From assembly GCA_001606155.1 (NCBI GenBank), contig LODT01000020.1, positions 496,001 through 560,000 on the forward strand: DNA of 64,000 nucleotides, given 5' to 3'. Shown piece after piece: positions 1 through 64,000 of this stretch (within the stretch, counting starts at the first letter, position 1; each line of letters begins with the position of its first letter). The position numbers and the translations under genes were made by a program. Source of the DNA: Tieghemostelium lacteum. Lineage: Eukaryota > Evosea > Eumycetozoa > Dictyosteliales > Raperosteliaceae. The notes below the pieces were generated by a model. That model saw only the letters and a list, made by a program, of their open reading frames with translations. It was not told the DNA's origin and did no database searches.

Positions 1-1742
1 GGCCACAGTCTCTGCTCATACTGAAACTCCAGTTTTAAATGTTGACCATTTTCACCAGCTTTAAAAATAGGTGGTGTTTTAATCTCACCACTTATAGACA
101 CTCCATTCAGTACAGTCAAATTGACAATAATGGGTATATCCGAATGATAGAGTTCCTGTGTACAGTATGGCCACATGTAAGGGCAATCTGTAAAATCAAT
201 TTGAGATGGTATTGAACTTACTCTAGGCGTATATTCTTGTAATAACTTGTAAGCTGATAAAAGGTTGAGTTTACCACTGCCCTGTTCGAATATATTGGCA
301 TTTGACCCTTGTATCCTGTCACCAGATTCCACCAGAACTTGTTTAATAGATCCTGGATTAATGTATTTTTGAGCTGTAGTATTGTGAACTGAACTTATAA
401 GTAAACTAATAGCACCTGCAACAACAGGTGATGAAACTGATGTTCCTGTCATTGTACGACATTTTCCATGAATTTTAGGTTGAGGTTTAGAACCCAGAAC
501 CTGGTATCCATAGGTAATGATATCAGGTTTAACACGACCATATCCATCAGGAATCTCCCAAGTTGTCATACCACGACTTGAAAAACTTGCAATATTCTCT
601 GAAAAGTCCATACCACCTACTCCTATGACATCCAATTGATCAGCTGGGTTATTCAGAGTTCCATAAAGTGGACCGTCATTACCAATAGCTGATACAACGA
701 TAATGTTATTAGCTGACATTTCCCAAACTTTCTCTACAAAAGGTCTATCCATGAAATCTGGTCCTCCAATAGAGAGGTTAAGTACATCAACTTTCTGTAA
801 AATGGCATGATTAAAGGCATCCAAGAACCATGAGGTCAAGGACCCTTTTTTATAGGTGAAAACACGAAAGATGTACAATTCAGAGTCTGGTGCAAGTCCC
901 ATGCACTCAGGTTCCTGACTTGCAATGACACCTGCTACAAAGGTTCCGTGACCTAGAAGATCATCGGTAGTGTCCTCGGATGTCCAGTTGGTAACCTCCA
1001 CTATATTCTTAAAATGTTTATGTGATCTCGATAGACCTGTATCAAAGATTGCAACCTTTGTACCTCTACCTGTATACCCATTATCCCATAAGACATGTGC
1101 ATTGAAGAGCTCAGTTACCTGATAGGCCTGAGCAGTCTTTAGTTGTCTTTGAGTACTAAAACTCATGTCAAAGTCATCAGGTATTCTAGAATGAATTCTT
1201 CCATTACTACTATTAATGTTGTGGTGATCGTCCATCTCCATCTCTTGCCATTTCTTTAGAGGATCTATTATTCTTTTGTCCGGATAGACATACTTTACCA
1301 ACGAATCACGTTCGAGGTTTCTAAGTAACTTCTTTATCAGTTTCTGACTATTAGCATTGACACGCATCAATGCAAAATCCGAAGGATGTTTACTAGCTGG
1401 ATTATTACGATCCACTACCATCCAATGTATATTCTGTATTCCTTTAATTTTTGCCGTTATTTGCTCCAATAGGCTCTGATGTTGTTTCTGGTCATAATAT
1501 TGTTTAAACATTACAATATAATCCTGATTATATAAATAGTTTTTCTGAGATACTATAATCTCTGGTGTCTTCTTATAATATAGTGTATCTATATTATAGT
1601 TATTCATCACTAGTGTTGAATTTAATCTCCACTCTACTACATTTCTATTTTCTTTCTCCCCATTTATAAAATTTATATTACCTATCACTAACCATATTAA
1701 TAATAATGTATTTATAAATTTTATAGTATTACCAAATTTCAT
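1..1742 (-). CDS. MBTPS1: Membrane-bound transcription factor site-1 protease (S1P/SKI-1), 3' end outside window
   Basis: Subtilisin-family protease of the Golgi that, in other eukaryotes, makes the first luminal cut in membrane-bound transcription factors before site-2 protease acts. About 580 codons are visible without an intron, from the ATG at 1742, which follows an A/T-rich leader and opens a hydrophobic signal segment. The catalytic residues are all present: Asp234 in IFDTGLS, His265 in GHGTFVAGVIAS, the oxyanion Asn355 in SAIGNDGPLYG and Ser435 in GTSVSSPVVAG. Long stretches such as DVLNLSIGGPDFMD and FSSRGMTTWE read almost exactly like human S1P, so this is the S1P branch and not a generic subtilisin. 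The C-terminal domain and the expected membrane anchor lie beyond position 1. It is divergent from the BCS1-like gene across a 532 bp spacer. Confidence 0.95.
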   Translation of the reverse strand, partial: MKFGNTIKFINTLLLIWLVIGNINFINGEKENRNVVEWRLNSTLVMNNYNIDTLYYKKTPEIIVSQKNYLYNQDYIVMFKQYYDQKQHQSLLEQITAKIKGIQNIHWMVVDRNNPASKHPSDFALMRVNANSQKLIKKLLRNLERDSLVKYVYPDKRIIDPLKKWQEMEMDDHHNINSSNGRIHSRIPDDFDMSFSTQRQLKTAQAYQVTELFNAHVLWDNGYTGRGTKVAIFDTGLSRSHKHFKNIVEVTNWTSEDTTDDLLGHGTFVAGVIASQEPECMGLAPDSELYIFRVFTYKKGSLTSWFLDAFNHAILQKVDVLNLSIGGPDFMDRPFVEKVWEMSANNIIVVSAIGNDGPLYGTLNNPADQLDVIGVGGMDFSENIASFSSRGMTTWEIPDGYGRVKPDIITYGYQVLGSKPQPKIHGKCRTMTGTSVSSPVVAGAISLLISSVHNTTAQKYINPGSIKQVLVESGDRIQGSNANIFEQGSGKLNLLSAYKLLQEYTPRVSSIPSQIDFTDCPYMWPYCTQELYHSDIPIIVNLTVLNGVSISGEIKTPPIFKAGENGQHLKLEFQYEQRLW

Positions 1743-2274
1743 TTATCTTAGTAATTTTGGGAGATGTGTTTTTGTTTTTTATATAAAATTAAAAAAAAAA
1801 AAAATTAATTTTTGATTTTGATAAGATTTATTGTGTAAAATAAAAATCAAATATATATGTTATACATTTACAATTAAAACCCCTCTGTAGACAATTAACT
1901 AATTTAATAAATATCTTATTACTCAAGATCTTCTCAAAAAAACAAATGGTATTCAAAAATTTCATTGAGAAATTCTACTAAAAACAATTATGAGAGACGT
2001 GAAAAATGAAGATAATTTTTTATCACCAGATGCGACAAGTTATCCTTTTCTGATTTTCATCACAAAACTCATTTATAAAAACCTCACTTGTGATTTTTAA
2101 TTAAGTCACTTTTTTTTTTTTTGTTTCTAATCAACTTCTATATATTTATTTATATATTTATTGTATATGTATATAAACCACGTAGTCGATATCTAATTTT
2201 AAAATACCACAAATTAAATATCCCCTTTCGGAAACCACCCCACACCCCACAACAATATAATAAAATAAAAAATC
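1743..2274. other. Divergent intergenic spacer between S1P and BCS1-like genes
   Basis: AT-rich spacer with a poly-A tract near 1790-1803 and a T tract near 2110-2121. It must carry the promoters of both flanking genes. I see no further coding region or clear operator. Confidence 0.6.
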
Positions 2275-3609
2275 ATGGAAAACAATAACAATAGATCAAG
2301 TTATATTCAATATATATTGGGAGTGTTTTTTATACAACATATTCGAACTATTCTTTACCACACATTGTATAGAAGATTTGGTGGTATGGTAAAAAACAGG
2401 TTCTACTATATAGCCAAAATAGCCTCGAGTGATGCCATGTACCTACAATTGGTAGAATGGTTGAGTGCTACCCAACATCTATACACTAACAGTAGACAGG
2501 TACATGTACATAGTAAACAAAACGTAGAGATGCCATTGTCATCTGAACCTCACCAGGTTATAAGTATCGGTCCAACCATCAATCAAAATGAGGATGGTAA
2601 TTCATCCATCAAAATGATACCTTCAGGAACCTCTGTATTCTTCTATAAGAGACACATGGTATCTGTGACTTTACGTAGTAACATTCGATCATCCATGGAC
2701 GAACCTTCCAGTGATACACTAGAACTCCGTGTATATCTCGGAGGCAAACAATTGATTAACGATATCCTCAAAACGGCATTTCAACACCACCTCTCCAAAA
2801 CTGAAGAAAACACCAAAATCTATCAAACTTTGCCAAATTGTAATATATGGGTTGTACAATCGTTGCAAAGAAGAAGAGAGATTGATTCTGTGTTTCTAGA
2901 TAAATCAGTTAAAGATGAACTCATTGGAGATGTGAATACATTTATTCGATCTAAACAGTGGTATAGATCGTCTGGTGTTCCCTATACTAGAGGCTACCTT
3001 TTATATGGACCACCGGGTACTGGAAAGACTAGTTTTATCCTCTCCCTTGCCGGATACTTTAACAAACAAATCTGTATAATGAACCTTGGAAGAGGAGTAT
3101 CTGATACCTCTCTATATTTTATGATTAACAAAACCCCACCAAATTCCATACTGGTATTCGAAGATGTCGATTCAGCATTTACAAATACCGGTAACCATAA
3201 TCACATAGGCCAGGACGACATGGGTAATAAACTAACTCTTCAAGGTCTATTACACGCATTAGACACTCTACCTAATTTAGATGGTAGAATACTGGTCATG
3301 ACAACTAACCACATTGAAAAGATACCTCAAGCTCTATTGTCACCTGGTAGAGTTCATCTTAAAGTTAAATTTGATTTAGCCAATCATTTCCAAATCAAAC
3401 AAATGTTTAAAAGATTCTATGAAAACAAATATAATCATCTTTTACCTGCGTTACTAAAGAAAATTGAGAATAATACTGTCTCAACTGCTCAATTACAAAA
3501 CTTATTCATAAACTACAGAGATGATCCAACAAAAATCACAGATAGTGTTTTAGACGAATTCATCTCTGATTCTGTTCTTGTAAATACTCATAAAACAAAA
3601 TATCTGTAA
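2275..3609 (+). CDS. BCS1-type AAA ATPase (mitochondrial inner-membrane chaperone family)
   Basis: A 444-residue intronless gene. Residues about 8-30 form an N-terminal membrane segment. A BCS1-specific region follows, then one AAA domain with Walker A GPPGTGKT at 245-252 and Walker B ILVFED at 292-297. The BCS1 family inserts the Rieske iron-sulphur protein into complex III of the respiratory chain. The arginine-finger stretch reads LLSPGRVH around Arg359, where the family usually has RPGRVD, so two flanking positions differ. Dictyostelids carry more than one BCS1-like gene and this may be a divergent paralogue rather than the core Rieske chaperone. The ATG follows AAAATC, an A-rich context typical of these genomes. 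Confidence 0.85.
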   Translation: MENNNNRSSYIQYILGVFFIQHIRTILYHTLYRRFGGMVKNRFYYIAKIASSDAMYLQLVEWLSATQHLYTNSRQVHVHSKQNVEMPLSSEPHQVISIGPTINQNEDGNSSIKMIPSGTSVFFYKRHMVSVTLRSNIRSSMDEPSSDTLELRVYLGGKQLINDILKTAFQHHLSKTEENTKIYQTLPNCNIWVVQSLQRRREIDSVFLDKSVKDELIGDVNTFIRSKQWYRSSGVPYTRGYLLYGPPGTGKTSFILSLAGYFNKQICIMNLGRGVSDTSLYFMINKTPPNSILVFEDVDSAFTNTGNHNHIGQDDMGNKLTLQGLLHALDTLPNLDGRILVMTTNHIEKIPQALLSPGRVHLKVKFDLANHFQIKQMFKRFYENKYNHLLPALLKKIENNTVSTAQLQNLFINYRDDPTKITDSVLDEFISDSVLVNTHKTKYL

Positions 3610-3728
3610 ATTTTAGGAAGGTATATTTATGTACCCACCCACCCACACACCCCACATTAAAATAAAAATCAACCGAATAAAATGTAAATATAAAAATGAA
3701 TTAGAATATATAAAAATTGGATATTTAT

Positions 3729-5288
3729 TTAATGATGACCTAACAATGGTTCATGATGTCCATGGTGGTGATGAGAATGTTTACGTCTGTAGTGGAGTAC
3801 ACATTTAATTATAGTGAATAGTAAAATTATAAATACTACAATGGAGGCAATGACAATGAATACTAAGAGACCTTTTGGAATTCCAGTGTTTTTAGGATCA
3901 TTTTTATAAGATGATGTGCATGATATATCTAGATCTGATGGTGCTGTTATTTGACAACTTGTGCAAGTCATCATGGAGGAATCAGTATTGTCATATGATG
4001 ATGTACCTTCAATTGTGATATTAGATTGTACACAATCGATTAGTTCACTGTTATCTTTAGTTGTAATACCATTTAGTGTAACTGAAGATACAATTGGAGT
4101 TATAATGGGACCTTGGTTATTCTCGAATGTTGAGTTGGAGATGGTAGAGTTTGAAGCAACAAGATTAATGATACCATCACTGGCTTTCAAGTTACTTTGG
4201 AATTGACAACCTTGGATAGTAAGGTTATTCTGACACTCGTTGGAAAAGATAATGTAAGGTGATGCAGTATTGGAGATGAATTGTGAGTTTTCAATCGAGT
4301 TTACTTGGGTAGCTAAAGTTTTAGAGAATAGAACCAATGTGTTTTGGTTACTTACAAAACTAGATCCAGAGATTATAACCTGACTACCAATACTATATAT
4401 AAGTGATTGAGCACCTAGATTTGACGTTACAATATTATTGCTGAATCCACAATTTGTAATCAGGTTTGGTTGAGCGTTGACAGTTTCTCCAAAGACTGAG
4501 AGGAAGTTGAGTGATCTTGTATTTGAGATTTGACATTCACTCATAGTTATATAACTTGATACTATTGATATAGTACTGATTCCTACTTGGATTTGGTTGA
4601 ATTTACAGTCGGTGAAATTTGCAGTTAAAAATGTACCATAGAGAACGGCACCATTACCACTTTGTATACTATTAAATTGCGAATTTGATACAACTAATGT
4701 AGTATTAGATGATCTTAGATTGAAAACTGAACCTGTTTTGAACCCTTGTTGTGATGTAAATTGCATATTTGTAAAAGTACATCCATTTACATTTACACTG
4801 ACTTTACCTAACCCAATATTAGAGTAAATGAATGAATAGGTTGAATTTGTATTATTTTGGATATTTAAGTTACGCCAAACGATATTATTCAATGAAAGAG
4901 TTGTGAGATCATGTGATGTTATATTCACTGGTTCTTTAACTAGAAATGGTACATTTCCATTATTTAATTGTGCTAAATCAATAATAGTACCACCATTAGT
5001 AGCACCGTTAATTGTAATAGTTTGTCTATAAATTCCCATAGTTTCATTTGGGAATGTATATACACCAACATCGAAATTAAAAGTCATTATAGCAGTTAAA
5101 CTTTGATTTTTACATGATTGGATAGCATCAATAATAGTAAAACAAGGGTATGCCTGAGTACCACAGTTACCAGTTACATTGGTAGTTATATTACCTTGAT
5201 CTGAAATAAATACTACACATCCATTATCTAAATTAACAGCAAAAGATAATGAAATTGTACATATTAATAATAATAATAATAATTTCAT
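3729..5288 (-). CDS. Beta-helix cell-surface membrane protein, array member 1
   Basis: A 519-residue protein with a signal peptide (1-17), an ectodomain rich in Asn, Ser and N-glycosylation sequons, a membrane helix at about 473-496 and a short cytoplasmic tail. The ectodomain has short beta-strand repeats such as SQFNSIQSGN and SSFVSNQNTL, typical of right-handed parallel beta-helices (pectin-lyase fold). A Cys motif opens it (C..CG..YPC..SC) and CTSC closes it. The tail is His-rich and ends EPLLGHH, unlike the tyrosine tails of its four paralogues. It is the 3'-most gene of five head-to-tail copies. The stop overlaps the poly(A) signal (TAAATAAA). Function is unknown; adhesion or recognition is inference. 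Confidence 0.8.
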   Translation of the reverse strand: MKLLLLLLICTISLSFAVNLDNGCVVFISDQGNITTNVTGNCGTQAYPCFTIIDAIQSCKNQSLTAIMTFNFDVGVYTFPNETMGIYRQTITINGATNGGTIIDLAQLNNGNVPFLVKEPVNITSHDLTTLSLNNIVWRNLNIQNNTNSTYSFIYSNIGLGKVSVNVNGCTFTNMQFTSQQGFKTGSVFNLRSSNTTLVVSNSQFNSIQSGNGAVLYGTFLTANFTDCKFNQIQVGISTISIVSSYITMSECQISNTRSLNFLSVFGETVNAQPNLITNCGFSNNIVTSNLGAQSLIYSIGSQVIISGSSFVSNQNTLVLFSKTLATQVNSIENSQFISNTASPYIIFSNECQNNLTIQGCQFQSNLKASDGIINLVASNSTISNSTFENNQGPIITPIVSSVTLNGITTKDNSELIDCVQSNITIEGTSSYDNTDSSMMTCTSCQITAPSDLDISCTSSYKNDPKNTGIPKGLLVFIVIASIVVFIILLFTIIKCVLHYRRKHSHHHHGHHEPLLGHH

Positions 5289-5488
5289 TTGTTATATTTA
5301 TAAACAAATCAAAAATCACGTATTAAATAAAAAAAATAATAGTTATATTGAAATGTGATCACTATTTCATTCTTTTAAAATGGGGAAAGGGAAAAAGATT
5401 TGAATGTTAGGTGGAGCTCCAAACCCAAAAAATCGAAAAAAATCAAAGACAAAAAAGATTTTTCATGTGATATTTTGCAAGGTTTTTA

Positions 5489-8017
5489 TTATAATAGGGG
5501 ACGATATTCGTCATCTACTCTTTTACTGTTGTAATGACGAATTAGTTTAAAGCAAACTGCAGCTAGACATATGAATGCAATTAGTGATATTACAATGATT
5601 AATGCTAAAACACCATTTGATAGACCACCTGGATTTTTGGTTGCTTCTTCTGATGAACCAGATGCTGAACTGGAGTCTGTGGGGACTGAACAGACAGCAT
5701 TGATAGGTGAAACAGTTGTCAATACACAATTGGTACATAGAATCTCTTTTGAGGTATCAGTATCAGTGTCTAGACTCTGACTTACTGTGATATTGGATTG
5801 TTGACATTCTGCCAAATGTTGATTGGATCCTTTACTTACAATACCATTGAGATATACAAATGCCTGGTTAGTGGCATCCACTACAAATCCTTCATTGGAG
5901 GTAAATGTAGTATTTTGAATGTGTATAGTGGATTTTGAAGCTTGAACAATAGCTACTGATATTTCGTTATTTGTAAATGTACATTGTTGAATGAGGGTAT
6001 TTGATGAACTTCCACTGACTATAATAGTCGAAACTAGGTGGTCATCAAAATTTGAATTTTGTATTGTGGTTGGTGGTATTTTGGCTGGTGAGTTTAGTAC
6101 TAAAACTGCTGGAATTTTGTTACTTGTGAATTTGGATGCATCTACTATTACATAACTACCTTGAGATGAAATCAAAGCACTTTGACTATTAGAGCCACTT
6201 TGGATTTGTAAATTGTATTGGAATGTACAGTTTTGAATCCATTGTGCAGCTGGTAGAAGATCAGGATCTATTATTTGACCATAGGATGCAAAGAAATTCT
6301 GAGATGTTACTGAAGATATCAAACAGTGTGTTAGTGTACTGTATCCATTAACTGAACTTATTACACCGTTACTTGTTACAATATTGGAAAATGTAGTTTG
6401 TGTGAATGTGGAATTTACTTGGAACCCATTAAGAGCAGGACCGTTATACCCATTCAATGATGATAATACACTATTGGCTACTGTTACAATAGCTAATGTA
6501 TTGGCATTTATATTTAATAGTGATCCAGATTGAATATTATTTCCAAAGTTCATTTGAGTGAAAGTACATGATTTTATATTAACAATTAATTTTGATAATT
6601 GTAATTTGGCATATAAGAATGACTGTTGGATTATAATACCATTGTTCCAGTTTAGGTTCTGTGCAATTAAATTGTTAAATGTTACCGTTGTTATATCCAA
6701 ATTAGAGAAGATATTGGATTCTTGGATGACAAATGGAGGATTATTGGATAGTAAACTTAGATCCAATGTAGTGTTACCAGCTGGTGATCCGTTTAAAGTT
6801 ATGGTTTGTTTAAAAAATACAATTGACTCGTTGGATAATGTGTATGTACCAACATCAAAATTAAAAGTCATTACAGTGGTTTGGCTTTGATTAATACATG
6901 ATTGAATTGCAGCTTCTAATGTCAAACATGGATTCATTTTCATATTACTACCACAATTAATTCCATTAGTTTTAGATGTACTTGATATATATTTTATACA
7001 TTCACTCTCTGAGCTATCTGAACTACTTCCTACACTACTGCCCTCAGATGATTCTGAACTATTCCCACTTGACGTTGATGACTCTGAAGATGAATAACTA
7101 ATACTACTATCTGATTCTGATCCACCACTACTAGATGATTCTGATCCACCACTACTCGTCGAAGATTCTGAACCACTACTGTTGATAGATGAATCGGATG
7201 CACTTCCTGCAGAGGATGAGTCTGAACTAGATTTGGAATCAGAACTGGAATTTTCAGAACTATTCTTGGAATCAGAGTTACTATCATCACTACCTTTTGA
7301 TTCTGAGCTATTTTTAGAATCAGAGTTACTATCATCACTTCCATTTGATTCAGAACTACTCTTTGAATCAGAATTACTATCATCACTTCCCTTCGATTCA
7401 GAACTACTCTTTGAATCAGAGTTACTATCATCACTTCCCTTCGATTCAGAACTACTCTTTGAATCAGAATTACTATCATCACTTCCCTTTGAATCAGAAC
7501 TACTCTTTGAATCAGAGTTACTATCATCACTACCTTTCGATTCAGAACTATTTTTAGAATCAGAGTTGGTATCATCACTACTTTTTGATTCAGATCCATT
7601 GGTGGAATCAGAATTGGTGTTTTCAGAGCTACTCTTTGAATCAGAATTACTATCATCACTACCTTTTGATTCAGAACTACTCTTTGAATCAGAGTTGTTA
7701 TCATCACTACCTTTGGATTCAGAACTATTTATTGGCTCAGAGTTGGTATTTTCAGAACTGTTCATTGAATCAGAGTTGCTATCACCACTACCCTTTGATT
7801 CGGAACTATTAATTGGCTCTGAATTATCAGAACCAGTTGTAGAACCTGTTGTAGAACCTGTTGTTGAACCTGTTATTGAGCCAGTACCTGTTACAGCTGA
7901 AGTTTCACCTTCTCTAACTGTTAAAAGGAATGCATCGTTAAAATCCAATGATCTAGCATTCAATTGACTAAGTGTGATAATGAATAATAACAATAAAATA
8001 AAAATAAGTTTCCTCAT
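5489..8017 (-). CDS. Beta-helix cell-surface membrane protein with Ser/Asp repeat stalk, array member 2
   Basis: An 842-residue paralogue. Order: signal peptide (1-21), a stalk of about 280 residues made of 16-residue Ser/Asp/Lys repeats (core ESKGSDDSNSDSK), the Cys motif (CI..CGSN..NPC..SC), about 430 residues of beta-helix repeats, CTNC, a membrane helix (about 800-825) and the tail DDEYRPLL. YRPL fits the YxxPhi sorting signal recognised by clathrin adaptors. The stalk resembles, in composition only, the Sdr repeats that lift bacterial adhesins off the surface. The long opposite-strand reading frame over the stalk is a by-product of the repeat. A role as an extended surface receptor or adhesin is inference. 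Confidence 0.8.
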   Translation of the reverse strand: MRKLIFILLLLFIITLSQLNARSLDFNDAFLLTVREGETSAVTGTGSITGSTTGSTTGSTTGSDNSEPINSSESKGSGDSNSDSMNSSENTNSEPINSSESKGSDDNNSDSKSSSESKGSDDSNSDSKSSSENTNSDSTNGSESKSSDDTNSDSKNSSESKGSDDSNSDSKSSSDSKGSDDSNSDSKSSSESKGSDDSNSDSKSSSESKGSDDSNSDSKSSSESNGSDDSNSDSKNSSESKGSDDSNSDSKNSSENSSSDSKSSSDSSSAGSASDSSINSSGSESSTSSGGSESSSSGGSESDSSISYSSSESSTSSGNSSESSEGSSVGSSSDSSESECIKYISSTSKTNGINCGSNMKMNPCLTLEAAIQSCINQSQTTVMTFNFDVGTYTLSNESIVFFKQTITLNGSPAGNTTLDLSLLSNNPPFVIQESNIFSNLDITTVTFNNLIAQNLNWNNGIIIQQSFLYAKLQLSKLIVNIKSCTFTQMNFGNNIQSGSLLNINANTLAIVTVANSVLSSLNGYNGPALNGFQVNSTFTQTTFSNIVTSNGVISSVNGYSTLTHCLISSVTSQNFFASYGQIIDPDLLPAAQWIQNCTFQYNLQIQSGSNSQSALISSQGSYVIVDASKFTSNKIPAVLVLNSPAKIPPTTIQNSNFDDHLVSTIIVSGSSSNTLIQQCTFTNNEISVAIVQASKSTIHIQNTTFTSNEGFVVDATNQAFVYLNGIVSKGSNQHLAECQQSNITVSQSLDTDTDTSKEILCTNCVLTTVSPINAVCSVPTDSSSASGSSEEATKNPGGLSNGVLALIIVISLIAFICLAAVCFKLIRHYNSKRVDDEYRPLL
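7260..7810 (-). repeat. 48-bp tandem repeat coding the Ser/Asp stalk
   Basis: About eleven units of 48 bp (16 codons), the central ones nearly identical and the outer ones diverged or partly deleted. The period stays in frame, so unit gain or loss changes stalk length without breaking the gene. Confidence 0.9.
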
Positions 8018-8205
8018 TCTATTTTTATTATCTGTAGTTATTGTTGTTGCACTATAAAATTATAAAGGATTATAAAAAAAAATCTTGATATTTCTGATTA
8101 AAATTCTACGTTTTTGTAAAAAGAAGAGAACACTGTTCCGCTCCTGGTTTTTTTATTATTTAAATAATTTATAAAATATTTATATTGAACACATCTATTT
8201 TTAGA

Positions 8206-10119
8206 TTATTGAATTGGTTGATAACCATCACGTTTTTTGATGAAATGTTTAGTTAGACCATATCCAAGAGCTATTAGACCGATACCAGCTACAATGCCGA
8301 TGATGATAATGAATGCCAAAAGACCTTTGGATAAACCTTTGTTATTATTAGTTTTTGATTTATCACTGGATGAGTCACTAGAGGTACAAGATAAACTAGT
8401 TGAGGTAATTGAACAATCTTGTTGACAACTAATTTCAGAATCTTCAATATCATTCTCACCGGAAATGGTAATTGTTGAACTTGTACAATCAATGAATTTA
8501 AAATCACCGCTGTTATTCATTACAATTCCATCAACTGAAACATTGGCAGTACCATTAGTTGACAAAATAGTTGCTTGGTTAGAGTCAAATGTCAATAGAG
8601 TTAGTGAGAGTACTGAATCACTTGCAGCGATAAGACCGGTATTAGCTTCGTTTCCTGTAAAATCATTGGAAGTTAATTTAACGTTACTTCCACTTGCAGC
8701 AAGTACAATATAATCAGCATCGTTATCTTTAAATTGTGAGTTTTGGATGGTTGATGGTTGGTTAGCTGGTGAATTAGCTATCCAAACTGATGGCATTGGA
8801 TTATTGTAGAATTGTGTGGTATCAATTATAATTTGACTGTTACCGAAATATACTAAAGAACCAGTTCCATACATTCTATTGTTGGTAAATACTGAGTTTT
8901 GAATGAGTTGTGGTTTGGAGGTTAAAAGTTGGTTCAGGGAGAATATGAATGATAATGCAACGTTATTGGTAATGGAGCAATCAATGATCTGATTGAATGA
9001 GTAATCTGTTTGGATAAGTGAATATTTGGCATTGTTATTGTTGAATGTACAGCTGGTGAATGTACTTGACACTCCTTGGCCAAATAGAGCTAAACCTACA
9101 GCACCTTTAAGTTGAACAAAACTGGTATTGACAACATTGATATTGATGGCTATTTGACTTGATTGGAGATTGAAAACAGATCCAGCTACATTACCAGCAC
9201 CAGATCCAAAATACATTTGATAGAATGAAGAATGGGAAACTTGGATATCAACAGAACTTTGTTTGGTATCAACTTTCATCATTGAGTTATTGATATCTAC
9301 TGAATTGGCCCAGTTTAAGTTAATAAAGTTAATATAGTTGATAGTAAATGTTGTGGAATCTAATGTGACGGATGTCTCAGGTTCTATGATAATGAATGGA
9401 GCATTGTTACCAACTAGACTAAGATCAATATAGGTCTTACCTGAATCATCACCATTAAAAGTAATTGCTTGGTTATAAAAGTTGGATGTTTGATTAGAGA
9501 GATAGAAAGTACCGATACCAAAATTAAAAGTCATAGATGATGTTAGATTCTGATTTGTACATGATTTAAGAGCTTCATCATAGGAATAACATGGATTTGT
9601 AGTCATATCACTACCACAATTTTCACCACTAGAGTTGGTAGTGGCATTTGCAGCTGATATATAAATTACACAAGTAACTGGTTCATTTGAGTTATTAGAA
9701 CCTTCGGATGAGTTAGATGGAATTGGGGTGTGATTGGAACCATCTGATGATGAGTTTGATGGAACATCTGATGATGCGTTTGATGGAACATCTGATGATG
9801 AGTTTGATGGAACATCTGATGATGAGTTTGATGGAACATCTGATGATGCGTTTGATGGGACATCTGATGATGCGTTTGATGGAACATCTGATGATGCGTT
9901 AGATGGAATTGGGGTTTGATTGGAGCCATCTGATGATGAGTTAGTTGGAATTGGGGTGTGATTGGAACCATCTGATGATGAGCTGGATGTAATTGGTTCA
10001 GTTGAATTTGAAATACTAGATTCCAATAAATTTTCATTTAAATTAATAAATGATTTGCCATTACTTTGCACAAATAAAATAAAAACTAAAACAAATATTA
10101 AAATAATTTTTTTGTTCAT
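8206..10119 (-). CDS. Beta-helix cell-surface membrane protein with SDVPSNAS stalk, array member 3
   Basis: A 637-residue paralogue. Order: signal peptide (1-22), stalk of about 100 residues with repeats of SSDVPSNA or SSDVPSNS and flanking GSNHTPIP units, Cys motif (C..CGSD..NPC..SC), beta-helix region, a CQQDC motif, membrane helix (about 600-625) and tail GYQPIQ. YQPI again fits YxxPhi. The juxtamembrane stretch GLSKGLLAFI is shared with members 1, 2 and 4. The stalk is unrelated in sequence to that of member 2, so stalks were gained or replaced separately. Confidence 0.8.
   Translation of the reverse strand: MNKKIILIFVLVFILFVQSNGKSFINLNENLLESSISNSTEPITSSSSSDGSNHTPIPTNSSSDGSNQTPIPSNASSDVPSNASSDVPSNASSDVPSNSSSDVPSNSSSDVPSNASSDVPSNSSSDGSNHTPIPSNSSEGSNNSNEPVTCVIYISAANATTNSSGENCGSDMTTNPCYSYDEALKSCTNQNLTSSMTFNFGIGTFYLSNQTSNFYNQAITFNGDDSGKTYIDLSLVGNNAPFIIIEPETSVTLDSTTFTINYINFINLNWANSVDINNSMMKVDTKQSSVDIQVSHSSFYQMYFGSGAGNVAGSVFNLQSSQIAININVVNTSFVQLKGAVGLALFGQGVSSTFTSCTFNNNNAKYSLIQTDYSFNQIIDCSITNNVALSFIFSLNQLLTSKPQLIQNSVFTNNRMYGTGSLVYFGNSQIIIDTTQFYNNPMPSVWIANSPANQPSTIQNSQFKDNDADYIVLAASGSNVKLTSNDFTGNEANTGLIAASDSVLSLTLLTFDSNQATILSTNGTANVSVDGIVMNNSGDFKFIDCTSSTITISGENDIEDSEISCQQDCSITSTSLSCTSSDSSSDKSKTNNNKGLSKGLLAFIIIIGIVAGIGLIALGYGLTKHFIKKRDGYQPIQ
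9741..9905 (-). repeat. 24-bp tandem repeat coding the SSDVPSNA stalk
   Basis: Six to seven 24-bp units (8 codons) that differ mainly by one base switching Ala and Ser codons. The repeat stays in frame. Confidence 0.9.
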
Positions 10120-10331
10120 TTTATATATATCTGCTATAGAGTTTTAAAACGAAATTAAAAAAACAATTAGAACAATTTGATTTATTCTTGTTTGTTAAAG
10201 ATTTTTTTCTGTGCTTTTCGGTAATGTGTTTAAAAGTCGGGATTTATGATGATATCAAAACCAGAGATATTTTAGAAAAGGCGGACGAAAAATCCTAAAA
10301 TTATAAGAATCTTTATTTTTGTTAGCGTTTA

Positions 10332-11882
10332 TTAGAGCACAGAGTAACCACGAGATTTGTGGATAAAATGTGTAATAGTATGGTAGCTGACTACAATGAG
10401 ACCTGCTAAGCCTACTACTGAGATGATTACAATAAAGGCAATGAGGCCTGATGACAATCCTTTTGATGTTTTAGTGGGTGGGAATGTAGTGGCAGGTTGA
10501 GAACAAGAGAAATCATCATTGGTAGAGGTGATTGTACAATTGGTACACTGTAAACTAGTGGTATCTATTTGAATTTGATTGTCACCTGTAAATGCTATTG
10601 TGGATTGAGAGCATGCAAGTAAATCAAAATTATTATTATTATCAACTACTAGATTATTAGATGTAACATTACTGTTAGTGACAGTTAATATCAAGCCACT
10701 ATTGGATGAAAATGATAGAGATGTGATATTTAGATCAGAAAAGTAAGTGTACAGTATTGATGAGGATAATTGGTTTCTAGCAAATGTAGAGTTTTGTATT
10801 GACAGTGTAGTTGAATATTGAGTTGTTATGACATAGGATCCTATAGAAGCACCATAGAATTGACAATTTTCTACTGTGGATCCATTTAAAGATTTCATAA
10901 TTGAAATGGATGGCATTTGGTTATTTTCACTAAATAGTGAATCTTGTACAGAAACTGCTGTTGCAACAGTATAAATAACTGCAGTGGTTGAACCATCTTT
11001 TTGGAAACCATTTTGAGTAAATGTACAGTTTTTGATAATTTGTGTTGATGAGGGTGAATCTGAGACCCCCAAAATCATTGCATTTCTACATTCACTGAAA
11101 TCACAAGAAATCAAACTATTCTGACTGTTTTCATTATAAATGATACTGGTAGTTGATGTGATTTGATTAAATGTGCATGAATTGAATATAGATGTTATTG
11201 AGTACCCATCAACAACTACAGAACCACCACCTTCAAGTTGTGTAAACTGACTTGAAAATACATTCAAGTATACCAACTGACCAACTGAATTTAGATTAAA
11301 AATCGAACCTCTACTACCAACAGTTGTACTTGACCCAAAATACATTCTATCAAATACACAATTATCAGAGTTTATCTGTACAGTACTGATATTAGAGTTC
11401 ACTGTAATGAATGATTGTTGATTAACGTTAGGTGAGGTCCAACTCATGTTCTGTACAACCACCCAATTCAAATTTATATGTGTTATATCGTTTTTAGTTG
11501 CAACTGTTGAATTAGGTTCTTGAACTACAAATACAGAGTCTACAGTCATTGAACCCATATCCAATACAGTGTTTCCCGATAAATGGCCATTCAATGAAAT
11601 TCTCTGATTGTATAATGAAACGACTTGGTTTTCAAATAGAAATGTACCAATATCAAAATTAAATGTCATATCAGATGTTATATTTTGATCAATGCAAGCT
11701 TGTAATGCACTGTTAAAACTCTGACATGGATTAGTTTGCATGTTACTTCCGCAATAGGTTATATTATCATTCACTGGATAATTTAGTGAAATATATACAA
11801 CACAAGTTGTATTTTGTGATAATGCACTACCTATAAAAGTTCCTAAAATTAATAATAATACTACAAATATTTGATGTTTCAT
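10332..11882 (-). CDS. Beta-helix cell-surface membrane protein, array member 4
   Basis: A 516-residue paralogue without a repeat stalk. The signal peptide (1-22) leads directly into the Cys motif (C..CGSN..NPC..AC), the beta-helix region and the CTNC motif. A membrane helix follows at about 479-503, preceded by GLSSGLIAFI, and the protein ends KSRGYSVL. YSVL is a YxxPhi signal ending exactly at the C terminus. The stop codon overlaps AATAAA (TAATAAA). Function is unknown beyond family inference. Confidence 0.8.
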   Translation of the reverse strand: MKHQIFVVLLLILGTFIGSALSQNTTCVVYISLNYPVNDNITYCGSNMQTNPCQSFNSALQACIDQNITSDMTFNFDIGTFLFENQVVSLYNQRISLNGHLSGNTVLDMGSMTVDSVFVVQEPNSTVATKNDITHINLNWVVVQNMSWTSPNVNQQSFITVNSNISTVQINSDNCVFDRMYFGSSTTVGSRGSIFNLNSVGQLVYLNVFSSQFTQLEGGGSVVVDGYSITSIFNSCTFNQITSTTSIIYNENSQNSLISCDFSECRNAMILGVSDSPSSTQIIKNCTFTQNGFQKDGSTTAVIYTVATAVSVQDSLFSENNQMPSISIMKSLNGSTVENCQFYGASIGSYVITTQYSTTLSIQNSTFARNQLSSSILYTYFSDLNITSLSFSSNSGLILTVTNSNVTSNNLVVDNNNNFDLLACSQSTIAFTGDNQIQIDTTSLQCTNCTITSTNDDFSCSQPATTFPPTKTSKGLSSGLIAFIVIISVVGLAGLIVVSYHTITHFIHKSRGYSVL

Positions 11883-12001
11883 TTTGATGGAAATCTTGAA
11901 ATTTTAAAAAAAAAATATCCCTCATTAATAATAATAAAAATATCTAAAGAAATATTATCTATATTACTTGGAATTTTAAAGATATAAGGTATAGATATTT
12001 A

Positions 12002-13630
12002 TTAATGCAATAAATGATAATCGTGTTTACCATGTCTATATTTTTTAACCATGAAAACAATGAAGAGAATTAAACCTAAAAATACAACACCACCAATACA
12101 GATAAATAGGATATCTAATGGTTCAAGTTTAGGTTTCCTCTTGTCAGATGATGAATTTGATTGATTTGAACATTGGAATTGTTGATCTGTTGAACTTAGT
12201 GTACAATCTTCTTGACAATTGACAGAGTGAGCATAGAGAGTGTTCTCTTGATCACTAATAGATACATTGATATTTAAACCTGTTAGTGACACTGTTGAAC
12301 TTAGACAATTTAATAAACCTGTAGATTTGTTATCGTCAGAGATTACATTGGAAATTTCAACTTGTGCACAATTGTTGGTGTATATTGAAACACCAGTATT
12401 TCCAGTAAATGTTCCATTAAAGATCTGAATTGAATCTGCATTGGTTACAGTTACAATACCATAATTATGTAGTTGGGCTGTAGCTATACTGTTTCCAATA
12501 AACTCACATTGGTTTATAAACAATTGTGATTGAACATCTGCTACTACAACTGGTCCACTACTATTCTCAAAAGTTACATTAGACAATGTATTTAAATTGG
12601 ATGCAAAATACTTAACCCATAATCCTGGTATACTGTTATTTGAAAATACAGAGTTTTTCAATAAAAGTGTAGATGCAAAGGATAAGATTATTGATTGGTT
12701 GCCTCCTGCAGCTCCATAGTTATCACTGAATTTTGAACCCTCAATAACAGGTACTTGTGTGGGTTCATCATCATTAGCAATCATAATTAAACCATTGAAA
12801 TGTACATTTGATTTTGATATTTCAAGTCCTTGGAAGTTTACACCACCGAATTGAGAATAGATCAATGAACTATTTGATGATGAATTTGTGATTATAACTG
12901 ATGTGAGATATAAATCAACCATATATTGTGCATTGAATACAGCACCCGACTCAGCACTGATTCCAGTAAAATTTGTGTTCAATACAGAGACACTTATAGT
13001 CTTTGGATCTTTACCTGCAACATGTTGATCATTTACAAACAAATTGAATACAACACCAGATTCACCATATGCATTGCTGAAAACAGAGTCCACAACACTG
13101 ATTAGAGTCTGACAGACACTAGAATTCACATATACAATACTACCGGCAGTGGTCTGTGTAATTCCATAATAATTCTGAAAATTCATTTGATTGATATTCA
13201 AACTTGTGACATCAGTAGTTTTGGAAGTCTGTGTATTCTCAATAATTGAAAATACAGTTGACTTTATATTTGACAAATCAAAAATAGTACCACCAGAGGG
13301 ATCACCAACCAAAGTCACAAATTGATTATAAAATGATAATGTTTGGTTTTTAGTTAATTCATAAGTACCATTATCAAATATAAAAAACATATTTCCTGTG
13401 ATACTTTGATTTATACAAGATTGAACACCAAGATCCAATGAAGGGCATGGATTTTTAATATTATCACTACCACAATTACTATAGGAGCTGTTTACTGCAT
13501 TATTAACTGATATATAGATTGTACATTTTTCATCTCCCAAATTTGGTATTACACTAGCAGCATTTGTTGATTTAATATTTATATTACAAATTACTACAAG
13601 TAATAATAACAATAGATATGATTTCGTCAT
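12002..13630 (-). CDS. Beta-helix cell-surface membrane protein, array member 5
   Basis: A 542-residue paralogue, the first of the array in transcription order and the most diverged. It has a signal peptide (1-24), the Cys motif (C..CGSD..NPC..SC), beta-helix repeats, a CQEDC motif, a membrane helix (about 505-527) and the tail KHDYHLLH. YHLL fits YxxPhi. It lacks the GLSxGL juxtamembrane stretch of the others. The stop overlaps the poly(A) signal (TAATAAATATC). Confidence 0.8.
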   Translation of the reverse strand: MTKSYLLLLLLVVICNINIKSTNAASVIPNLGDEKCTIYISVNNAVNSSYSNCGSDNIKNPCPSLDLGVQSCINQSITGNMFFIFDNGTYELTKNQTLSFYNQFVTLVGDPSGGTIFDLSNIKSTVFSIIENTQTSKTTDVTSLNINQMNFQNYYGITQTTAGSIVYVNSSVCQTLISVVDSVFSNAYGESGVVFNLFVNDQHVAGKDPKTISVSVLNTNFTGISAESGAVFNAQYMVDLYLTSVIITNSSSNSSLIYSQFGGVNFQGLEISKSNVHFNGLIMIANDDEPTQVPVIEGSKFSDNYGAAGGNQSIILSFASTLLLKNSVFSNNSIPGLWVKYFASNLNTLSNVTFENSSGPVVVADVQSQLFINQCEFIGNSIATAQLHNYGIVTVTNADSIQIFNGTFTGNTGVSIYTNNCAQVEISNVISDDNKSTGLLNCLSSTVSLTGLNINVSISDQENTLYAHSVNCQEDCTLSSTDQQFQCSNQSNSSSDKRKPKLEPLDILFICIGGVVFLGLILFIVFMVKKYRHGKHDYHLLH

Positions 13631-13784
13631 CTTCTAGATATTTATTAATAAAATAATAAAAAAATTTTTTTTGAATTATGATTAATAGAAGTTAATATTT
13701 TCCAAATACTTTTCCGGAATCGATTTTTTATAAACTTTTTAATCAAATTAAAAACTAAATATGCAATCTCTATTATAATTTAAA

Positions 13785-14420
13785 AGTACAACCGATTACA
13801 AAAATTTCATTTTTAGATATACAACAGTTATCTATAAAAATGATTCGATTATGATCAGATGTTCATTGTTAGCTCAAGATATTTTGGTATCACTTTGTAG
13901 AGATGTTTGTTTAAAACTCATTAGAACTAGTATTCAAATGACATTGGCTGAAAAGAAACAAACTGTAAAAGCTCGTACTCTATAATGTGCAGTAAGATTA
14001 GAATACCCAGGTGATTTAGCTAAATATTCTGTAGAACATGGTGAGAATAGTGTTAGATCAATGGGATCTAAATATAGACCAACTCCAGCTGGAGAGTCAC
14101 CACCAAAAACAGAGGAAGATGATAAAACACCATATTTTACTTCTGTTATTCCACCTAGTTATATAAAGAGACAAATTCGTGAAAAGATGGCATGTTCTTT
14201 GAGATTTGCCAAGGCATTCCATGTCTATTTAGCTGCTGTTATGGATTATCTTTTGGTTGAGGTATTGGAATTGGCAAGCAGCATAGTAAGAGTTCATAAG
14301 AGAATAACCATTAATCCTTATTTTATCAATATGGCTATAATAGCTGACAAAGAATTCCACTTTGTTCCATAACACTACTATTCCACAAGGTGGGGTGTTT
14401 CCTATTGGTTGAAAGCCATG
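13785..14420 (+). pseudogene. Decayed H2B-H2A histone doublet
   Basis: One continuous region first reads like an H2B histone fold (YKNFIF, SIM, then AVRLEYPGDLAKYS near 13988-14030, cf. AVRLLLPGELAKHA of H2B). After a linker of about 35 codons it reads like H2A (REKMACSLRFAKA, VYLAAVMDYLLVEVLELA and an AI..D.E segment near 14330-14350). The H2A tail motif PQGGVFP is recognisable just past the end of the longest open stretch. The copy has no obvious start and at least two breaks, so I call it a pseudogene. From memory, fused H2A/H2B variants exist in dictyostelids, and H2B-H2A doublets are known from marseilleviruses; which source applies is open. Confidence 0.7.
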
Positions 14421-14569
14421 GTTCATCTGATCAGTAACCCTATGTAACTATGGATACCTCAAACACCTCAAATCCAGATTAGTTTGAAGAAAATTTATCT
14501 TCTTTTGAAACTAATTAAAATCACACATTGTGATATGGGACCATTTAAGAAATATATCTAGATATTTAT

Positions 14570-17494
14570 TTAATTGTGATTGTTGATATTGTTGCCCAGA
14601 GTTGATGAATAGGAGTCATCGTGACCAATGGTATTCATTGTATTACAATCTAAAACCTCAGAGATCTTATTAGTCATCTCTATAATTTCTTTTAGGAGTG
14701 GAAGATGACTGTACTTTTGAATACGATAATAAACTGAACGTAGCATGTCTACCTCTTTCTCTAAAATATTAGATTTAAAATGAAATTCTTCGTTGGATTT
14801 CCAGACAAACAGTAATAGTTTAAGAGTATCTGTAATCAGATCTAAACTTGATCGGATATTTCTTAATTGACTATCATCAATCGATAGAGAATATCTATCA
14901 CGAATCAGTTGATCAGGTAGTTTAGTTGTATCATTTTCATTACTTAATTCCACAGAATCAATGAATCTACCATTATTAATACTACTATTAAGATTAGTAT
15001 TGGATAGTACCTGATAATTTTCAAAGAATCCATTTTGAAAGAGTTCTTTAAATTCTAAATAATATAAATGTATACCAGACTGAAATAGTAACTCTCTTAT
15101 ATAAATTAAAACTTGACTTGGACATTGTATTATTACCTTACTGAGAATACGAATTGATTGTTTTCTAATAGATCTAAGTTGATTGGTATTACCACTGCTG
15201 CCATACAATAATACAATAATCTTTACCAACAAACTCTTTTCAATTGGTGATGAATAGATGTTTGGAGCCAATTCCGGTGAGATTATAAGAAACTCAATTA
15301 ATTCTAAAAATTTACATTTTACATCTGTATTAGCACTCTGCCACAAATCTTGAATGTACTGTTGTTTAAAAAGTACTTCAAATTTCATTATTTGGTTTTT
15401 ACTATTATTATTACTACTATTACTATTTAACAGTATACTATTAGAAATGATTTTAAAAATTTCAAATACATTTTCAATCAAATGAAATGTACTGGAATTA
15501 ATTGGTATTGTTATTATATTTTCAATTAAATAATTAATTAATTCATGGGTACTACTATCATTATTACTATTATTATTTTGAATATTTACTAATTGAGTTG
15601 GGAAATCTTTTGGTATACTTGTGATATTATTATTATTATTGTTATTTTGTTGTACTTTGGTTTTTGGTTCTAAATAGTATATAGAAGATAGATTTTGAAT
15701 TGGATATATAGAAATTGATTGATTATTTGCAAGTTTTAAAATTTGTGGTTTTGAGGAATTGGTGGTTGTGTTTGTTGAAGTTGTTGAGTCTAATGAAAAG
15801 TAATCTCTGCACTCTTTAGAGGTGGCAAGTAGAACCAATATAACATCTATAGTTTTATCCATTATAAAGTTATTATTCAATTTCAAAAATGGGTAGAGTT
15901 TTTTGAATAATGTACTAATGGGTTGTTGCATAGAAGTAACAAATGATAAATGTTCATTTAATTCCTCTGAGAGTATGGTAGGAGGTTGATCTGATAAACT
16001 ACTACTAGATTTACTATCACTATCTATCAACATTAAATCTTTAACTTTTTCAGGATTAGAACTAGGTAAAGGTAGTTTTAAAGGTCCTTGTGATTGAGCT
16101 TGTTGTTGAACTCCTTGTTGATTTTGTTGTTGTTGTTGTTGCTGTTGCTGAATCTGTGATGATGATGAACCTAATGACAATGGCTGTTTAGATTTATCAT
16201 TAGTCAATGGTGAAACAGTACTCTTGTTAGACGAGTGCTGCGATGACAGTGATGTTGTACTACCTATCTGACTACTTCTTGGTAAAAGATAGGTAATCGA
16301 AGGTGGTTGACCCTGGTTAAACGACAATAACTTCAGTAGCGTATACTTCTGTTGATCCAAAGCCTGTTTTTGGTTTGACATTAGGTTTATAAACTCCTGA
16401 ACCTTTGGTTCTTTCTTATCTCTTGCTTGTTGTTGTTCTTCATTTGATTTTATCTTTTTCTTAATTTCCTCTTGCATTTGTAGTTCATCTAGTTTTCTCT
16501 TCTCACTCAGTTGTTTTAGTGATTGTCCCAATTTCATTTCTACATCTTCTTTGTCCTTCTGAGACTTTTCTAGTGTTTTTTGTAGTTTATTGTTTAGTTC
16601 CTGTACTTTATTTAACTTTATATTCTGATCTGTAATTTCCTTTAGAGATTTATCTTTACTCTGTAACTCTGATTTTAACTTTTCAATAATCTCTAGATAG
16701 TTCTTACTGCTGTTATCCTGAGGTTGTACTTGTGCAATTGGTTTATTTCCAACAATAGAGGTAGGTTGTGGAGGTTGTAAAGAATCTATACTAATATCCC
16801 CTAAATCACCATCTATATTTGAAAATACCAAATCATCATCATCTGGCATGGGTAATGACATATCTATATCACCATTTTGATTTACTATTACATTGGTATT
16901 ATTATTAACTTTTTGTGTTTGTAGTGTGGATATTGCACTAGTTTTAAATACTTGTGCAGCAGGTTTCTTTAATATGAGTTTAGGTGTAGGTTTATAATTT
17001 GTTTGTACATTTTGATTAATTATCGTTGTATTTATATTACTATTACTGATATCTTGAGGTGGTGGTGGAGGTAATGCTTGTTGAGGTTGTTGTTGAGCTG
17101 AAGTTGCATTAGATAATGGTTGTGATACTAATGGTGGTGTTGTTACTACATTATGTGAAGGTGTACTAATAAATATACCTGTTGAACCACTTATAGATGT
17201 ATTATTAGTCTTAAAAGTAAGTCCAGATGATTTAGTAGAGAGTTTCAATTGACCACCTATTGGTTTCGGAAATGAGTTGATAGGTGATGGTTTAGCTGTT
17301 ATTTTTGATTGTAAAGGTGTTGGTGGTTGTTTCTTTGCAGAAGTAGATGATAAATCATTATTTGCTGTAGTTGTATTAGTAATTGTAGTTGGGTTTGTTT
17401 GTGCTTGTGGTAAAGGTAATTGTTGAGGTAGTTGTTTCCTAGTAAATGACTGCTGTTGTTGTGGAAAGTTTGATCTATTTACAATTAAATTCAT
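14570..17494 (-). CDS. Coiled-coil protein, candidate ATRIP-like checkpoint factor
   Basis: A 974-residue intronless protein. The first 200 residues are low-complexity Gln/Pro/Thr/Asn. Residues about 214-238 form an acidic-hydrophobic patch (PDDDDLVFSNIDGDLGDIS). A strong coiled coil with Lys/Glu heptads spans about 265-365, followed by polyglutamine. The C-terminal half is helical and HEAT-like. ATRIP, the partner that brings ATR kinase to RPA-coated single-stranded DNA, has the same order: acidic recruitment motif, coiled coil, HEAT-like C terminus. That match is architectural only. The alternative is an unrelated dictyostelid coiled-coil protein. The stop overlaps the poly(A) signal. Confidence 0.4.
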   Translation of the reverse strand: MNLIVNRSNFPQQQQSFTRKQLPQQLPLPQAQTNPTTITNTTTANNDLSSTSAKKQPPTPLQSKITAKPSPINSFPKPIGGQLKLSTKSSGLTFKTNNTSISGSTGIFISTPSHNVVTTPPLVSQPLSNATSAQQQPQQALPPPPPQDISNSNINTTIINQNVQTNYKPTPKLILKKPAAQVFKTSAISTLQTQKVNNNTNVIVNQNGDIDMSLPMPDDDDLVFSNIDGDLGDISIDSLQPPQPTSIVGNKPIAQVQPQDNSSKNYLEIIEKLKSELQSKDKSLKEITDQNIKLNKVQELNNKLQKTLEKSQKDKEDVEMKLGQSLKQLSEKRKLDELQMQEEIKKKIKSNEEQQQARDKKEPKVQEFINLMSNQKQALDQQKYTLLKLLSFNQGQPPSITYLLPRSSQIGSTTSLSSQHSSNKSTVSPLTNDKSKQPLSLGSSSSQIQQQQQQQQQNQQGVQQQAQSQGPLKLPLPSSNPEKVKDLMLIDSDSKSSSSLSDQPPTILSEELNEHLSFVTSMQQPISTLFKKLYPFLKLNNNFIMDKTIDVILVLLATSKECRDYFSLDSTTSTNTTTNSSKPQILKLANNQSISIYPIQNLSSIYYLEPKTKVQQNNNNNNNITSIPKDFPTQLVNIQNNNSNNDSSTHELINYLIENIITIPINSSTFHLIENVFEIFKIISNSILLNSNSSNNNSKNQIMKFEVLFKQQYIQDLWQSANTDVKCKFLELIEFLIISPELAPNIYSSPIEKSLLVKIIVLLYGSSGNTNQLRSIRKQSIRILSKVIIQCPSQVLIYIRELLFQSGIHLYYLEFKELFQNGFFENYQVLSNTNLNSSINNGRFIDSVELSNENDTTKLPDQLIRDRYSLSIDDSQLRNIRSSLDLITDTLKLLLFVWKSNEEFHFKSNILEKEVDMLRSVYYRIQKYSHLPLLKEIIEMTNKISEVLDCNTMNTIGHDDSYSSTLGNNINNHN

Positions 17495-17651
17495 ATGAAT
17501 GATTAATATATAAAGATATAAAGCTATCTAAATGTGTTAAATAATATGATTTTTACTTATTCATTCCAATCCGCCAAATCACTCAAAAACTTTTAGAAAA
17601 AATTCAAATTTTCTTGGAATTCAAAAAGTATTTCTCATTTATTTGGATATT

Positions 17652-19577
17652 TTAAGATAGACCAATAATTTGACCGGTATTTACATCAATTTCATGTTCA
17701 TAAAAGACAGGTCTAGTTGGTAGACCTGGAATAGTTTGAATCTTACCGACTAAAGCAACAATGAAACCAGCACCACAACTAGCTTTAACTTCTCTAATTG
17801 GAAGTATAAATCCAGTAGGAACACCCTTTTTCTCTGGATCATGACTGAATGATAAATGTGTTTTTGCCATACATACAGGTAACTTATCAAATCCTTGTTT
17901 GGTATACAACTGAATCTTTTCTTCAGCCTCTGGAGTATATTCAACACCATCAGCACCATAAATCTCACGAGCTATAGTTTCAATCTTTTCCTTAATTGTC
18001 TTTTCCAATGGATAGAGGAACTTAAAGTTATCAGCAGAGTTCTCAGCACATGCTTTCTCAACTGCTTTTGCTAATTCTACAGCACCCTTTCCACCTTCAG
18101 CCCAATGATTGCACATAATGGCACTATTAGCACCTGCAGCCAAAGCTTCATTTACCAATAGACAGACTTCACTGTCTGTATCAGTTGAGAAACGGTTGAC
18201 TGCAACGACTACAGAAACACCAAATTTCTTTAGATTTCTAATATGTTGAGCTAAATTTTCAACACCTTTTTTTAAGAGATCTAAATTCTCATTGGTATAG
18301 GCCTTGTCCAATGGAGTTCCTGCGACTACTTTAGGACCACCACCATGCATTTTCAGTGCTCTTATAGTTGCAACAATAACTGAACAATTTGGTTTCAAAC
18401 CTGAATAACGACATTTGATATCAGCCATCTTTTCAAACCCGATATCAGCACCAAACCCAGCTTCGGTTACTACATAACCTTCTTTTCCAACGAGTTTGAG
18501 TGCAATTTGATCAGCGAGAATGGAACTGTTTCCATGAGCTATATTTGCAAATGGACCTGCGTGTACTAACACTGGGGTACCTTCTAGAGTTTGCATAAGA
18601 GTTGGCATGATGGCGTCTCTCATGAGGATTGTGAGTGAACCTCCAACACCCAAGTCATCAGCAGTGATTGGTTCACCACTCTTTGATGGACCAATAACCA
18701 TATCACCTAATCTCTTTCTCATGTCACCTAAAGAAGTAGCAAGAGCTAAAACAGCCATAATCTCAGAAGCCACACTGATATCAAAATTTGTCTTTCTTTG
18801 GAACTTTTCCTCTTCTTTACCTTGTCCAATGGTAATTCCTCTGAGGAATCTGTCATTGACATCCAATACACGATTCCAAGTAATGAGATTTGGATCGATA
18901 TCTAGTCTTACAAATCTTGAGATTTCTTGGTCAGTCAATTCAGATGGGTTTCGTTTGGTTATGCCTAATTTCTCTAATCTCTTAATCATAACTGGTGAGA
19001 AGGATTTACTTCCGTCTTTAGCCTCTGGACATAATCTCTTCCATAATTGTTGATCAGTTTGAGTAGATTCATGTAGAATTCTAGTATCAATAGCAGCAGC
19101 TAATAGATTATTTGCAGCTGTAATTGCGTGAATATCTCCTGTTAAATGTAGATTAAATTCCTCCATTGGTATAACTTGTGAGTAGCCACCACCAGCAGCA
19201 CCACCTTTGATACCAAATGTTGGTCCTTGAGATGGTTGTCTGATACAACTGAAAACCTTCTTGTTCAGGTGTGCACCTAATGCCTGACAAAGACCTATAG
19301 TAGTTGTGGATTTACCCTCACCAAGTGGTGTAGGTGTAATACCAGTGACAACAACATAATTACCATTCACTTGATTCTTTAGTCTATCCAAAATAGATAA
19401 ATTTACTTTAGCTTTGTATTTTCCGTAAAAATCAATTTCATCCTCTAAGATACCACAGTGTTCGGCAATCTTTGAAATCAAAAGTGGTTTTACAGAAGTT
19501 GCAATTTCAATATCTGAAGGTACTGGTACCTTTAAATCCAATTTTGGATAAGTGAAGTTCTCACTTTTATTCATCAT
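17652..19577 (-). CDS. Formate-tetrahydrofolate ligase (10-formyl-THF synthetase), monofunctional
   Basis: A 641-residue enzyme that makes 10-formyl-THF from formate, THF and ATP, feeding purine synthesis and one-carbon metabolism. The ATP-binding loop [12 protein letters not shown] lies at about 81-92. Other family blocks are [32 protein letters not shown] and [10 protein letters not shown]. Animal and yeast enzymes are usually fused to a dehydrogenase/cyclohydrolase domain. Here the gene begins with about 30 residues before the synthetase fold and has no such domain, so it is a stand-alone ligase of the length seen for the eukaryotic synthetase domain. Two ATGs lie in tandem at the start (MMNKS); I keep the first. 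Confidence 0.95.
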
Positions 19578-19866
19578 TTACCTAAGTTTTGCAAACTAAA
19601 ATATCAAAAAAAAAAAAAAAAATAAAATTCACTTCAACACTCACCCAAACCCACACTTAATTTACCTTTTTCTCGATATACAAACCTTTTTTATTATGTA
19701 ATGGGTATCTAAATGTAAAAATGGATAAAAAATTCTGTTGGCAGAAATTATTTTATTCATACTTTTTCATGTAAAAGATTGAGCTTTGTACAAGAAACTT
19801 TTCAGATTATGTACTAGTTTTATATTTTGAATTTTTTTAAAATAAAATCTGAATAGTAAACCGATC

Positions 19867-21603
19867 ATGTATCTACCAAATATTATAATTATTAAAATAT
19901 TAAATCAATATATTAGTCAATTAGATAGCAAAACACAGTTAGTACCAGTACTTGAGAAACTATTGATTATATGTAAAAGTTGGCATAATAGTATACTTAA
20001 TAATGTAGATTGTGGATTATATAAAGTAGAAACCCCATTACGATTCGCTTTATATCAAAAGATTGCAAAATATTACCACGGTCTCAAATGTCAATTAACT
20101 GCATTTCATGAAACTCTTATAGACCAATTACCAACCGAAATGAGACACATGATAGGTTCATTATCTACAAAACATACCACCGACACTCTTTTATATTATG
20201 AGGATTTAGAGGATCTCTATATAGATGATATTCCTAAAAACTCATTTAAGAACACTCATATGAAATTGTACGGCAGTGGTGGTGAAATATATCGTAAAGA
20301 ACTCTTAAAGAAACTATCACTAAGATTCAGCTACAGATTAGCTGACAATCAATTTGATTTGAAAGATCTTTTAGAGTCCATTTCACAATACTCTCCAAAA
20401 TTGAAAATTTTAAATTTTAAATTTTCTAGACTTGCAGAGGCTGATGGGACAAATAGATCTCCATTTTCTCGTCAACCTGCTGATGATAATCATAAAAAAG
20501 ATCTGTTACCTCATTTGTCAAATTTTAATATACTGTTACAAATGAAATCACTAGATATTCTAAATCTGACATCAACATTTTTAGAATTTCCAGATATTGC
20601 TGTGATTACTGACCACTTAAGATTACGTGAATTTGAAATATCTGATATAGAAATTGGTCCAGTTAGTCAAATTGATAATAAATCGATATGGCCTGAAGTT
20701 CTATCCAAGTTCCACAACCAACCAACCATTAAAAAAATGAAATGGTCTATAAACTATTTTACAACTGTACAATCTATTGTCAATCTGATTAACAATAACA
20801 GTTGTTTAGTGAGTTTGTCATTGTCATTTTCACCATTTGGAGCGTCAATGCCCAAAATCGACTATGAAGGATTATCCATTCAAAACTCCACAATCACTGA
20901 ATTGAACATTGTGCAAATGCAGTGCGAAATTATAGATCTTTGGACCTCTGTATCATCCCTTCAAATACTTCCAATTCTTACAAAATCTAGAGTAACACAT
21001 CACCAGAATCAAAAATATATAAATGTAAGTTACAATGATGTTGATCTGGAACTATATCTATCTCCAACAGTTCTACCTAAACTCCAAGAAATCTATATAG
21101 GAGAAGGTACCAATCAAATAGAGCTACCATTACAAATCAAAAGTTTACTTCTAAATCATCCAACTCTAACATCTATAAACTTTGATGCTATCAAATTTCA
21201 AGATTTTCTTAATATCCTAGAGAATAGCGTTCATCTAATAGAACTATCAGCTGTAAAGTTAGAAATGTTTGATTCTGACCAATTTACAGAATCCTTATTG
21301 AAAAACAAAAGTGTTTTAAAAATAAGGATTGTTGATGTTACAGGTACAATGAAACCAACTCTGAAAAGTTATATTCTATCACTTGTAAAGATATTCAAGA
21401 GTGCCTCTCAGATTACATCTTTAAGATACCCAGGAATATCAGCTATATTTATAGACTGTAATGCTTATTCTAAAGAATTGTCAATTCTAGAACAAACATT
21501 ACAGATGGCACCAAACACCAAACTATTCGTGTTCTTTGGTGAACTAACCTCTTTAAGATCTCACCTGGAGCCAATATACAATCTTATAAAAATTAAATTT
21601 TAA
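19867..21603 (+). CDS. LRR-like, possible F-box-type protein
   Basis: A 578-residue intronless protein. The N terminus (LPNIIIIKILNQYI, then a Cys-Lys-Ser-Trp stretch near residue 38) has the leucine/tryptophan spacing of an F-box. The rest alternates leucine-rich segments such as MKSLDILNLTSTFLEFPDI and NPTLTSINFD-like turns, like the large divergent LRR families of dictyostelids. A substrate-receptor role in an SCF ubiquitin ligase would follow if the F-box is real; no target can be named. It is divergent from the formate ligase gene across 289 bp. Confidence 0.55.
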   Translation: MYLPNIIIIKILNQYISQLDSKTQLVPVLEKLLIICKSWHNSILNNVDCGLYKVETPLRFALYQKIAKYYHGLKCQLTAFHETLIDQLPTEMRHMIGSLSTKHTTDTLLYYEDLEDLYIDDIPKNSFKNTHMKLYGSGGEIYRKELLKKLSLRFSYRLADNQFDLKDLLESISQYSPKLKILNFKFSRLAEADGTNRSPFSRQPADDNHKKDLLPHLSNFNILLQMKSLDILNLTSTFLEFPDIAVITDHLRLREFEISDIEIGPVSQIDNKSIWPEVLSKFHNQPTIKKMKWSINYFTTVQSIVNLINNNSCLVSLSLSFSPFGASMPKIDYEGLSIQNSTITELNIVQMQCEIIDLWTSVSSLQILPILTKSRVTHHQNQKYINVSYNDVDLELYLSPTVLPKLQEIYIGEGTNQIELPLQIKSLLLNHPTLTSINFDAIKFQDFLNILENSVHLIELSAVKLEMFDSDQFTESLLKNKSVLKIRIVDVTGTMKPTLKSYILSLVKIFKSASQITSLRYPGISAIFIDCNAYSKELSILEQTLQMAPNTKLFVFFGELTSLRSHLEPIYNLIKIKF

Positions 21604-21710
21604 AATACAATATTTTATCTCTTTTATTTAATTTATAATCATTTGATTGAATAAATACACCGTTTGACCAATAAAAGAGAGAAAGAATGTTAGCGCGTTA
21701 TTGTTAATGT

Positions 21711-22563
21711 TTAATGTTTCTTTTTAGATCCAAAGAACTTTTCAAAGAGTTTCTTTGATAATAATCTACACCAATATAAATTCAGTGTGATACAAATAGT
21801 ACTTTCAATATAGAGTACCATTACCTTATCAAATGGTATACTGTCCAATACCAAATAGGATTGGTAACAGCAATTGAGAATTAATGGAATCATCCAAACA
21901 CATCGTACCAATATAAAACTTAATGCAAAACACAATGAATATAATTCATGTCTCTTTGATTTTGCATCATTATGGAATTCAAATGACTTCAAATTCAAAA
22001 ATATAGTACTAATCTCTGAAATTATATTTAGACATGTAAATCTAATGTATAAAGGTCTTGCATGTGGTAACTATAGTTTGAAATTCAATATTCCTTAATT
22101 AACATTACATATTCAATATATATATATATAAAACCTATATTATGATACATACCACCACATAAATGGTTGCTGTCAATCCTAATATTGCATGAAATATCAT
22201 TGCAACACCTGTAATTTTTGGTTTCATAATGACACATGTCCAAAAGTCCCATATGAAGTATCCACTGGTTACACCAACGAGCACATTCATTGTCATATTG
22301 AATGTAAATAGTGGATCTGAGTTAAATGTTGAAAAGTAAATATATAATGCAACTGGTGATACCAATGCAGAATGAACTAAACTTGTTACTCTTTGATCCC
22401 ATTCCTCTCGATTCTTTTCATTTAATTTCGAATATATCTCCCCAAATTTGAATAATTTTGACAATTGATATGAATTGTTATAAACCGCAAAAAATAATAT
22501 AGTTGATAATACTGTTACCCCTAGAAATAAAGGAGTATTAAATGTATCAATAATTTCTAACAT
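21711..22563 (-). CDS. TLC-domain multi-pass membrane protein (TLCD4/TMEM56-like), 2 exons
   Basis: Exon 1 is 22563-22153 and exon 2 is 22070-21711; the 82 bp intron runs gtatgt to ctatag in phase 0. The joined protein has 256 residues and about six hydrophobic segments. The stretch EKNREEWDQRVTSLVHSAL and, after the splice, ISEISTIFLNLK match the TLC (TRAM-LAG1-CLN8) fold of the TMEM56/TLCD4 branch. Both halves of the TLC core are recovered only when the exons are joined, which supports the intron. TLCD proteins influence membrane phospholipid composition; no ceramide-synthase Lag motif was seen. Confidence 0.75.
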
Positions 22564-22765
22564 TGATTTAAATTTTAAATTTCTCCTCTATTGTAATTGT
22601 AAATTTAATTAATAAAATTATAAATATATATAAATTAAAAAAAAAACTTTTTAATGTTGAGGTAGAAATTTGAGATTACAATAGATGAACACCAAAAAAT
22701 GAAAAATTTTACAAAAAAATAACATAATGCCGTCATTGTGGATGGGAAATGAAAGTGTTATAACT

Positions 22766-24046
22766 CTATTTATCACTTAATTTGTTATTTTTCATATAAT
22801 TCATTAAATCATTGTACTCTTTTTGATCTAGTTCTCTTTCTTCGTCATTTTCATAATCTTGATAATCATCTTCATCGTCATCGTTTTCATCATCACTGTT
22901 TTCATCAAAGTCATTTAGAGTTCTGTAAACTTGATTCTTTTTATTACTACCTGTACTATCTTTATTTGGATCAGCTATTTATTAAAAAAATATTAATATT
23001 AAAAATTTGAGTTAGTGGATATAAATTAACAAATTTGGTAATATTTGACCAAACATACATTTAAAGTCATAAACAACTTTTGCACCTTTAGAATCTTCTA
23101 AATCTTTCTTTAATTTTTCAAATTGTTTGACTTGTTGTTCTTCTTGTTTTCTAAGTTGCTCCGATTTCATTTTTTCCAAATCGGTCTTGTAGTATTTATA
23201 ATAATCACCAACTGCTAAATCTACTTTTTCAAAAAATGTGTCTATACCAGTACCATCAACAGCTGAAACACCAACTGATTGCAATTGGGAATAGAATTCC
23301 TCTAAAACCAATGAAAGTGATCTTGTAAGACTTCCCATATAGGTAGGATCTGCAGTTAGAGCATCTTGGAAACTGTCAAAATCAGTCATCCACTCTTCTG
23401 CAAATTGGTGATCTGTTACATCTACCTTATTGAATGCAATAACCATAGGTAAACGACTCTTATACATAATAGAACATGCATACAGCATGTTTGACATAAA
23501 GGTAGTAGGTTCAATAGTTCTAGGTGTGTCAATAACATATACCAACACAGTTGGACCTGAACTAGCCATCAGTTCAGTTATAATACTTCCTGATGCTGAC
23601 CATGTAAATACCTCAATCTGACCTGGTGTATCCAAAATGACATATTTCAACTGATTTGCTCTTCTCTCTAAAATCTCCAAAACCTTGTCAAATTTTGTAC
23701 TAAAAAGATTTAAACTTGTAACAATACCTCCATTAGGTCCCAAATTATACTGTTTCATTACTTCCTTATAATTTACAGTATCTCTAATATCTATATTGGG
23801 TGTATATGGTAAATTGGCAACTGCTGGATCTAAATTAATAATATATCCTGGAATTTTATTTTCATATATATGTGCTCTTAATCTCTATACATTTTATATA
23901 CTAATGTTAAGATTGTGTTTCTAAACTATATCATCATTATTTGGAATCTAATACTAACTTGTAACAATGTAGTTTTACCACTACCTGCCATACCTAAAAT
24001 AATTAAATTTGTAGGTTTCTTTTCTGTTACATTATTATTATTATTT

Positions 24047-24077
<31 letters not shown>

Positions 24078-24111
24078 CTTTAATTTGAGGTTCTTTATTT
24101 ACAGTGGTCAT
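22766..24111 (-). CDS. GPN1: GPN-loop GTPase 1 (GPN1/Npa3/XAB1), 3 exons
   Basis: Exons are 24111-23959, 23884-23059 and 22974-22766, with introns of 74 and 84 bp (gttagt..tatag and gtatgt..aatag). The product has 395 residues. After a polyasparagine leader it has the P-loop GMAGSGKT (40-47), the family-defining Gly-Pro-Asn at 100-102 in NLGPNGG, switch DTPGQIEVF and base-recognition FNKVD. The C terminus is the acidic tail seen in GPN1. The family helps assemble RNA polymerase II and import it into the nucleus. It is divergent from the DTWD1 gene with 180 bp between start codons. Confidence 0.93.
24030..24078 (-). repeat. (ATT)n repeat coding polyasparagine in GPN1
   Basis: Near-pure ATT triplets on the + strand code for two Asn runs in the GPN1 leader, upstream of the P-loop. 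Confidence 0.85.
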
Positions 24112-24291
24112 TTTAATTTAAATTTTGTGAATTATCTGATAAAAACGAAAATGAAAAAAAACTATGAAAATTTTATTTTTTAGTTCTTGAATTCAAACGT
24201 CAAAACTCAGTTTTGAATTTTAGTATTAACATTGAAATATAGATATAAATAGTTATATAGTTATCTAAATTATACTATATTGAATTATAAA

Positions 24292-25177
24292 ATGGATAAT
24301 GATATATTATCAATTAATGTAATAGATCAAAATGATATAAAAGAAGAAAATTTACAACATCCAAAGGAAGAGACTACAGATAGAACAAAAATATTAGAGA
24401 ATATGAAAACTGATAAATCATGGTTATCAGAACTTAAACTATCACCAGTAGATCATCTATTAACTATTGATAGATCAATTTGTCCACAATGTTCAAAAAA
24501 AAGAAAATATTTTTGTTATGATTGTTATATACCTTTTGGTGATCCTGAAAAGAATCCCAAATTAAAACTACCAATTAATGTTGACATGTAGATATCTAAA
24601 ATATTTTAAATAGTAATATATTTACACTTAAAAACGATAATATTAATTATTATATAAATTTAGTATACATTATCCAACAGAATTAATATCAAAAAGTACA
24701 TCAATTCACTGTAAAGTTATGGCTAGAGACGACGTTAATATTATTGAATACTCACCAGATCATGAGTATATTTATAATTATGAAGAGACATTGCTATTGT
24801 ATCCTTCAGATGATGCAGATTTTCTCACACATGTACCAAATTTAGATAAAGTTAAAAAAGTTATATTTATAGAATCACAATGGCACAATACCAAAAAGAT
24901 ATTGGCAAATCCATCGATTCAAAAAATCAAATGTGTAAAGATTGATTTACAAAAAACAATGTTTTGGAGATACCAGTCAATGGGTGACCACTGTTTAGCA
25001 ACTATTGAAGCTATATACTACTTTTTCAAAGAATATCACCTTGCATCCAACAATGGTCTATACAATGGTGAATATGATAATCTTCTCTACTATTACTCTT
25101 TATTTTACAATTTAATTCAATCTGAATACAAAAAGAAGAATGTTAATTTTGTAAAGAAAAAGAATTATATTCAATAA
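24292..25177 (+). CDS. DTWD1: DTW-domain protein DTWD1-like (tRNA-uridine aminocarboxypropyltransferase), 2 exons
   Basis: Exons are 24292-24587 and 24664-25177, with a 76 bp intron in phase 2; the product has 269 residues. The family adds an aminocarboxypropyl group from S-adenosylmethionine to U20 of tRNA. Visible marks are the zinc-binding CPQC and CYDCYIPF, the block KSTSIHCKVMA restored by the splice, and IEAIYYFFKEYH. The signature Asp-Thr-Trp appears here as ESQWHNTKKI. The match to human DTWD1 runs through the whole protein. I start at the ATG at 24292, not at an upstream TTG. The stop overlaps AATAAA. Confidence 0.9.
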
Positions 25178-25254
25178 ATACACCCAATATATTCATAAAC
25201 TGTACAAATAATGAAATACAAGACTATATTATATTTCATATTTATTTATATAAA

Positions 25255-25760
25255 TTAACTATAAATTTGAATTCTTGAAACTGATGGATCAACTGGTGGA
25301 TAAACTAGGGATGTAAAAATGTTAAAATTTAAATATACATCTGTTCAGGTGGTCTAATTTGTCTTTCCTTGGTGATAAAATTTTGAATATGATATTTCAT
25401 GAGTAAATCATTGGCTTCTTTTTCATCTAAAACCTCAAGAAGATCCTGAATTTATGCTACATCATCTTTCTGTAGCTTGGAAGAGGAACTTGGTGGGTTT
25501 GATAAATTGGTATTCATTTTTTGAGAGTAGGGTGAATGATAGAAGAAGGTTCCTTAGATTGGAGAGTTCGGAATCTCATTTTTATCAATTCATAAGCTCA
25601 ATCCCTAATCAGTACCTAGAATTTCAAAGGGTCAACAAAAGTGTACCAAACTCTTGATAAATGAAAGTCAAGTTATTGTACACACTCTTAGCGTATCTGT
25701 TTTCAACAAGTACTCCTGATCTTTGAATTGCACCTTGATTCTACAACACCAAAATTCAAG
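25255..25760 (-). pseudogene. Decayed minus-strand coding remnants
   Basis: Several short stretches look coding on the minus strand: an acidic helical piece (DLLEVLDEKEANDLL) near 25345-25450, a possible terminal piece (PPVDPSVSRIQIY) near 25258-25300, and AKSVYNNLTFIYQEFGTLL near 25665-25720. The last faintly recalls the winged-helix region of PCI proteins such as CSN4. No single frame joins them, so this looks like a broken gene or several fragments. Unrecognised. Confidence 0.35.
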
Positions 25761-25880
25761 AAAAGTAATGCACATTAAACAGCTTTTAATTTTGTATAAT
25801 CACTTTGCAGTCTTTGCATTTATTTAAAAAGAATCATAAAGTTATAATTTATATGATAATAATTTACCAATGGTGTACCG

Positions 25881-25976
25881 TACCAATTTTAAACACTACT
25901 TACCAGTAATTAATGGTATGGTATGGTAACTTACCTTAAGCCCTAATACCGTACGGTATACCAATTTTAAACACTA
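25881..25976. repeat. 18-bp direct repeats around a 14-bp perfect palindrome
   Basis: TACCAATTTTAAACACTA occurs at 25881-25898 and 25959-25976. The second copy overlaps the perfect palindrome ATACCGTACGGTAT (25946-25959). The first copy is preceded by a related GTACCG. This arrangement suggests ends of a small transposable element. Confidence 0.6.
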
Positions 25977-26289
25977 GTTATAAAATCGTGCCACTTTTGA
26001 CATCCTTTTTTGGATAAGATTGAAAATTTCCACAACTGATAAAATAATGTAGAACTGTATTAATTCTATCAATATACAACTAGGTATCATCCTCTTTCAC
26101 TTTCATTAAAGTTGATATTGTTATTTTTAAGTCTTTGCATATATTTTATGTAAAAATTTAAAGTGAATTTACATTAATATTATGTCACCAACACCTTCCT
26201 AAAGTTCTACTCTTGTATTCATAAACACATCTAAGAGAAAGTAAACATCCATGATAGGAAATTATTTTAAATGAGATAGCTATGCGGTT

Positions 26290-26490
26290 GATTTTGACCT
26301 CAATTAAAATCAATTCCATTAATAAAATGCAAATATAAATTTTAAAATAAACAAAGAACGAGAACATATTCTTAACAAACCAAAAGTTACATGAAAAAAA
26401 TTATAATTTGGATGGTTATTTTGCAGTTGTGTCTGTTTGGAAGATTTTATAATTCCTAATTTAACATTTGGGATACCTGAAAATTCGGAA
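26290..26490. pseudogene. Scrambled discoidin fragments
   Basis: On the + strand, 26290-26320 matches the last coding part of the intact discoidin gene (33185-34093), with 13-14 bp missing. On the opposite strand, 26407-26490 matches a nearby internal part of the same gene. The two pieces therefore face opposite ways, which implies duplication plus inversion. Confidence 0.7.
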
Positions 26491-27194
26491 GATAGGAATT
26501 CTCGATATAAGATTATTATTATCGTCCTTATCAACATAATCGCAATTACCTTCTAATCAATATGGAACAAATGGACATCCATCTCAAACATGGAGCCTTC
26601 CAATATAATCAAAACTCCAACTATCAACCAAATTCACATCTCCAATTCTAAGAATAATACAACTAGAAAAGGAGTTACTTAAAGACAAAATACTCCAACT
26701 GCTAATCAACAATGAACAGGACAAAATCAATCCTCTAATCTACAAATTTAACAAAATATACATTAAAAATTTTATAAACTCTCAACCGATGTTGGCTTGG
26801 TAGAGATTACAAAAGATTTATAAAGAAGAATATTCATTTTAATGCATTCACAGGTATTTATGATTCAAAAGTAAACCTAGTTGATGAATTAATTTTGGCA
26901 CTACAACAGGGAGCTGTTAAGTATAATCTCATTAAAGATAATAAACAAGTAGAACCATTGAGAAAACCAGGATCATAACTGATTTTAACCAGAAAAGATG
27001 ATTTAAAAAAAATATTTATGAAGAATTATCTATCACAATTCCATTGATTATGTTTAAGTTCAAAATCCCAGAATAATATCTCAATTTATTATTTAGCTGT
27101 TAAAATGGGTAAACAAGTCCTGTTCTTCATTCAATGGCAGCATTACAAGATGCTTATCAAAGCGGGAATGATCAGTTCATTTTGAGAACCTAGA

Positions 27195-27460
27195 ATGGAA
27201 TCTAGTTTAGGTGGTCAACAAGGAGAAGGTTTAAAAGATTGGTTTAAGACAGCAAATGCTTTTTTGAAAGACAAAAAGATTATATCCAAAGTTGCAAGAG
27301 CTTTAGATAGTGCTGGTGTTCCTATTTCTGGGGCTGTGGCTGATGATGCCAGCAAGTATGATTACGGTACAAAACCAAAGAGAAAAGGATCTGGTAAAAA
27401 AGCAATCTGGTGGTATAAGTTATGGTGTCAATGGTGGTTCTAAAAAAAGGAACCAGCAAA
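27195..27460 (+). pseudogene. Fossil short basic virion-protein-like gene
   Basis: Part of the virus-like element. A Gly-rich start, an amphipathic DWFKTANAFLK segment, a VPISG turn and a Lys/Arg-rich end resemble short minor virion proteins of small dsDNA viruses and adenovirus-like core proteins. It appears broken near its end. Family assignment is by motif memory only. Confidence 0.4.
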
Positions 27461-27565
27461 AGAAAGGCAAAGAAATAATAATCATCAATTAATAATTAAT
27501 ATTATTCATTTATTTGACTTTAGAATTTATTTGGTGCCTTTTAGATTTACAATGTTTATATTCTT

Positions 27566-27916
27566 TTATTTTAACTTTGTTCCTTTTTCTAATTTTTTTC
27601 TATTAGCCATATCAAGTATAGCCCCTCTTTTATTAACACAAATATCTTTATTTAATTTCAGATAATAATCTTCTCTAGCTCTTAACTTATCTTTTGAATT
27701 ACATGGATACAACTCTATAAGTACAATTTTAGCATCACCTAACTCAATAATATCTATAGATGAAATGTAATTTGTTTTCTCATCCAACCATTTTTTATAA
27801 TCACTTCTATGCTTTTCAAATCTCTGGCTCAGATATTGCTTAGTTGAACCTATATAAATATTTTCGGTAGAGTTGCTGACAATTTTATAAATCATTCTAT
27901 TTTGATTATTTACCAT
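27566..27916 (-). CDS. GIY-YIG family endonuclease
   Basis: A 116-residue single-domain protein that reads open throughout. It shows the GIY-YIG order: MIYKIV and IYIGST (the two core strands, with YK..IY in place of GIY-YIG), an Arg at QRFEKH, and Glu in RAREDYYL as candidate metal ligand. The extra Lys-rich C terminus could bind DNA. GIY-YIG nucleases are common accessory genes of small and giant dsDNA viruses. Its place inside the virus-like element suggests that origin. Ordinary host structure-specific nucleases of this fold (SLX1) have a C-terminal RING, absent here. Confidence 0.7.
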   Translation of the reverse strand: MVNNQNRMIYKIVSNSTENIYIGSTKQYLSQRFEKHRSDYKKWLDEKTNYISSIDIIELGDAKIVLIELYPCNSKDKLRAREDYYLKLNKDICVNKRGAILDMANRKKLEKGTKLK

Positions 27917-28011
27917 TTTATACTATTTATTTTTATGTTTTAATTCTTTATACCAATGAAGAAATAAAACAAATAATGGATCTTAGCATAACAAAGGGTT
28001 CAAAGGTGTAT

Positions 28012-28461
28012 TTATTTTTTTAAAATGGCCAGAACTGCAATAATTCCAGTTAACAAAGATAAAATCAATACATTTCCATCAGGGAATGGAGATGGATTGT
28101 TTATTTCTTTTGTAAAGCCAATGTTTAGACCAATAGATTGCATTTGAAAACCAAACTTAGATTGATCTGAGATAGCAATTGGGCGGGATTTGTTTATCTC
28201 ACTGACATATGACTTCAAAATGTTACGAATGTGCTTATGAAGGATGTATTCGTTAGGAGATTTGATAAGATCTGTAATATCTTCTAAACCAATGAGAGAT
28301 TTAGAGAGAAGTTGGTTGTAGGTGATGTCAGAGGTTGATGAGAGCTCTGTTTCAACATAAATCTTGATTAAATTTTCCATAGAGCTATATATATGCTCTT
28401 GTGTCAAATTATCTTGATTGTTTTTAAATTCCTCTATTGTTCTAAATATTGCTACCTCCAT
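28012..28461 (-). CDS. Tail-anchored protein of virus-like element, unrecognised
   Basis: A 149-residue open gene. Residues 1-125 are mostly helical and polar, and the last about 20 (NVLILSLLTGIIAVLAILKK) form one hydrophobic helix ending in lysines, so a C-terminally anchored membrane protein is likely. I recognise no family. It shares strand with the nuclease gene, 95 bp away, inside the virus-like element. Confidence 0.5.
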   Translation of the reverse strand: MEVAIFRTIEEFKNNQDNLTQEHIYSSMENLIKIYVETELSSTSDITYNQLLSKSLIGLEDITDLIKSPNEYILHKHIRNILKSYVSEINKSRPIAISDQSKFGFQMQSIGLNIGFTKEINNPSPFPDGNVLILSLLTGIIAVLAILKK

Positions 28462-28799
28462 TACTTAAGAAATAATTTTGAAACAAAAGAAATACACTCA
28501 ACATTACCAATAAATATCAAAATTTATCATGACATGTATATTTTTGATGTTTTTTGGGTATTTTTAATTTTTTCATTTTTATATTTGAAAAGCCCTATTG
28601 TGGGTTTTTTCTATCTAACTTCAATACGTATGTATTTGCAATTGTATTTCAATTAAAGACATACTTTGGGGATTTATTCTTTATATTTGTTCTGTTAATT
28701 TATACTATTATTTATTTAAATTTAATGTACTTTATACTATTATCTCATTTATATAATAATGTCACCAAGATTTGTAGATTTATTGAATATGAAGATATA
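28462..28799. other. AT-rich spacer inside the virus-like element
   Basis: T-rich, low-complexity DNA. The short hydrophobic reading frames over it are composition effects. It lies between divergent genes, so it may once have carried their promoters. Confidence 0.5.
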
Positions 28800-30265
28800 G
28801 ATAGTAACAGATCAACTTATTCTTGAAAGTTATAACAATCAAATACTATTTGGAACCGAATCTAATCAAGTAACATTAAATGTAGATACCACTTTCAATT
28901 CAACTATTAACATTCCATCAATACCACCTCATTTAATTGCAGATGTTGTTTTAACAGAAAATGATCAATCTATTAACAAGACATTTAACGATTCAATAAC
29001 TTCTACAGCAGTAACTATTAACACTTTAACTTCTACAACAGGTCAAATTGATAATTTAACTTGTGAAACTATTACAGCAACAACTTCAATAACAACTCCA
29101 ATTATTAATGTACCATCTTTAAATGTAAATTCATTAACAGCCACTACCGGAACTATTCATACATTAAATTGAACAACAGGTACAATTCAAAATTTATCAG
29201 TACCTGTTGAGGCGGTGATTAATAAAATAGGTTAAGTTGAAATATCAACAGGTTTTTTAGATTGTACAGGTACTATTGAAACTCAAATTTTGGATGCTGC
29301 CAGTATTTCTGTTGGGAATATTACAGCTTCAACTGTATTTAATGGTCCTTTAATGAATGTTGATACGATCAATTCATTAACACCATTTCCAATTCCAGTA
29401 ACAATTAATCAAAGTAGTAACATGGTCACTCTATTCATATGGTGCAATTACAGGTCAATCTTTGTCATCTAATGGTGATACAAATGTTAATGGTGTACTT
29501 AATTGTGTTAATATGATTGGAAAGAATATTGATCTTACCCAGTATCCTATAACACCTGCACCAAGTGGACAATTATTAGCTAGATCAATTACTACAGATT
29601 TCATTGGTAGTGGTGCTTTATCATCTCCAATTATTAATTACAATACAATGACAGGAACTACAATTAATAGAATTTCAACCAACAATGAAATTACGAATAC
29701 CAATGCAACATTTAATAATATCAAAGTAACACCAACTGCAATTCTTTTAAAAACAACTATAGGTACGAATATACAATTAACATCTCCAACAACAATTAGT
29801 GGTCTTACTCAAATTAGCGGAGGTTTACAATTACCAAATCTAAGTATACCATCTTATATCCCTAGTTCATTAAACTATTTTGAAGAGGTTACTGGCTTCA
29901 TGGGATTTGATTTTGGAACAGCAACCATTGAAAGCACTCCTGCCAGTATTACTAGAATTGGTAAAACTGTTCATTTGTTTCTACCAATATTAAATCTACC
30001 TTCATCAACAAATCCAAGTGGTGCTACTTGTATTGGAGGTTGGGTTGGAGGTTGGCCTACAAGATTCCTTCCATCATTAAACAACATTAGTTATGGTGGT
30101 TCTTTTAGAGTTGCTTCGGGTGCAATTCAACCAGGTAGATTTGTAATTTTTAATGGTGGAACAGAGTATCAAATATATATCCAAACTACAAGTGGAGGTG
30201 GAATAATGACAAGGGCTCAAACTCTAACTGTTTATCCTCATACATTTACCTATAAAGTTACTTAA
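28800..30265 (+). pseudogene. Fossil fibre-like gene of the virus-like element
   Basis: Thr/Ser/Ile-rich short beta repeats (TATTGTIHTLN, TSTTGQIDNL and similar) are followed by a globular Gly-rich end region (about 29890-30265). This is the layout of trimeric viral fibres: a repetitive shaft plus a head. About three breaks interrupt it. A degraded second copy of part of the head lies at about 61995-62090. Confidence 0.55.
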
Positions 30266-30336
30266 AATCTGTTGATTAAAGGTGTTTAATTTAAAAATTA
30301 AAAACATATTTATTTATTAAATTTCCACCTGTGTTT

Positions 30337-30747
30337 TTAATCATCGGAGTCATAATCACTTCCGTAAAGAAAAAAATTTTCATTTGGATTAACATAAAAT
30401 TTGTCAATCTCAGGTTGCAATTTACCCCATTCCTCCTTAAGAGAGAGGATAGGATTATTATTCCCATCAAAAAATGACATAGAAATAGGTACTTCACGTT
30501 CTTTAGCAATCTCATAAGCCTTTAAAAGCAAGGCCCTTGCAAAAGCGAGATTGTTTCCTTGAATATTTTTGATGTAGATGTATCTTTGATGATTTTCGCT
30601 TGCTCCCCTTAAAATGGATGCACCCAACTTATTATAGTTTGATTTCATAGATGGCATATCAGGGTTGATATCATTATGCCCAAGTATTATTGTAACTCCC
30701 GTATGATATTCTCCCTCACAATCATCATATTCATAATTAACTTTCAT
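30337..30747 (-). CDS. Hypothetical protein, 136 aa
   Basis: Open gene with an ATG start in an acceptable context and an acidic C terminus (YGSDYDSDD). It has alternating helices and strands, a segment AFARALLLKAYEIAKERE that is clearly helical, no signal peptide and no membrane segment. I recognise no family. It sits between the virus-like element and a DNA-transposon remnant, so it could be cargo of either or a host gene. Confidence 0.45.
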   Translation of the reverse strand: MKVNYEYDDCEGEYHTGVTIILGHNDINPDMPSMKSNYNKLGASILRGASENHQRYIYIKNIQGNNLAFARALLLKAYEIAKEREVPISMSFFDGNNNPILSLKEEWGKLQPEIDKFYVNPNENFFLYGSDYDSDD

Positions 30748-31177
30748 TGCACTCTTTAAACCCTATTTTGAAAATACCTAGGTGATTTCTTTGGTTGATT
30801 TGATTGATTTGTTGTTGGTTGTATTGTATTAGTTATTGATAGAGTGTTTAAAAATTATAATCAATAAATTAAAAAAATTTAAATCAAAAAAAATAAAGTT
30901 TTTACATTTTGAAATTACAAATCAAAAGATACTATTTTAGGATTTTACACAATGAACATAGCTTAAATAACGCTCTATTCATGAATAAACTTTTTTTTCA
31001 TTTTTTAACACAAATGTGGTTCAAACACATTTGTTATACACTGTATAGTGTGTTAAATTAACAATATTAAAAATTTTTATAGTAATTTAATTTTTTTACA
31101 CTGGATCTTTTTCAAGAAGATCAAGATAGACTTCTTTAGCACATTTAATTTTAATATTTGTTATATTAATACATATT
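30748..31177. other. Spacer with hairpin-forming inverted repeat
   Basis: AT-rich and without a gene. It contains ACAAATGTG (31010-31018) and CACATTTGT (31026-31034), a perfect 9-bp stem with a 7-base loop, followed by an imperfect palindrome around ATACACTGTATAGTGTGT. These lie just beyond the 3' end of the transposase remnant and could mark its transposon end. Confidence 0.5.
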
Positions 31178-31747
31178 CTAAAGATATTTGAATGGAGATG
31201 GAGAGTTTCGAAAAGTTTCCTTTAAAATTTTGAGAAAAGAATTGATGACTTCAATTAGATGTCTATTTCTGTTCACATAGTAGTTCCATACTTTTTCTAA
31301 GATTGGTTGACCAGGTTGATAGTTAAAGGGGATATCTAAAAAATTGAACCCCTTATAGCCTTTATCCGCGAATCCTGTTTCCCATGTTTGAATTTGGTCA
31401 AGGAAACCAGATTCTAAAATTTTCTTATCATGGATCTTGAACGTAGGACCATACAAATGTATAATTACACTATCTAAAGAGCAAATAACTTGATTAATAA
31501 AATTTGTTAATATATATATATATAAAACTTGTAAATTTAAGTGACTAATAGTTGGTAATCTGTCATTAATATCTATCTATATATTTAAAATAATTGTAAA
31601 TCATTTATTTTTTAATTTATAAAATATCATTAATACTTACTTCATCAATAATTTTAGACAGGTGGTCAATCATTTTATAAATTTGATTTTGGTAGGTAAT
31701 TTTTGAAATTCTCCAAAATATACACCCTTCACCTAAAAGGATACAAT
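31178..31747 (-). mobile_element. DDE transposase remnant (Harbinger/IS5-like, DDE_Tnp_4 type)
   Basis: Two exons are visible, 31747-31641 and 31576-31178, with a 64 bp intron (gtaagt to atatag, phase 0). The second exon shows an Asp in ICSLDSVIIHLYGP, an Asp in FADKGYKGF and a Glu in LIEVINSFLKIL, in the order and spacing of a DDE nuclease. An N-terminal exon could lie near 31870-31930 (MSKAPEIELLQFVE) but I could not find an in-phase join, so the gene is probably truncated or broken there. Confidence 0.5.
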
Positions 31748-33184
31748 CTAAAATAATGTAATGTTATTAATAAAGGAAGATAGGATTGGTTTAGTAATGG
31801 GTGGATCCCATATTTTTTATAAACAATTAAAAATATATCAGGAAAACAACCAAACAAATTTAAATTTTACTTTAACTATATTATCTTCTACAAATTGTAG
31901 AAGTTCTATCTCCGGAGCTTTTGACATAATAATATATAAATAAAATAAAATAAATTGATACTAATATAATACATAATACATTTGAAAATCTTCAGAAAGA
32001 GATTTCTATTTAAATACATATTGTTAAAGCAGAGATTTTTCAATTGAGCTGTAATCAACTTGAGAAAAAATTTCATCTCGGTTGTAATTCCAGAATTAAC
32101 TAAAATATAAACTCAACATGAAGTTTATTAGTGCATGCTAAACAGAGCAATTTTACCAATACAGTTGTATTTCTATTATAGTTCAACTAGTTATAAACAG
32201 TAAATATTGTGGTTGTTATTTCTTGTGATGCCATTTTGCCTCAATTGGTTTTCTAGTTCTATAAAGTGTGTAAAATTGTATTTGGATAATCACATTTTTG
32301 AAGTATTTGCATCTATTGAAATACCCTAAAAGAAATATTCCAACTCTAAAATACTATGAAATACCTCCAACACTCTCTATTGGAATTACTTTCAAAATCT
32401 CATTTATTCAAGACATTGAATTGGTATCTTCCTTTTTTGGTACTCTGATGATCACTCTGTTATGAACTTTGGTTTTATTAGTAATATTAAAGTAGCTGAT
32501 GATCTAATTTCTGAATGTTGTACTACTAACAAATTGTATCACTAGCATCAATTAAGTGTTTGATAGAGTCTAGGTATTTAATTCATTAATACAACCTTAT
32601 TAAATCTATTTTTATTCCATAGAAGTAAAATGAACTATCCAAAATTGAAATAATTGTTATTGGTGTATTCAGTTGTGGTTGTTTAACATTCGAAGAAGAT
32701 AGAAGTGGAGATAAATTCAGAGATTATGTATATGGTGCACTTTTAATTAATTAATTAATTACTCTGAGTAATATAATTGAAGTGATTTGGTGATGTATTG
32801 GAATTTTATTTTGTAGTGGTTTGGGTCTTAGACTTTACTTGTTAAGAATAGTTTGGAACTAATTAAGTCAATTTTAGGGAAACAAAAATTAAAAATACTT
32901 CAAACAAAGCTCCAGTTGTTGTAATACTACAGCTGAATCTCGAGATAAATGTTATATTATTGTATTTATTTACATACTTGGGATTGACCACCTCTTCCTC
33001 TAATTGAAAATTCAACAAAATTTTGAATGGTAGATACATAAACTAATATCTAGGGTTAAGATATCAAATTGAGATTATTTTCTCACTCTTATTATGTAAA
33101 TTTTACTTTGGTATTAATTTTTTCTCATAATTGTTTGTTTTATTTTAAATTATAGATTTTTATTTATGATAAGTTTAAGATAAT
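31748..33184. other. Gene-poor stretch with decayed coding fragments
   Basis: No intact gene. Short + strand stretches near 32280-32550 (NHIFEVFASIEIP; MNFGFISNIKVADDLISE) and 32640-32740 (VIGVFSCGCLTFEEDRSGD) look like remnants of unrecognised genes with several stops. A discoidin exon copy is at 32960-33060. Confidence 0.4.
32960..33060 (-). pseudogene. Discoidin exon-1 remnant
   Basis: This stretch matches the 3' end of exon 1 of the adjacent discoidin gene and keeps its splice donor (gtatgt) and the following intron start. It is a partial tandem duplicate. The coding frame is broken. Confidence 0.65.
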
Positions 33185-34093
33185 TTAATTTATATTTGCG
33201 GTGTATTGAATATCAATGGAATTGATTTTAATTGAGGTTTTAATATAAATGTCAAAATCTTTGGTTGTTATATTAATTGGTTGGATGGTTATTTTGCTGT
33301 TGTGTGTATTTGGAAGATTTTGAATTGAAGTAATTCCTAAATTAATATTTGGGATACGTGAGAATTCTTTTCCAAAATGTATTCTTGTTGTATTTTCATA
33401 AAATAGAATCTCATTTGGAGAGTTGTTATTTGAGGTTGAAACACCACTAGAATTTAAATTTTGAATCTCTGGTAATACTGTAAAGTGTCTAGAATTTAAT
33501 GTTAAAAATGATGTTTGTTTGATATTATCAATTGAAGCTGGGATTGGAGTGATGTAAAGTTCACATCTAAGAGATGGATGACCACTAAATGTGAGTACCT
33601 CAAAAGAGATTGCTAATGCTCTAATTGGTGGCTCAAAAACATGAGTTACAATTGTATTTTGATCAGTATTTCCAGATAGATGTATTCCACCATTTATATC
33701 TAACCAATTAATGCCATCAATTGTATATCTTAATATAAATTGTTGAATCCACTATATTGTATTAATACAAATTTAATGAGTATAGTTATTTAAAATAAAT
33801 CAATATTATATTTAACATACTTGAGGGTAGGGTTGATCACCTCTTCCTCTTATCGCAAAAGCAACAAAATTTTGAATGGTGGTCGACCCAAAAATTAATT
33901 TTTTTCTAGGATCCGAAAGAAGGAAACATAATGAATTTGAATTACCTTCAATTTTTGGTTCATTTAAAGGAAGTCCTCTAATAGAATCAGTTGCACTATG
34001 TTGACTAGATGTTGTTATATTTATTAAACCATTTGAAATAACAGGTATAGAATTTGGTGGTGGTCCGTTTGATTTTGTAATTATGTAATTCAT
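33185..34093 (-). CDS. Discoidin-like lectin, 2 exons
   Basis: Exons are 34093-33821 and 33751-33185, with a 69 bp intron (gtatgt to atatag, phase 0); the product has 279 residues. Discoidins are secreted or cytosolic galactose/GalNAc-binding lectins of starving and aggregating cells. The N-terminal discoidin (F5/8-type) domain ends ILRYTIDGINWLDI..TPIRA-like PPIRALAISF..GHPSLRCELY, matching discoidin I. The C-terminal H-type lectin domain carries QPINITTKDFD, close to discoidin's QPRNITTKGFD. Typical discoidins have about 255 residues, so this one is slightly longer. No signal peptide is present, as usual for the family. Confidence 0.9.
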
Positions 34094-34562
34094 TGTATTA
34101 AAATGATAAATATAAATTAAATTTTTTTTAAACACACCTTCTTTATTTAAAAAAATTTATCAAAGAATGTTGATGTTAACCGACAAGAATGTGTTTATAA
34201 AATTAAAAAAGGGTTAATTTGAAATCTATAAGAATTGTGTTGAGAGTGCTAATGGGCTTGTCATCGAGGAGATGTCAAGAGAACATTAGGAAAAGTGAAT
34301 AAGAATGCTAGCTGATATCCCTACCTATTGATGTAGTATTGGATTATTATAGACTTATTAGATTTATTGCTACAATCATTTTACATTTTTTAATGTTAAT
34401 TTAAATAAAATACCAAATGAACTAGTACTTTTCTTTTTTACTCTTGTATCCTTGAATTAAAGTTATACAAGAATAGTGAAAATAAATCAATCAATTAATT
34501 AAAAAAAATATTTCATATTTAATTAAATGAAAAGGGTTGTAAATTTTATTTAACTAAATTAT
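34094..34562. other. Intergenic spacer
   Basis: AT-rich apart from a less AT-rich patch at 34230-34330. I see no gene. Confidence 0.5.
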
Positions 34563-34715
34563 TTAGTCTTTGAGAGGACAGGTGGCTGCGGTGTGTCCCA
34601 TTTTTTTACATATATTGCAAGGAGCAAACTTAGGTTGCGGATTCCCTGCTCTGTGGGGACATGAATCTATATTGTGGTCATCTGGTGTATTACAACTTGG
34701 GTTATTGCAATTCAT
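34563..34715 (-). CDS. Tiny CCHC zinc-knuckle protein, 50 aa
   Basis: A complete 51-codon gene from ATG (34715) to TAA. It has a canonical zinc knuckle CNICKKMGHTAATC (Cys33, Cys36, His41, Cys46) and an N-terminal Cys-rich cluster (Cys3, Cys8, His14, Cys19) that may hold a second metal. Zinc knuckles bind single-stranded nucleic acid. No larger Gag-like or RNA-binding context is attached. The composition is less AT-rich than the surroundings, which supports real coding. It could be a free-standing RNA-binding peptide or a leftover of an element. Confidence 0.6.
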   Translation of the reverse strand: MNCNNPSCNTPDDHNIDSCPHRAGNPQPKFAPCNICKKMGHTAATCPLKD

Positions 34716-34880
34716 TTTATTATGAAGTATTTAAAAAATTTTTTATTTTTAAAAACTTTTATTTATATTTTTTCTTTAATTTTGAAGATTTGTTAATTTT
34801 AAAAAAAATGGAAATAATTAATAATAAATTAATTAAAAATGCATTTTTAGTAAATTATAGGTGTATCAAAATTCAAACCA

Positions 34881-35346
34881 TTATTTATATTTACAATTGT
34901 TTGATTGGAGAGTATGTTCTGCACGAGCTACTTTCATTAATATATTCTTTTTTATCATGATACAACCTTTACAATGACTTACTATATATTCTAATTCATC
35001 CTCATCAAAATATTCATGATGAATTTTGTATTTATGTAAGCAATAGGTTTTTGAGGTTACTTTATTACAACCTAAATGTGGACAAATATTTGAGGTTTCA
35101 GATTCACTCTCTTCATCAGAACTCTCTTCACTCTCTTCAAATTCTTCTTCTAATTGTTGATCTTCATCAGATTCACTTTGATAGTCAGGATCATTAATAT
35201 TATCTGTATTATCATCACTATTTTCATCACATTCAATATTTATAATATTATGTCTTTTACAAACCCTATTATCAACATCCATTAATACATCTACTTCTTC
35301 ATTGTCATCATCATCGTCATCATCATCATCATCATCACCATCATTT

Positions 35347-35390
<44 letters not shown>

Positions 35391-36210
35391 TTCAAATTGA
35401 TCAATTCTTCTCTTTTTCTTATTTCTTCTAATGATTGGTTCAATTGGTAAACCTCTTTCAATATTCTCTTTTAATCTTATAAATGTATTATTTACATCTC
35501 TTTTTAATATATCAATGTGTTGTGTTCCAATGTGATTTTTTAAATTTGTTAATCTAGTATAAGTTTTTCTACATAGTGAACACCTATATTTTTTTCTATT
35601 TATTTGGTTTGTATATATATATATAAATTCACCGTATTTTGTTATATTATTTATATCAGAGCTGATTCTTTTTTCTATTGCTATTTCCATCATGATTTTA
35701 TTTTTCTTGTTAAATAAATCTGGATATTTATCTATTAACTCCTCAGTTGATCTACTATTTATAGGGTTTCTCTTTTGTTCTAAATTTAATGAGTTTCTTG
35801 TATATTCCAACAATTCCTCTGCAATGACTTTTACTCTAAAAATATTATTACAATTATTATTTCTATTAGATTTTCCAAGATAGTTTATTAATAAATCTAT
35901 TTCTTCTTTTTGTTCTTCATTTAAAAGAGAAATCTTTTCTTCTCGTTGATTTGCAGTTAGTAAATATCTATTATTATTCTGTGGTGGTGTTGACTGATGA
36001 TATTGGTTGTGAGGATCTGATGATGATGGTTGCAAGTATTGATGAGATTGTGATTGTTGATAACCTGATGACGCGTTAGAAGTTGTAGTTGATGGTAATT
36101 GGTGTTGTGGCTGTAATGATGAAGTTGTAGTGATTGTAGTTATTGGTGGTAATTGAGTTTGTTGAGTTTGTTGAGATGGTTGATATATTGGTTGAGAATG
36201 ATTTTGATTT

Positions 36211-36258
<48 letters not shown>

Positions 36259-36641
36259 GATCTGTATATTTGAGTTTGGGTTGATAGGTTATGTTGATAC
36301 TGTTGAGGTATTGGTTGTGATGAAATGTGACCATATGAATATTCAGATGATGATAGTGAAGGTATTGTTGGGTATGGATTTAATAAATTATTCGGTAATG
36401 GTGTTTGTTTAGGTGGTATATTATATAAGTATCTATCTTCTGTTGTTAGAGGTGTTATGGTGGGTAAATGAGGTTGTGATGATAGTACTGGAGATAATTC
36501 TATTGTTGGTTGGGATATATTATATATCTTTGTTACTGTTTCGTCAATTGTGGGTTGATAAATTCTATTATTACTACTGTTATTTGGCTTTGTATTGTTG
36601 TTTTTCACATATTTATATGTGTAATCATAAAATTTTGTCAT
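34881..36641 (-). CDS. C2H2 zinc-finger protein with low-complexity regions
   Basis: A 586-residue protein, starting at the ATG of MTKFYDYTY (36641) because upstream in-frame starts are non-ATG or poorly placed. The first half is Gln/Pro/Asn/Ser-rich. A C2H2 finger lies at about residue 355-380 (CSLCRKTYTRLTNLKNHIGTQH), followed by a basic patch (RRNKKKRRID), polyasparagine and a poly-aspartate run. The C terminus has a Cys/His cluster (CPHLGCNKVTSKTYCLHK, then CKGC) that may be a second, atypical zinc site. DNA- or RNA-binding regulator by inference; no target can be given. Confidence 0.7.
35283..35393 (-). repeat. Adjacent (ATC)n and (ATT)n repeats coding poly-Asp and poly-Asn
   Basis: Triplet repeats within the C2H2 gene. 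The switch from ATC to ATT units on the + strand gives poly-Asp next to poly-Asn in the protein. Confidence 0.85.
36210..36257 (-). repeat. (ATT)n repeat coding polyasparagine
   Basis: Pure triplet run in the N-terminal half of the C2H2 gene. Confidence 0.85.
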
Positions 36642-37317
36642 TTCTATATTTTTTAATAAAAAAAACATAAAAAGCACAGGGTTATCTAGTTTGTCAAGCT
36701 TACTTCTCACTCTAAAATTATAGTTACAAACAATTCCATTTTAGGTAAAACTTTTTAATTTTAATTAAAATATTTTTTTAAAAAATAAAAATTTTGAATG
36801 AAATGATTCCAAATTTAGAAATAAACATTCTAACATTCTGAAAAGTTGCCTGCTAATTAGTTAAAAGGACTTGATACAAGTATCAAAATTCAAACCATTT
36901 CTAATTTACCAAATCTCTCCCATGGAGTTGTTTGAGTGAGTTTGATAAAATGGGATAACTAGACCTAATGCATACACAAAAGAATTGTAATGAATATGAT
37001 TGACATATGGCTATAAGTAATTGGTTACCAATTTCTTGATTACCATCAATTTGCAGAGATTGAATATATTTGAATTCTTGAACTTGTTTAAAGATAGGTA
37101 TCTCTGATGTAACTAAATTGAAAATATGATAATGTTTTTTTACTGTATAATCTCAAATATTTTCCAATTCAAATTATTCCATCAATAGTAATGTACATTT
37201 GCTCGAATCTTGTGCATTTCTTTACAAATTCCCAAAATCTAAATCCTGTAATACTATTTACTTGTTCAATGATTCTACTTGTTTTTCATTAATGCTAAAC
37301 TGATTTTGACTAAAAAA
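36642..37317. other. Intergenic region with possible decayed coding piece
   Basis: Mostly AT-rich. Between about 36900 and 37280 the minus strand has open stretches (IFKQVQEFKYIQSLQIDGN; RFWEFVKKCTRFEQMYITIDG) in different frames and without a start. They resemble LRR-type protein text and are probably a decayed gene. Confidence 0.4.
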
Positions 37318-37464
37318 ATGGTAACAATATTGAATTTAATTGCAAAAGGTACAAAAAAACATTTAATTTGGTATATTATTGTAATAGTTTTTTTTTTTAT
37401 AATTATTTATTTAATAAAAAAATATAAACCTTATTATGAGGTGATAAGGAATACATATAGATGA
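37318..37464 (+). CDS. Possible 48-aa single-pass membrane protein
   Basis: Open from an ATG in the classic A-rich context (TAAAAAAATG). It has a basic lead (KGTKKH), one strong hydrophobic helix and a basic end. Its TAG lies 15 bp from the stop of convergent OST1. It may be a small ER or mitochondrial membrane subunit, or a chance frame. Confidence 0.35.
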   Translation: MVTILNLIAKGTKKHLIWYIIVIVFFFIIIYLIKKYKPYYEVIRNTYR

Positions 37465-37479
37465 ATTTAGAATATTGTA

Positions 37480-38942
37480 TTAATTTGATTTAACTTTTGA
37501 TAATGAAAAATCAACTCTAGTTAAAATCATAACTAGAATACAAAAAGCAAATACAGCACCAGTAACCAAGAGAGCTTCATGGAAGATGGAGAAATAAGAG
37601 AGATTGAAACTGACTTGAACATAACGTAGATTTTCATAGGTGGTATCATGAGTTGAGATGATAAGTACTGGTCTACCTACAGTATCCAAAAATGTCTTTC
37701 TATTTTCAAAACGATGACTGACAGGTTGAATTTGATTTGGTAATTTGAATTCGATATCAGAAGCACCTTCTGGTAAGACAAAACGAATTTCGTGGTCACC
37801 TACATAGATACCTTCAATATTAACACCCATGGAAACATTTAAAACATAACGACCAGTGTCCAAGTCTCTGGAGAGGAACTTGTCGATTGGTAGATTGTAT
37901 CCAGTGTAGAACTCGTTCTTCCAACCACCGTATAGAGGGAATCTTGGAACAATCTTCAAAGTGATACTGTTGGTGTTATAAGTGTAGGTACTGGTTGAGA
38001 TGTTACCAATTTGGTCTCTGTAATAGAAATCTGCAGAATCTCTTGGAACAATTTCTTTAATCTCAGAGACATGTGAAGCTGATGCAGATGGATTACGTTG
38101 ATAGTCCAAACGTGAGAATGCACCTTTTAATTTAGCACCTCTGTGTTCGAAATAGTAGTTGGTCTCAACTGCAAGATTACCCCACATGGAGACTTCATAT
38201 TCTTTTTCGAGTTTATTCAACATTAAAAATGGTGAATTGTTTTCAAAATGAACTGTAAATTCAGTTTGTTGGAGTCCTTTTACATCCTTGTATGGGCCAT
38301 AAATGACTTGGCTGCTTTTGGATTGTGTTGGTTCAATATCAGTGAAGCTTTCCATTCTACCTGTTGGTACTTTAACAGTAGTCTTTTGTGTCTCTGTTTG
38401 ATATGGACTGCTGAAATATACATTGTCCTTATAAGTTACCAATTGTGTCTCTGTTTGTGAAATGTGTTCTGGGTATGGTTTCATTTGTTGCAATAATGTC
38501 AATGCAACTTTCAAACTAACTGTTGATCCTGATTTTACAACACTGTTGAATTTAGCTTCATAAATATTAAATCTAATATTAATTAAAAAAAAGTGTTAAT
38601 ATACCAATTAATGGTAGGGTGGTTTATGAGTGTGGGGGTGGTTTTGTGGTGTGATGTATAAAACAATAAGACACATTACTCTTGTTTAGTTTCAACAAAT
38701 CTAACTGGTAAATCTTTTGATTGTTCATCCAAAACTGCTAGAGATGCTTTGTATGATTTGTTGATTGCAAATTGATAGGTACTGCTATCTGATCCTGTAT
38801 TTTTGGCTTTAATTTGAATGATGGATTTTGAAATTTGTGTTGTCAAATCAATAGTTCTAGTAACATCTTGATTTAACCATTGACCACAAACTGCATTAAT
38901 TCCAATCAATACAATAATGAATAATAGAATATTTTTATTCAT
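37480..38942 (-). CDS. OST1: Oligosaccharyltransferase subunit 1 (ribophorin I/OST1), 2 exons
   Basis: Exons are 38942-38680 and 38572-37480, with a 107 bp intron (gtaatg to attag, phase 2); the product has 451 residues. It is a subunit of the ER complex that transfers N-glycans to nascent proteins. It has a signal peptide (1-20), a luminal region with family blocks (WGNLAVETNYYFEHRGAKLKG, SRLDYQRNP, PRFPLYGGWKNEFYTGYNLP) and one membrane helix near the C terminus (EALLVTGAVFAFCILVMIL). It is shorter than human ribophorin I because the cytosolic tail is almost absent. The N-glycan-rich beta-helix proteins nearby would be clients. Confidence 0.93.
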
Positions 38943-39134
38943 TTTTTTTGATTACAACAAATTGATCTTCCAAAAAAAAAAAAAAAATAAAAAAATTTTG
39001 TTATTTTTTGTCTTTTGTACTTCATGAGTCACGTTTGATTTGTTGCAATTACCAAAGAAGTAAAAATAAGAAAATAACCAGTATACATTATATAAGATTT
39101 TGTAAAATATTTATTTTAAATAGTGGTCCATTAT

Positions 39135-42100
39135 TTATTGATCAATATCAATATTCTCATTTTGTTGAATAGATACTGAAGTTGAATTTGGTAGAATTGG
39201 ATATAAATGATCTTCAATAATTACAGAATCCATAGTATCTAATATTGTATTAGTATAACTCTGATCCATTGTAGTTAAATCCTTCTTTGGGTATTTAATA
39301 TCAATTGATTTATCAGGAGTTTGTTGTAGTTGTTCTTGTTGTTGTTGCTGCTGTTGTTGTTGTGGTGGTTGTTCATATAAAATCTCAGATGAAGTATGTA
39401 AAGCAATAGAAACTCTATTACTTTTCTTTACAGCAGTTGGTGAAACAGTATTAGATTTTTGCCATGAATGTTCTGTTGAGGTTGTTGAGGTCGTTAAGGT
39501 TGTTGAGGTTGTTGAGGTTGTTGAGGTTGTTGAGGTTGTTGAGGTTGTTGAGGTTGTTGTACTTGGACTTGAAAGATTATTTGGCGTATTTGAATTGGTA
39601 GTAGATGGTGTTGAAGTATTACTATTATTAGTTGATGAAGGTGAAGGACTAGGTAGTGGTGATTGAATTTGATTTGTTGGTTGATTCTTTTTGTCATTGG
39701 ATAAATTTTCAAGAGAATTAAATTGTAGTCCAGAGAGTTCAGAAAAATCAAAACAAATGAATTCATTAATGAATTGATAGTCAACAGGTCTAGACGATAA
39801 CATATGTCTGTGATAGATGGTCGATGAAAACTTGGAGAGGAATGATTTGAATTCTGGGAAACCACTAGAGAGATCGGAAATAGATTTAATTAAAATACAA
39901 GGTCTAAGTGATTGAGTGTCATTGGAGACATTCTCTTGAATACCGCCAGGTGTAATGGAAATACTATTGTGATGATACTGAATTGGTTTCTGTGCAATCT
40001 GATCGATAAATGGATGGAATGGTGGTTCTTGACTATGTTTAACAAAACAATCTTTAATGAATACCCATTCAAAGAGATTAAACTGTTCAGTTATACTTGG
40101 TAGTGTCAATGACAAATCCAAGAATTTACAAGCTGCCAAGATGCTCTCATGATTATCAGAGTGACTGAGAGTGTCAATCAACTCTGTCAATATAATAGGC
40201 CAGAATGATCGCAAATTCTGGTGAGATATCTTCATGAGAAGTACACGCAGACACAAGAATACCTGAAGATGCAATACAGTGGCATTTGGAATTCTCAATG
40301 ACTCCACAATTTTCTCTTGAACAAGTGGTAGTATGGCTAAATGTTGGTTTTCACTACCTGACCAAATGATAAATGAAAGACGTTTGAGTTGTCTGGCACG
40401 ATTAAGATTCTCAGTGTCCTTGTTAACAAACATTAGTGTAGATGTTGGATTCCATGCTTTAGAGAGAGTTTTGGTGAAATCCAAAAGAGCAGTTTTATCA
40501 TGAATCATAATCTGGTTAAGGAACTTACTAGATTGTTCCAATGTCTTGATATCGTTCTTGAAAAAGTCGTGATCAAAAAACAATTCGAGTGCATCTTTTT
40601 TAATGGATTTCAAGTTGTATGGGTACTCGGATAATGAGGCGAATAGACATGTGGCATAATAAGAGTTTTCTCTGTTACTTAAGAGGGTGCTGGTGTTAGC
40701 TTGGTTTGGTGTGGTTGTAGAGGTATCTGATTTAACTTTTAGATAAGGAACTATATTGTGTAGGGAGTTGGCAAGAAGAGTTGCAATTCTTTCTTTATCA
40801 TCTAAAATGTTATCCAAAAGACTTGCTAAGATTCCCGAGAGGTTCATTAACGATTTCAAACTGACTTGTGTTTTGAGTCTTGATGCCTCTCTCTTGAGGT
40901 TATTTGGTGTAATGGTATCCGATGAATGTTCACCAGCAGAGGATGTTCTGATTCTAGATGAAGTTGGTACCTGAATAGTATCTTGATCAATAGATGTAGA
41001 TGCTGATGTGTAAGCTGATGGGGGTGTCTGTAAAAGACTTGGAGGTAACTGTGATGGGTTTTGATTAGATCCACTCTGAGATTGGCCAGAAGCATCATTT
41101 ACTGAAATTCCAGGAGTTGCAATACTAGTAGCAGTGACTCTATTCTCACCAAGGGAATTTAGAGATTGATTGGAAGTTGAATGCATTAGTGGTGGGATAT
41201 ACATTGCACTTATATCATTAAAGCTCTTTCCACTAATCATAAAGCATGCATCGATAATCTTTGGTAAGAGATCTTGTAATTCACGTTTGTTCAATTTGGA
41301 TTTAAGAGGATTCTTTGTCTTGTCATCGTGAGTGAGTTTCTTTGTATAGGTATTCAATATCTGTAATTGACTGACAAATGTCATTGGATTGGATGAATGT
41401 ATACTCTCTTTAACAAAGGAAAGGAACGATGAACTTACTCCATCAAATGGTGTGGAATACTCTTCAATATATTTACTGACAAAATCATAGAGTGCAGATT
41501 CCTTTAGATTGAGTTTATGTAAAGTGGACTTTGGTGTTTTGATCTTATCCTGTGCATGAATGGCTACTAAAATCTGATAAGCAGAAGTGAATAGAGTGTC
41601 CTCTTTTACAGAATCTAAACTGTAAATAACTTCCATTATAACACGTCTGGAGGTTACAGCTAGAGTATCCATTGAGTTTATATCAATCTTTTGCCAGAGA
41701 TCAACCATGGCCTCTATGAATTGTGATGGGTACTTGGACATTAGAGGATCAAAAATGTGAATAATCAGATCCTGAATTGCAAATTTATTGTGAGTGTCTG
41801 AAGAGACATCAGTGCTAATGGAAATCTTGGTGCTTATACTCTTTGGAAGTCCCCATACTCTAAGTAATGGTGAAATGATATCTGGAAGGATATTGAATAT
41901 CTCTTTTCTAACTTGACCAATGGGAGTGAGTGACTTGTTATCAATTTCAGATGTGAATACATCTTTTACAAAATCAGCAAACATTCTTACACCAGAGGTA
42001 CGTTGTTGTTCTTCGTTATTTGTGATTTCAAATGGTGTAATTGGTTCAAGGATAGAGAACTTTAGTATAAAAGTGAGCGATTTCAAAATTACAATGATAT

Positions 42101-44460
42101 CTCTAGATGTGAGTGAATCATATAATGATCTATTATCAAATGATGACAAAAGGTCTCGGAGACAATTGACAATGGTCAGAACTACGTGAGGTAATTGAGG
42201 TGAATTTGCCATTCTAGGTAGACAAAAAGTTATAAAATCTAACCAATAGAAACGGATATTGAATCTGGTGGATGGTTGAATTAAACCTACAACAGTAGTC
42301 TGAAGGAACATTTGTGATTGTGTGATGGATGTCAGAGAGAGTGAGTTCATTCCTGGGTTCAATTCAGATGCACTTGGCGTACCACTACTTATATTGTTTA
42401 ATGACATGATAGGAGAATGAAGGTCCTTTACAGTTGAACTACTACTACTGTCAATCAAAACAATCAATCTTAAAAGTGACAATAAATGAACTTGAAGAAC
42501 CATGTTAGATGAACTTACAGCTTGTGCTAGATTCTGTAGTATAGGTTCTTGAATATAATTGGCAATCTCTTGAGATTTACTTGTTTGAATGGTAGTTTTG
42601 GCTAATAGATACTGAAGGAATTCTGCAGCACAAATCTGAACAACATCATTCTGAGCAATAAAGGAATCATTGCTAACTGTATGGTCAAATGAATTTGGTA
42701 CTTGTCCCTGAATAAATCTCAAGCTGACCACTACCAATAAATCAATATAACTATTAGTTGGAATGAATAGGAAATCTGAGGACGTCTCTGTATTACCACT
42801 GGTGAATCCTAAATAGGTATTCTGATTTACTGCATTCTCTTCTCCACCTGTGCCAACTTTTGAAGGTGACAATTTAGAAGATACGCTAGGTTGATTTGGC
42901 GACTCTCTATAAGATACAGATTGCTGTTCATTCAATTGTAAAATGTCTTTGGTAATTGGTTTCTCAATGACATGTTGAATAAACAATTTAAAATCACATT
43001 CAATGATGGCTTTGAGAATCTTGAATGCATATATAACTCTACCAGTATCATAATTGACCTGATAGGTATTATTAAATCTTATAGTTGATTTATCTAATAG
43101 AATTCTTAAAAGTGGATCTAAGATTCTTTCAGCCTTGTTGATGGAATCTGCTAGCCAAGTATGACCAGTCAATCGTATAATTGGTTGATCATCATGTAAG
43201 GAATCAAACATCAAGAACAAAGTGTTGCTAAATGGTAATGTTGAATTACCTAGTTCACCAGTAAGTCTCCACAATAATGCAAACTTTTGGAAACCTTCAA
43301 CACGATTCTTTAAATTGTTGTTCAACATTGCCTCTGCAATAGTAGTTGATGCTGCCTCCTCATTTAGTTCTCTTAGACTGAGGAATAGTGATGCTACCTT
43401 ATAATGAACAGCGCAGTGATTTGGGTCTAAAAGACTCCAAAGTTTCTTGGCTAGTAATTGGAAGTGTTCATTACTTATACTCAATGTACGCAGTGTCTTG
43501 GAGAGGTTAGTCTGGTCACCATGTTTATTAGCCAATAGGATAAAGGTCTTAATTGCCAAACAGGCTATATAAGGGTTATCTGATGTACAGAAATTCAATA
43601 TTGGCATATACCATTTTGGAGATATAATAGACTCGTACAATGGACTTGATGATCCATTTTGTGGGGACATGGTTGGGGAGGTTGGAGAGGTCTTGAATTG
43701 TGATAATAGACCTACTAGCATCTGTAGAGATAAATCGAGAATCATGAATATATCGGTATTGGTGATATAGGTGTATGATGACATGGATGATGCTGATGGT
43801 GTAAATGCCAAACTTGAACTTAAACTCAAGTGATTAGAACCACCTTGTGCTGATATATTGCTAACTGGATAACTAGTTGATGTTGTATTACTCATTGTCG
43901 ATAGAGGAAGTGCCTTCAATACATATTCAGACAACTGAATAAAGTATTCTTGATAGACATCAATACAAGATGTCAAGTTATTTAAAGAAGTTGCACTAGT
44001 ATCCACAACAATCTTTCCAATAATCTTTAATGCCAATTGAGTGTATGCAATAATCAATTGATTATCTTGAGTGTTCTTTACAGTATCCATTGATTTCACA
44101 ATACTAAGTAACAATGTTGGTAGGTATATAGTTTGAACATCCTCCACCAACAAATTCATTATATCCAAGATACATTCTACCAATTTAACCATCTCCACAG
44201 TTACAGGATTCTGCAAATCAGAAAATGTCAATATTCTACAAAAGAAATTCCAAATCACGCTGGGATTTGACATTGTCTCCAATAATTCATCTGTATATCT
44301 AATGATATCTTTGGAAAATGGATAACCATCTTTAAATATATAAATACATTTCAATATATCCAATAGAATATCTTCAATGACAACTTGAAATTGTTCTTTT
44401 TGGAATAAATAAATTAAAATTCTAAATGGTAATGTAATACTATTATTATTATTACTATTA

Positions 44461-44497
<37 letters not shown>

Positions 44498-44501
44498 TAT
44501 T

Positions 44502-44544
<43 letters not shown>

Positions 44545-45764
44545 TTATTTGGTGTTGTTGTAGATGATGGTGTTGTATAATTCAATAATTTTGAAAATAA
44601 TTCTTTAAATGCATTTACAGTTGATTGTTTTGAATACTTTTCAAAGTATTCTGGTTTATAGGTATTTGCATCACCTGGTCCTAAAAGCCATGAGTAAAGT
44701 CTTCTATTTAATGACATGTCTTTATGTGTAACTACCATAATTGCTGATTTAACTATATAATCCAATGGTTTACCTATAAACACACTGTGAATAGAGATTA
44801 GGTTAGTATTTTGAAAATGAAGGAGTAGGAGAGATTTGTTTGATAGATGCATACTTTGATGATAATGGGAAATGAATAGTAATAAGCTCTAATATATTTC
44901 TTTGTACTAGGATATTGGTATCTAGAAGAGAATGTGCTAATGCCTGTGCTACAAGTGTATCTTTCTCTGGAAGATATAATACCTGAGAGGTTATATCCAT
45001 CTCTTTAGGTAACCTATTGAGAAGGAATTGTAATGCCGACAGACGATTATAAGGTGTGGTAACTAGTGATTTCCAAATTGCCTGATAAAACAGTGTTGTA
45101 GAAGTAGCTTTACAAAAGTTATCTAGAATTCTAATAACCTGTTCATAGGACTCACCTTGCCCTTCCTCTAAACCTGGTAATATCGATGAAACCACACCAT
45201 TCAAACACGATATCAATCTCATGCCCAATGGTAAAATATATTTTTCATAAAGCTGTAGTATTCTAACCCTAACATCAGTACTAGCCAGATGATATAATGG
45301 GAATAAACCTGTTGCATAAATAGAAATATCTTTTGACAATTTTTCTTGCTATTCAAAGATTTTTTTTGTCAAAATATTTGTGAAAAACAGTATTAAATGT
45401 TTGGTATTAGGTGGTAATCCATGTTAATACCCAGTAATCTCTATCTCTCTTTTGTAATTTAATAAAAATAAAGTATACATACACCAATTCTATTGAAAAT
45501 CAATTCATAGGTCTCCAATGCCTTTATATGACAACCACTAGGTAAAGAGGGATTGAGACATTGAGAAAGACGTTTGGAAATCATTAATTTTGGTTGAATG
45601 CATGTTGATTTGGGAAACTTTTCAAATACCTTGTGAAATTTAACAAGACATTTAATAAAGTCAGCCCACTCTGTGGATTTACTGAATGAGAGTAATACTG
45701 AATTTAACTCTTCATTAAACTGTTTAAATTTTGGGTCGTTTGTTGGAACTTCTTCTGATTCCAT
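39135..45764 (-). CDS. DOP1: Dopey family protein DOP1, 3 exons
   Basis: Exons are 45764-45483, 45348-44855 and 44784-39135, with introns of 134 and 70 bp; the product has 2141 residues. Dopey proteins act with MON2 at endosome/Golgi membranes in membrane traffic and organelle positioning. The N-terminal Dopey domain spans the splices: DWADF-like EWADFIKCLVKF, GLFPLYHLAS, ILPGLEEGQGE and DMSLNRRLYSWLLG are near-diagnostic. The middle is HEAT-like. Low-complexity inserts include a long Asn run after residue 300 and Ser/Thr-Thr repeats near the C terminus. The stop is inside CAATAAA. Confidence 0.93.
39481..39561 (-). repeat. 9-bp repeat coding Ser-Thr-Thr
   Basis: GTTGTTGAG-type units in tandem within DOP1 give about eight Thr-Ser-Thr units. 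Confidence 0.8.
44440..44552 (-). repeat. (ATT)n repeat coding polyasparagine in DOP1
   Basis: About 38 nearly pure ATT triplets, interrupted by ACT, GTT and AGT units, placed between two conserved Dopey blocks. Confidence 0.85.
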
Positions 45765-46217
45765 TCTCTAAATGATCTTTATCAGAGTACTGAACTTGTA
45801 GATTATAATCTTATTACAGTTCACTTGGTTTTCTATAAACAAAGACCCTTGTGTAATTCAAATTAAAAAAATGAAAAAAAAAAAAAAATATTTCACCACA
45901 CCAGTGTTTTTATTAAAGAGCCCTATTCGAATGCAACTTTAATTATTTCTAAATATCCAAATTAAACAAATATCATCATTCTAATTTAAATTTTTTAATT
46001 TTTCAAGACTTTATTTTAAATTTCAATTATCTACAAAAGAAATATCAAATTAAATTTCTAATTTTCTGTAAAAAAAAACTATATAGTTAATTCTTAAAGT
46101 ACAACTAAAAGATAATGGTTCAATGTAATACCTATAACTTCAATTTATAACTTTTATAAATTCTTTTTTTAATTTTTTTTTTAATTTTTTTAATTTATCT
46201 TTTCTGCAATATTTTCG
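45765..46217. other. Divergent spacer between DOP1 and CypE
   Basis: Very AT-rich, with several A and T homopolymers (for example around 45877-45890 and 46165-46190). No gene is seen; it should hold both promoters. Confidence 0.55.
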
Positions 46218-46790
46218 ATGGAAGATTCGCTTGTTACTTTTGAAACAAACTTTGGTGAATTTACATTTGAATTATATTGGGATAAAGCACCAAAAACATG
46301 TAAGAACTTTTATGAACTCTCTAAAAAGGGGTACTATAATAATACTGTATTTCATAGATTGATAAAGGTATGTAGAGGCCATATAGTGGAATAGTGTGTT
46401 CAAATCAATAGGATATTAATTTGATTATTATAGGATTTTGTACTTCAAGGAGGGGACCCAACAGGATCAGGTAAAGGTGGTGAAAGTATCTATGGTGGAA
46501 AATTTGAGGATGAAATCACTAAAGATCTTAAACATACAGGTGCTGGTATATTGTCAATGGCAAATACAAATAAACCAAATACCAATGGAAGTCAATTCTT
46601 TGTAACATTGGCACCTACACCATCACTAGATGGTAAGCACTCTATATTTGGTAGAGTTTATTCTGGTATGAAAACTATACAGAAAATCAGTGCTATACCA
46701 TCTGATCGTGCATCTGGTAAACCATCAGAAGAAATTAGAGTACAACAAGTCAAAATCATCACAAAAGATCAATTAAATAACCCAATGTAA
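46218..46790 (+). CDS. cypE: Cyclophilin, PPIL1/CypE type (spliceosomal peptidyl-prolyl isomerase), 2 exons
   Basis: Exons are 46218-46367 and 46434-46790, with a 66 bp intron (gtatgt to tatag, phase 0); the product has 168 residues. Family blocks: [19 protein letters not shown] across the splice, [17 protein letters not shown] and [10 protein letters not shown]. The [12 protein letters not shown] stretch marks the PPIL1 branch, whose D. discoideum member CypE binds the SNW/SKIP spliceosome protein. The tryptophan that contacts cyclosporin A in most cyclophilins is Ser here (PSLDGKH), so drug affinity may be low. The catalytic Arg (FHR) and Phe (QFF) are kept. Confidence 0.92.
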
Positions 46791-47009
46791 ACATTTAAAA
46801 ATTAACACAATACAATATAACTACATTCTATAGCATGTTATTATATGAAATAAATAGGATATAGGATGCTGAAATGAACAATAATAATAATTAAAGTCAA
46901 GACAGATAATTTTATTTTTATAATCTTTCAAATCTAAAAACTATCATTAATATATAAACCTTTGAAGAAGACTCTTGGAATTAGATATACATACATTGCA
47001 TAATACAGT

Positions 47010-47126
47010 CTAGAATTTGACCATGTAAGTTCCACTTTTAGCCTGCATTGTTGATCTTCCGTAATCATCTGGTTTACGAGTTGAAGTTGTAATTTTGTTA
47101 TTTGAAATTAATGATGGAAATGGCAT
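47010..47126 (-). CDS. Possible 38-aa polypeptide
   Basis: Open from ATG with an AATTAA leader to TAG. It is polar and basic (TTSTRKPDDYGRSTMQAKSG), with no hydrophobic segment. It is only a candidate on grounds of start context and composition. Confidence 0.3.
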   Translation of the reverse strand: MPFPSLISNNKITTSTRKPDDYGRSTMQAKSGTYMVKF

Positions 47127-47437
47127 TTAATTGTTACAATTAAATATTAAATGTTAATACAGTGATTGGGATAATAAGTATAATGATTAAATTTTATTCA
47201 GGTCAGAGTAACACAACTCTCAAATCCCAAATTAAAAATCATGATTATCTTGACAGATAACTTTTCAGAATTGACCCTAAACTCAAAGGCCTTCGAAATG
47301 GTGGGAAATTGACTCAAATTTTATTTTGTGTTATTAGATATTTTTTTTTGTGAATGTTGATAAATTGACTAACATCAATCTCCATTTCCACTTTGACTTA
47401 ATGCACAATTGTTGATACTTACTTATGAGGATACATT

Positions 47438-47542
47438 TTAACGAAATGAAATTTGGTATTTATCTGTGTTAAATCCTCCTGTAAATCTTGTTGATTTTGA
47501 TGGGTTTGGTCCTGATGGTGTATAATTAAATTTGGTGTCCAT
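47438..47542 (-). CDS. Possible 34-aa polypeptide
   Basis: Open from ATG with an A-rich leader to TAA. It reads Pro/Ser/Lys-rich then GGFNTDKYQISFR. It loosely shares the STR and Gly/Asp/Tyr pattern of the 38-aa frame downstream, so the two may be related, or exons of one gene. Confidence 0.3.
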   Translation of the reverse strand: MDTKFNYTPSGPNPSKSTRFTGGFNTDKYQISFR

Positions 47543-47911
47543 TATTACTATTGTTGTTAATATTCAAGTTGAAAATGTAAATGATAAATAAAAAAAATAA
47601 ACTTGAATGTTTTTGTTAAGATGGTCAAATCAAACCACCTGACAGATATTTTTCATGAAAATTCAGGAGACTATTCTATTTTTGATATGTCGTTTTTTTA
47701 AATTATTGATCAGAAATTGTTAATGTCATAAATAATTGAATAGATTTAATTGTATGAGTAAAATGAAAGAAAAAAGTTTTATACAAGATGATTAGGTGTC
47801 ATAGGGTTAAATGAAACTTAAAATAGATTTTTTATAATTTTTCTTGGAAATTATACTACCCAATGATTCGATAAATTACATTTTATTTTTTGTAAAGGAC
47901 AAAATACTCCA

Positions 47912-50512
47912 ATGTCAAATTTTGATGATGTTGAATGGGATGAGGTAGAAACTACAACCACTACATCTGCAAATCAAGAAAAAGATATTGAAATCAATTT
48001 TGAAAATAATAATCAAGATACAGATAATGATGAAGATGGAGGTTTTGATATGTAAGTTTATGTCCCACCACAATAGGAGTTGATTGAGAATCCATATATT
48101 AAATATGAGGGTTTCATGTAGATCAATAGACCCAGAAGAATTGGAAAATGGTAAAAAGAAGAAGAAAAGAGTAGTTCAAAATAGAGTAACAAAAGAAGAA
48201 AAACATGATTATTTAGCAACTCATAGAGCTCAGCTATGTTGCTTTATATTAAATTTTAAGTTGACTTTGGATGCATTAAATAACGATTATTTAAAATCTA
48301 TTGTAATGTCATTGGTTCCTGATAGACTCTATTGGAAATCAAATGTAGATCCAAATAATAACAACAACAATCTTACAATTTCTGATAAGATGTTTAAAGA
48401 TAAGATATTAGAGGTTTTGAAGTGGTTTAAAAGTGAATATCAACTAGTAAACACAAGCAATACTGATTATTGTTCACCTCTTCAACAATTTTTAAAAACT
48501 AATGGTTCTAAGAGTGAACCAATGGTTATAGATTTGGAAGAGGAAGAAGAAGTTCAAAAACCAATTGATTTAGAAAATGAAGATTTACAGTATATTCTAA
48601 GTCCACAATCTAGTTATGTTTGTATTTTCCCTGCACATAATGAATCAATGAAAATCATCATATTAATATGGTATACCATATTCCTCAGTATCTATTATTT
48701 CAACAATTTATAAAAGAAATTAACAAGAAGGAATTATGTGAAAAGGTATCTGTACAGATTTTGTATATGATATTCAAAATACTAGGATTTCAATGTAAAA
48801 TAGTTACATTTATTTCACCATCACCACCAGTACCAGTTACACCAAACAAACAAAGAAGAATAAAAAGCTCAATGTCACAAACTTCACCAACAATACAGAG
48901 ATCAAAATCATTACCAAATATTAAAGATCTAGGAAAATCAGCTAAATCACCAAAATCACCTCCCCCAAAGTCCCCAAAATCACCAAAATCACCAAAATCG
49001 CCACCCCTAAAATCACCAAAATCACCACCCCCAATAACATCTAAACCAATAACTAGAAGTAGTAGTGGTACTAAAATGCCAAAAATGTTTACATTAGACA
49101 CTTCCAGTGATGAAGACGATGACAAAGATACTGATTACAGTGATAAAGAATCAAAGTCATCAAAATCTAAATCACCTCCTCCAAAATCAAACCCTAAACC
49201 ATTGTCTAAAAGTAGTAGTGGTCGTATTTTAAAAAAATTATCTAAAGATGTATGGAGTGAAGATGAAGAGGAGGATGAAGATGAAGAAGAGGAAGATAAT
49301 AGTGACAGAGAATCAATGAAACAGGATTCAAAATCAACACCAAAAAAGAGAAAATCTTTGGAGGATTCTAAAAATGAAATTGATAAAAAGAAGGATAAAA
49401 AGAAAACAAAATTGGATAAGGTTGATGTGAAACAAGAATCAAATATTGATATAAAAAGGATACAACATTGGTTAGAGATTTATAATGAATCACAGAATAG
49501 ATATGTTACTGTTGATGCTGTTAATGGAATACTAGATCAACCTGATTCCATAGAGGATTTGGAAAATCCATTTTCATATGTGGTGTCATTTAATGAGACT
49601 CAAATGAAAGATGTGACATCCAAATACACAAATAATTTTATAGTTTCATTTCTGAAGAGGTTACCTGGCGGTAGTCAATTAGACTTTTGGTATGAACTTT
49701 TGAGTACGTTTACTGATGAAGATAAGGTCTCTCAAGATATGGAAAAAGCTGAAAATGCACAGATTAAAGAACGAGAATGCAAATCACCATTTCCAACATC
49801 ACTCTCTAGTTTCAAGACCAATCCAGTGTATGTTTTGGAAAAGGATATTCATAAATATTATAATGCACCACCATATGAAAAACCTCTTGGTAAATTTAAA
49901 GATCAGAATATCTATCACAGAAAATCACTGAAATTACTGCATATTGCTGATAAATGGCTACAAAAAGGTAGATCAGTTATTCAAGGTCAACAACCAAGTA
50001 AAATTGTGAAGGGTAAATCATCTTCATCTTCCAGCTCACTTTTGTATGGTGATTGGCAGACTGAGGTTTATCAACCACCAACTATTAAAGATGGTATTGT
50101 ACCTGTTAATCAGTATGGAAATGTTTATGCTTTTAATCCTAATATGATACCTATTGGTGGTGTGCATTTACATGGTACAGGGTACAAGAGTATAGCTAAA
50201 AAGTTGGGTATTTCAGTTGGACCTGCAATGATGGGTTGGGAATTTTATAAAATGAGACAGATACCAATGATTGATGGTGTAATTGTTGCAAAAGAAAATG
50301 CTAGAGCTTTATTAGAAGCTTGGCTTGAAACTCGTCAATCAAAATACTATTTGGATGCTAAAAAGAAAAGAGACGAAATTATTGGAAGATGGAAACGATT
50401 TTTAAAAGGTTTATTAATTAAAGAATATGTATATAATAAGTATAATAATAATAGAGAAAATAAAGAGGAAGTGGAAAATGAAGAGATGGAGGAAGATGTG
50501 AATCATAAATAA
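47912..50512 (+). CDS. XPC: XPC/Rad4 nucleotide-excision-repair protein, 3 exons
   Basis: Exons are 47912-48051, 48122-48617 and 48689-50512, with introns of 70 bp (gtaagt..gtag) and 71 bp (gtttgt..ctcag); the product has 819 residues. XPC recognises helix-distorting DNA damage. The transglutaminase-like region is split by a low-complexity insert rich in Lys-Ser-Pro and acidic residues (HEAAELF-like EINKKELCEKVS, then IQHWLEIYNE). The C-terminal beta-hairpin domains BHD1-3 are clear: YVLEKDIHKYYNA, VYQPPTIKDG, NQYGNVYAFNPNMIPIGGVH and GVIVAKENARALLEAW. The second intron is inferred from a frame change and its weak donor; the alternative is a frameshift there. Confidence 0.92.
48935..49035 (+). 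repeat. Lys-Ser-Pro tandem repeat in XPC
   Basis: 9-bp CCAAAATCA-type units code for about nine KSP or KSPPP units in the low-complexity insert. Proline-directed phosphorylation sites are implied. Confidence 0.8.
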
Positions 50513-50616
50513 ATCTTAGAAATTGAATTTAACATTCCCATTACTATTAGGGTTTAATATAAAGGTTTAAAATTTAAATTTGATCACCCAATTTTTAAAT
50601 TTTTATTTTATGTTTT

Positions 50617-51521
50617 ATGATTGCAAAGGTGCAGAGTTTTTATCAACAAAATAAGGATTGGTTAATTTCTAGAGATATGTTTGCAACGTTAACTTCTTTG
50701 GTTTTTATATTTGCACCAGTTGCAGCTTATATACCACAATATCGAGATATACAAAGAACTTCAAATTGTGATGGATTCAGTAGTAAAGTTTGCCTCATTC
50801 TGTTACTATCCAACATTTTAAGATGTTTCTTTTGGTTAGGAAAACAGTTTGATAATACATTACTCTATCAATCCATTATAATGATAATTGCACAAATCAT
50901 AATGTTACATCTATGTGTTAGCATAAAATCAAAAGATTCACTAATGAACAGAAGTAAAAAAATCAATAGACAACAAATATCATCTAGTATGTAGAATACA
51001 CACACTGTTTATTAACCTTTATACAAAGATTCATTATTGTAAACTAACATTCACAAAAATTGAATAGGTTTTTTTGAACAACCATTCTGGGAATGGGATT
51101 CCTTTTTTCCTTATGGTAAAGATATATTCCATTTATCAGATTATTATAAAACAAATGCTGTTGGGAGTATACTAACCCATTTTGGTTTAAACAACTTTAT
51201 ACAGTATTATTTTTAGCTATATACACCTTTACATTTTTTGTTATATCATATGTATTTTTATTTACACCATCCTACTTTGAACTATTGGGTGGGTTATCAC
51301 TAGCTATTGAAGCTACACTGGGATTACCTCAGCTGCTTCAGAATTACAATAAAAAATCAACTAAAGGGTTAAGTGCAGTTTTAATTATCTCTTGGTTTGT
51401 AGGTGATCTATTCAAAACATTGTATTTCTACTATACATCAGCCCCACTACAGTTTATAATGTGTGGTCTATTTCAAATTCTAGTTGACACTGCAATTACC
51501 TATCAGATGTTGACCTATTAA
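50617..51521 (+). CDS. PQ-loop membrane transporter, SLC66A2/PQLC1-like, 3 exons
   Basis: Exons are 50617-50986, 51068-51115 (a 48 bp micro-exon) and 51205-51521; introns are 81 and 89 bp and all joins are in phase. The product has 244 residues. It has two PQ-loop motifs (PVAAYIPQYRDI and LGLPQLLQNY) and about seven membrane helices, the layout of the PQLC1 group. STKGLSAVLIISWFVGDLFKTLYF and APLQFIMCGLFQILVD match the family closely. PQ-loop proteins carry amino acids or act in lysosomal and Golgi lipid balance; the substrate here is unknown. Confidence 0.85.
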
Positions 51522-52164
51522 AAAATTACAATAGAAATAGTCTCCCACAAACACCTAACCCACCACAACTTACAAACAACAATAAAATTTTTAAATTTTA
51601 TAAATAACTCAATACCCCCACACAAATTAAAAATAACACAACACTGCGATATATACCTTTCTTTAAAATTCTCTCTTGACAATACAACAGTAAAGGTGAG
51701 AGAGTGTTAAAGATTTAAAGAAATTTCAAAACACCCACAAGCTATCTCATCTGATAGACCCCATTATCAAAAAAGATAGCCAAATTGATCAAATTGTCAA
51801 AAATAGCAAGAGGTAACTGCATACATTATCGTTTGATAAATTTATCATAATTAATTTCTATAAATGTTGTAAATAACAATAACTCAACACACATATCCCA
51901 CATTTCTGGGTTAACATATGCACAAATATTTTAGTTTTCGTATTTTGATCAAGGAATAATGAAATACAATGTGGGTATATACTGTTAATTTAAACTGTTA
52001 TTACATTAAAAACACATTAAACTAAGAATATACTGTGCCAACACTTTATTTTAAAATATTTAAATCTTAATTATTTTTACATATTTAAGCAAAATAAAAA
52101 ATTAATTTTATTTATCATTTATTTAATATAAATATATAAATAAATAACAATATAAATATCCAAA
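51522..52164. other. Intergenic region
   Basis: About 640 bp of AT-rich spacer. Dominated by A/C-rich then T-rich stretches. No gene or clear motif seen. Confidence 0.5.
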
Positions 52165-52380
52165 ATGGCATTTAATTTAAAAATTGGTAAATCTCGTAAA
52201 TATGAACCATTATTAGGATATAAAAAAGCTAAAAAACAACAGCCAACAGAAGGTATATATCAACCTATCCTAAATTTTAAAATATATATACTAATATCAA
52301 TATCTAATTAAATAGAAGAAAAACAAAGAAAATTGTTAACATTAAATTCAACAATAACAAAACAATTCCCTGGATTTTAG
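52165..52380 (+). CDS. 50-aa basic protein, 2 exons
   Basis: Exons are 52165-52252 and 52316-52380, with a 63 bp intron (gtatat to aatag, phase 1). The joined product begins MAFNLKIGKSRKYEPLLGYK and ends TITKQFPGF. It is strongly basic and has no membrane segment. Support comes from the in-phase splice, the CAAAATG start context and coding-like base use. Family unknown; it may be a small ribonucleoprotein or mitochondrial component. Confidence 0.6.
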
Positions 52381-52413
52381 AAAATTACTCTAATAAAATT
52401 AATATTTATTTAT

Positions 52414-54960
52414 TTATTTCCTACCAGTTATTGATTTCCATTCTTCAATTTGAGCCTCCAAGTTTTTATTTGGAATGAAAATAGATATATGAAATGGTTT
52501 ACCAGTAATAAAAGAAATATTTTTATCCTTTAGATATTCTAACAATGTTGACCTGTCATAAGTATAACCATCTGGTGCTATAACTGGATGTTCCATTAGA
52601 ATATTACCAATAGGACATTTAAAATACATTGGAATTGTATTGGGATCAGATATATTAAAAAAATGGTTTTGTACCATTGCATTACTTTGATTACTCATTC
52701 TATTAGGAATTTGTAACTGTAATTGTTTTTGTTGAATATTTACACTATTATTATTAATATTATTAATATTATTATTATAATTCATGTTATTGTTTTTTGT
52801 AAAACTATGATTGTCATCTCTATTATTGGAGTTTGCTTCATCTACATTTTGAGCAATTTCGAGTTTACGTAATTTGGTATAGAATTGAGTAACCTTATTA
52901 TCAACTTTAAAACAAGACATTGGAATGTCATCCAATATTTGTAAGCCCTCAAGTGAACGTACTCTTGAGAGGGCAACATAAGTTTGACCATTTTCAAATA
53001 CTCTTGAAAGGGAAATCTGAGCAAAATCAAGAGATAGACCTTGACTCTTGTGAATGGTAACAGCCCATGCTAATTTAATTGGTATTTGTAGACGATAGAT
53101 TCTTTCCGCACCTTCAAAATATACAGAATAGGCTTCTGGTTTTATAATTTCAATTTCTCCACTCACAAATCTTACAATAGGTAGACAATGATGTTTGGAA
53201 TTTTTTAAATAGGTACTTGCTAACTTTAGAATATCTCTCATTTTCTCTTGTTGCCAAGATTCCATCGGTGGTTCGTTTCTTTCCAACTTTTCAAATATCT
53301 TTGTAAGTTTCTCTGGGGAGAGATCCACAAAACCTATAACAACACCTCTGCTGCCATTAACCAACTTTGACGAGATATTTCTTACCAACATTATCTGTGC
53401 TCCCTTTTTTAGAATAATTCTACTCTGTGCCAAACAGTTCTTCTTTGAGTTCTCAAAAACCACTTGAAGAAATGTAGTTTTCTTTTCATCTAAACCCTCA
53501 TCAGCAGCCAACTTATCCTGAGCGTCGTATTCTAAAATTTCATTTTGAATTTGATTGAGATAGTACAAATTCTTTTCCTCCACTCTCATGTTGGTAGTAT
53601 AGAGAATAGTTGGTTGAATTCCATTTTTAATTTTAATTGGTTTCTGACAAGTTTTCAAAGCATCCATTATATCAGAATCAATTTTACCAATACGAATCTT
53701 GGAGAGGATATTAGAGAAATACGTATCTTTCTGTCTGTAGATTTCTTGTAATTCTACAGTGGCTTCAATGGAACTCGCCCATTGTTCACCTTCGAAACAA
53801 AGTTTACGTTTTTTTACCAAACATTGATCGGTATCAGGTGGTGCATTTAAATCATTTTTCAAATTTGGTACTGGAGGTAATTGATAGAAATCACCTGATA
53901 AAACAATCTGTATACCACCCCATGGAAGGTTCTTAGGGTCAGGATACCTATCTTTTTGTCTATAACCTCTCTTTAAATTACCTTTCAATCTAATTAATCT
54001 TGCAATCTTTTCTAAATTATCAAATAACTCTCCATCTAACATTGAAACTTCATCAATAATCAGAACCTCTGCTTCTTTCCAATTCTTTTTCTTTCCATAT
54101 GCCGAATTTAATAATACCTGAAATGGTTCATTTCCCAATCTAATTCCAGCAAAGGAATGTATAGTAGTACCAGATATATTCAAAGCTGCTATACCAGTAG
54201 TCGCTGTTACAAATGTAGTTATACCCATTTCATTCAGTTCTTTTACAAGTACATGTAAGAGATAAGATTTACCAGTTCCACCAGGACCTGTAAAGAACAC
54301 ATTTGCTCTCTCTTTAACCACATAGTCATAAACCTTCATTTGCTTTTCATTGAAAAATGATTTATCATAAACAAATGGGTTGGTAGGTTCTTGTTTCTCA
54401 AATTTCTTGAGAATCTCTGCTTCCATTAATTCTAAAGTCTCTTCAAATGATATTACATCATTATCCTTTAAGATATCAGAAATATCACCACTCACAACAC
54501 ATCTATCATGATATCTATCATTACTATCTATTGTATTATTGTTATTATTATCTGGTTTAAACTTTTTAATTGGTGGTTTTAAATGATTTGGTGGTGATAC
54601 AGCTAGATTTTTTGGTGATGGTAATTTACTACTACTAACAGTTGAAGAGTTTGGATTTAATTTTAAAGGTGTTGTATTATAGTTTGGTTTCTGAGGTCCA
54701 GGTACAAATTTATTTAGTGAAATTGAATTATCTGTATGACCATTATGGTTATCTGTTGAAGTATCTCTTATATCATCTATTAAATTCTTAGATATCTGTT
54801 TATCTTTTGGCTTTTTAGTTATGGGAATATAATCTAATATTAAACTATCAATATCGTCATCATAATCACTTCTGCTGTCATTTACAGGTTTAAATTCTTC
54901 TTCCCATTCATCTTCATCTAAATTTATTACTTCTTCTATTGATGTTCTTTTTTTGTTCAT
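52414..54960 (-). CDS. PIF1-family DNA helicase fused to a C-terminal U-box
   Basis: An 848-residue intronless protein. Residues about 205-730 form a PIF1-type superfamily 1B helicase: Walker A GPGGTGKS (225-232), TATTGIAALNISGTTIHSFAG, Walker B LIIDEVSML, LSGDFYQLPP and the C-terminal VTIHKSQGLSLD..YVALSRVRSLEGL. After an Asn-rich linker comes a U-box (about 778-845): MYFKCPIGNILMEHPVIAPD, YDRSTLLEYL and NLEAQIEEW. PIF1 helicases unwind G-quadruplexes and act on mitochondrial and telomeric DNA; U-boxes are E2-binding ubiquitin-ligase folds. Having both in one open frame is unusual and suggests a helicase that ubiquitinates proteins at its DNA substrate. Confidence 0.9.
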   Translation of the reverse strand: MNKKRTSIEEVINLDEDEWEEEFKPVNDSRSDYDDDIDSLILDYIPITKKPKDKQISKNLIDDIRDTSTDNHNGHTDNSISLNKFVPGPQKPNYNTTPLKLNPNSSTVSSSKLPSPKNLAVSPPNHLKPPIKKFKPDNNNNNTIDSNDRYHDRCVVSGDISDILKDNDVISFEETLELMEAEILKKFEKQEPTNPFVYDKSFFNEKQMKVYDYVVKERANVFFTGPGGTGKSYLLHVLVKELNEMGITTFVTATTGIAALNISGTTIHSFAGIRLGNEPFQVLLNSAYGKKKNWKEAEVLIIDEVSMLDGELFDNLEKIARLIRLKGNLKRGYRQKDRYPDPKNLPWGGIQIVLSGDFYQLPPVPNLKNDLNAPPDTDQCLVKKRKLCFEGEQWASSIEATVELQEIYRQKDTYFSNILSKIRIGKIDSDIMDALKTCQKPIKIKNGIQPTILYTTNMRVEEKNLYYLNQIQNEILEYDAQDKLAADEGLDEKKTTFLQVVFENSKKNCLAQSRIILKKGAQIMLVRNISSKLVNGSRGVVIGFVDLSPEKLTKIFEKLERNEPPMESWQQEKMRDILKLASTYLKNSKHHCLPIVRFVSGEIEIIKPEAYSVYFEGAERIYRLQIPIKLAWAVTIHKSQGLSLDFAQISLSRVFENGQTYVALSRVRSLEGLQILDDIPMSCFKVDNKVTQFYTKLRKLEIAQNVDEANSNNRDDNHSFTKNNNMNYNNNINNINNNSVNIQQKQLQLQIPNRMSNQSNAMVQNHFFNISDPNTIPMYFKCPIGNILMEHPVIAPDGYTYDRSTLLEYLKDKNISFITGKPFHISIFIPNKNLEAQIEEWKSITGRK

Positions 54961-55056
54961 TTTTAATTCATTTTAACTGTTTTACAACAAAAGTGTCAAA
55001 TTACAATGATGATAAGAAAATTTCCAGGAAAAAAATTAATATCTTAAAACACACAT

Positions 55057-56570
55057 TTATTTTGTTGGGTCAGATGAAAACTCAGCATTAGCAATGTGTA
55101 AATCGATATTGAAGGAGATGGAAGTTGAGATGGCTTTTATCAAGTTAAATGGTAAAATACACTTAAATTTAGTTGATGCAAAGTTTCCGGATTTTTGCAA
55201 AAGCTTTCTAGAGGTGAAGAAAACTAGTAATCTTGGAAGTTCCCTAGAGTCTCTGAGTGATTCTTTGATTTCACCTTTAAAGAGAGAGAACATAATTGCC
55301 ATTACTCTATTAAATGTGAACCATTTTGGTGCAGTTCTTTTATCTTGTTTAGCTTCCTTTTTCACTTTTTTGTTTGTGTACAATAGTTTATCTTTCTTCT
55401 TGGAGTATGTTGATGCAAGGTAACATGATATCAATAGACACTTGGCGTGATATGAAAAGCCAATATTGAATATCTTGTCGTCTCTAGAAGTGGTTCTAGA
55501 TTGATTGCTACTAGAAAAGCCTTTACCATCCGATGTCGACTCTTTCTTTAGTCTTTTAGCTTCATTCATATTGAATTGTAATTGTGAATAGTTGGATGAC
55601 AGATTATCTTTTCTAAAGATATTCGATAGAGAGTATCTAATATAGGGTTCAATGTGTTTATACAAACCATTATAATCACTCTCGCCTATTGTGTTATCCT
55701 CGATTGGTTTAATGTAAAGAGGAAACAAATATTTTGAGATTTCAGTTATAGTAGTTAGGTTATTATTGGTATTGTAAAAAATGTCTACAACCAGACCGAC
55801 AAGTCTCTTGTATAGACTCACAACAGTCTGATGTTGAATAGATTTAGAAGACAGTTGTGGAATGTAATTTGAAACTACTGCAATAGTCTCTGAGTTATTA
55901 AGGTTAGGGAATATAATCTCTCTGGGCATTGGTGAGACTCTATAGAGCCCACCTTTCATCACCGATAACAACGGTAACTCAGATACCAAAAACACAGTTA
56001 CCGGTGTTGTAGTAAGTTCATTAATCTTCAATATACCATACATAAGGTTATTATCAAATTCCATAAGTTTTTCCGCATTTTCTAAAATGAGGTATATATG
56101 TGCCTGAGATTTTTCATACATGTATTCAACAGAATCTAGAATTGTAGGTGTAGTTCTAGTGTTTATAGCTTTACCATTAGTCCTCTTCCTATCACGACCC
56201 TTTTTATAAAGACCCATTAACCTGTCATGATAACTCACATTTTCATCTACATCAACTTCCATCTCATCTTTTGGTTTGAATTTATAGAGTAGTTTGAGGA
56301 ACATTGATATATTATTCTCTGAATCTCTACAATTGGTAGTTGAGAATCTAAGGTTTCTCTGTATCAATACATCCTCAATTAATTTACTATTAGATATACC
56401 TGAATTGGATAATGAACCACAAACATAAACTGATCCTGTGTATTCCTAATCATTACACCAGGTATTAAAATCTTTTTGTATTAAAATATTTACAATGGAA
56501 ACATAATAATTACAGATGATAAAATCTCGTCTATTGCTTTGATTTGTTTCTCTCTGAATTTACTAATCAT
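55057..56570 (-). CDS. ORC5: Origin recognition complex subunit 5, 2 exons
   Basis: Exons are 56570-56514 and 56445-55057, with a 68 bp intron (gtaatt to attag, phase 0); the product has 481 residues. ORC5 is an AAA+-like subunit of the complex that marks replication origins. The C-terminal block YHAKCLLISCYLASTYSKK with RTAPKWFTFNRVMAIMFSL matches ORC5. The position of Walker A reads CGSLSNSGIS, so the invariant lysine of GxxxxSGKT is Ile, and Walker B is LILENAEKL. ATP binding is therefore doubtful. The first exon is short; a longer 5' end cannot be excluded because an acceptor-like TCAACAG lies just upstream of the ATG. Confidence 0.8.
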
Positions 56571-56903
56571 GTGTGGTGTGAAGTCGTTACTAATCTGTTG
56601 ATAAAAATAATTTTTTTTTTAATTTTTTAAAATAACACCACCCAACACCAGAGTTACAACATAAAAATTTTTTTAAAAACTTCTAATTTCAAATTTTTAT
56701 GTTAATCTGAGAAATGAGATTATAAAACAATTCAATCAACCGAATCAAGTGTGGTGCATGGAATGGAAGGTTCTATCAAAAACTGTTTAATACACAAATA
56801 TAAAAATAAAAAAAAAATTAATACATGGTATAAATTAAATTCATTATACTAGATCCCAATACAATAATAATAATAATATATATAAATTACATTACATATA
56901 AAA
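56571..56903. other. Divergent spacer between ORC5 and START-like gene
   Basis: AT-rich, with T and A homopolymers. No gene seen. Confidence 0.5.
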
Positions 56904-57563
56904 ATGACATCACATACATTAACTTCAATAATTCCAATGAATGCAAATGATTTTTTTAAAATTGCAGAAAGTGAATCATTTGATCAATTTCAGGTACCTT
57001 ATTTCAATCTAAAATCACATAGATTAATTGAACAAACTGAAAATGATACACATATAATTAGAAAGATTGAAATTAAACCAAAGAGTGGTGCACCAAAGAT
57101 TCTTACAAAGTTCCTTGGTAATGAGGATCTCAGATATATAGACACTCAAGTAATCATTAAATCCAAAAGAGAATTACATTTTAAAACCAATGCACCATTA
57201 TTAACAGATCACATACAGTATGTATATCTAAACAATTATATTGCATAAACACAAAAAAATTAAAATTAAATATTAATATAAAAATATAATAGTGTTGATG
57301 GTATTGTTAAAATTGAAGAATTAGATGCTGATACTTGTTTAAGAGTTATGAAAGTAAACTTTAAATTTACAGGTCCTCTATATTTCTTTTCTAAAGTTAT
57401 TGAAAGTCACATTTTATCTGAATTAAAACAAACTATTGAAATTTATCCTAAAGTAGTTGCTGATTATAAAGTTCACATTGGATATAGACCAAAATCAAAT
57501 CTTAAAAACTCTGTATCTGATACACCATCTTTAAAAAAGTCTGGTGTACTTTTAATGATATAA
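56904..57563 (+). CDS. START-like/PRELI-like lipid-binding domain protein, 2 exons
   Basis: Exons are 56904-57217 and 57293-57563, with a 75 bp intron (gtatgt to atag, phase 2); the product has 194 residues. The pattern of alternating strands, a Gly-Ala-Pro-turn helix (SGAPKILTKFLG) and a long C-terminal helix preceded by FSKVIESHILSELKQ is typical of SRPBCC/START-like folds and resembles PRELI/MSF1 in layout. There is no signal peptide or membrane segment. The fold call is by eye, so an unrelated domain remains possible. Confidence 0.45.
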
Positions 57564-57760
57564 TTTCCTATTTATTTAATATAATTTATATATAATGAAA
57601 AACAATTCACTTAATAAATTATTAATTTATTGCATTTGTAAAAATAGTAAACAAAACCATTCCCTTCTTCTTAGAATTAATTTAAGTTTAAATTTTTATA
57701 ATTAATAGTAACTTCAAATAATAATTTAATATTTATAAATATATATTGGGGATAAATTTA

Positions 57761-58908
57761 TTAATTTTGAGATTTTGGATATCTAACTACTCTAGAGTTA
57801 AAGGTGAAATTCTCTTGATTAAGGAACTCGTATAATACTCTCCAATAAGATGTGTGATATCTTAGACCCTTTTTGTAGAATTCTTGAGCAATTTCAGTTA
57901 ATCTTGGTAAATAGACATAAGGAACTCTGACAAAATCGTGATGTTCATTGTGATAACCAATGTTGAAACCAATAGTGTTAATGATACCATAAGTTGAATA
58001 GGTTTCTTGTTCAGATTGAGTGACTGCAAAATGTTCGGCAATCCAACGTGCACCTAATGGATGTAAGAAGAAACCAACTGACATTAATGATGACATTACC
58101 AAATAAACCATACCATAGAATCCAACCCATTGTGCAACTACATAACTAAAAGTAATGTTACAAATGTAGTTGGCAACCATCCAAATACTGAATGGTGATT
58201 GATTCTTTAGTGGATAGTAAAATGAACGTAATCCAATAACTACTGAATACATGCAAAACCAAACAAGTTTACCAATTTTACTCTTGAAATATTGATTTTC
58301 AATTGGTAATGGTACATCTGGATCTGAATAAGTTTCATTTAAAAATGAATGATGTAACTATATAAACCGATTAGTCAAAAAAGGTTCTTTATAAAACATG
58401 AATATATATTTATACATACTCTATGGAAATGTCTAAAACTGATACCTGCTGGAATGATGTGTGGTAAATCAGCAATTAATAAGAATACACTATTCATAAA
58501 AGAACCTTCCCAAACTAGATCATGAGTAAGTTCGTGAATGAGTACCCAAAGAGCATGACTAACAGTTGCACCAAAAACATAGGCAACTAATAAAATAACC
58601 CAAATTGATGAATTTTCTAAAAGTTTAGCTGTAATTACAAGAGAAGCTACCAAAACAAGAACCCAAATGGCAGTTGGACTGTGATTGGTTGGAAATTCCA
58701 GAACTTCTGGATACTTTTGTGAAATTAGTTTTCTTCTGATCCAATGTTGTTGAACTGATTCTACACGAATGTATTCGTCTTTTGGTTCGTAGTTTTCCAT
58801 TGGTCCATGTCCAGCTAATGGTGGTACACCTGATTTAGATGGATATTTTCCACCATCAGCTCCATCTTTGCTGGTTTTGATATTTCTCATTTTATTTTCT
58901 GTTCCCAT
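57761..58908 (-). CDS. Sphingolipid delta-4 desaturase (DEGS family), 2 exons
   Basis: Exons are 58908-58420 and 58357-57761, with a 61 bp intron (gtatgt to tatag, phase 0); the product has 361 residues. The enzyme introduces the 4,5-double bond of dihydroceramide in the ER. All three di-iron histidine boxes are present: HELTH (125-129), HFHRLHH (160-166, formed by the splice) and HNEHH (299-303). The N-terminal lipid-desaturase stretch HWIRRKLISQKYPEV and the C-terminal YLPRLTEIAQEFY fit DEGS. About 40 extra residues at the N terminus distinguish it from animal enzymes. Confidence 0.93.
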
Positions 58909-59886
58909 AACTCTATAAATTTATTTAGCACTATTCTGTTCAGCACACGTATAATACACCTGAATAAAACCAAAATTAAAAAATATTGGAATATCCCCTA
59001 ACTGTCAGACGAACTAAATAGTTAAAATAATTAAAAAAAAAAGAATTTTTACCAAAAAAAAAAAAAACAAATAAATTATTTTTCGTTAATGTTTTGATAT
59101 CTCATATCATCATGATGTCTATATTTTGAAATTTAATGTAGAATTTTATTTTTATAACCTTTTATCAAGTCTTGAATGTTAATGCATTATTGCAATCATT
59201 ATATTTCTTTAAAAAATAGGGTAAATCAGTTAGTATCTATATTCAGATGTAAATTATTTGTTCATTGTGGTTAGATATTTTTCAAATAGTGTGTGGGTGT
59301 GTTAAATTAAAGTTAAAATTTTATTTCGAGTTATAAAGATTTTATTGTTTTGTTTGTTGATTTAAATAAATATTTATTTAAATAAATTAAAAAATAGAAT
59401 AATGCGTTCGAAATAGAGATCATTTTAAAAGAATCCAATTAAAATGAGAGTAATAAGGATATTGATGTGATGGTGGAGGAAGTGGAACTTGTAACTTCAG
59501 TTGATTGAAATTCAGTTTCACCTATTATAATTGTTGGCAACATTGTTAATAACACAGGCGTGTAAAAGCACAGTGGCGTATCCAATTGGAATATCTGATT
59601 CATCACCAGCTACAAAGATACTAGTTGGGATAAACAATGGAGAAATCTTGACCGTTTACATTGACCTAAACCTGTGGTAATGGCGAATGCATAGTTTAAT
59701 AGCTGTAAGAACCTTTGACTGGGTTGGAGATCAGAATAGAATGCTATTTCAGCACCAGATGGGAGTATTCATATATATTAATTTATATAGTTAATTAAAA
59801 ATTTATAGGCAAAAAAAAAATATTTTTTTGTGATAAAATACAATTTTTGGAGTAAATTTGTAAGATACAAATTTATTATTTTGTAA
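58909..59886. other. Intergenic region with decayed coding remnant
   Basis: AT-rich to about 59440. From 59455 to 59780 base composition becomes coding-like; on the minus strand ISPLFIPTSIFVAGDESD and similar text are readable, but with stops. It is probably an unrecognised pseudogene. Confidence 0.4.
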
Positions 59887-60217
59887 TTATTTATTTAAAC
59901 GATCAGCTTTGTGAGATTTATGCTTATTATCTTTTTTATCTTTTTTATCATGATCCTCTTTATGTTTTTTATCAGTTTCTAAAGCAGGTATTTTAGTTTT
60001 TGTATTATGTTCATTTTTGTAAGTACTTGATGGGATGATATTTTGATGTTGTTGATCAATAATATTTATTCCAAAGTCTATATCATAAATAGAAGTTTAG
60101 TATATGTTAATGCAATAAATATATACCATATTTGTAATCATTACCTTTATTTTGATATGATAATTTTATTACACTCAACAAAACTAAACAAACTAACAAT
60201 AATTTATACCCTTTCAT
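59887..60217 (-). CDS. Small secreted Lys/His/Asp-rich protein, 87 aa, 2 exons
   Basis: Exons are 60217-60145 and 60077-59887, with a 67 bp intron (gtaatg to tatag, phase 1). The first 20 residues (MKGYKLLLVCLVLLSVIKLS) are a signal peptide. The mature part has an ordinary middle and a tail of Lys, His and Asp (KKHKEDHDKKDKKDNKHK). The in-phase splice and stop overlapping AATAAA support it. Metal or polyanion binding is possible. No family recognised. Confidence 0.7.
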
Positions 60218-60433
60218 TTTTAATATCCCTCAAAGTAAATTTTAAAATTTCTATTTTATAATGTATTTTGTACAAGAGATATTTTTGAAATTTATATTAA
60301 AACTTAACTAAAAGAAATCTGTAGATTTTCATATTATCTGAATTGATAAATTAATATATTTTATTGTAAAATTGTATAAGCATTATTTATAAATTATTTA
60401 TAAATTTTTAAACATAATATATTAGTCAGAGAA

Positions 60434-61076
60434 ATGTATAAATCTATATTGATAGGGTTGTTTGGTTATCTATTTGTTCTTTGTAACAGTATGGATTTGG
60501 GATCACCAGAATCTGAAAATTATGTTTTAGAAGTTCAATGTAATTGTAATAACTCCTTGGGTTTTTTCTATAAATCGGGATACTGTTATTCAGGTAAAAG
60601 ATTTGAATATGATAGTAATGAAGATCAAATTGAAATTTATCAAAGTGATTATCTAAATTGCGAATCTTCAATTTTGAGATATAATTTCCCTGTTGGTAAG
60701 TAATTTTATTTCAATAATTTTATCTATAAGTCTAATATCTTTAATTTTAGGTATTTGTATTGATAATAGAATGCTTACAATTTCCAGTACATTAAATGTA
60801 CCTATTAGTGAAAAAGTATTAATTATTGATGAATATCAAGGATCTTGTGAATCAATTGGTGATGATTTACTATTGAAATCAAGAGAGTATTACCAAACAA
60901 ATATTTGTTTACAGGTTTCAGAAACAGAGTCACAAATTATAGTATGTTCAACTCCAACCTACACACAAACTATTTATAATAGCAGCACTTGTGAGAGTAA
61001 CACTATTATTGATAGTAATAATTATCCACTTGGTATATCTTGTACAACTTCAACAGTTAATATATTTTGTCAATAA
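60434..61076 (+). CDS. Small secreted cysteine-rich protein, 195 aa, 2 exons
   Basis: Exons are 60434-60695 and 60751-61076, with a 55 bp intron (gtaagt to tttag, phase 1). A signal peptide covers residues 1-19. The mature protein has about 12 cysteines, beginning CNCNNS and CYSGKRF, likely disulphide-bonded, and no membrane anchor. The stop is close to the poly(A) signal region. It is divergent from the Lys/His-rich secreted gene across 216 bp, so both may be expressed together. Family unknown. Confidence 0.75.
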
Positions 61077-62282
61077 AAAGAATTAAAATTTTGAATAGGG
61101 GAAATTAATGAATCTCTATTGTTGAATGGATCGAGCACTTGTTAGTAAATCTACCCGTAAAATTACATATAATTCAATGGCAGTTTTCAAGGTGGTCATT
61201 AATAACATCTCCAATATCTAATTGTTTCATGTCTACAAAAGTACCTATATAATGAGTTTGAAAGATTAGATAATAGTTATAATTATTGTAAAATTTTTGT
61301 CCAAGAAGATTTCAAAAGAACATACACAATTACTACAAAATGATAGTGATAATGATCTTTCAAACATTTAAAAATAAATATTTTATTTTAAGTCCTTTAG
61401 ATTTTTAAATCCCTATTTTTAAAAATTGAGCCCAGCCCCTCATGGACAAGCCATCATCCCAGTAGTCATTTCCTATTTTTTCTAATCTTGACATGAACAG
61501 AAAACAATGAATTTATGTCCCAGTTTTCATTTTTTCAGAAGTCACTATTATTGTATTAAATTTCTGTTTCTTAAGTCTGCCCCAATATTATAGTATAAAA
61601 AATAATTTTTCACTAGTAATATCTTCATCCAAAAGACATATATCCCCTTTTCTAAATAAATAATCATTAATAGGGATTTTTGGAAGATCTTCAAAATCAT
61701 TTATCAATAAAATCTTGAATTCTTCAATTTCTTCAATATCCAATTATCCATTGCTTGTTATTTGAAAACCTTCAAGTTGATTAAGTTTAATAGATACAAC
61801 AAATAGAATTAATATTTTATCCTACTTATTTGGATATTTTGAAAAACTGAACAAGTATTCAATCTTTTACAACTTCATCATTAAACAATTTTGTAGAATT
61901 TATTGGTTTCTTGTCTAGATTTGGTAAAACTTATTTTCTCTTTTTACAATTTATACTATTCCTGCATCAACAAATTCAGCTTAATGTTTATGAAATTTGA
62001 GTGGAGGTTGGCCTAAAAGATATCATCCCCTCTCAATGATATCAGTGATTATTTTTTTTAAAAAGTATTGTTTTTAATGGTGGTATAATTTTTATTTAAT
62101 TTTATCTGGAATGGATACATTATTATATTGATTATTATTTTGTTTAGAATGGGGTATGGTATTTAGTGATAGTATCATAAACCTTATTACAAAATCAGTA
62201 ATCAGAAAAAAAATATAACAATTTGATGTTGAAATGTTCTAAAGGGAAGTCATTAAGGACCCTCTCTTTGTGGACATGATAT
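61077..62282. other. Spacer with coding remnants and a virus-fibre fragment
   Basis: No intact gene. On the minus strand, 61620-61830 is coding-like (LLINDFEDLPKIPINDY) with at least one stop. At about 61995-62090 (+) lies a degraded piece similar to the head part of the fibre-like gene at 30040-30160. A patch at 61425-61480 is less AT-rich than the surroundings. Confidence 0.5.
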
Positions 62283-64000
62283 TTATTTTTGGGTTGTGAT
62301 TTCTTTGAAGGTACTATCAACAATAGCGAACCAATTTTCAATTGGGTTACGAGAGAATACTAAAGCGAATGGAGAGACTTTAGATTTGTTGTCTGTAGCT
62401 GAGAGTGTGGTAGTGAAAGGAACTTCTTTACCATCCTTATCAAAGAATTTAAGAGCACCAGTGCCATCAACCATCAAGGAGGTGACTTGATGTTTATCAG
62501 AATCAATGTGAATAGGTTGATATTTAGTATTGTTTTTGATAAATGTAATGATATTTGGATCTTTTGGATTGAATCCTGAGGATGCAAATACACGTACACC
62601 ATCATCAGTTAACGCCATACCAGCTTCATAGTTGATAATGGGTTGGTTGACGCCCAATGGAGTACCACTTGGTAGTGACCAGGTAGATTGTGGGTCAAAC
62701 CAGTCTCTAAGTTCATTGAATTTAAGTTCAGTAGCTTGGTTAATATCACCTACTAGTTGACCTACACCACCGGCATCAATGGTAAAGAATTTACCAGAAT
62801 TAGAGAGTAATTTGTATCCACCTGTTGAAACACCGTTGCTTACAAGATACCAAATCATAGTTTCATTGGTATTTGGAGTGGCTTTGATGGTGAATACTCC
62901 GTTATCGTCAGTATAGAAACCGGCATATGGATAGGATGGGGCGGAATAGTCATAGTTGTTGGAGATGAAAACTTGACTCTTTCCAACTAATGAAATCTTG
63001 TAAGGACTTCTTTCGTAGCTGTATTGGTCAACGTGTGGTTTACCATCTGGATGTGGAGAGAAAAATTTACCCTTATGAACACCACTAGCAACAATCATAT
63101 CAGCTCTAGATGGAAGTGAATCTGGGGTTGATAGAGTGACATTAGTGTACTTGTATTTGGCTGGTAAGGTATCATAGTACTTCTCAATTGGAGTTTTTTG
63201 TGGGAAGTATTTTAATTTGATAACCATAAAGATGATGGATAGAATAGCGAGGAAGATACCTACACCTCCAGCCCAAGAACTGTTACTGAAGATTAATATT
63301 ACTTCACCTAGAGATGCTACCAATGTCAATGAGTCCATGACAGCAGCACCAATATTACCTTCTTGGACATCAGCTATGATATCTTCAACAACTTGAGATG
63401 CAAAGATTAGAATAAGAATTGGCATAACTCTCTTTTCAAGGAAAGTTGAGATATCTCCAGTAAAGATAGTCTTCATCATTGATTTGATATTGGAAATCGC
63501 ATTGGCACTTAGTACATTACCCAATTTAGCGACAACCCAACCTGAAGCTCTTTTCAATAGACCTGGAAGGAACTTCCCAGTTACATCTAAAAGTAACATG
63601 GAGAACAATCCAACAGCATTAAAGATATAGAATACCTTTTGAGGGACATCCATGTTATCGAATGTCAAAGCACCAAAGACCACAGCAGCAATAGAAGCAC
63701 TGTAGAAAACAGCTGACAAAACTTTCTTACCAAGTGCAATTGCATTCTCTTTGGTAAAGTATTTCTTAATGGTATCCAGAGAGAAATGTTCTTTTACTTT
63801 CTCAAAAAATGTGGTGCCTACCAAATCTGGGAAAACAAATTGTGATTTTCCAATGTGGTTACTGGCAGCGATTAAAACTGGAATTAAACCATTGGCACCA
63901 CTGATATTTTCAACCATAATTCTAAGCATTTCAGTAGCTTCAGTCTTATCAGCACCATAGAGAATATCCTTAATTGTTTTGTCTAATGATTTCTCAAATA
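62283..64000 (-). CDS. Multi-pass membrane protein, 5' end outside window
   Basis: The open frame runs from the window edge to TAA at 62283 (stop inside AATAAA), about 570 residues. The upstream half has about five hydrophobic segments, among them VLSAVFYSASIAAVVFGAL and GVGIFLAILSIIFMVIKL. After them comes a soluble part of about 300 residues with repeated beta strands and Gly-Asp turns (FTIDAGGVG, GTGALKFFDKDG). I recognise no family. The base use and frame are clearly those of an expressed gene. Confidence 0.6.
   Translation of the reverse strand, partial: FEKSLDKTIKDILYGADKTEATEMLRIMVENISGANGLIPVLIAASNHIGKSQFVFPDLVGTTFFEKVKEHFSLDTIKKYFTKENAIALGKKVLSAVFYSASIAAVVFGALTFDNMDVPQKVFYIFNAVGLFSMLLLDVTGKFLPGLLKRASGWVVAKLGNVLSANAISNIKSMMKTIFTGDISTFLEKRVMPILILIFASQVVEDIIADVQEGNIGAAVMDSLTLVASLGEVILIFSNSSWAGGVGIFLAILSIIFMVIKLKYFPQKTPIEKYYDTLPAKYKYTNVTLSTPDSLPSRADMIVASGVHKGKFFSPHPDGKPHVDQYSYERSPYKISLVGKSQVFISNNYDYSAPSYPYAGFYTDDNGVFTIKATPNTNETMIWYLVSNGVSTGGYKLLSNSGKFFTIDAGGVGQLVGDINQATELKFNELRDWFDPQSTWSLPSGTPLGVNQPIINYEAGMALTDDGVRVFASSGFNPKDPNIITFIKNNTKYQPIHIDSDKHQVTSLMVDGTGALKFFDKDGKEVPFTTTLSATDNKSKVSPFALVFSRNPIENWFAIVDSTFKEITTQK

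Follow-up and report, generated by a model that had tools for sequence, protein, structure and literature searches.

Five adjacent genes in the window

The window, a stretch of 64,000 nucleotides from the genome of the social amoeba Tieghemostelium lacteum, carries an array of five intact open reading frames (ORFs), all on the - strand and separated by intergenic gaps of 119-212 bp. The features of the five genes, W1 to W5, are as follows:

3729..5288, - strand: W1, array member 1, 519 aa, with signal peptide, Cys-capped beta-helix, membrane helix and tail (ORF, alignment)
3918..5219, - strand: W1 beta-helix ectodomain, residues 24-457, from the first invariant Cys to the last (Cys alignment)
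3732..3806, - strand: W1 cytosolic tail, 25 aa, ending ...HHEPLLGHH, LL type
5489..8017, - strand: W2, array member 2, 842 aa (ORF, alignment)
7001..7948, - strand: W2 N-terminal leader rich in Ser and Asp, about residues 24-339, membrane-distal and in part made of a 48-bp tandem repeat
5690..7000, - strand: W2 beta-helix ectodomain, residues 340-776 (Cys alignment)
5492..5548, - strand: W2 tail, 19 aa, ending ...DDEYRPLL, with overlapping YxxPhi and [DE]xxxLL
8206..10119, - strand: W3, array member 3, 637 aa (ORF, alignment, Pfam Beta_helix 6.9e-08)
9673..10050, - strand: W3 N-terminal leader rich in Ser, Asn and Pro, about residues 24-149, with a 24-bp tandem repeat at 9735-9908
8386..9672, - strand: W3 beta-helix ectodomain, residues 150-578 (Cys alignment)
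8209..8250, - strand: W3 tail, 14 aa, ending ...RDGYQPIQ
10332..11882, - strand: W4, array member 4, 516 aa (ORF, alignment, AlphaFold2 pLDDT 83.6, pTM 0.79)
10503..11804, - strand: W4 beta-helix ectodomain, residues 27-460 (Cys alignment, model)
10335..10382, - strand: W4 tail, 16 aa, ending ...SRGYSVL
12002..13630, - strand: W5, array member 5, 542 aa (ORF, alignment, Pfam Beta_helix 2.1e-08, AlphaFold2 pLDDT 80.2, pTM 0.77)
12170..13525, - strand: W5 beta-helix ectodomain, residues 36-487 (Cys alignment, model)
12005..12046, - strand: W5 tail, 14 aa, ending ...HDYHLLH

The five proteins can be aligned over their length, W2-W5 being 26-36% identical to W1 and W5 being the most divergent of the five. 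Their similarity exceeds what chance would give: a genome search with W4 as the query recovered W1, W2, W3 and W5 at E values of 1.6e-71 to 3.5e-33. A hydrophobic N-terminus, an N-terminal Cys motif, one C-terminal membrane helix and a tail of 14-25 residues were found in each of them, and both the same-strand array and the common frame (signal peptide, Cys-capped beta-helix, membrane helix, short tail) of the original prediction were borne out. The five proteins matched no NCBIfam family, and a scan for sigma-70-type promoters, a model not applicable to an amoeba, stayed at chance level.

A dispersed gene family

The family extends beyond the array, which is part of a dispersed set of at least 20 intact genes in T. 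lacteum, the 15 further intact members lying on contigs C2, C4, C11, C21, C24 and C31. The count of 20 is a lower bound and leaves aside a broken copy with no tail (L045), a 57% piece (C24:893845-894006), matches at C42:157611-157973 (E 0.009) and C29:662735-662863 (E 0.008), a GH28-like frame (L051), a PMP-type protein (L052), long beta-helix frames on C11, C18, C19 and C37, and Beta_helix matches on C29, C23:1765045 and C40. No additional full-length member came from genome searches with C24_735 and C21_52, two of the family genes.

One family member could be traced to a named database record, where it is labelled 'hypothetical protein'. In a protein database, a homologue search with query A1 gave W1 plus nine further proteins without names, which carry beta-helix or PMP Pfam domains; scoring was limited to the 7991 candidates with the most shared words, a list that Ser-rich words probably filled. 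Residues 120-239 of C31_895, a shared-word segment, found only C31_895 itself, one protein among 107 candidates; a control search with ribophorin I confirmed the presence of dictyostelid proteins in the same database. These searches could not reach relatives in other dictyostelids, and the absence of such relatives does not follow from them. No description of the family was found in a literature search over titles and the starts of abstracts, with partial coverage of the literature. For T. lacteum, dictyExpress expression data were used in PMC8535579.

The ectodomain and its cysteine frame

AlphaFold2 predicted a right-handed beta-helix for W4 (mean pLDDT 83.6) and W5 (80.2). The Pfam Beta_helix profile was matched above cut-off by two of the five array members (W3 and W5, with the E values listed), and in a six-frame search W2 reaches the cut-off too once its stretches are summed. 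Across the family, 7/20 members matched this profile in hmmscan at E 0.01, a search in which 10 families were matched in all. A comparison of a profile with PDB sequences gave one match, HalA at E 0.07, which was not used as evidence.

Eight Cys are invariant in the alignment of all 20 members, with a spacing from the third to the fourth of exactly 10 in every one. The Cys pair that had been described before the membrane does exist, but it belongs to a group of four C-terminal Cys. The spacing from the first to the second Cys is 28-36 in three paralogues on C31, in which a smaller insert lies inside the N-cap, also at the distal end, as against 14-22 in the other 17.

The strongly differing stalks of the original prediction were not upheld. 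Long Ser-rich repeats occur in two of the 20 family genes, both in the array (W2 and W3, hence 2/5), and lie between the signal peptide and the first Cys, which stands at residue 340 in W2 and 150 in W3 as against 24, 27 and 36 in W1, W4 and W5, so that the helix separates them from the membrane. The true juxtamembrane linker measures 16-28 residues in 20/20 members (16, 26, 20, 17 and 19 in W1 to W5). A variable stalk was accordingly rejected as wrong in both topology and frequency, a correction to the reading of the five genes as surface receptors with variable stalks; the family probably does not consist of such receptors. Heavy N-glycosylation as a special feature was likewise rejected, the 266 sites being no denser than composition predicts (243.5, sd 12.9).

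Sorting signals in the cytosolic tails

The tail is, as judged from sequence, the strongest functional clue. A YxxPhi motif with at most 7 residues after it is present in 14 of the 20 tails (shuffled tails: mean 2.35, sd 1.40, maximum 9 in 20,000), and YxxPhi or [LI][LI] lies within the last 11 residues of all 20 (shuffle mean 5.04, sd 1.84, maximum 13). The other six tails, those of W1 and five paralogues, have a C-terminal LL only, and four of the five array tails carry YxxPhi. When the rules were tightened to no more than 4 residues behind YxxPhi and to L[LI] among the last 9, either signal was present in 20/20 members and in 15/63 other C-termini, those of other frames of at least 250 aa; the rules for 'near the end' and 'LL' were set after the tails had been seen, and the 20 rows are related to one another. 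YxxPhi near the end also occurs in 8 of these 63 background C-termini. The full [DE]xxxL[LI] consensus is found in one of the six LL-only tails (C24_735) and in W2, which has YxxPhi too. Counted from the membrane helix, nine of the 14 YxxPhi members have their first Tyr motif at a distance of 7-9 residues, a spacing similar to that in LAMP1.

On the ectodomain tree, the tail type (LL only, six rows) requires four changes, and three to four in bootstraps. The signal type appears to have switched repeatedly, about four times, with one signal always kept, while the strongly supported branches alone force only one change. It is described in the available part of PMC5297682 that such tail signals are read by the adaptors AP-1, AP-2 and AP-3, that LAMP1 ends in GYQTI, that the dileucine signal of LIMP-2 is DERAPLI and that the signal of sortilin is YSVL, which is identical to the tail motif of W4. 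Through such signals, clathrin adaptors direct LAMPs and LIMP-2 to lysosomes. Adaptor mu-type domains (PF00928) gave 8 matches on 6 contigs of the T. lacteum genome. YxxPhi is short and also serves the plain endocytosis of surface receptors, so it does not by itself imply endosomal residence.

The same genome holds at least 150 matches to TIG, the immunoglobulin-type domain class of TgrB1 and TgrC1. For seven TIG proteins, the C-terminus could be read and is hydrophobic; six of these proteins terminate within the hydrophobic stretch or directly after it, with no tail, and may resemble GPI-anchored proteins in this, and the seventh has a tail that carries neither a YxxPhi nor an LL motif. In one of the six tailless proteins, L059, YCIL lies inside the hydrophobic end and is a mechanical YxxPhi match in the background count.

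Comparison with lysosomal membrane proteins

The LAMP, CD36, TIG and PMP (PF02415) profiles were matched by none of the 20 members (hmmscan, E 0.01), and membership in these four families was rejected. The likeness to LAMP1 and LAMP2 lies in the layout: type I topology, a large Cys-bearing lumenal domain, one membrane helix, a very short tail ending in YxxPhi (14/20 members) and, in two members, Ser-rich segments. The family differs from them in its lumenal fold, a beta-helix in the two modelled members, in the lack of a LAMP profile match in all 20, and in the six members that carry LL rather than YxxPhi; as far as tested, the sequences indicate that the family and the LAMPs are not homologous. 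LIMP-2 and the dictyostelid LmpA-C (scavenger receptor class B) are lysosomal or phagosomal membrane proteins, as is proposed for the family, but no member matches their CD36 profile at E 0.01. LIMP-2 has two membrane spans and the CD36 fold. Its C-terminal DERAPLI resembles the PLL/PLI ends of the family (PMC5297682, available part).

Cellular role

The array probably, at moderate confidence, encodes endolysosomal or phagosomal type I membrane glycoproteins sorted by AP-1, AP-2 or AP-3, with a LAMP-like layout but not LAMPs. This reading draws on the gene structure, the family, the Cys frame, the fold predicted for two members, the tail signals, the lack of acidic or His columns and the mu-type domains of the genome. 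If the tail signals work as read, clathrin adaptors AP-1/AP-2/AP-3 would recognize the YxxPhi or LL at the extreme C-terminus and sort the proteins into the endolysosomal and phagosomal system. The ectodomain, pictured as one right-handed beta-helix with four Cys capping each end and held 16-28 residues above the membrane, would then face the lumen of the compartment, where it would most likely form a protease-resistant, carbohydrate-interacting coat or bind polysaccharide of ingested bacteria, a role likened to that of the LAMPs and LIMP-2 lining animal lysosomes.

The proteins might instead be phagocytic or endocytic pattern receptors, whose task at the surface would be to bind polysaccharide, bacterial or self, with the same tails serving their internalisation and recycling. 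This is a possibility of lesser weight that overlaps the endolysosomal reading, so that the two are not exclusive, and differs from it in the main working place of the protein. Such receptors would be in line with the nearest solved structures, the majority of which are beta-helices that bind or cleave polysaccharide (tailspikes, alginate epimerases, alginate lyases), and with the reports that the YxxPhi of LAMP1 also drives AP-2-dependent internalisation (PMC5297682, available part) and that only a small number of phagocytic receptors is known from D. discoideum, lectin-like ones being thought to exist (PMC5758549, available part). The 20-row alignment, however, shows no conserved charged or His surface site: neither acidic residues nor His reach 14 rows in any column, and columns with Lys/Arg in at least 14 rows occur only after the membrane helix. 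The same finding makes a membrane-anchored polysaccharide-degrading enzyme of the pectate/alginate-lyase fold very improbable, as the helix lacks any conserved charged or His column; a polysaccharide lyase was rejected since the fold is there and the conserved catalytic charged residues are not. A GH28-like frame elsewhere in the genome, L051, keeps the NTD and DD motifs.

Surface allorecognition or adhesion, in which the beta-helix is displayed outside and diversity among members and strains provides specificity, is unlikely. Against it stand the endocytic or lysosomal-type signals in 20/20 tails and the missing variable stalk. The only recent pair of duplicates gave no sign of overall positive selection, with dN/dS of 0.91 by counting and 0.77 by likelihood (test against 1, 2 dlnL 1.28), and strong overall positive selection was rejected; by counting, four of nine windows along this pair exceed 1. 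TgrB1 and TgrC1, the known dictyostelid allorecognition pair, belong to a multigene family. Like the present proteins, they are single-pass dictyostelid membrane proteins, and they are highly polymorphic (PMC11088635, available part), but their ectodomains have immunoglobulin-type folds according to the same source, whereas those here are predicted beta-helices, and none of the 20 members matched TIG at E 0.01. The genome is rich in TIG proteins, whose seven readable C-termini are of other kinds. The tails do not support the originally suggested surface residence as a recognition receptor, and a prey-binding receptor cycling through phagosomes would still be compatible with the tails. Membrane proteins of the contractile vacuole of the dajumin kind, with a C-terminal signal leading to the osmoregulatory network and not to lysosomes, are by analogy a similarly improbable reading. 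Dajumin is also a dictyostelid membrane protein, and its C-terminal part directs organelle sorting to the contractile vacuole. Dajumin-GFP was reported to label contractile vacuole membranes only (PMC2653498, available part).

Returning to the endolysosomal reading, a more speculative extension, which we regard as rather doubtful, is that dictyostelids built their own LAMP-like lining of lysosomes and phagosomes on a beta-helix unrelated to LAMPs, with about 20 genes in T. lacteum, that some copies are intraphagosomal receptors for bacterial polysaccharides, and that YxxPhi and LL are swappable while the signal is never lost. Should the tails work as read, this unannotated multigene family would equip bacteria-eating cells with glycoproteins lining the lysosome or phagosome, in a fold different from that of animals, as a convergent answer to the self-protection of digestive membranes or as a source of the missing phagosomal recognition proteins.

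Other beta-helix proteins

A right-handed beta-helix ectodomain is also found in the polymorphic membrane proteins of Chlamydia and in other adhesins of this fold, PfbA and pertactin, which differ from the family in being bacterial proteins with other anchoring and, for the former, in the PF02415 repeats matched by 0/20 members. Though found in none of the 20, PF02415 repeats are present in L052, a separate PMP-type beta-helix protein of the same genome, which also ends in YQQIN.

Family members and the array

Genome searches (23.3 Mb, 43 contigs) with array members and paralogues, followed by ORF reading, gave 20 intact beta-helix membrane proteins; because several weak matches and other Beta_helix frames were left out, this number is a lower bound. 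The final two genome searches with family queries returned no further full-length member.

Intact members of the family (C, contig)
C17, window 3729-13630, - strand: five-member array, intact ORFs, head to tail
C4, 216-226 kb: four members
C31, 895, 965, 1011, 1014, 1018, 1020 and 1263 kb: seven members
C2, C11, C21 and C24: one member each

The array ORFs, W1-W5 in order of rising window coordinate, are 519, 842, 637, 516 and 542 aa long, with intergenic gaps of 119-212 bp. The original prediction of five adjacent same-strand paralogues held: W2-W5 are alignable to W1 over their length at 26-36% identity, and W4 as whole-genome query retrieves the other four at E 1.6e-71 to 3.5e-33. Pfam Beta_helix scored above cut-off in two of the five and, at E 0.01, in 7 of the 20 family members. 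A branch of the ectodomain tree with modest support (73/42; 72% of 200 bootstrap trees) has the array as one of its sides, so the array probably arose by local expansion. Identity between C31_1020 and C31_1263 is 83%. Only C31_895 (named, like other paralogues, by contig and approximate kb) was traced to a named record, hypothetical protein DLAC_08893.

The genome also has at least two copies that are broken or partial, one at C24:893845 and one at locus L045 (G000:C31:978700-980300). The + strand of L045 carries fragments of a beta-helix gene like C2_149, with no membrane helix or tail in that frame, and is a decayed or rearranged gene copy. On its - strand (L045:1229-1600) lies the C-terminal part of another protein, comprising a membrane helix and a tail that has neither YxxPhi nor LL; by eye this part is similar to the C-terminus of the TIG protein L056.

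T. lacteum has 53 lineage-specific expansion families (PMC8535579); the passages of that paper that were covered do not name the beta-helix family, and words beginning with 'pectin', 'tandem' or 'transmembrane' are absent from its main text. A literature search of partial coverage found no account of the family.

Putative sorting signals in the cytosolic tails

Tail boundaries were set by a hydropathy rule, which gave lengths of 11-37 residues. In 14 of the 20 tails YxxPhi is followed by no more than 4 residues, and the other six (W1, C31_1011, C31_1014, C31_1018, C31_965 and C24_735) have LL near the end. The tail-signal numbers are weakened because the rules were framed after the tails had been read and the 20 rows are related by descent: either signal was observed in 20/20, against a mean of 5.04 (sd 1.84, highest 13) when each tail was shuffled 20,000 times, and YxxPhi reached a shuffle mean of 2.35/20 (sd 1.40, highest 9). 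Among 63 other C-termini (frames of at least 250 aa, some possibly not genes), YxxPhi lay near the end in 8, the beta-helix protein L052 being one, and either signal in 15.

In 9 of the 14 tails, the Tyr of the first YxxPhi stands 7-9 residues past the membrane helix; the Tyr motif of LAMP1 lies at a similar distance from the membrane. The argument is weaker for the LL class, since only C24_735 among the six LL-only tails has the full acidic dileucine consensus; W2 fits both this consensus and YxxPhi. Explaining signal type on the tree takes four switches (3-4 in bootstrap trees), of which strongly supported branches alone force just one. C31_965 is sister to the C31_1020/C31_1263 pair (86/69), and by eye IYTPLI has become INTPLL in its tail, with Tyr replaced and LL gained; the loss of one signal coincides with the rise of the other.

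PF00928 adaptor domains gave 8 matches on 6 contigs of the genome; besides mu subunits, this domain family takes in certain related coat proteins. YxxPhi and [DE]xxxL[LI] in cytosolic tails are signals read by clathrin adaptors, as in LAMP1 (C-terminal GYQTI; AP-1, AP-2 and AP-3 used), LIMP-2 (DERAPLI) and sortilin (YSVL) (PMC5297682). According to the title of Rohrer 1996, as referenced there, LAMP1 targeting depends on how far the Tyr motif lies from the membrane.

Comparison with other proteins of the genome

TIG-domain proteins, the class with immunoglobulin-type domains among the allorecognition proteins of dictyostelids, account for at least 150 matches in the genome. The 12 TIG loci and five C-terminal stretches examined yielded seven different C-termini whose end is hydrophobic; five other TIG frames end without a hydrophobic segment, and three were left uncounted, having no end within the locus or not being listed. 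In six of the seven the protein stops in the hydrophobic stretch itself, which would fit a GPI-anchor signal; one of these, L059, has YCIL inside the stretch. The seventh, L056, has a tail with neither YxxPhi nor LL.

A YxxPhi-type tail is found on a further beta-helix protein, L052 (G000:C23:1319460-1320965), which has PMP repeats (PF02415), EGF-like Cys motifs, a membrane helix and the tail RRKKQTHSYQQIN, holding YQQIN; its frame may lack a first exon.

Location and function

Judging from the tails, clathrin-adaptor delivery to endosomes, lysosomes or phagosomes is most likely. Adaptors would carry the glycoproteins there with the helix oriented toward the lumen, where it may mainly protect the membrane or may bind bacterial glycans. 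LAMPs have the same layout, but their lumenal domain is unlike the beta-helix, and the family is therefore not a LAMP family member. An alternative is residence in the contractile vacuole, as for dajumin (PMC2653498). Dictyostelium phagocytic receptors include Sib proteins, LmpA-C and suspected lectins (PMC5758549); the main text of that source has no word starting with 'helix'.

An enzyme reading was dropped, as no column of the 20-row alignment has acidic residues or His in at least 14 rows; Lys/Arg columns at this level lie only downstream of the membrane helix. Separately, the - strand of L051 (G000:C4:572900-574400) has a 428-aa GH28 polygalacturonase-like frame with NTDG and DD motifs, likely a true pectinase of T. 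lacteum.

In the youngest pair, 441 of 542 aligned columns are identical and no pattern of strong positive selection throughout was seen. Counting gave dN 0.085 and dS 0.093 (ratio 0.91); likelihood with codon frequencies gave dN/dS 0.77 (2 dlnL 1.28 against 1), with 0.70 (2.14) for the ectodomain and 1.9 (0.40) for membrane helix plus tail. By counting, dN/dS exceeds 1 in 4/9 sixty-codon windows. Of two of these four, picked for the likelihood test once the counts were known, codons 420-480 differ from 1 (2 dlnL 6.88, uncorrected) and codons 120-180 do not (2 dlnL 1.35). The overall constraint is weak and local diversification is possible, which, from this one pair, leaves real room for the original prediction of a recognition role. 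Sequons are not enriched (266 vs 243.5 expected, sd 12.9).

Neighbouring frames

Over the Ser-rich repeat of W2 (window 7001-7948), a second - frame and a + strand frame are likewise open, probably a by-product of repeat composition. A ribophorin I frame is also present in the window, which covers C17:496001-560000. Other neighbours (identities judged by eye, that of L032 by Pfam) are:

Window 2275-3609: Bcs1-type AAA ATPase-like
Window 17652-19577: formate-tetrahydrofolate ligase-like
Window 52414-54960: apparent PIF1-like helicase and U-box fusion
L032:5213-8743 (G000:C17:494212-497742), immediately to the left of the window: MBTPS1 (Site-1 protease), type I, with SVPLL close to the C-terminus
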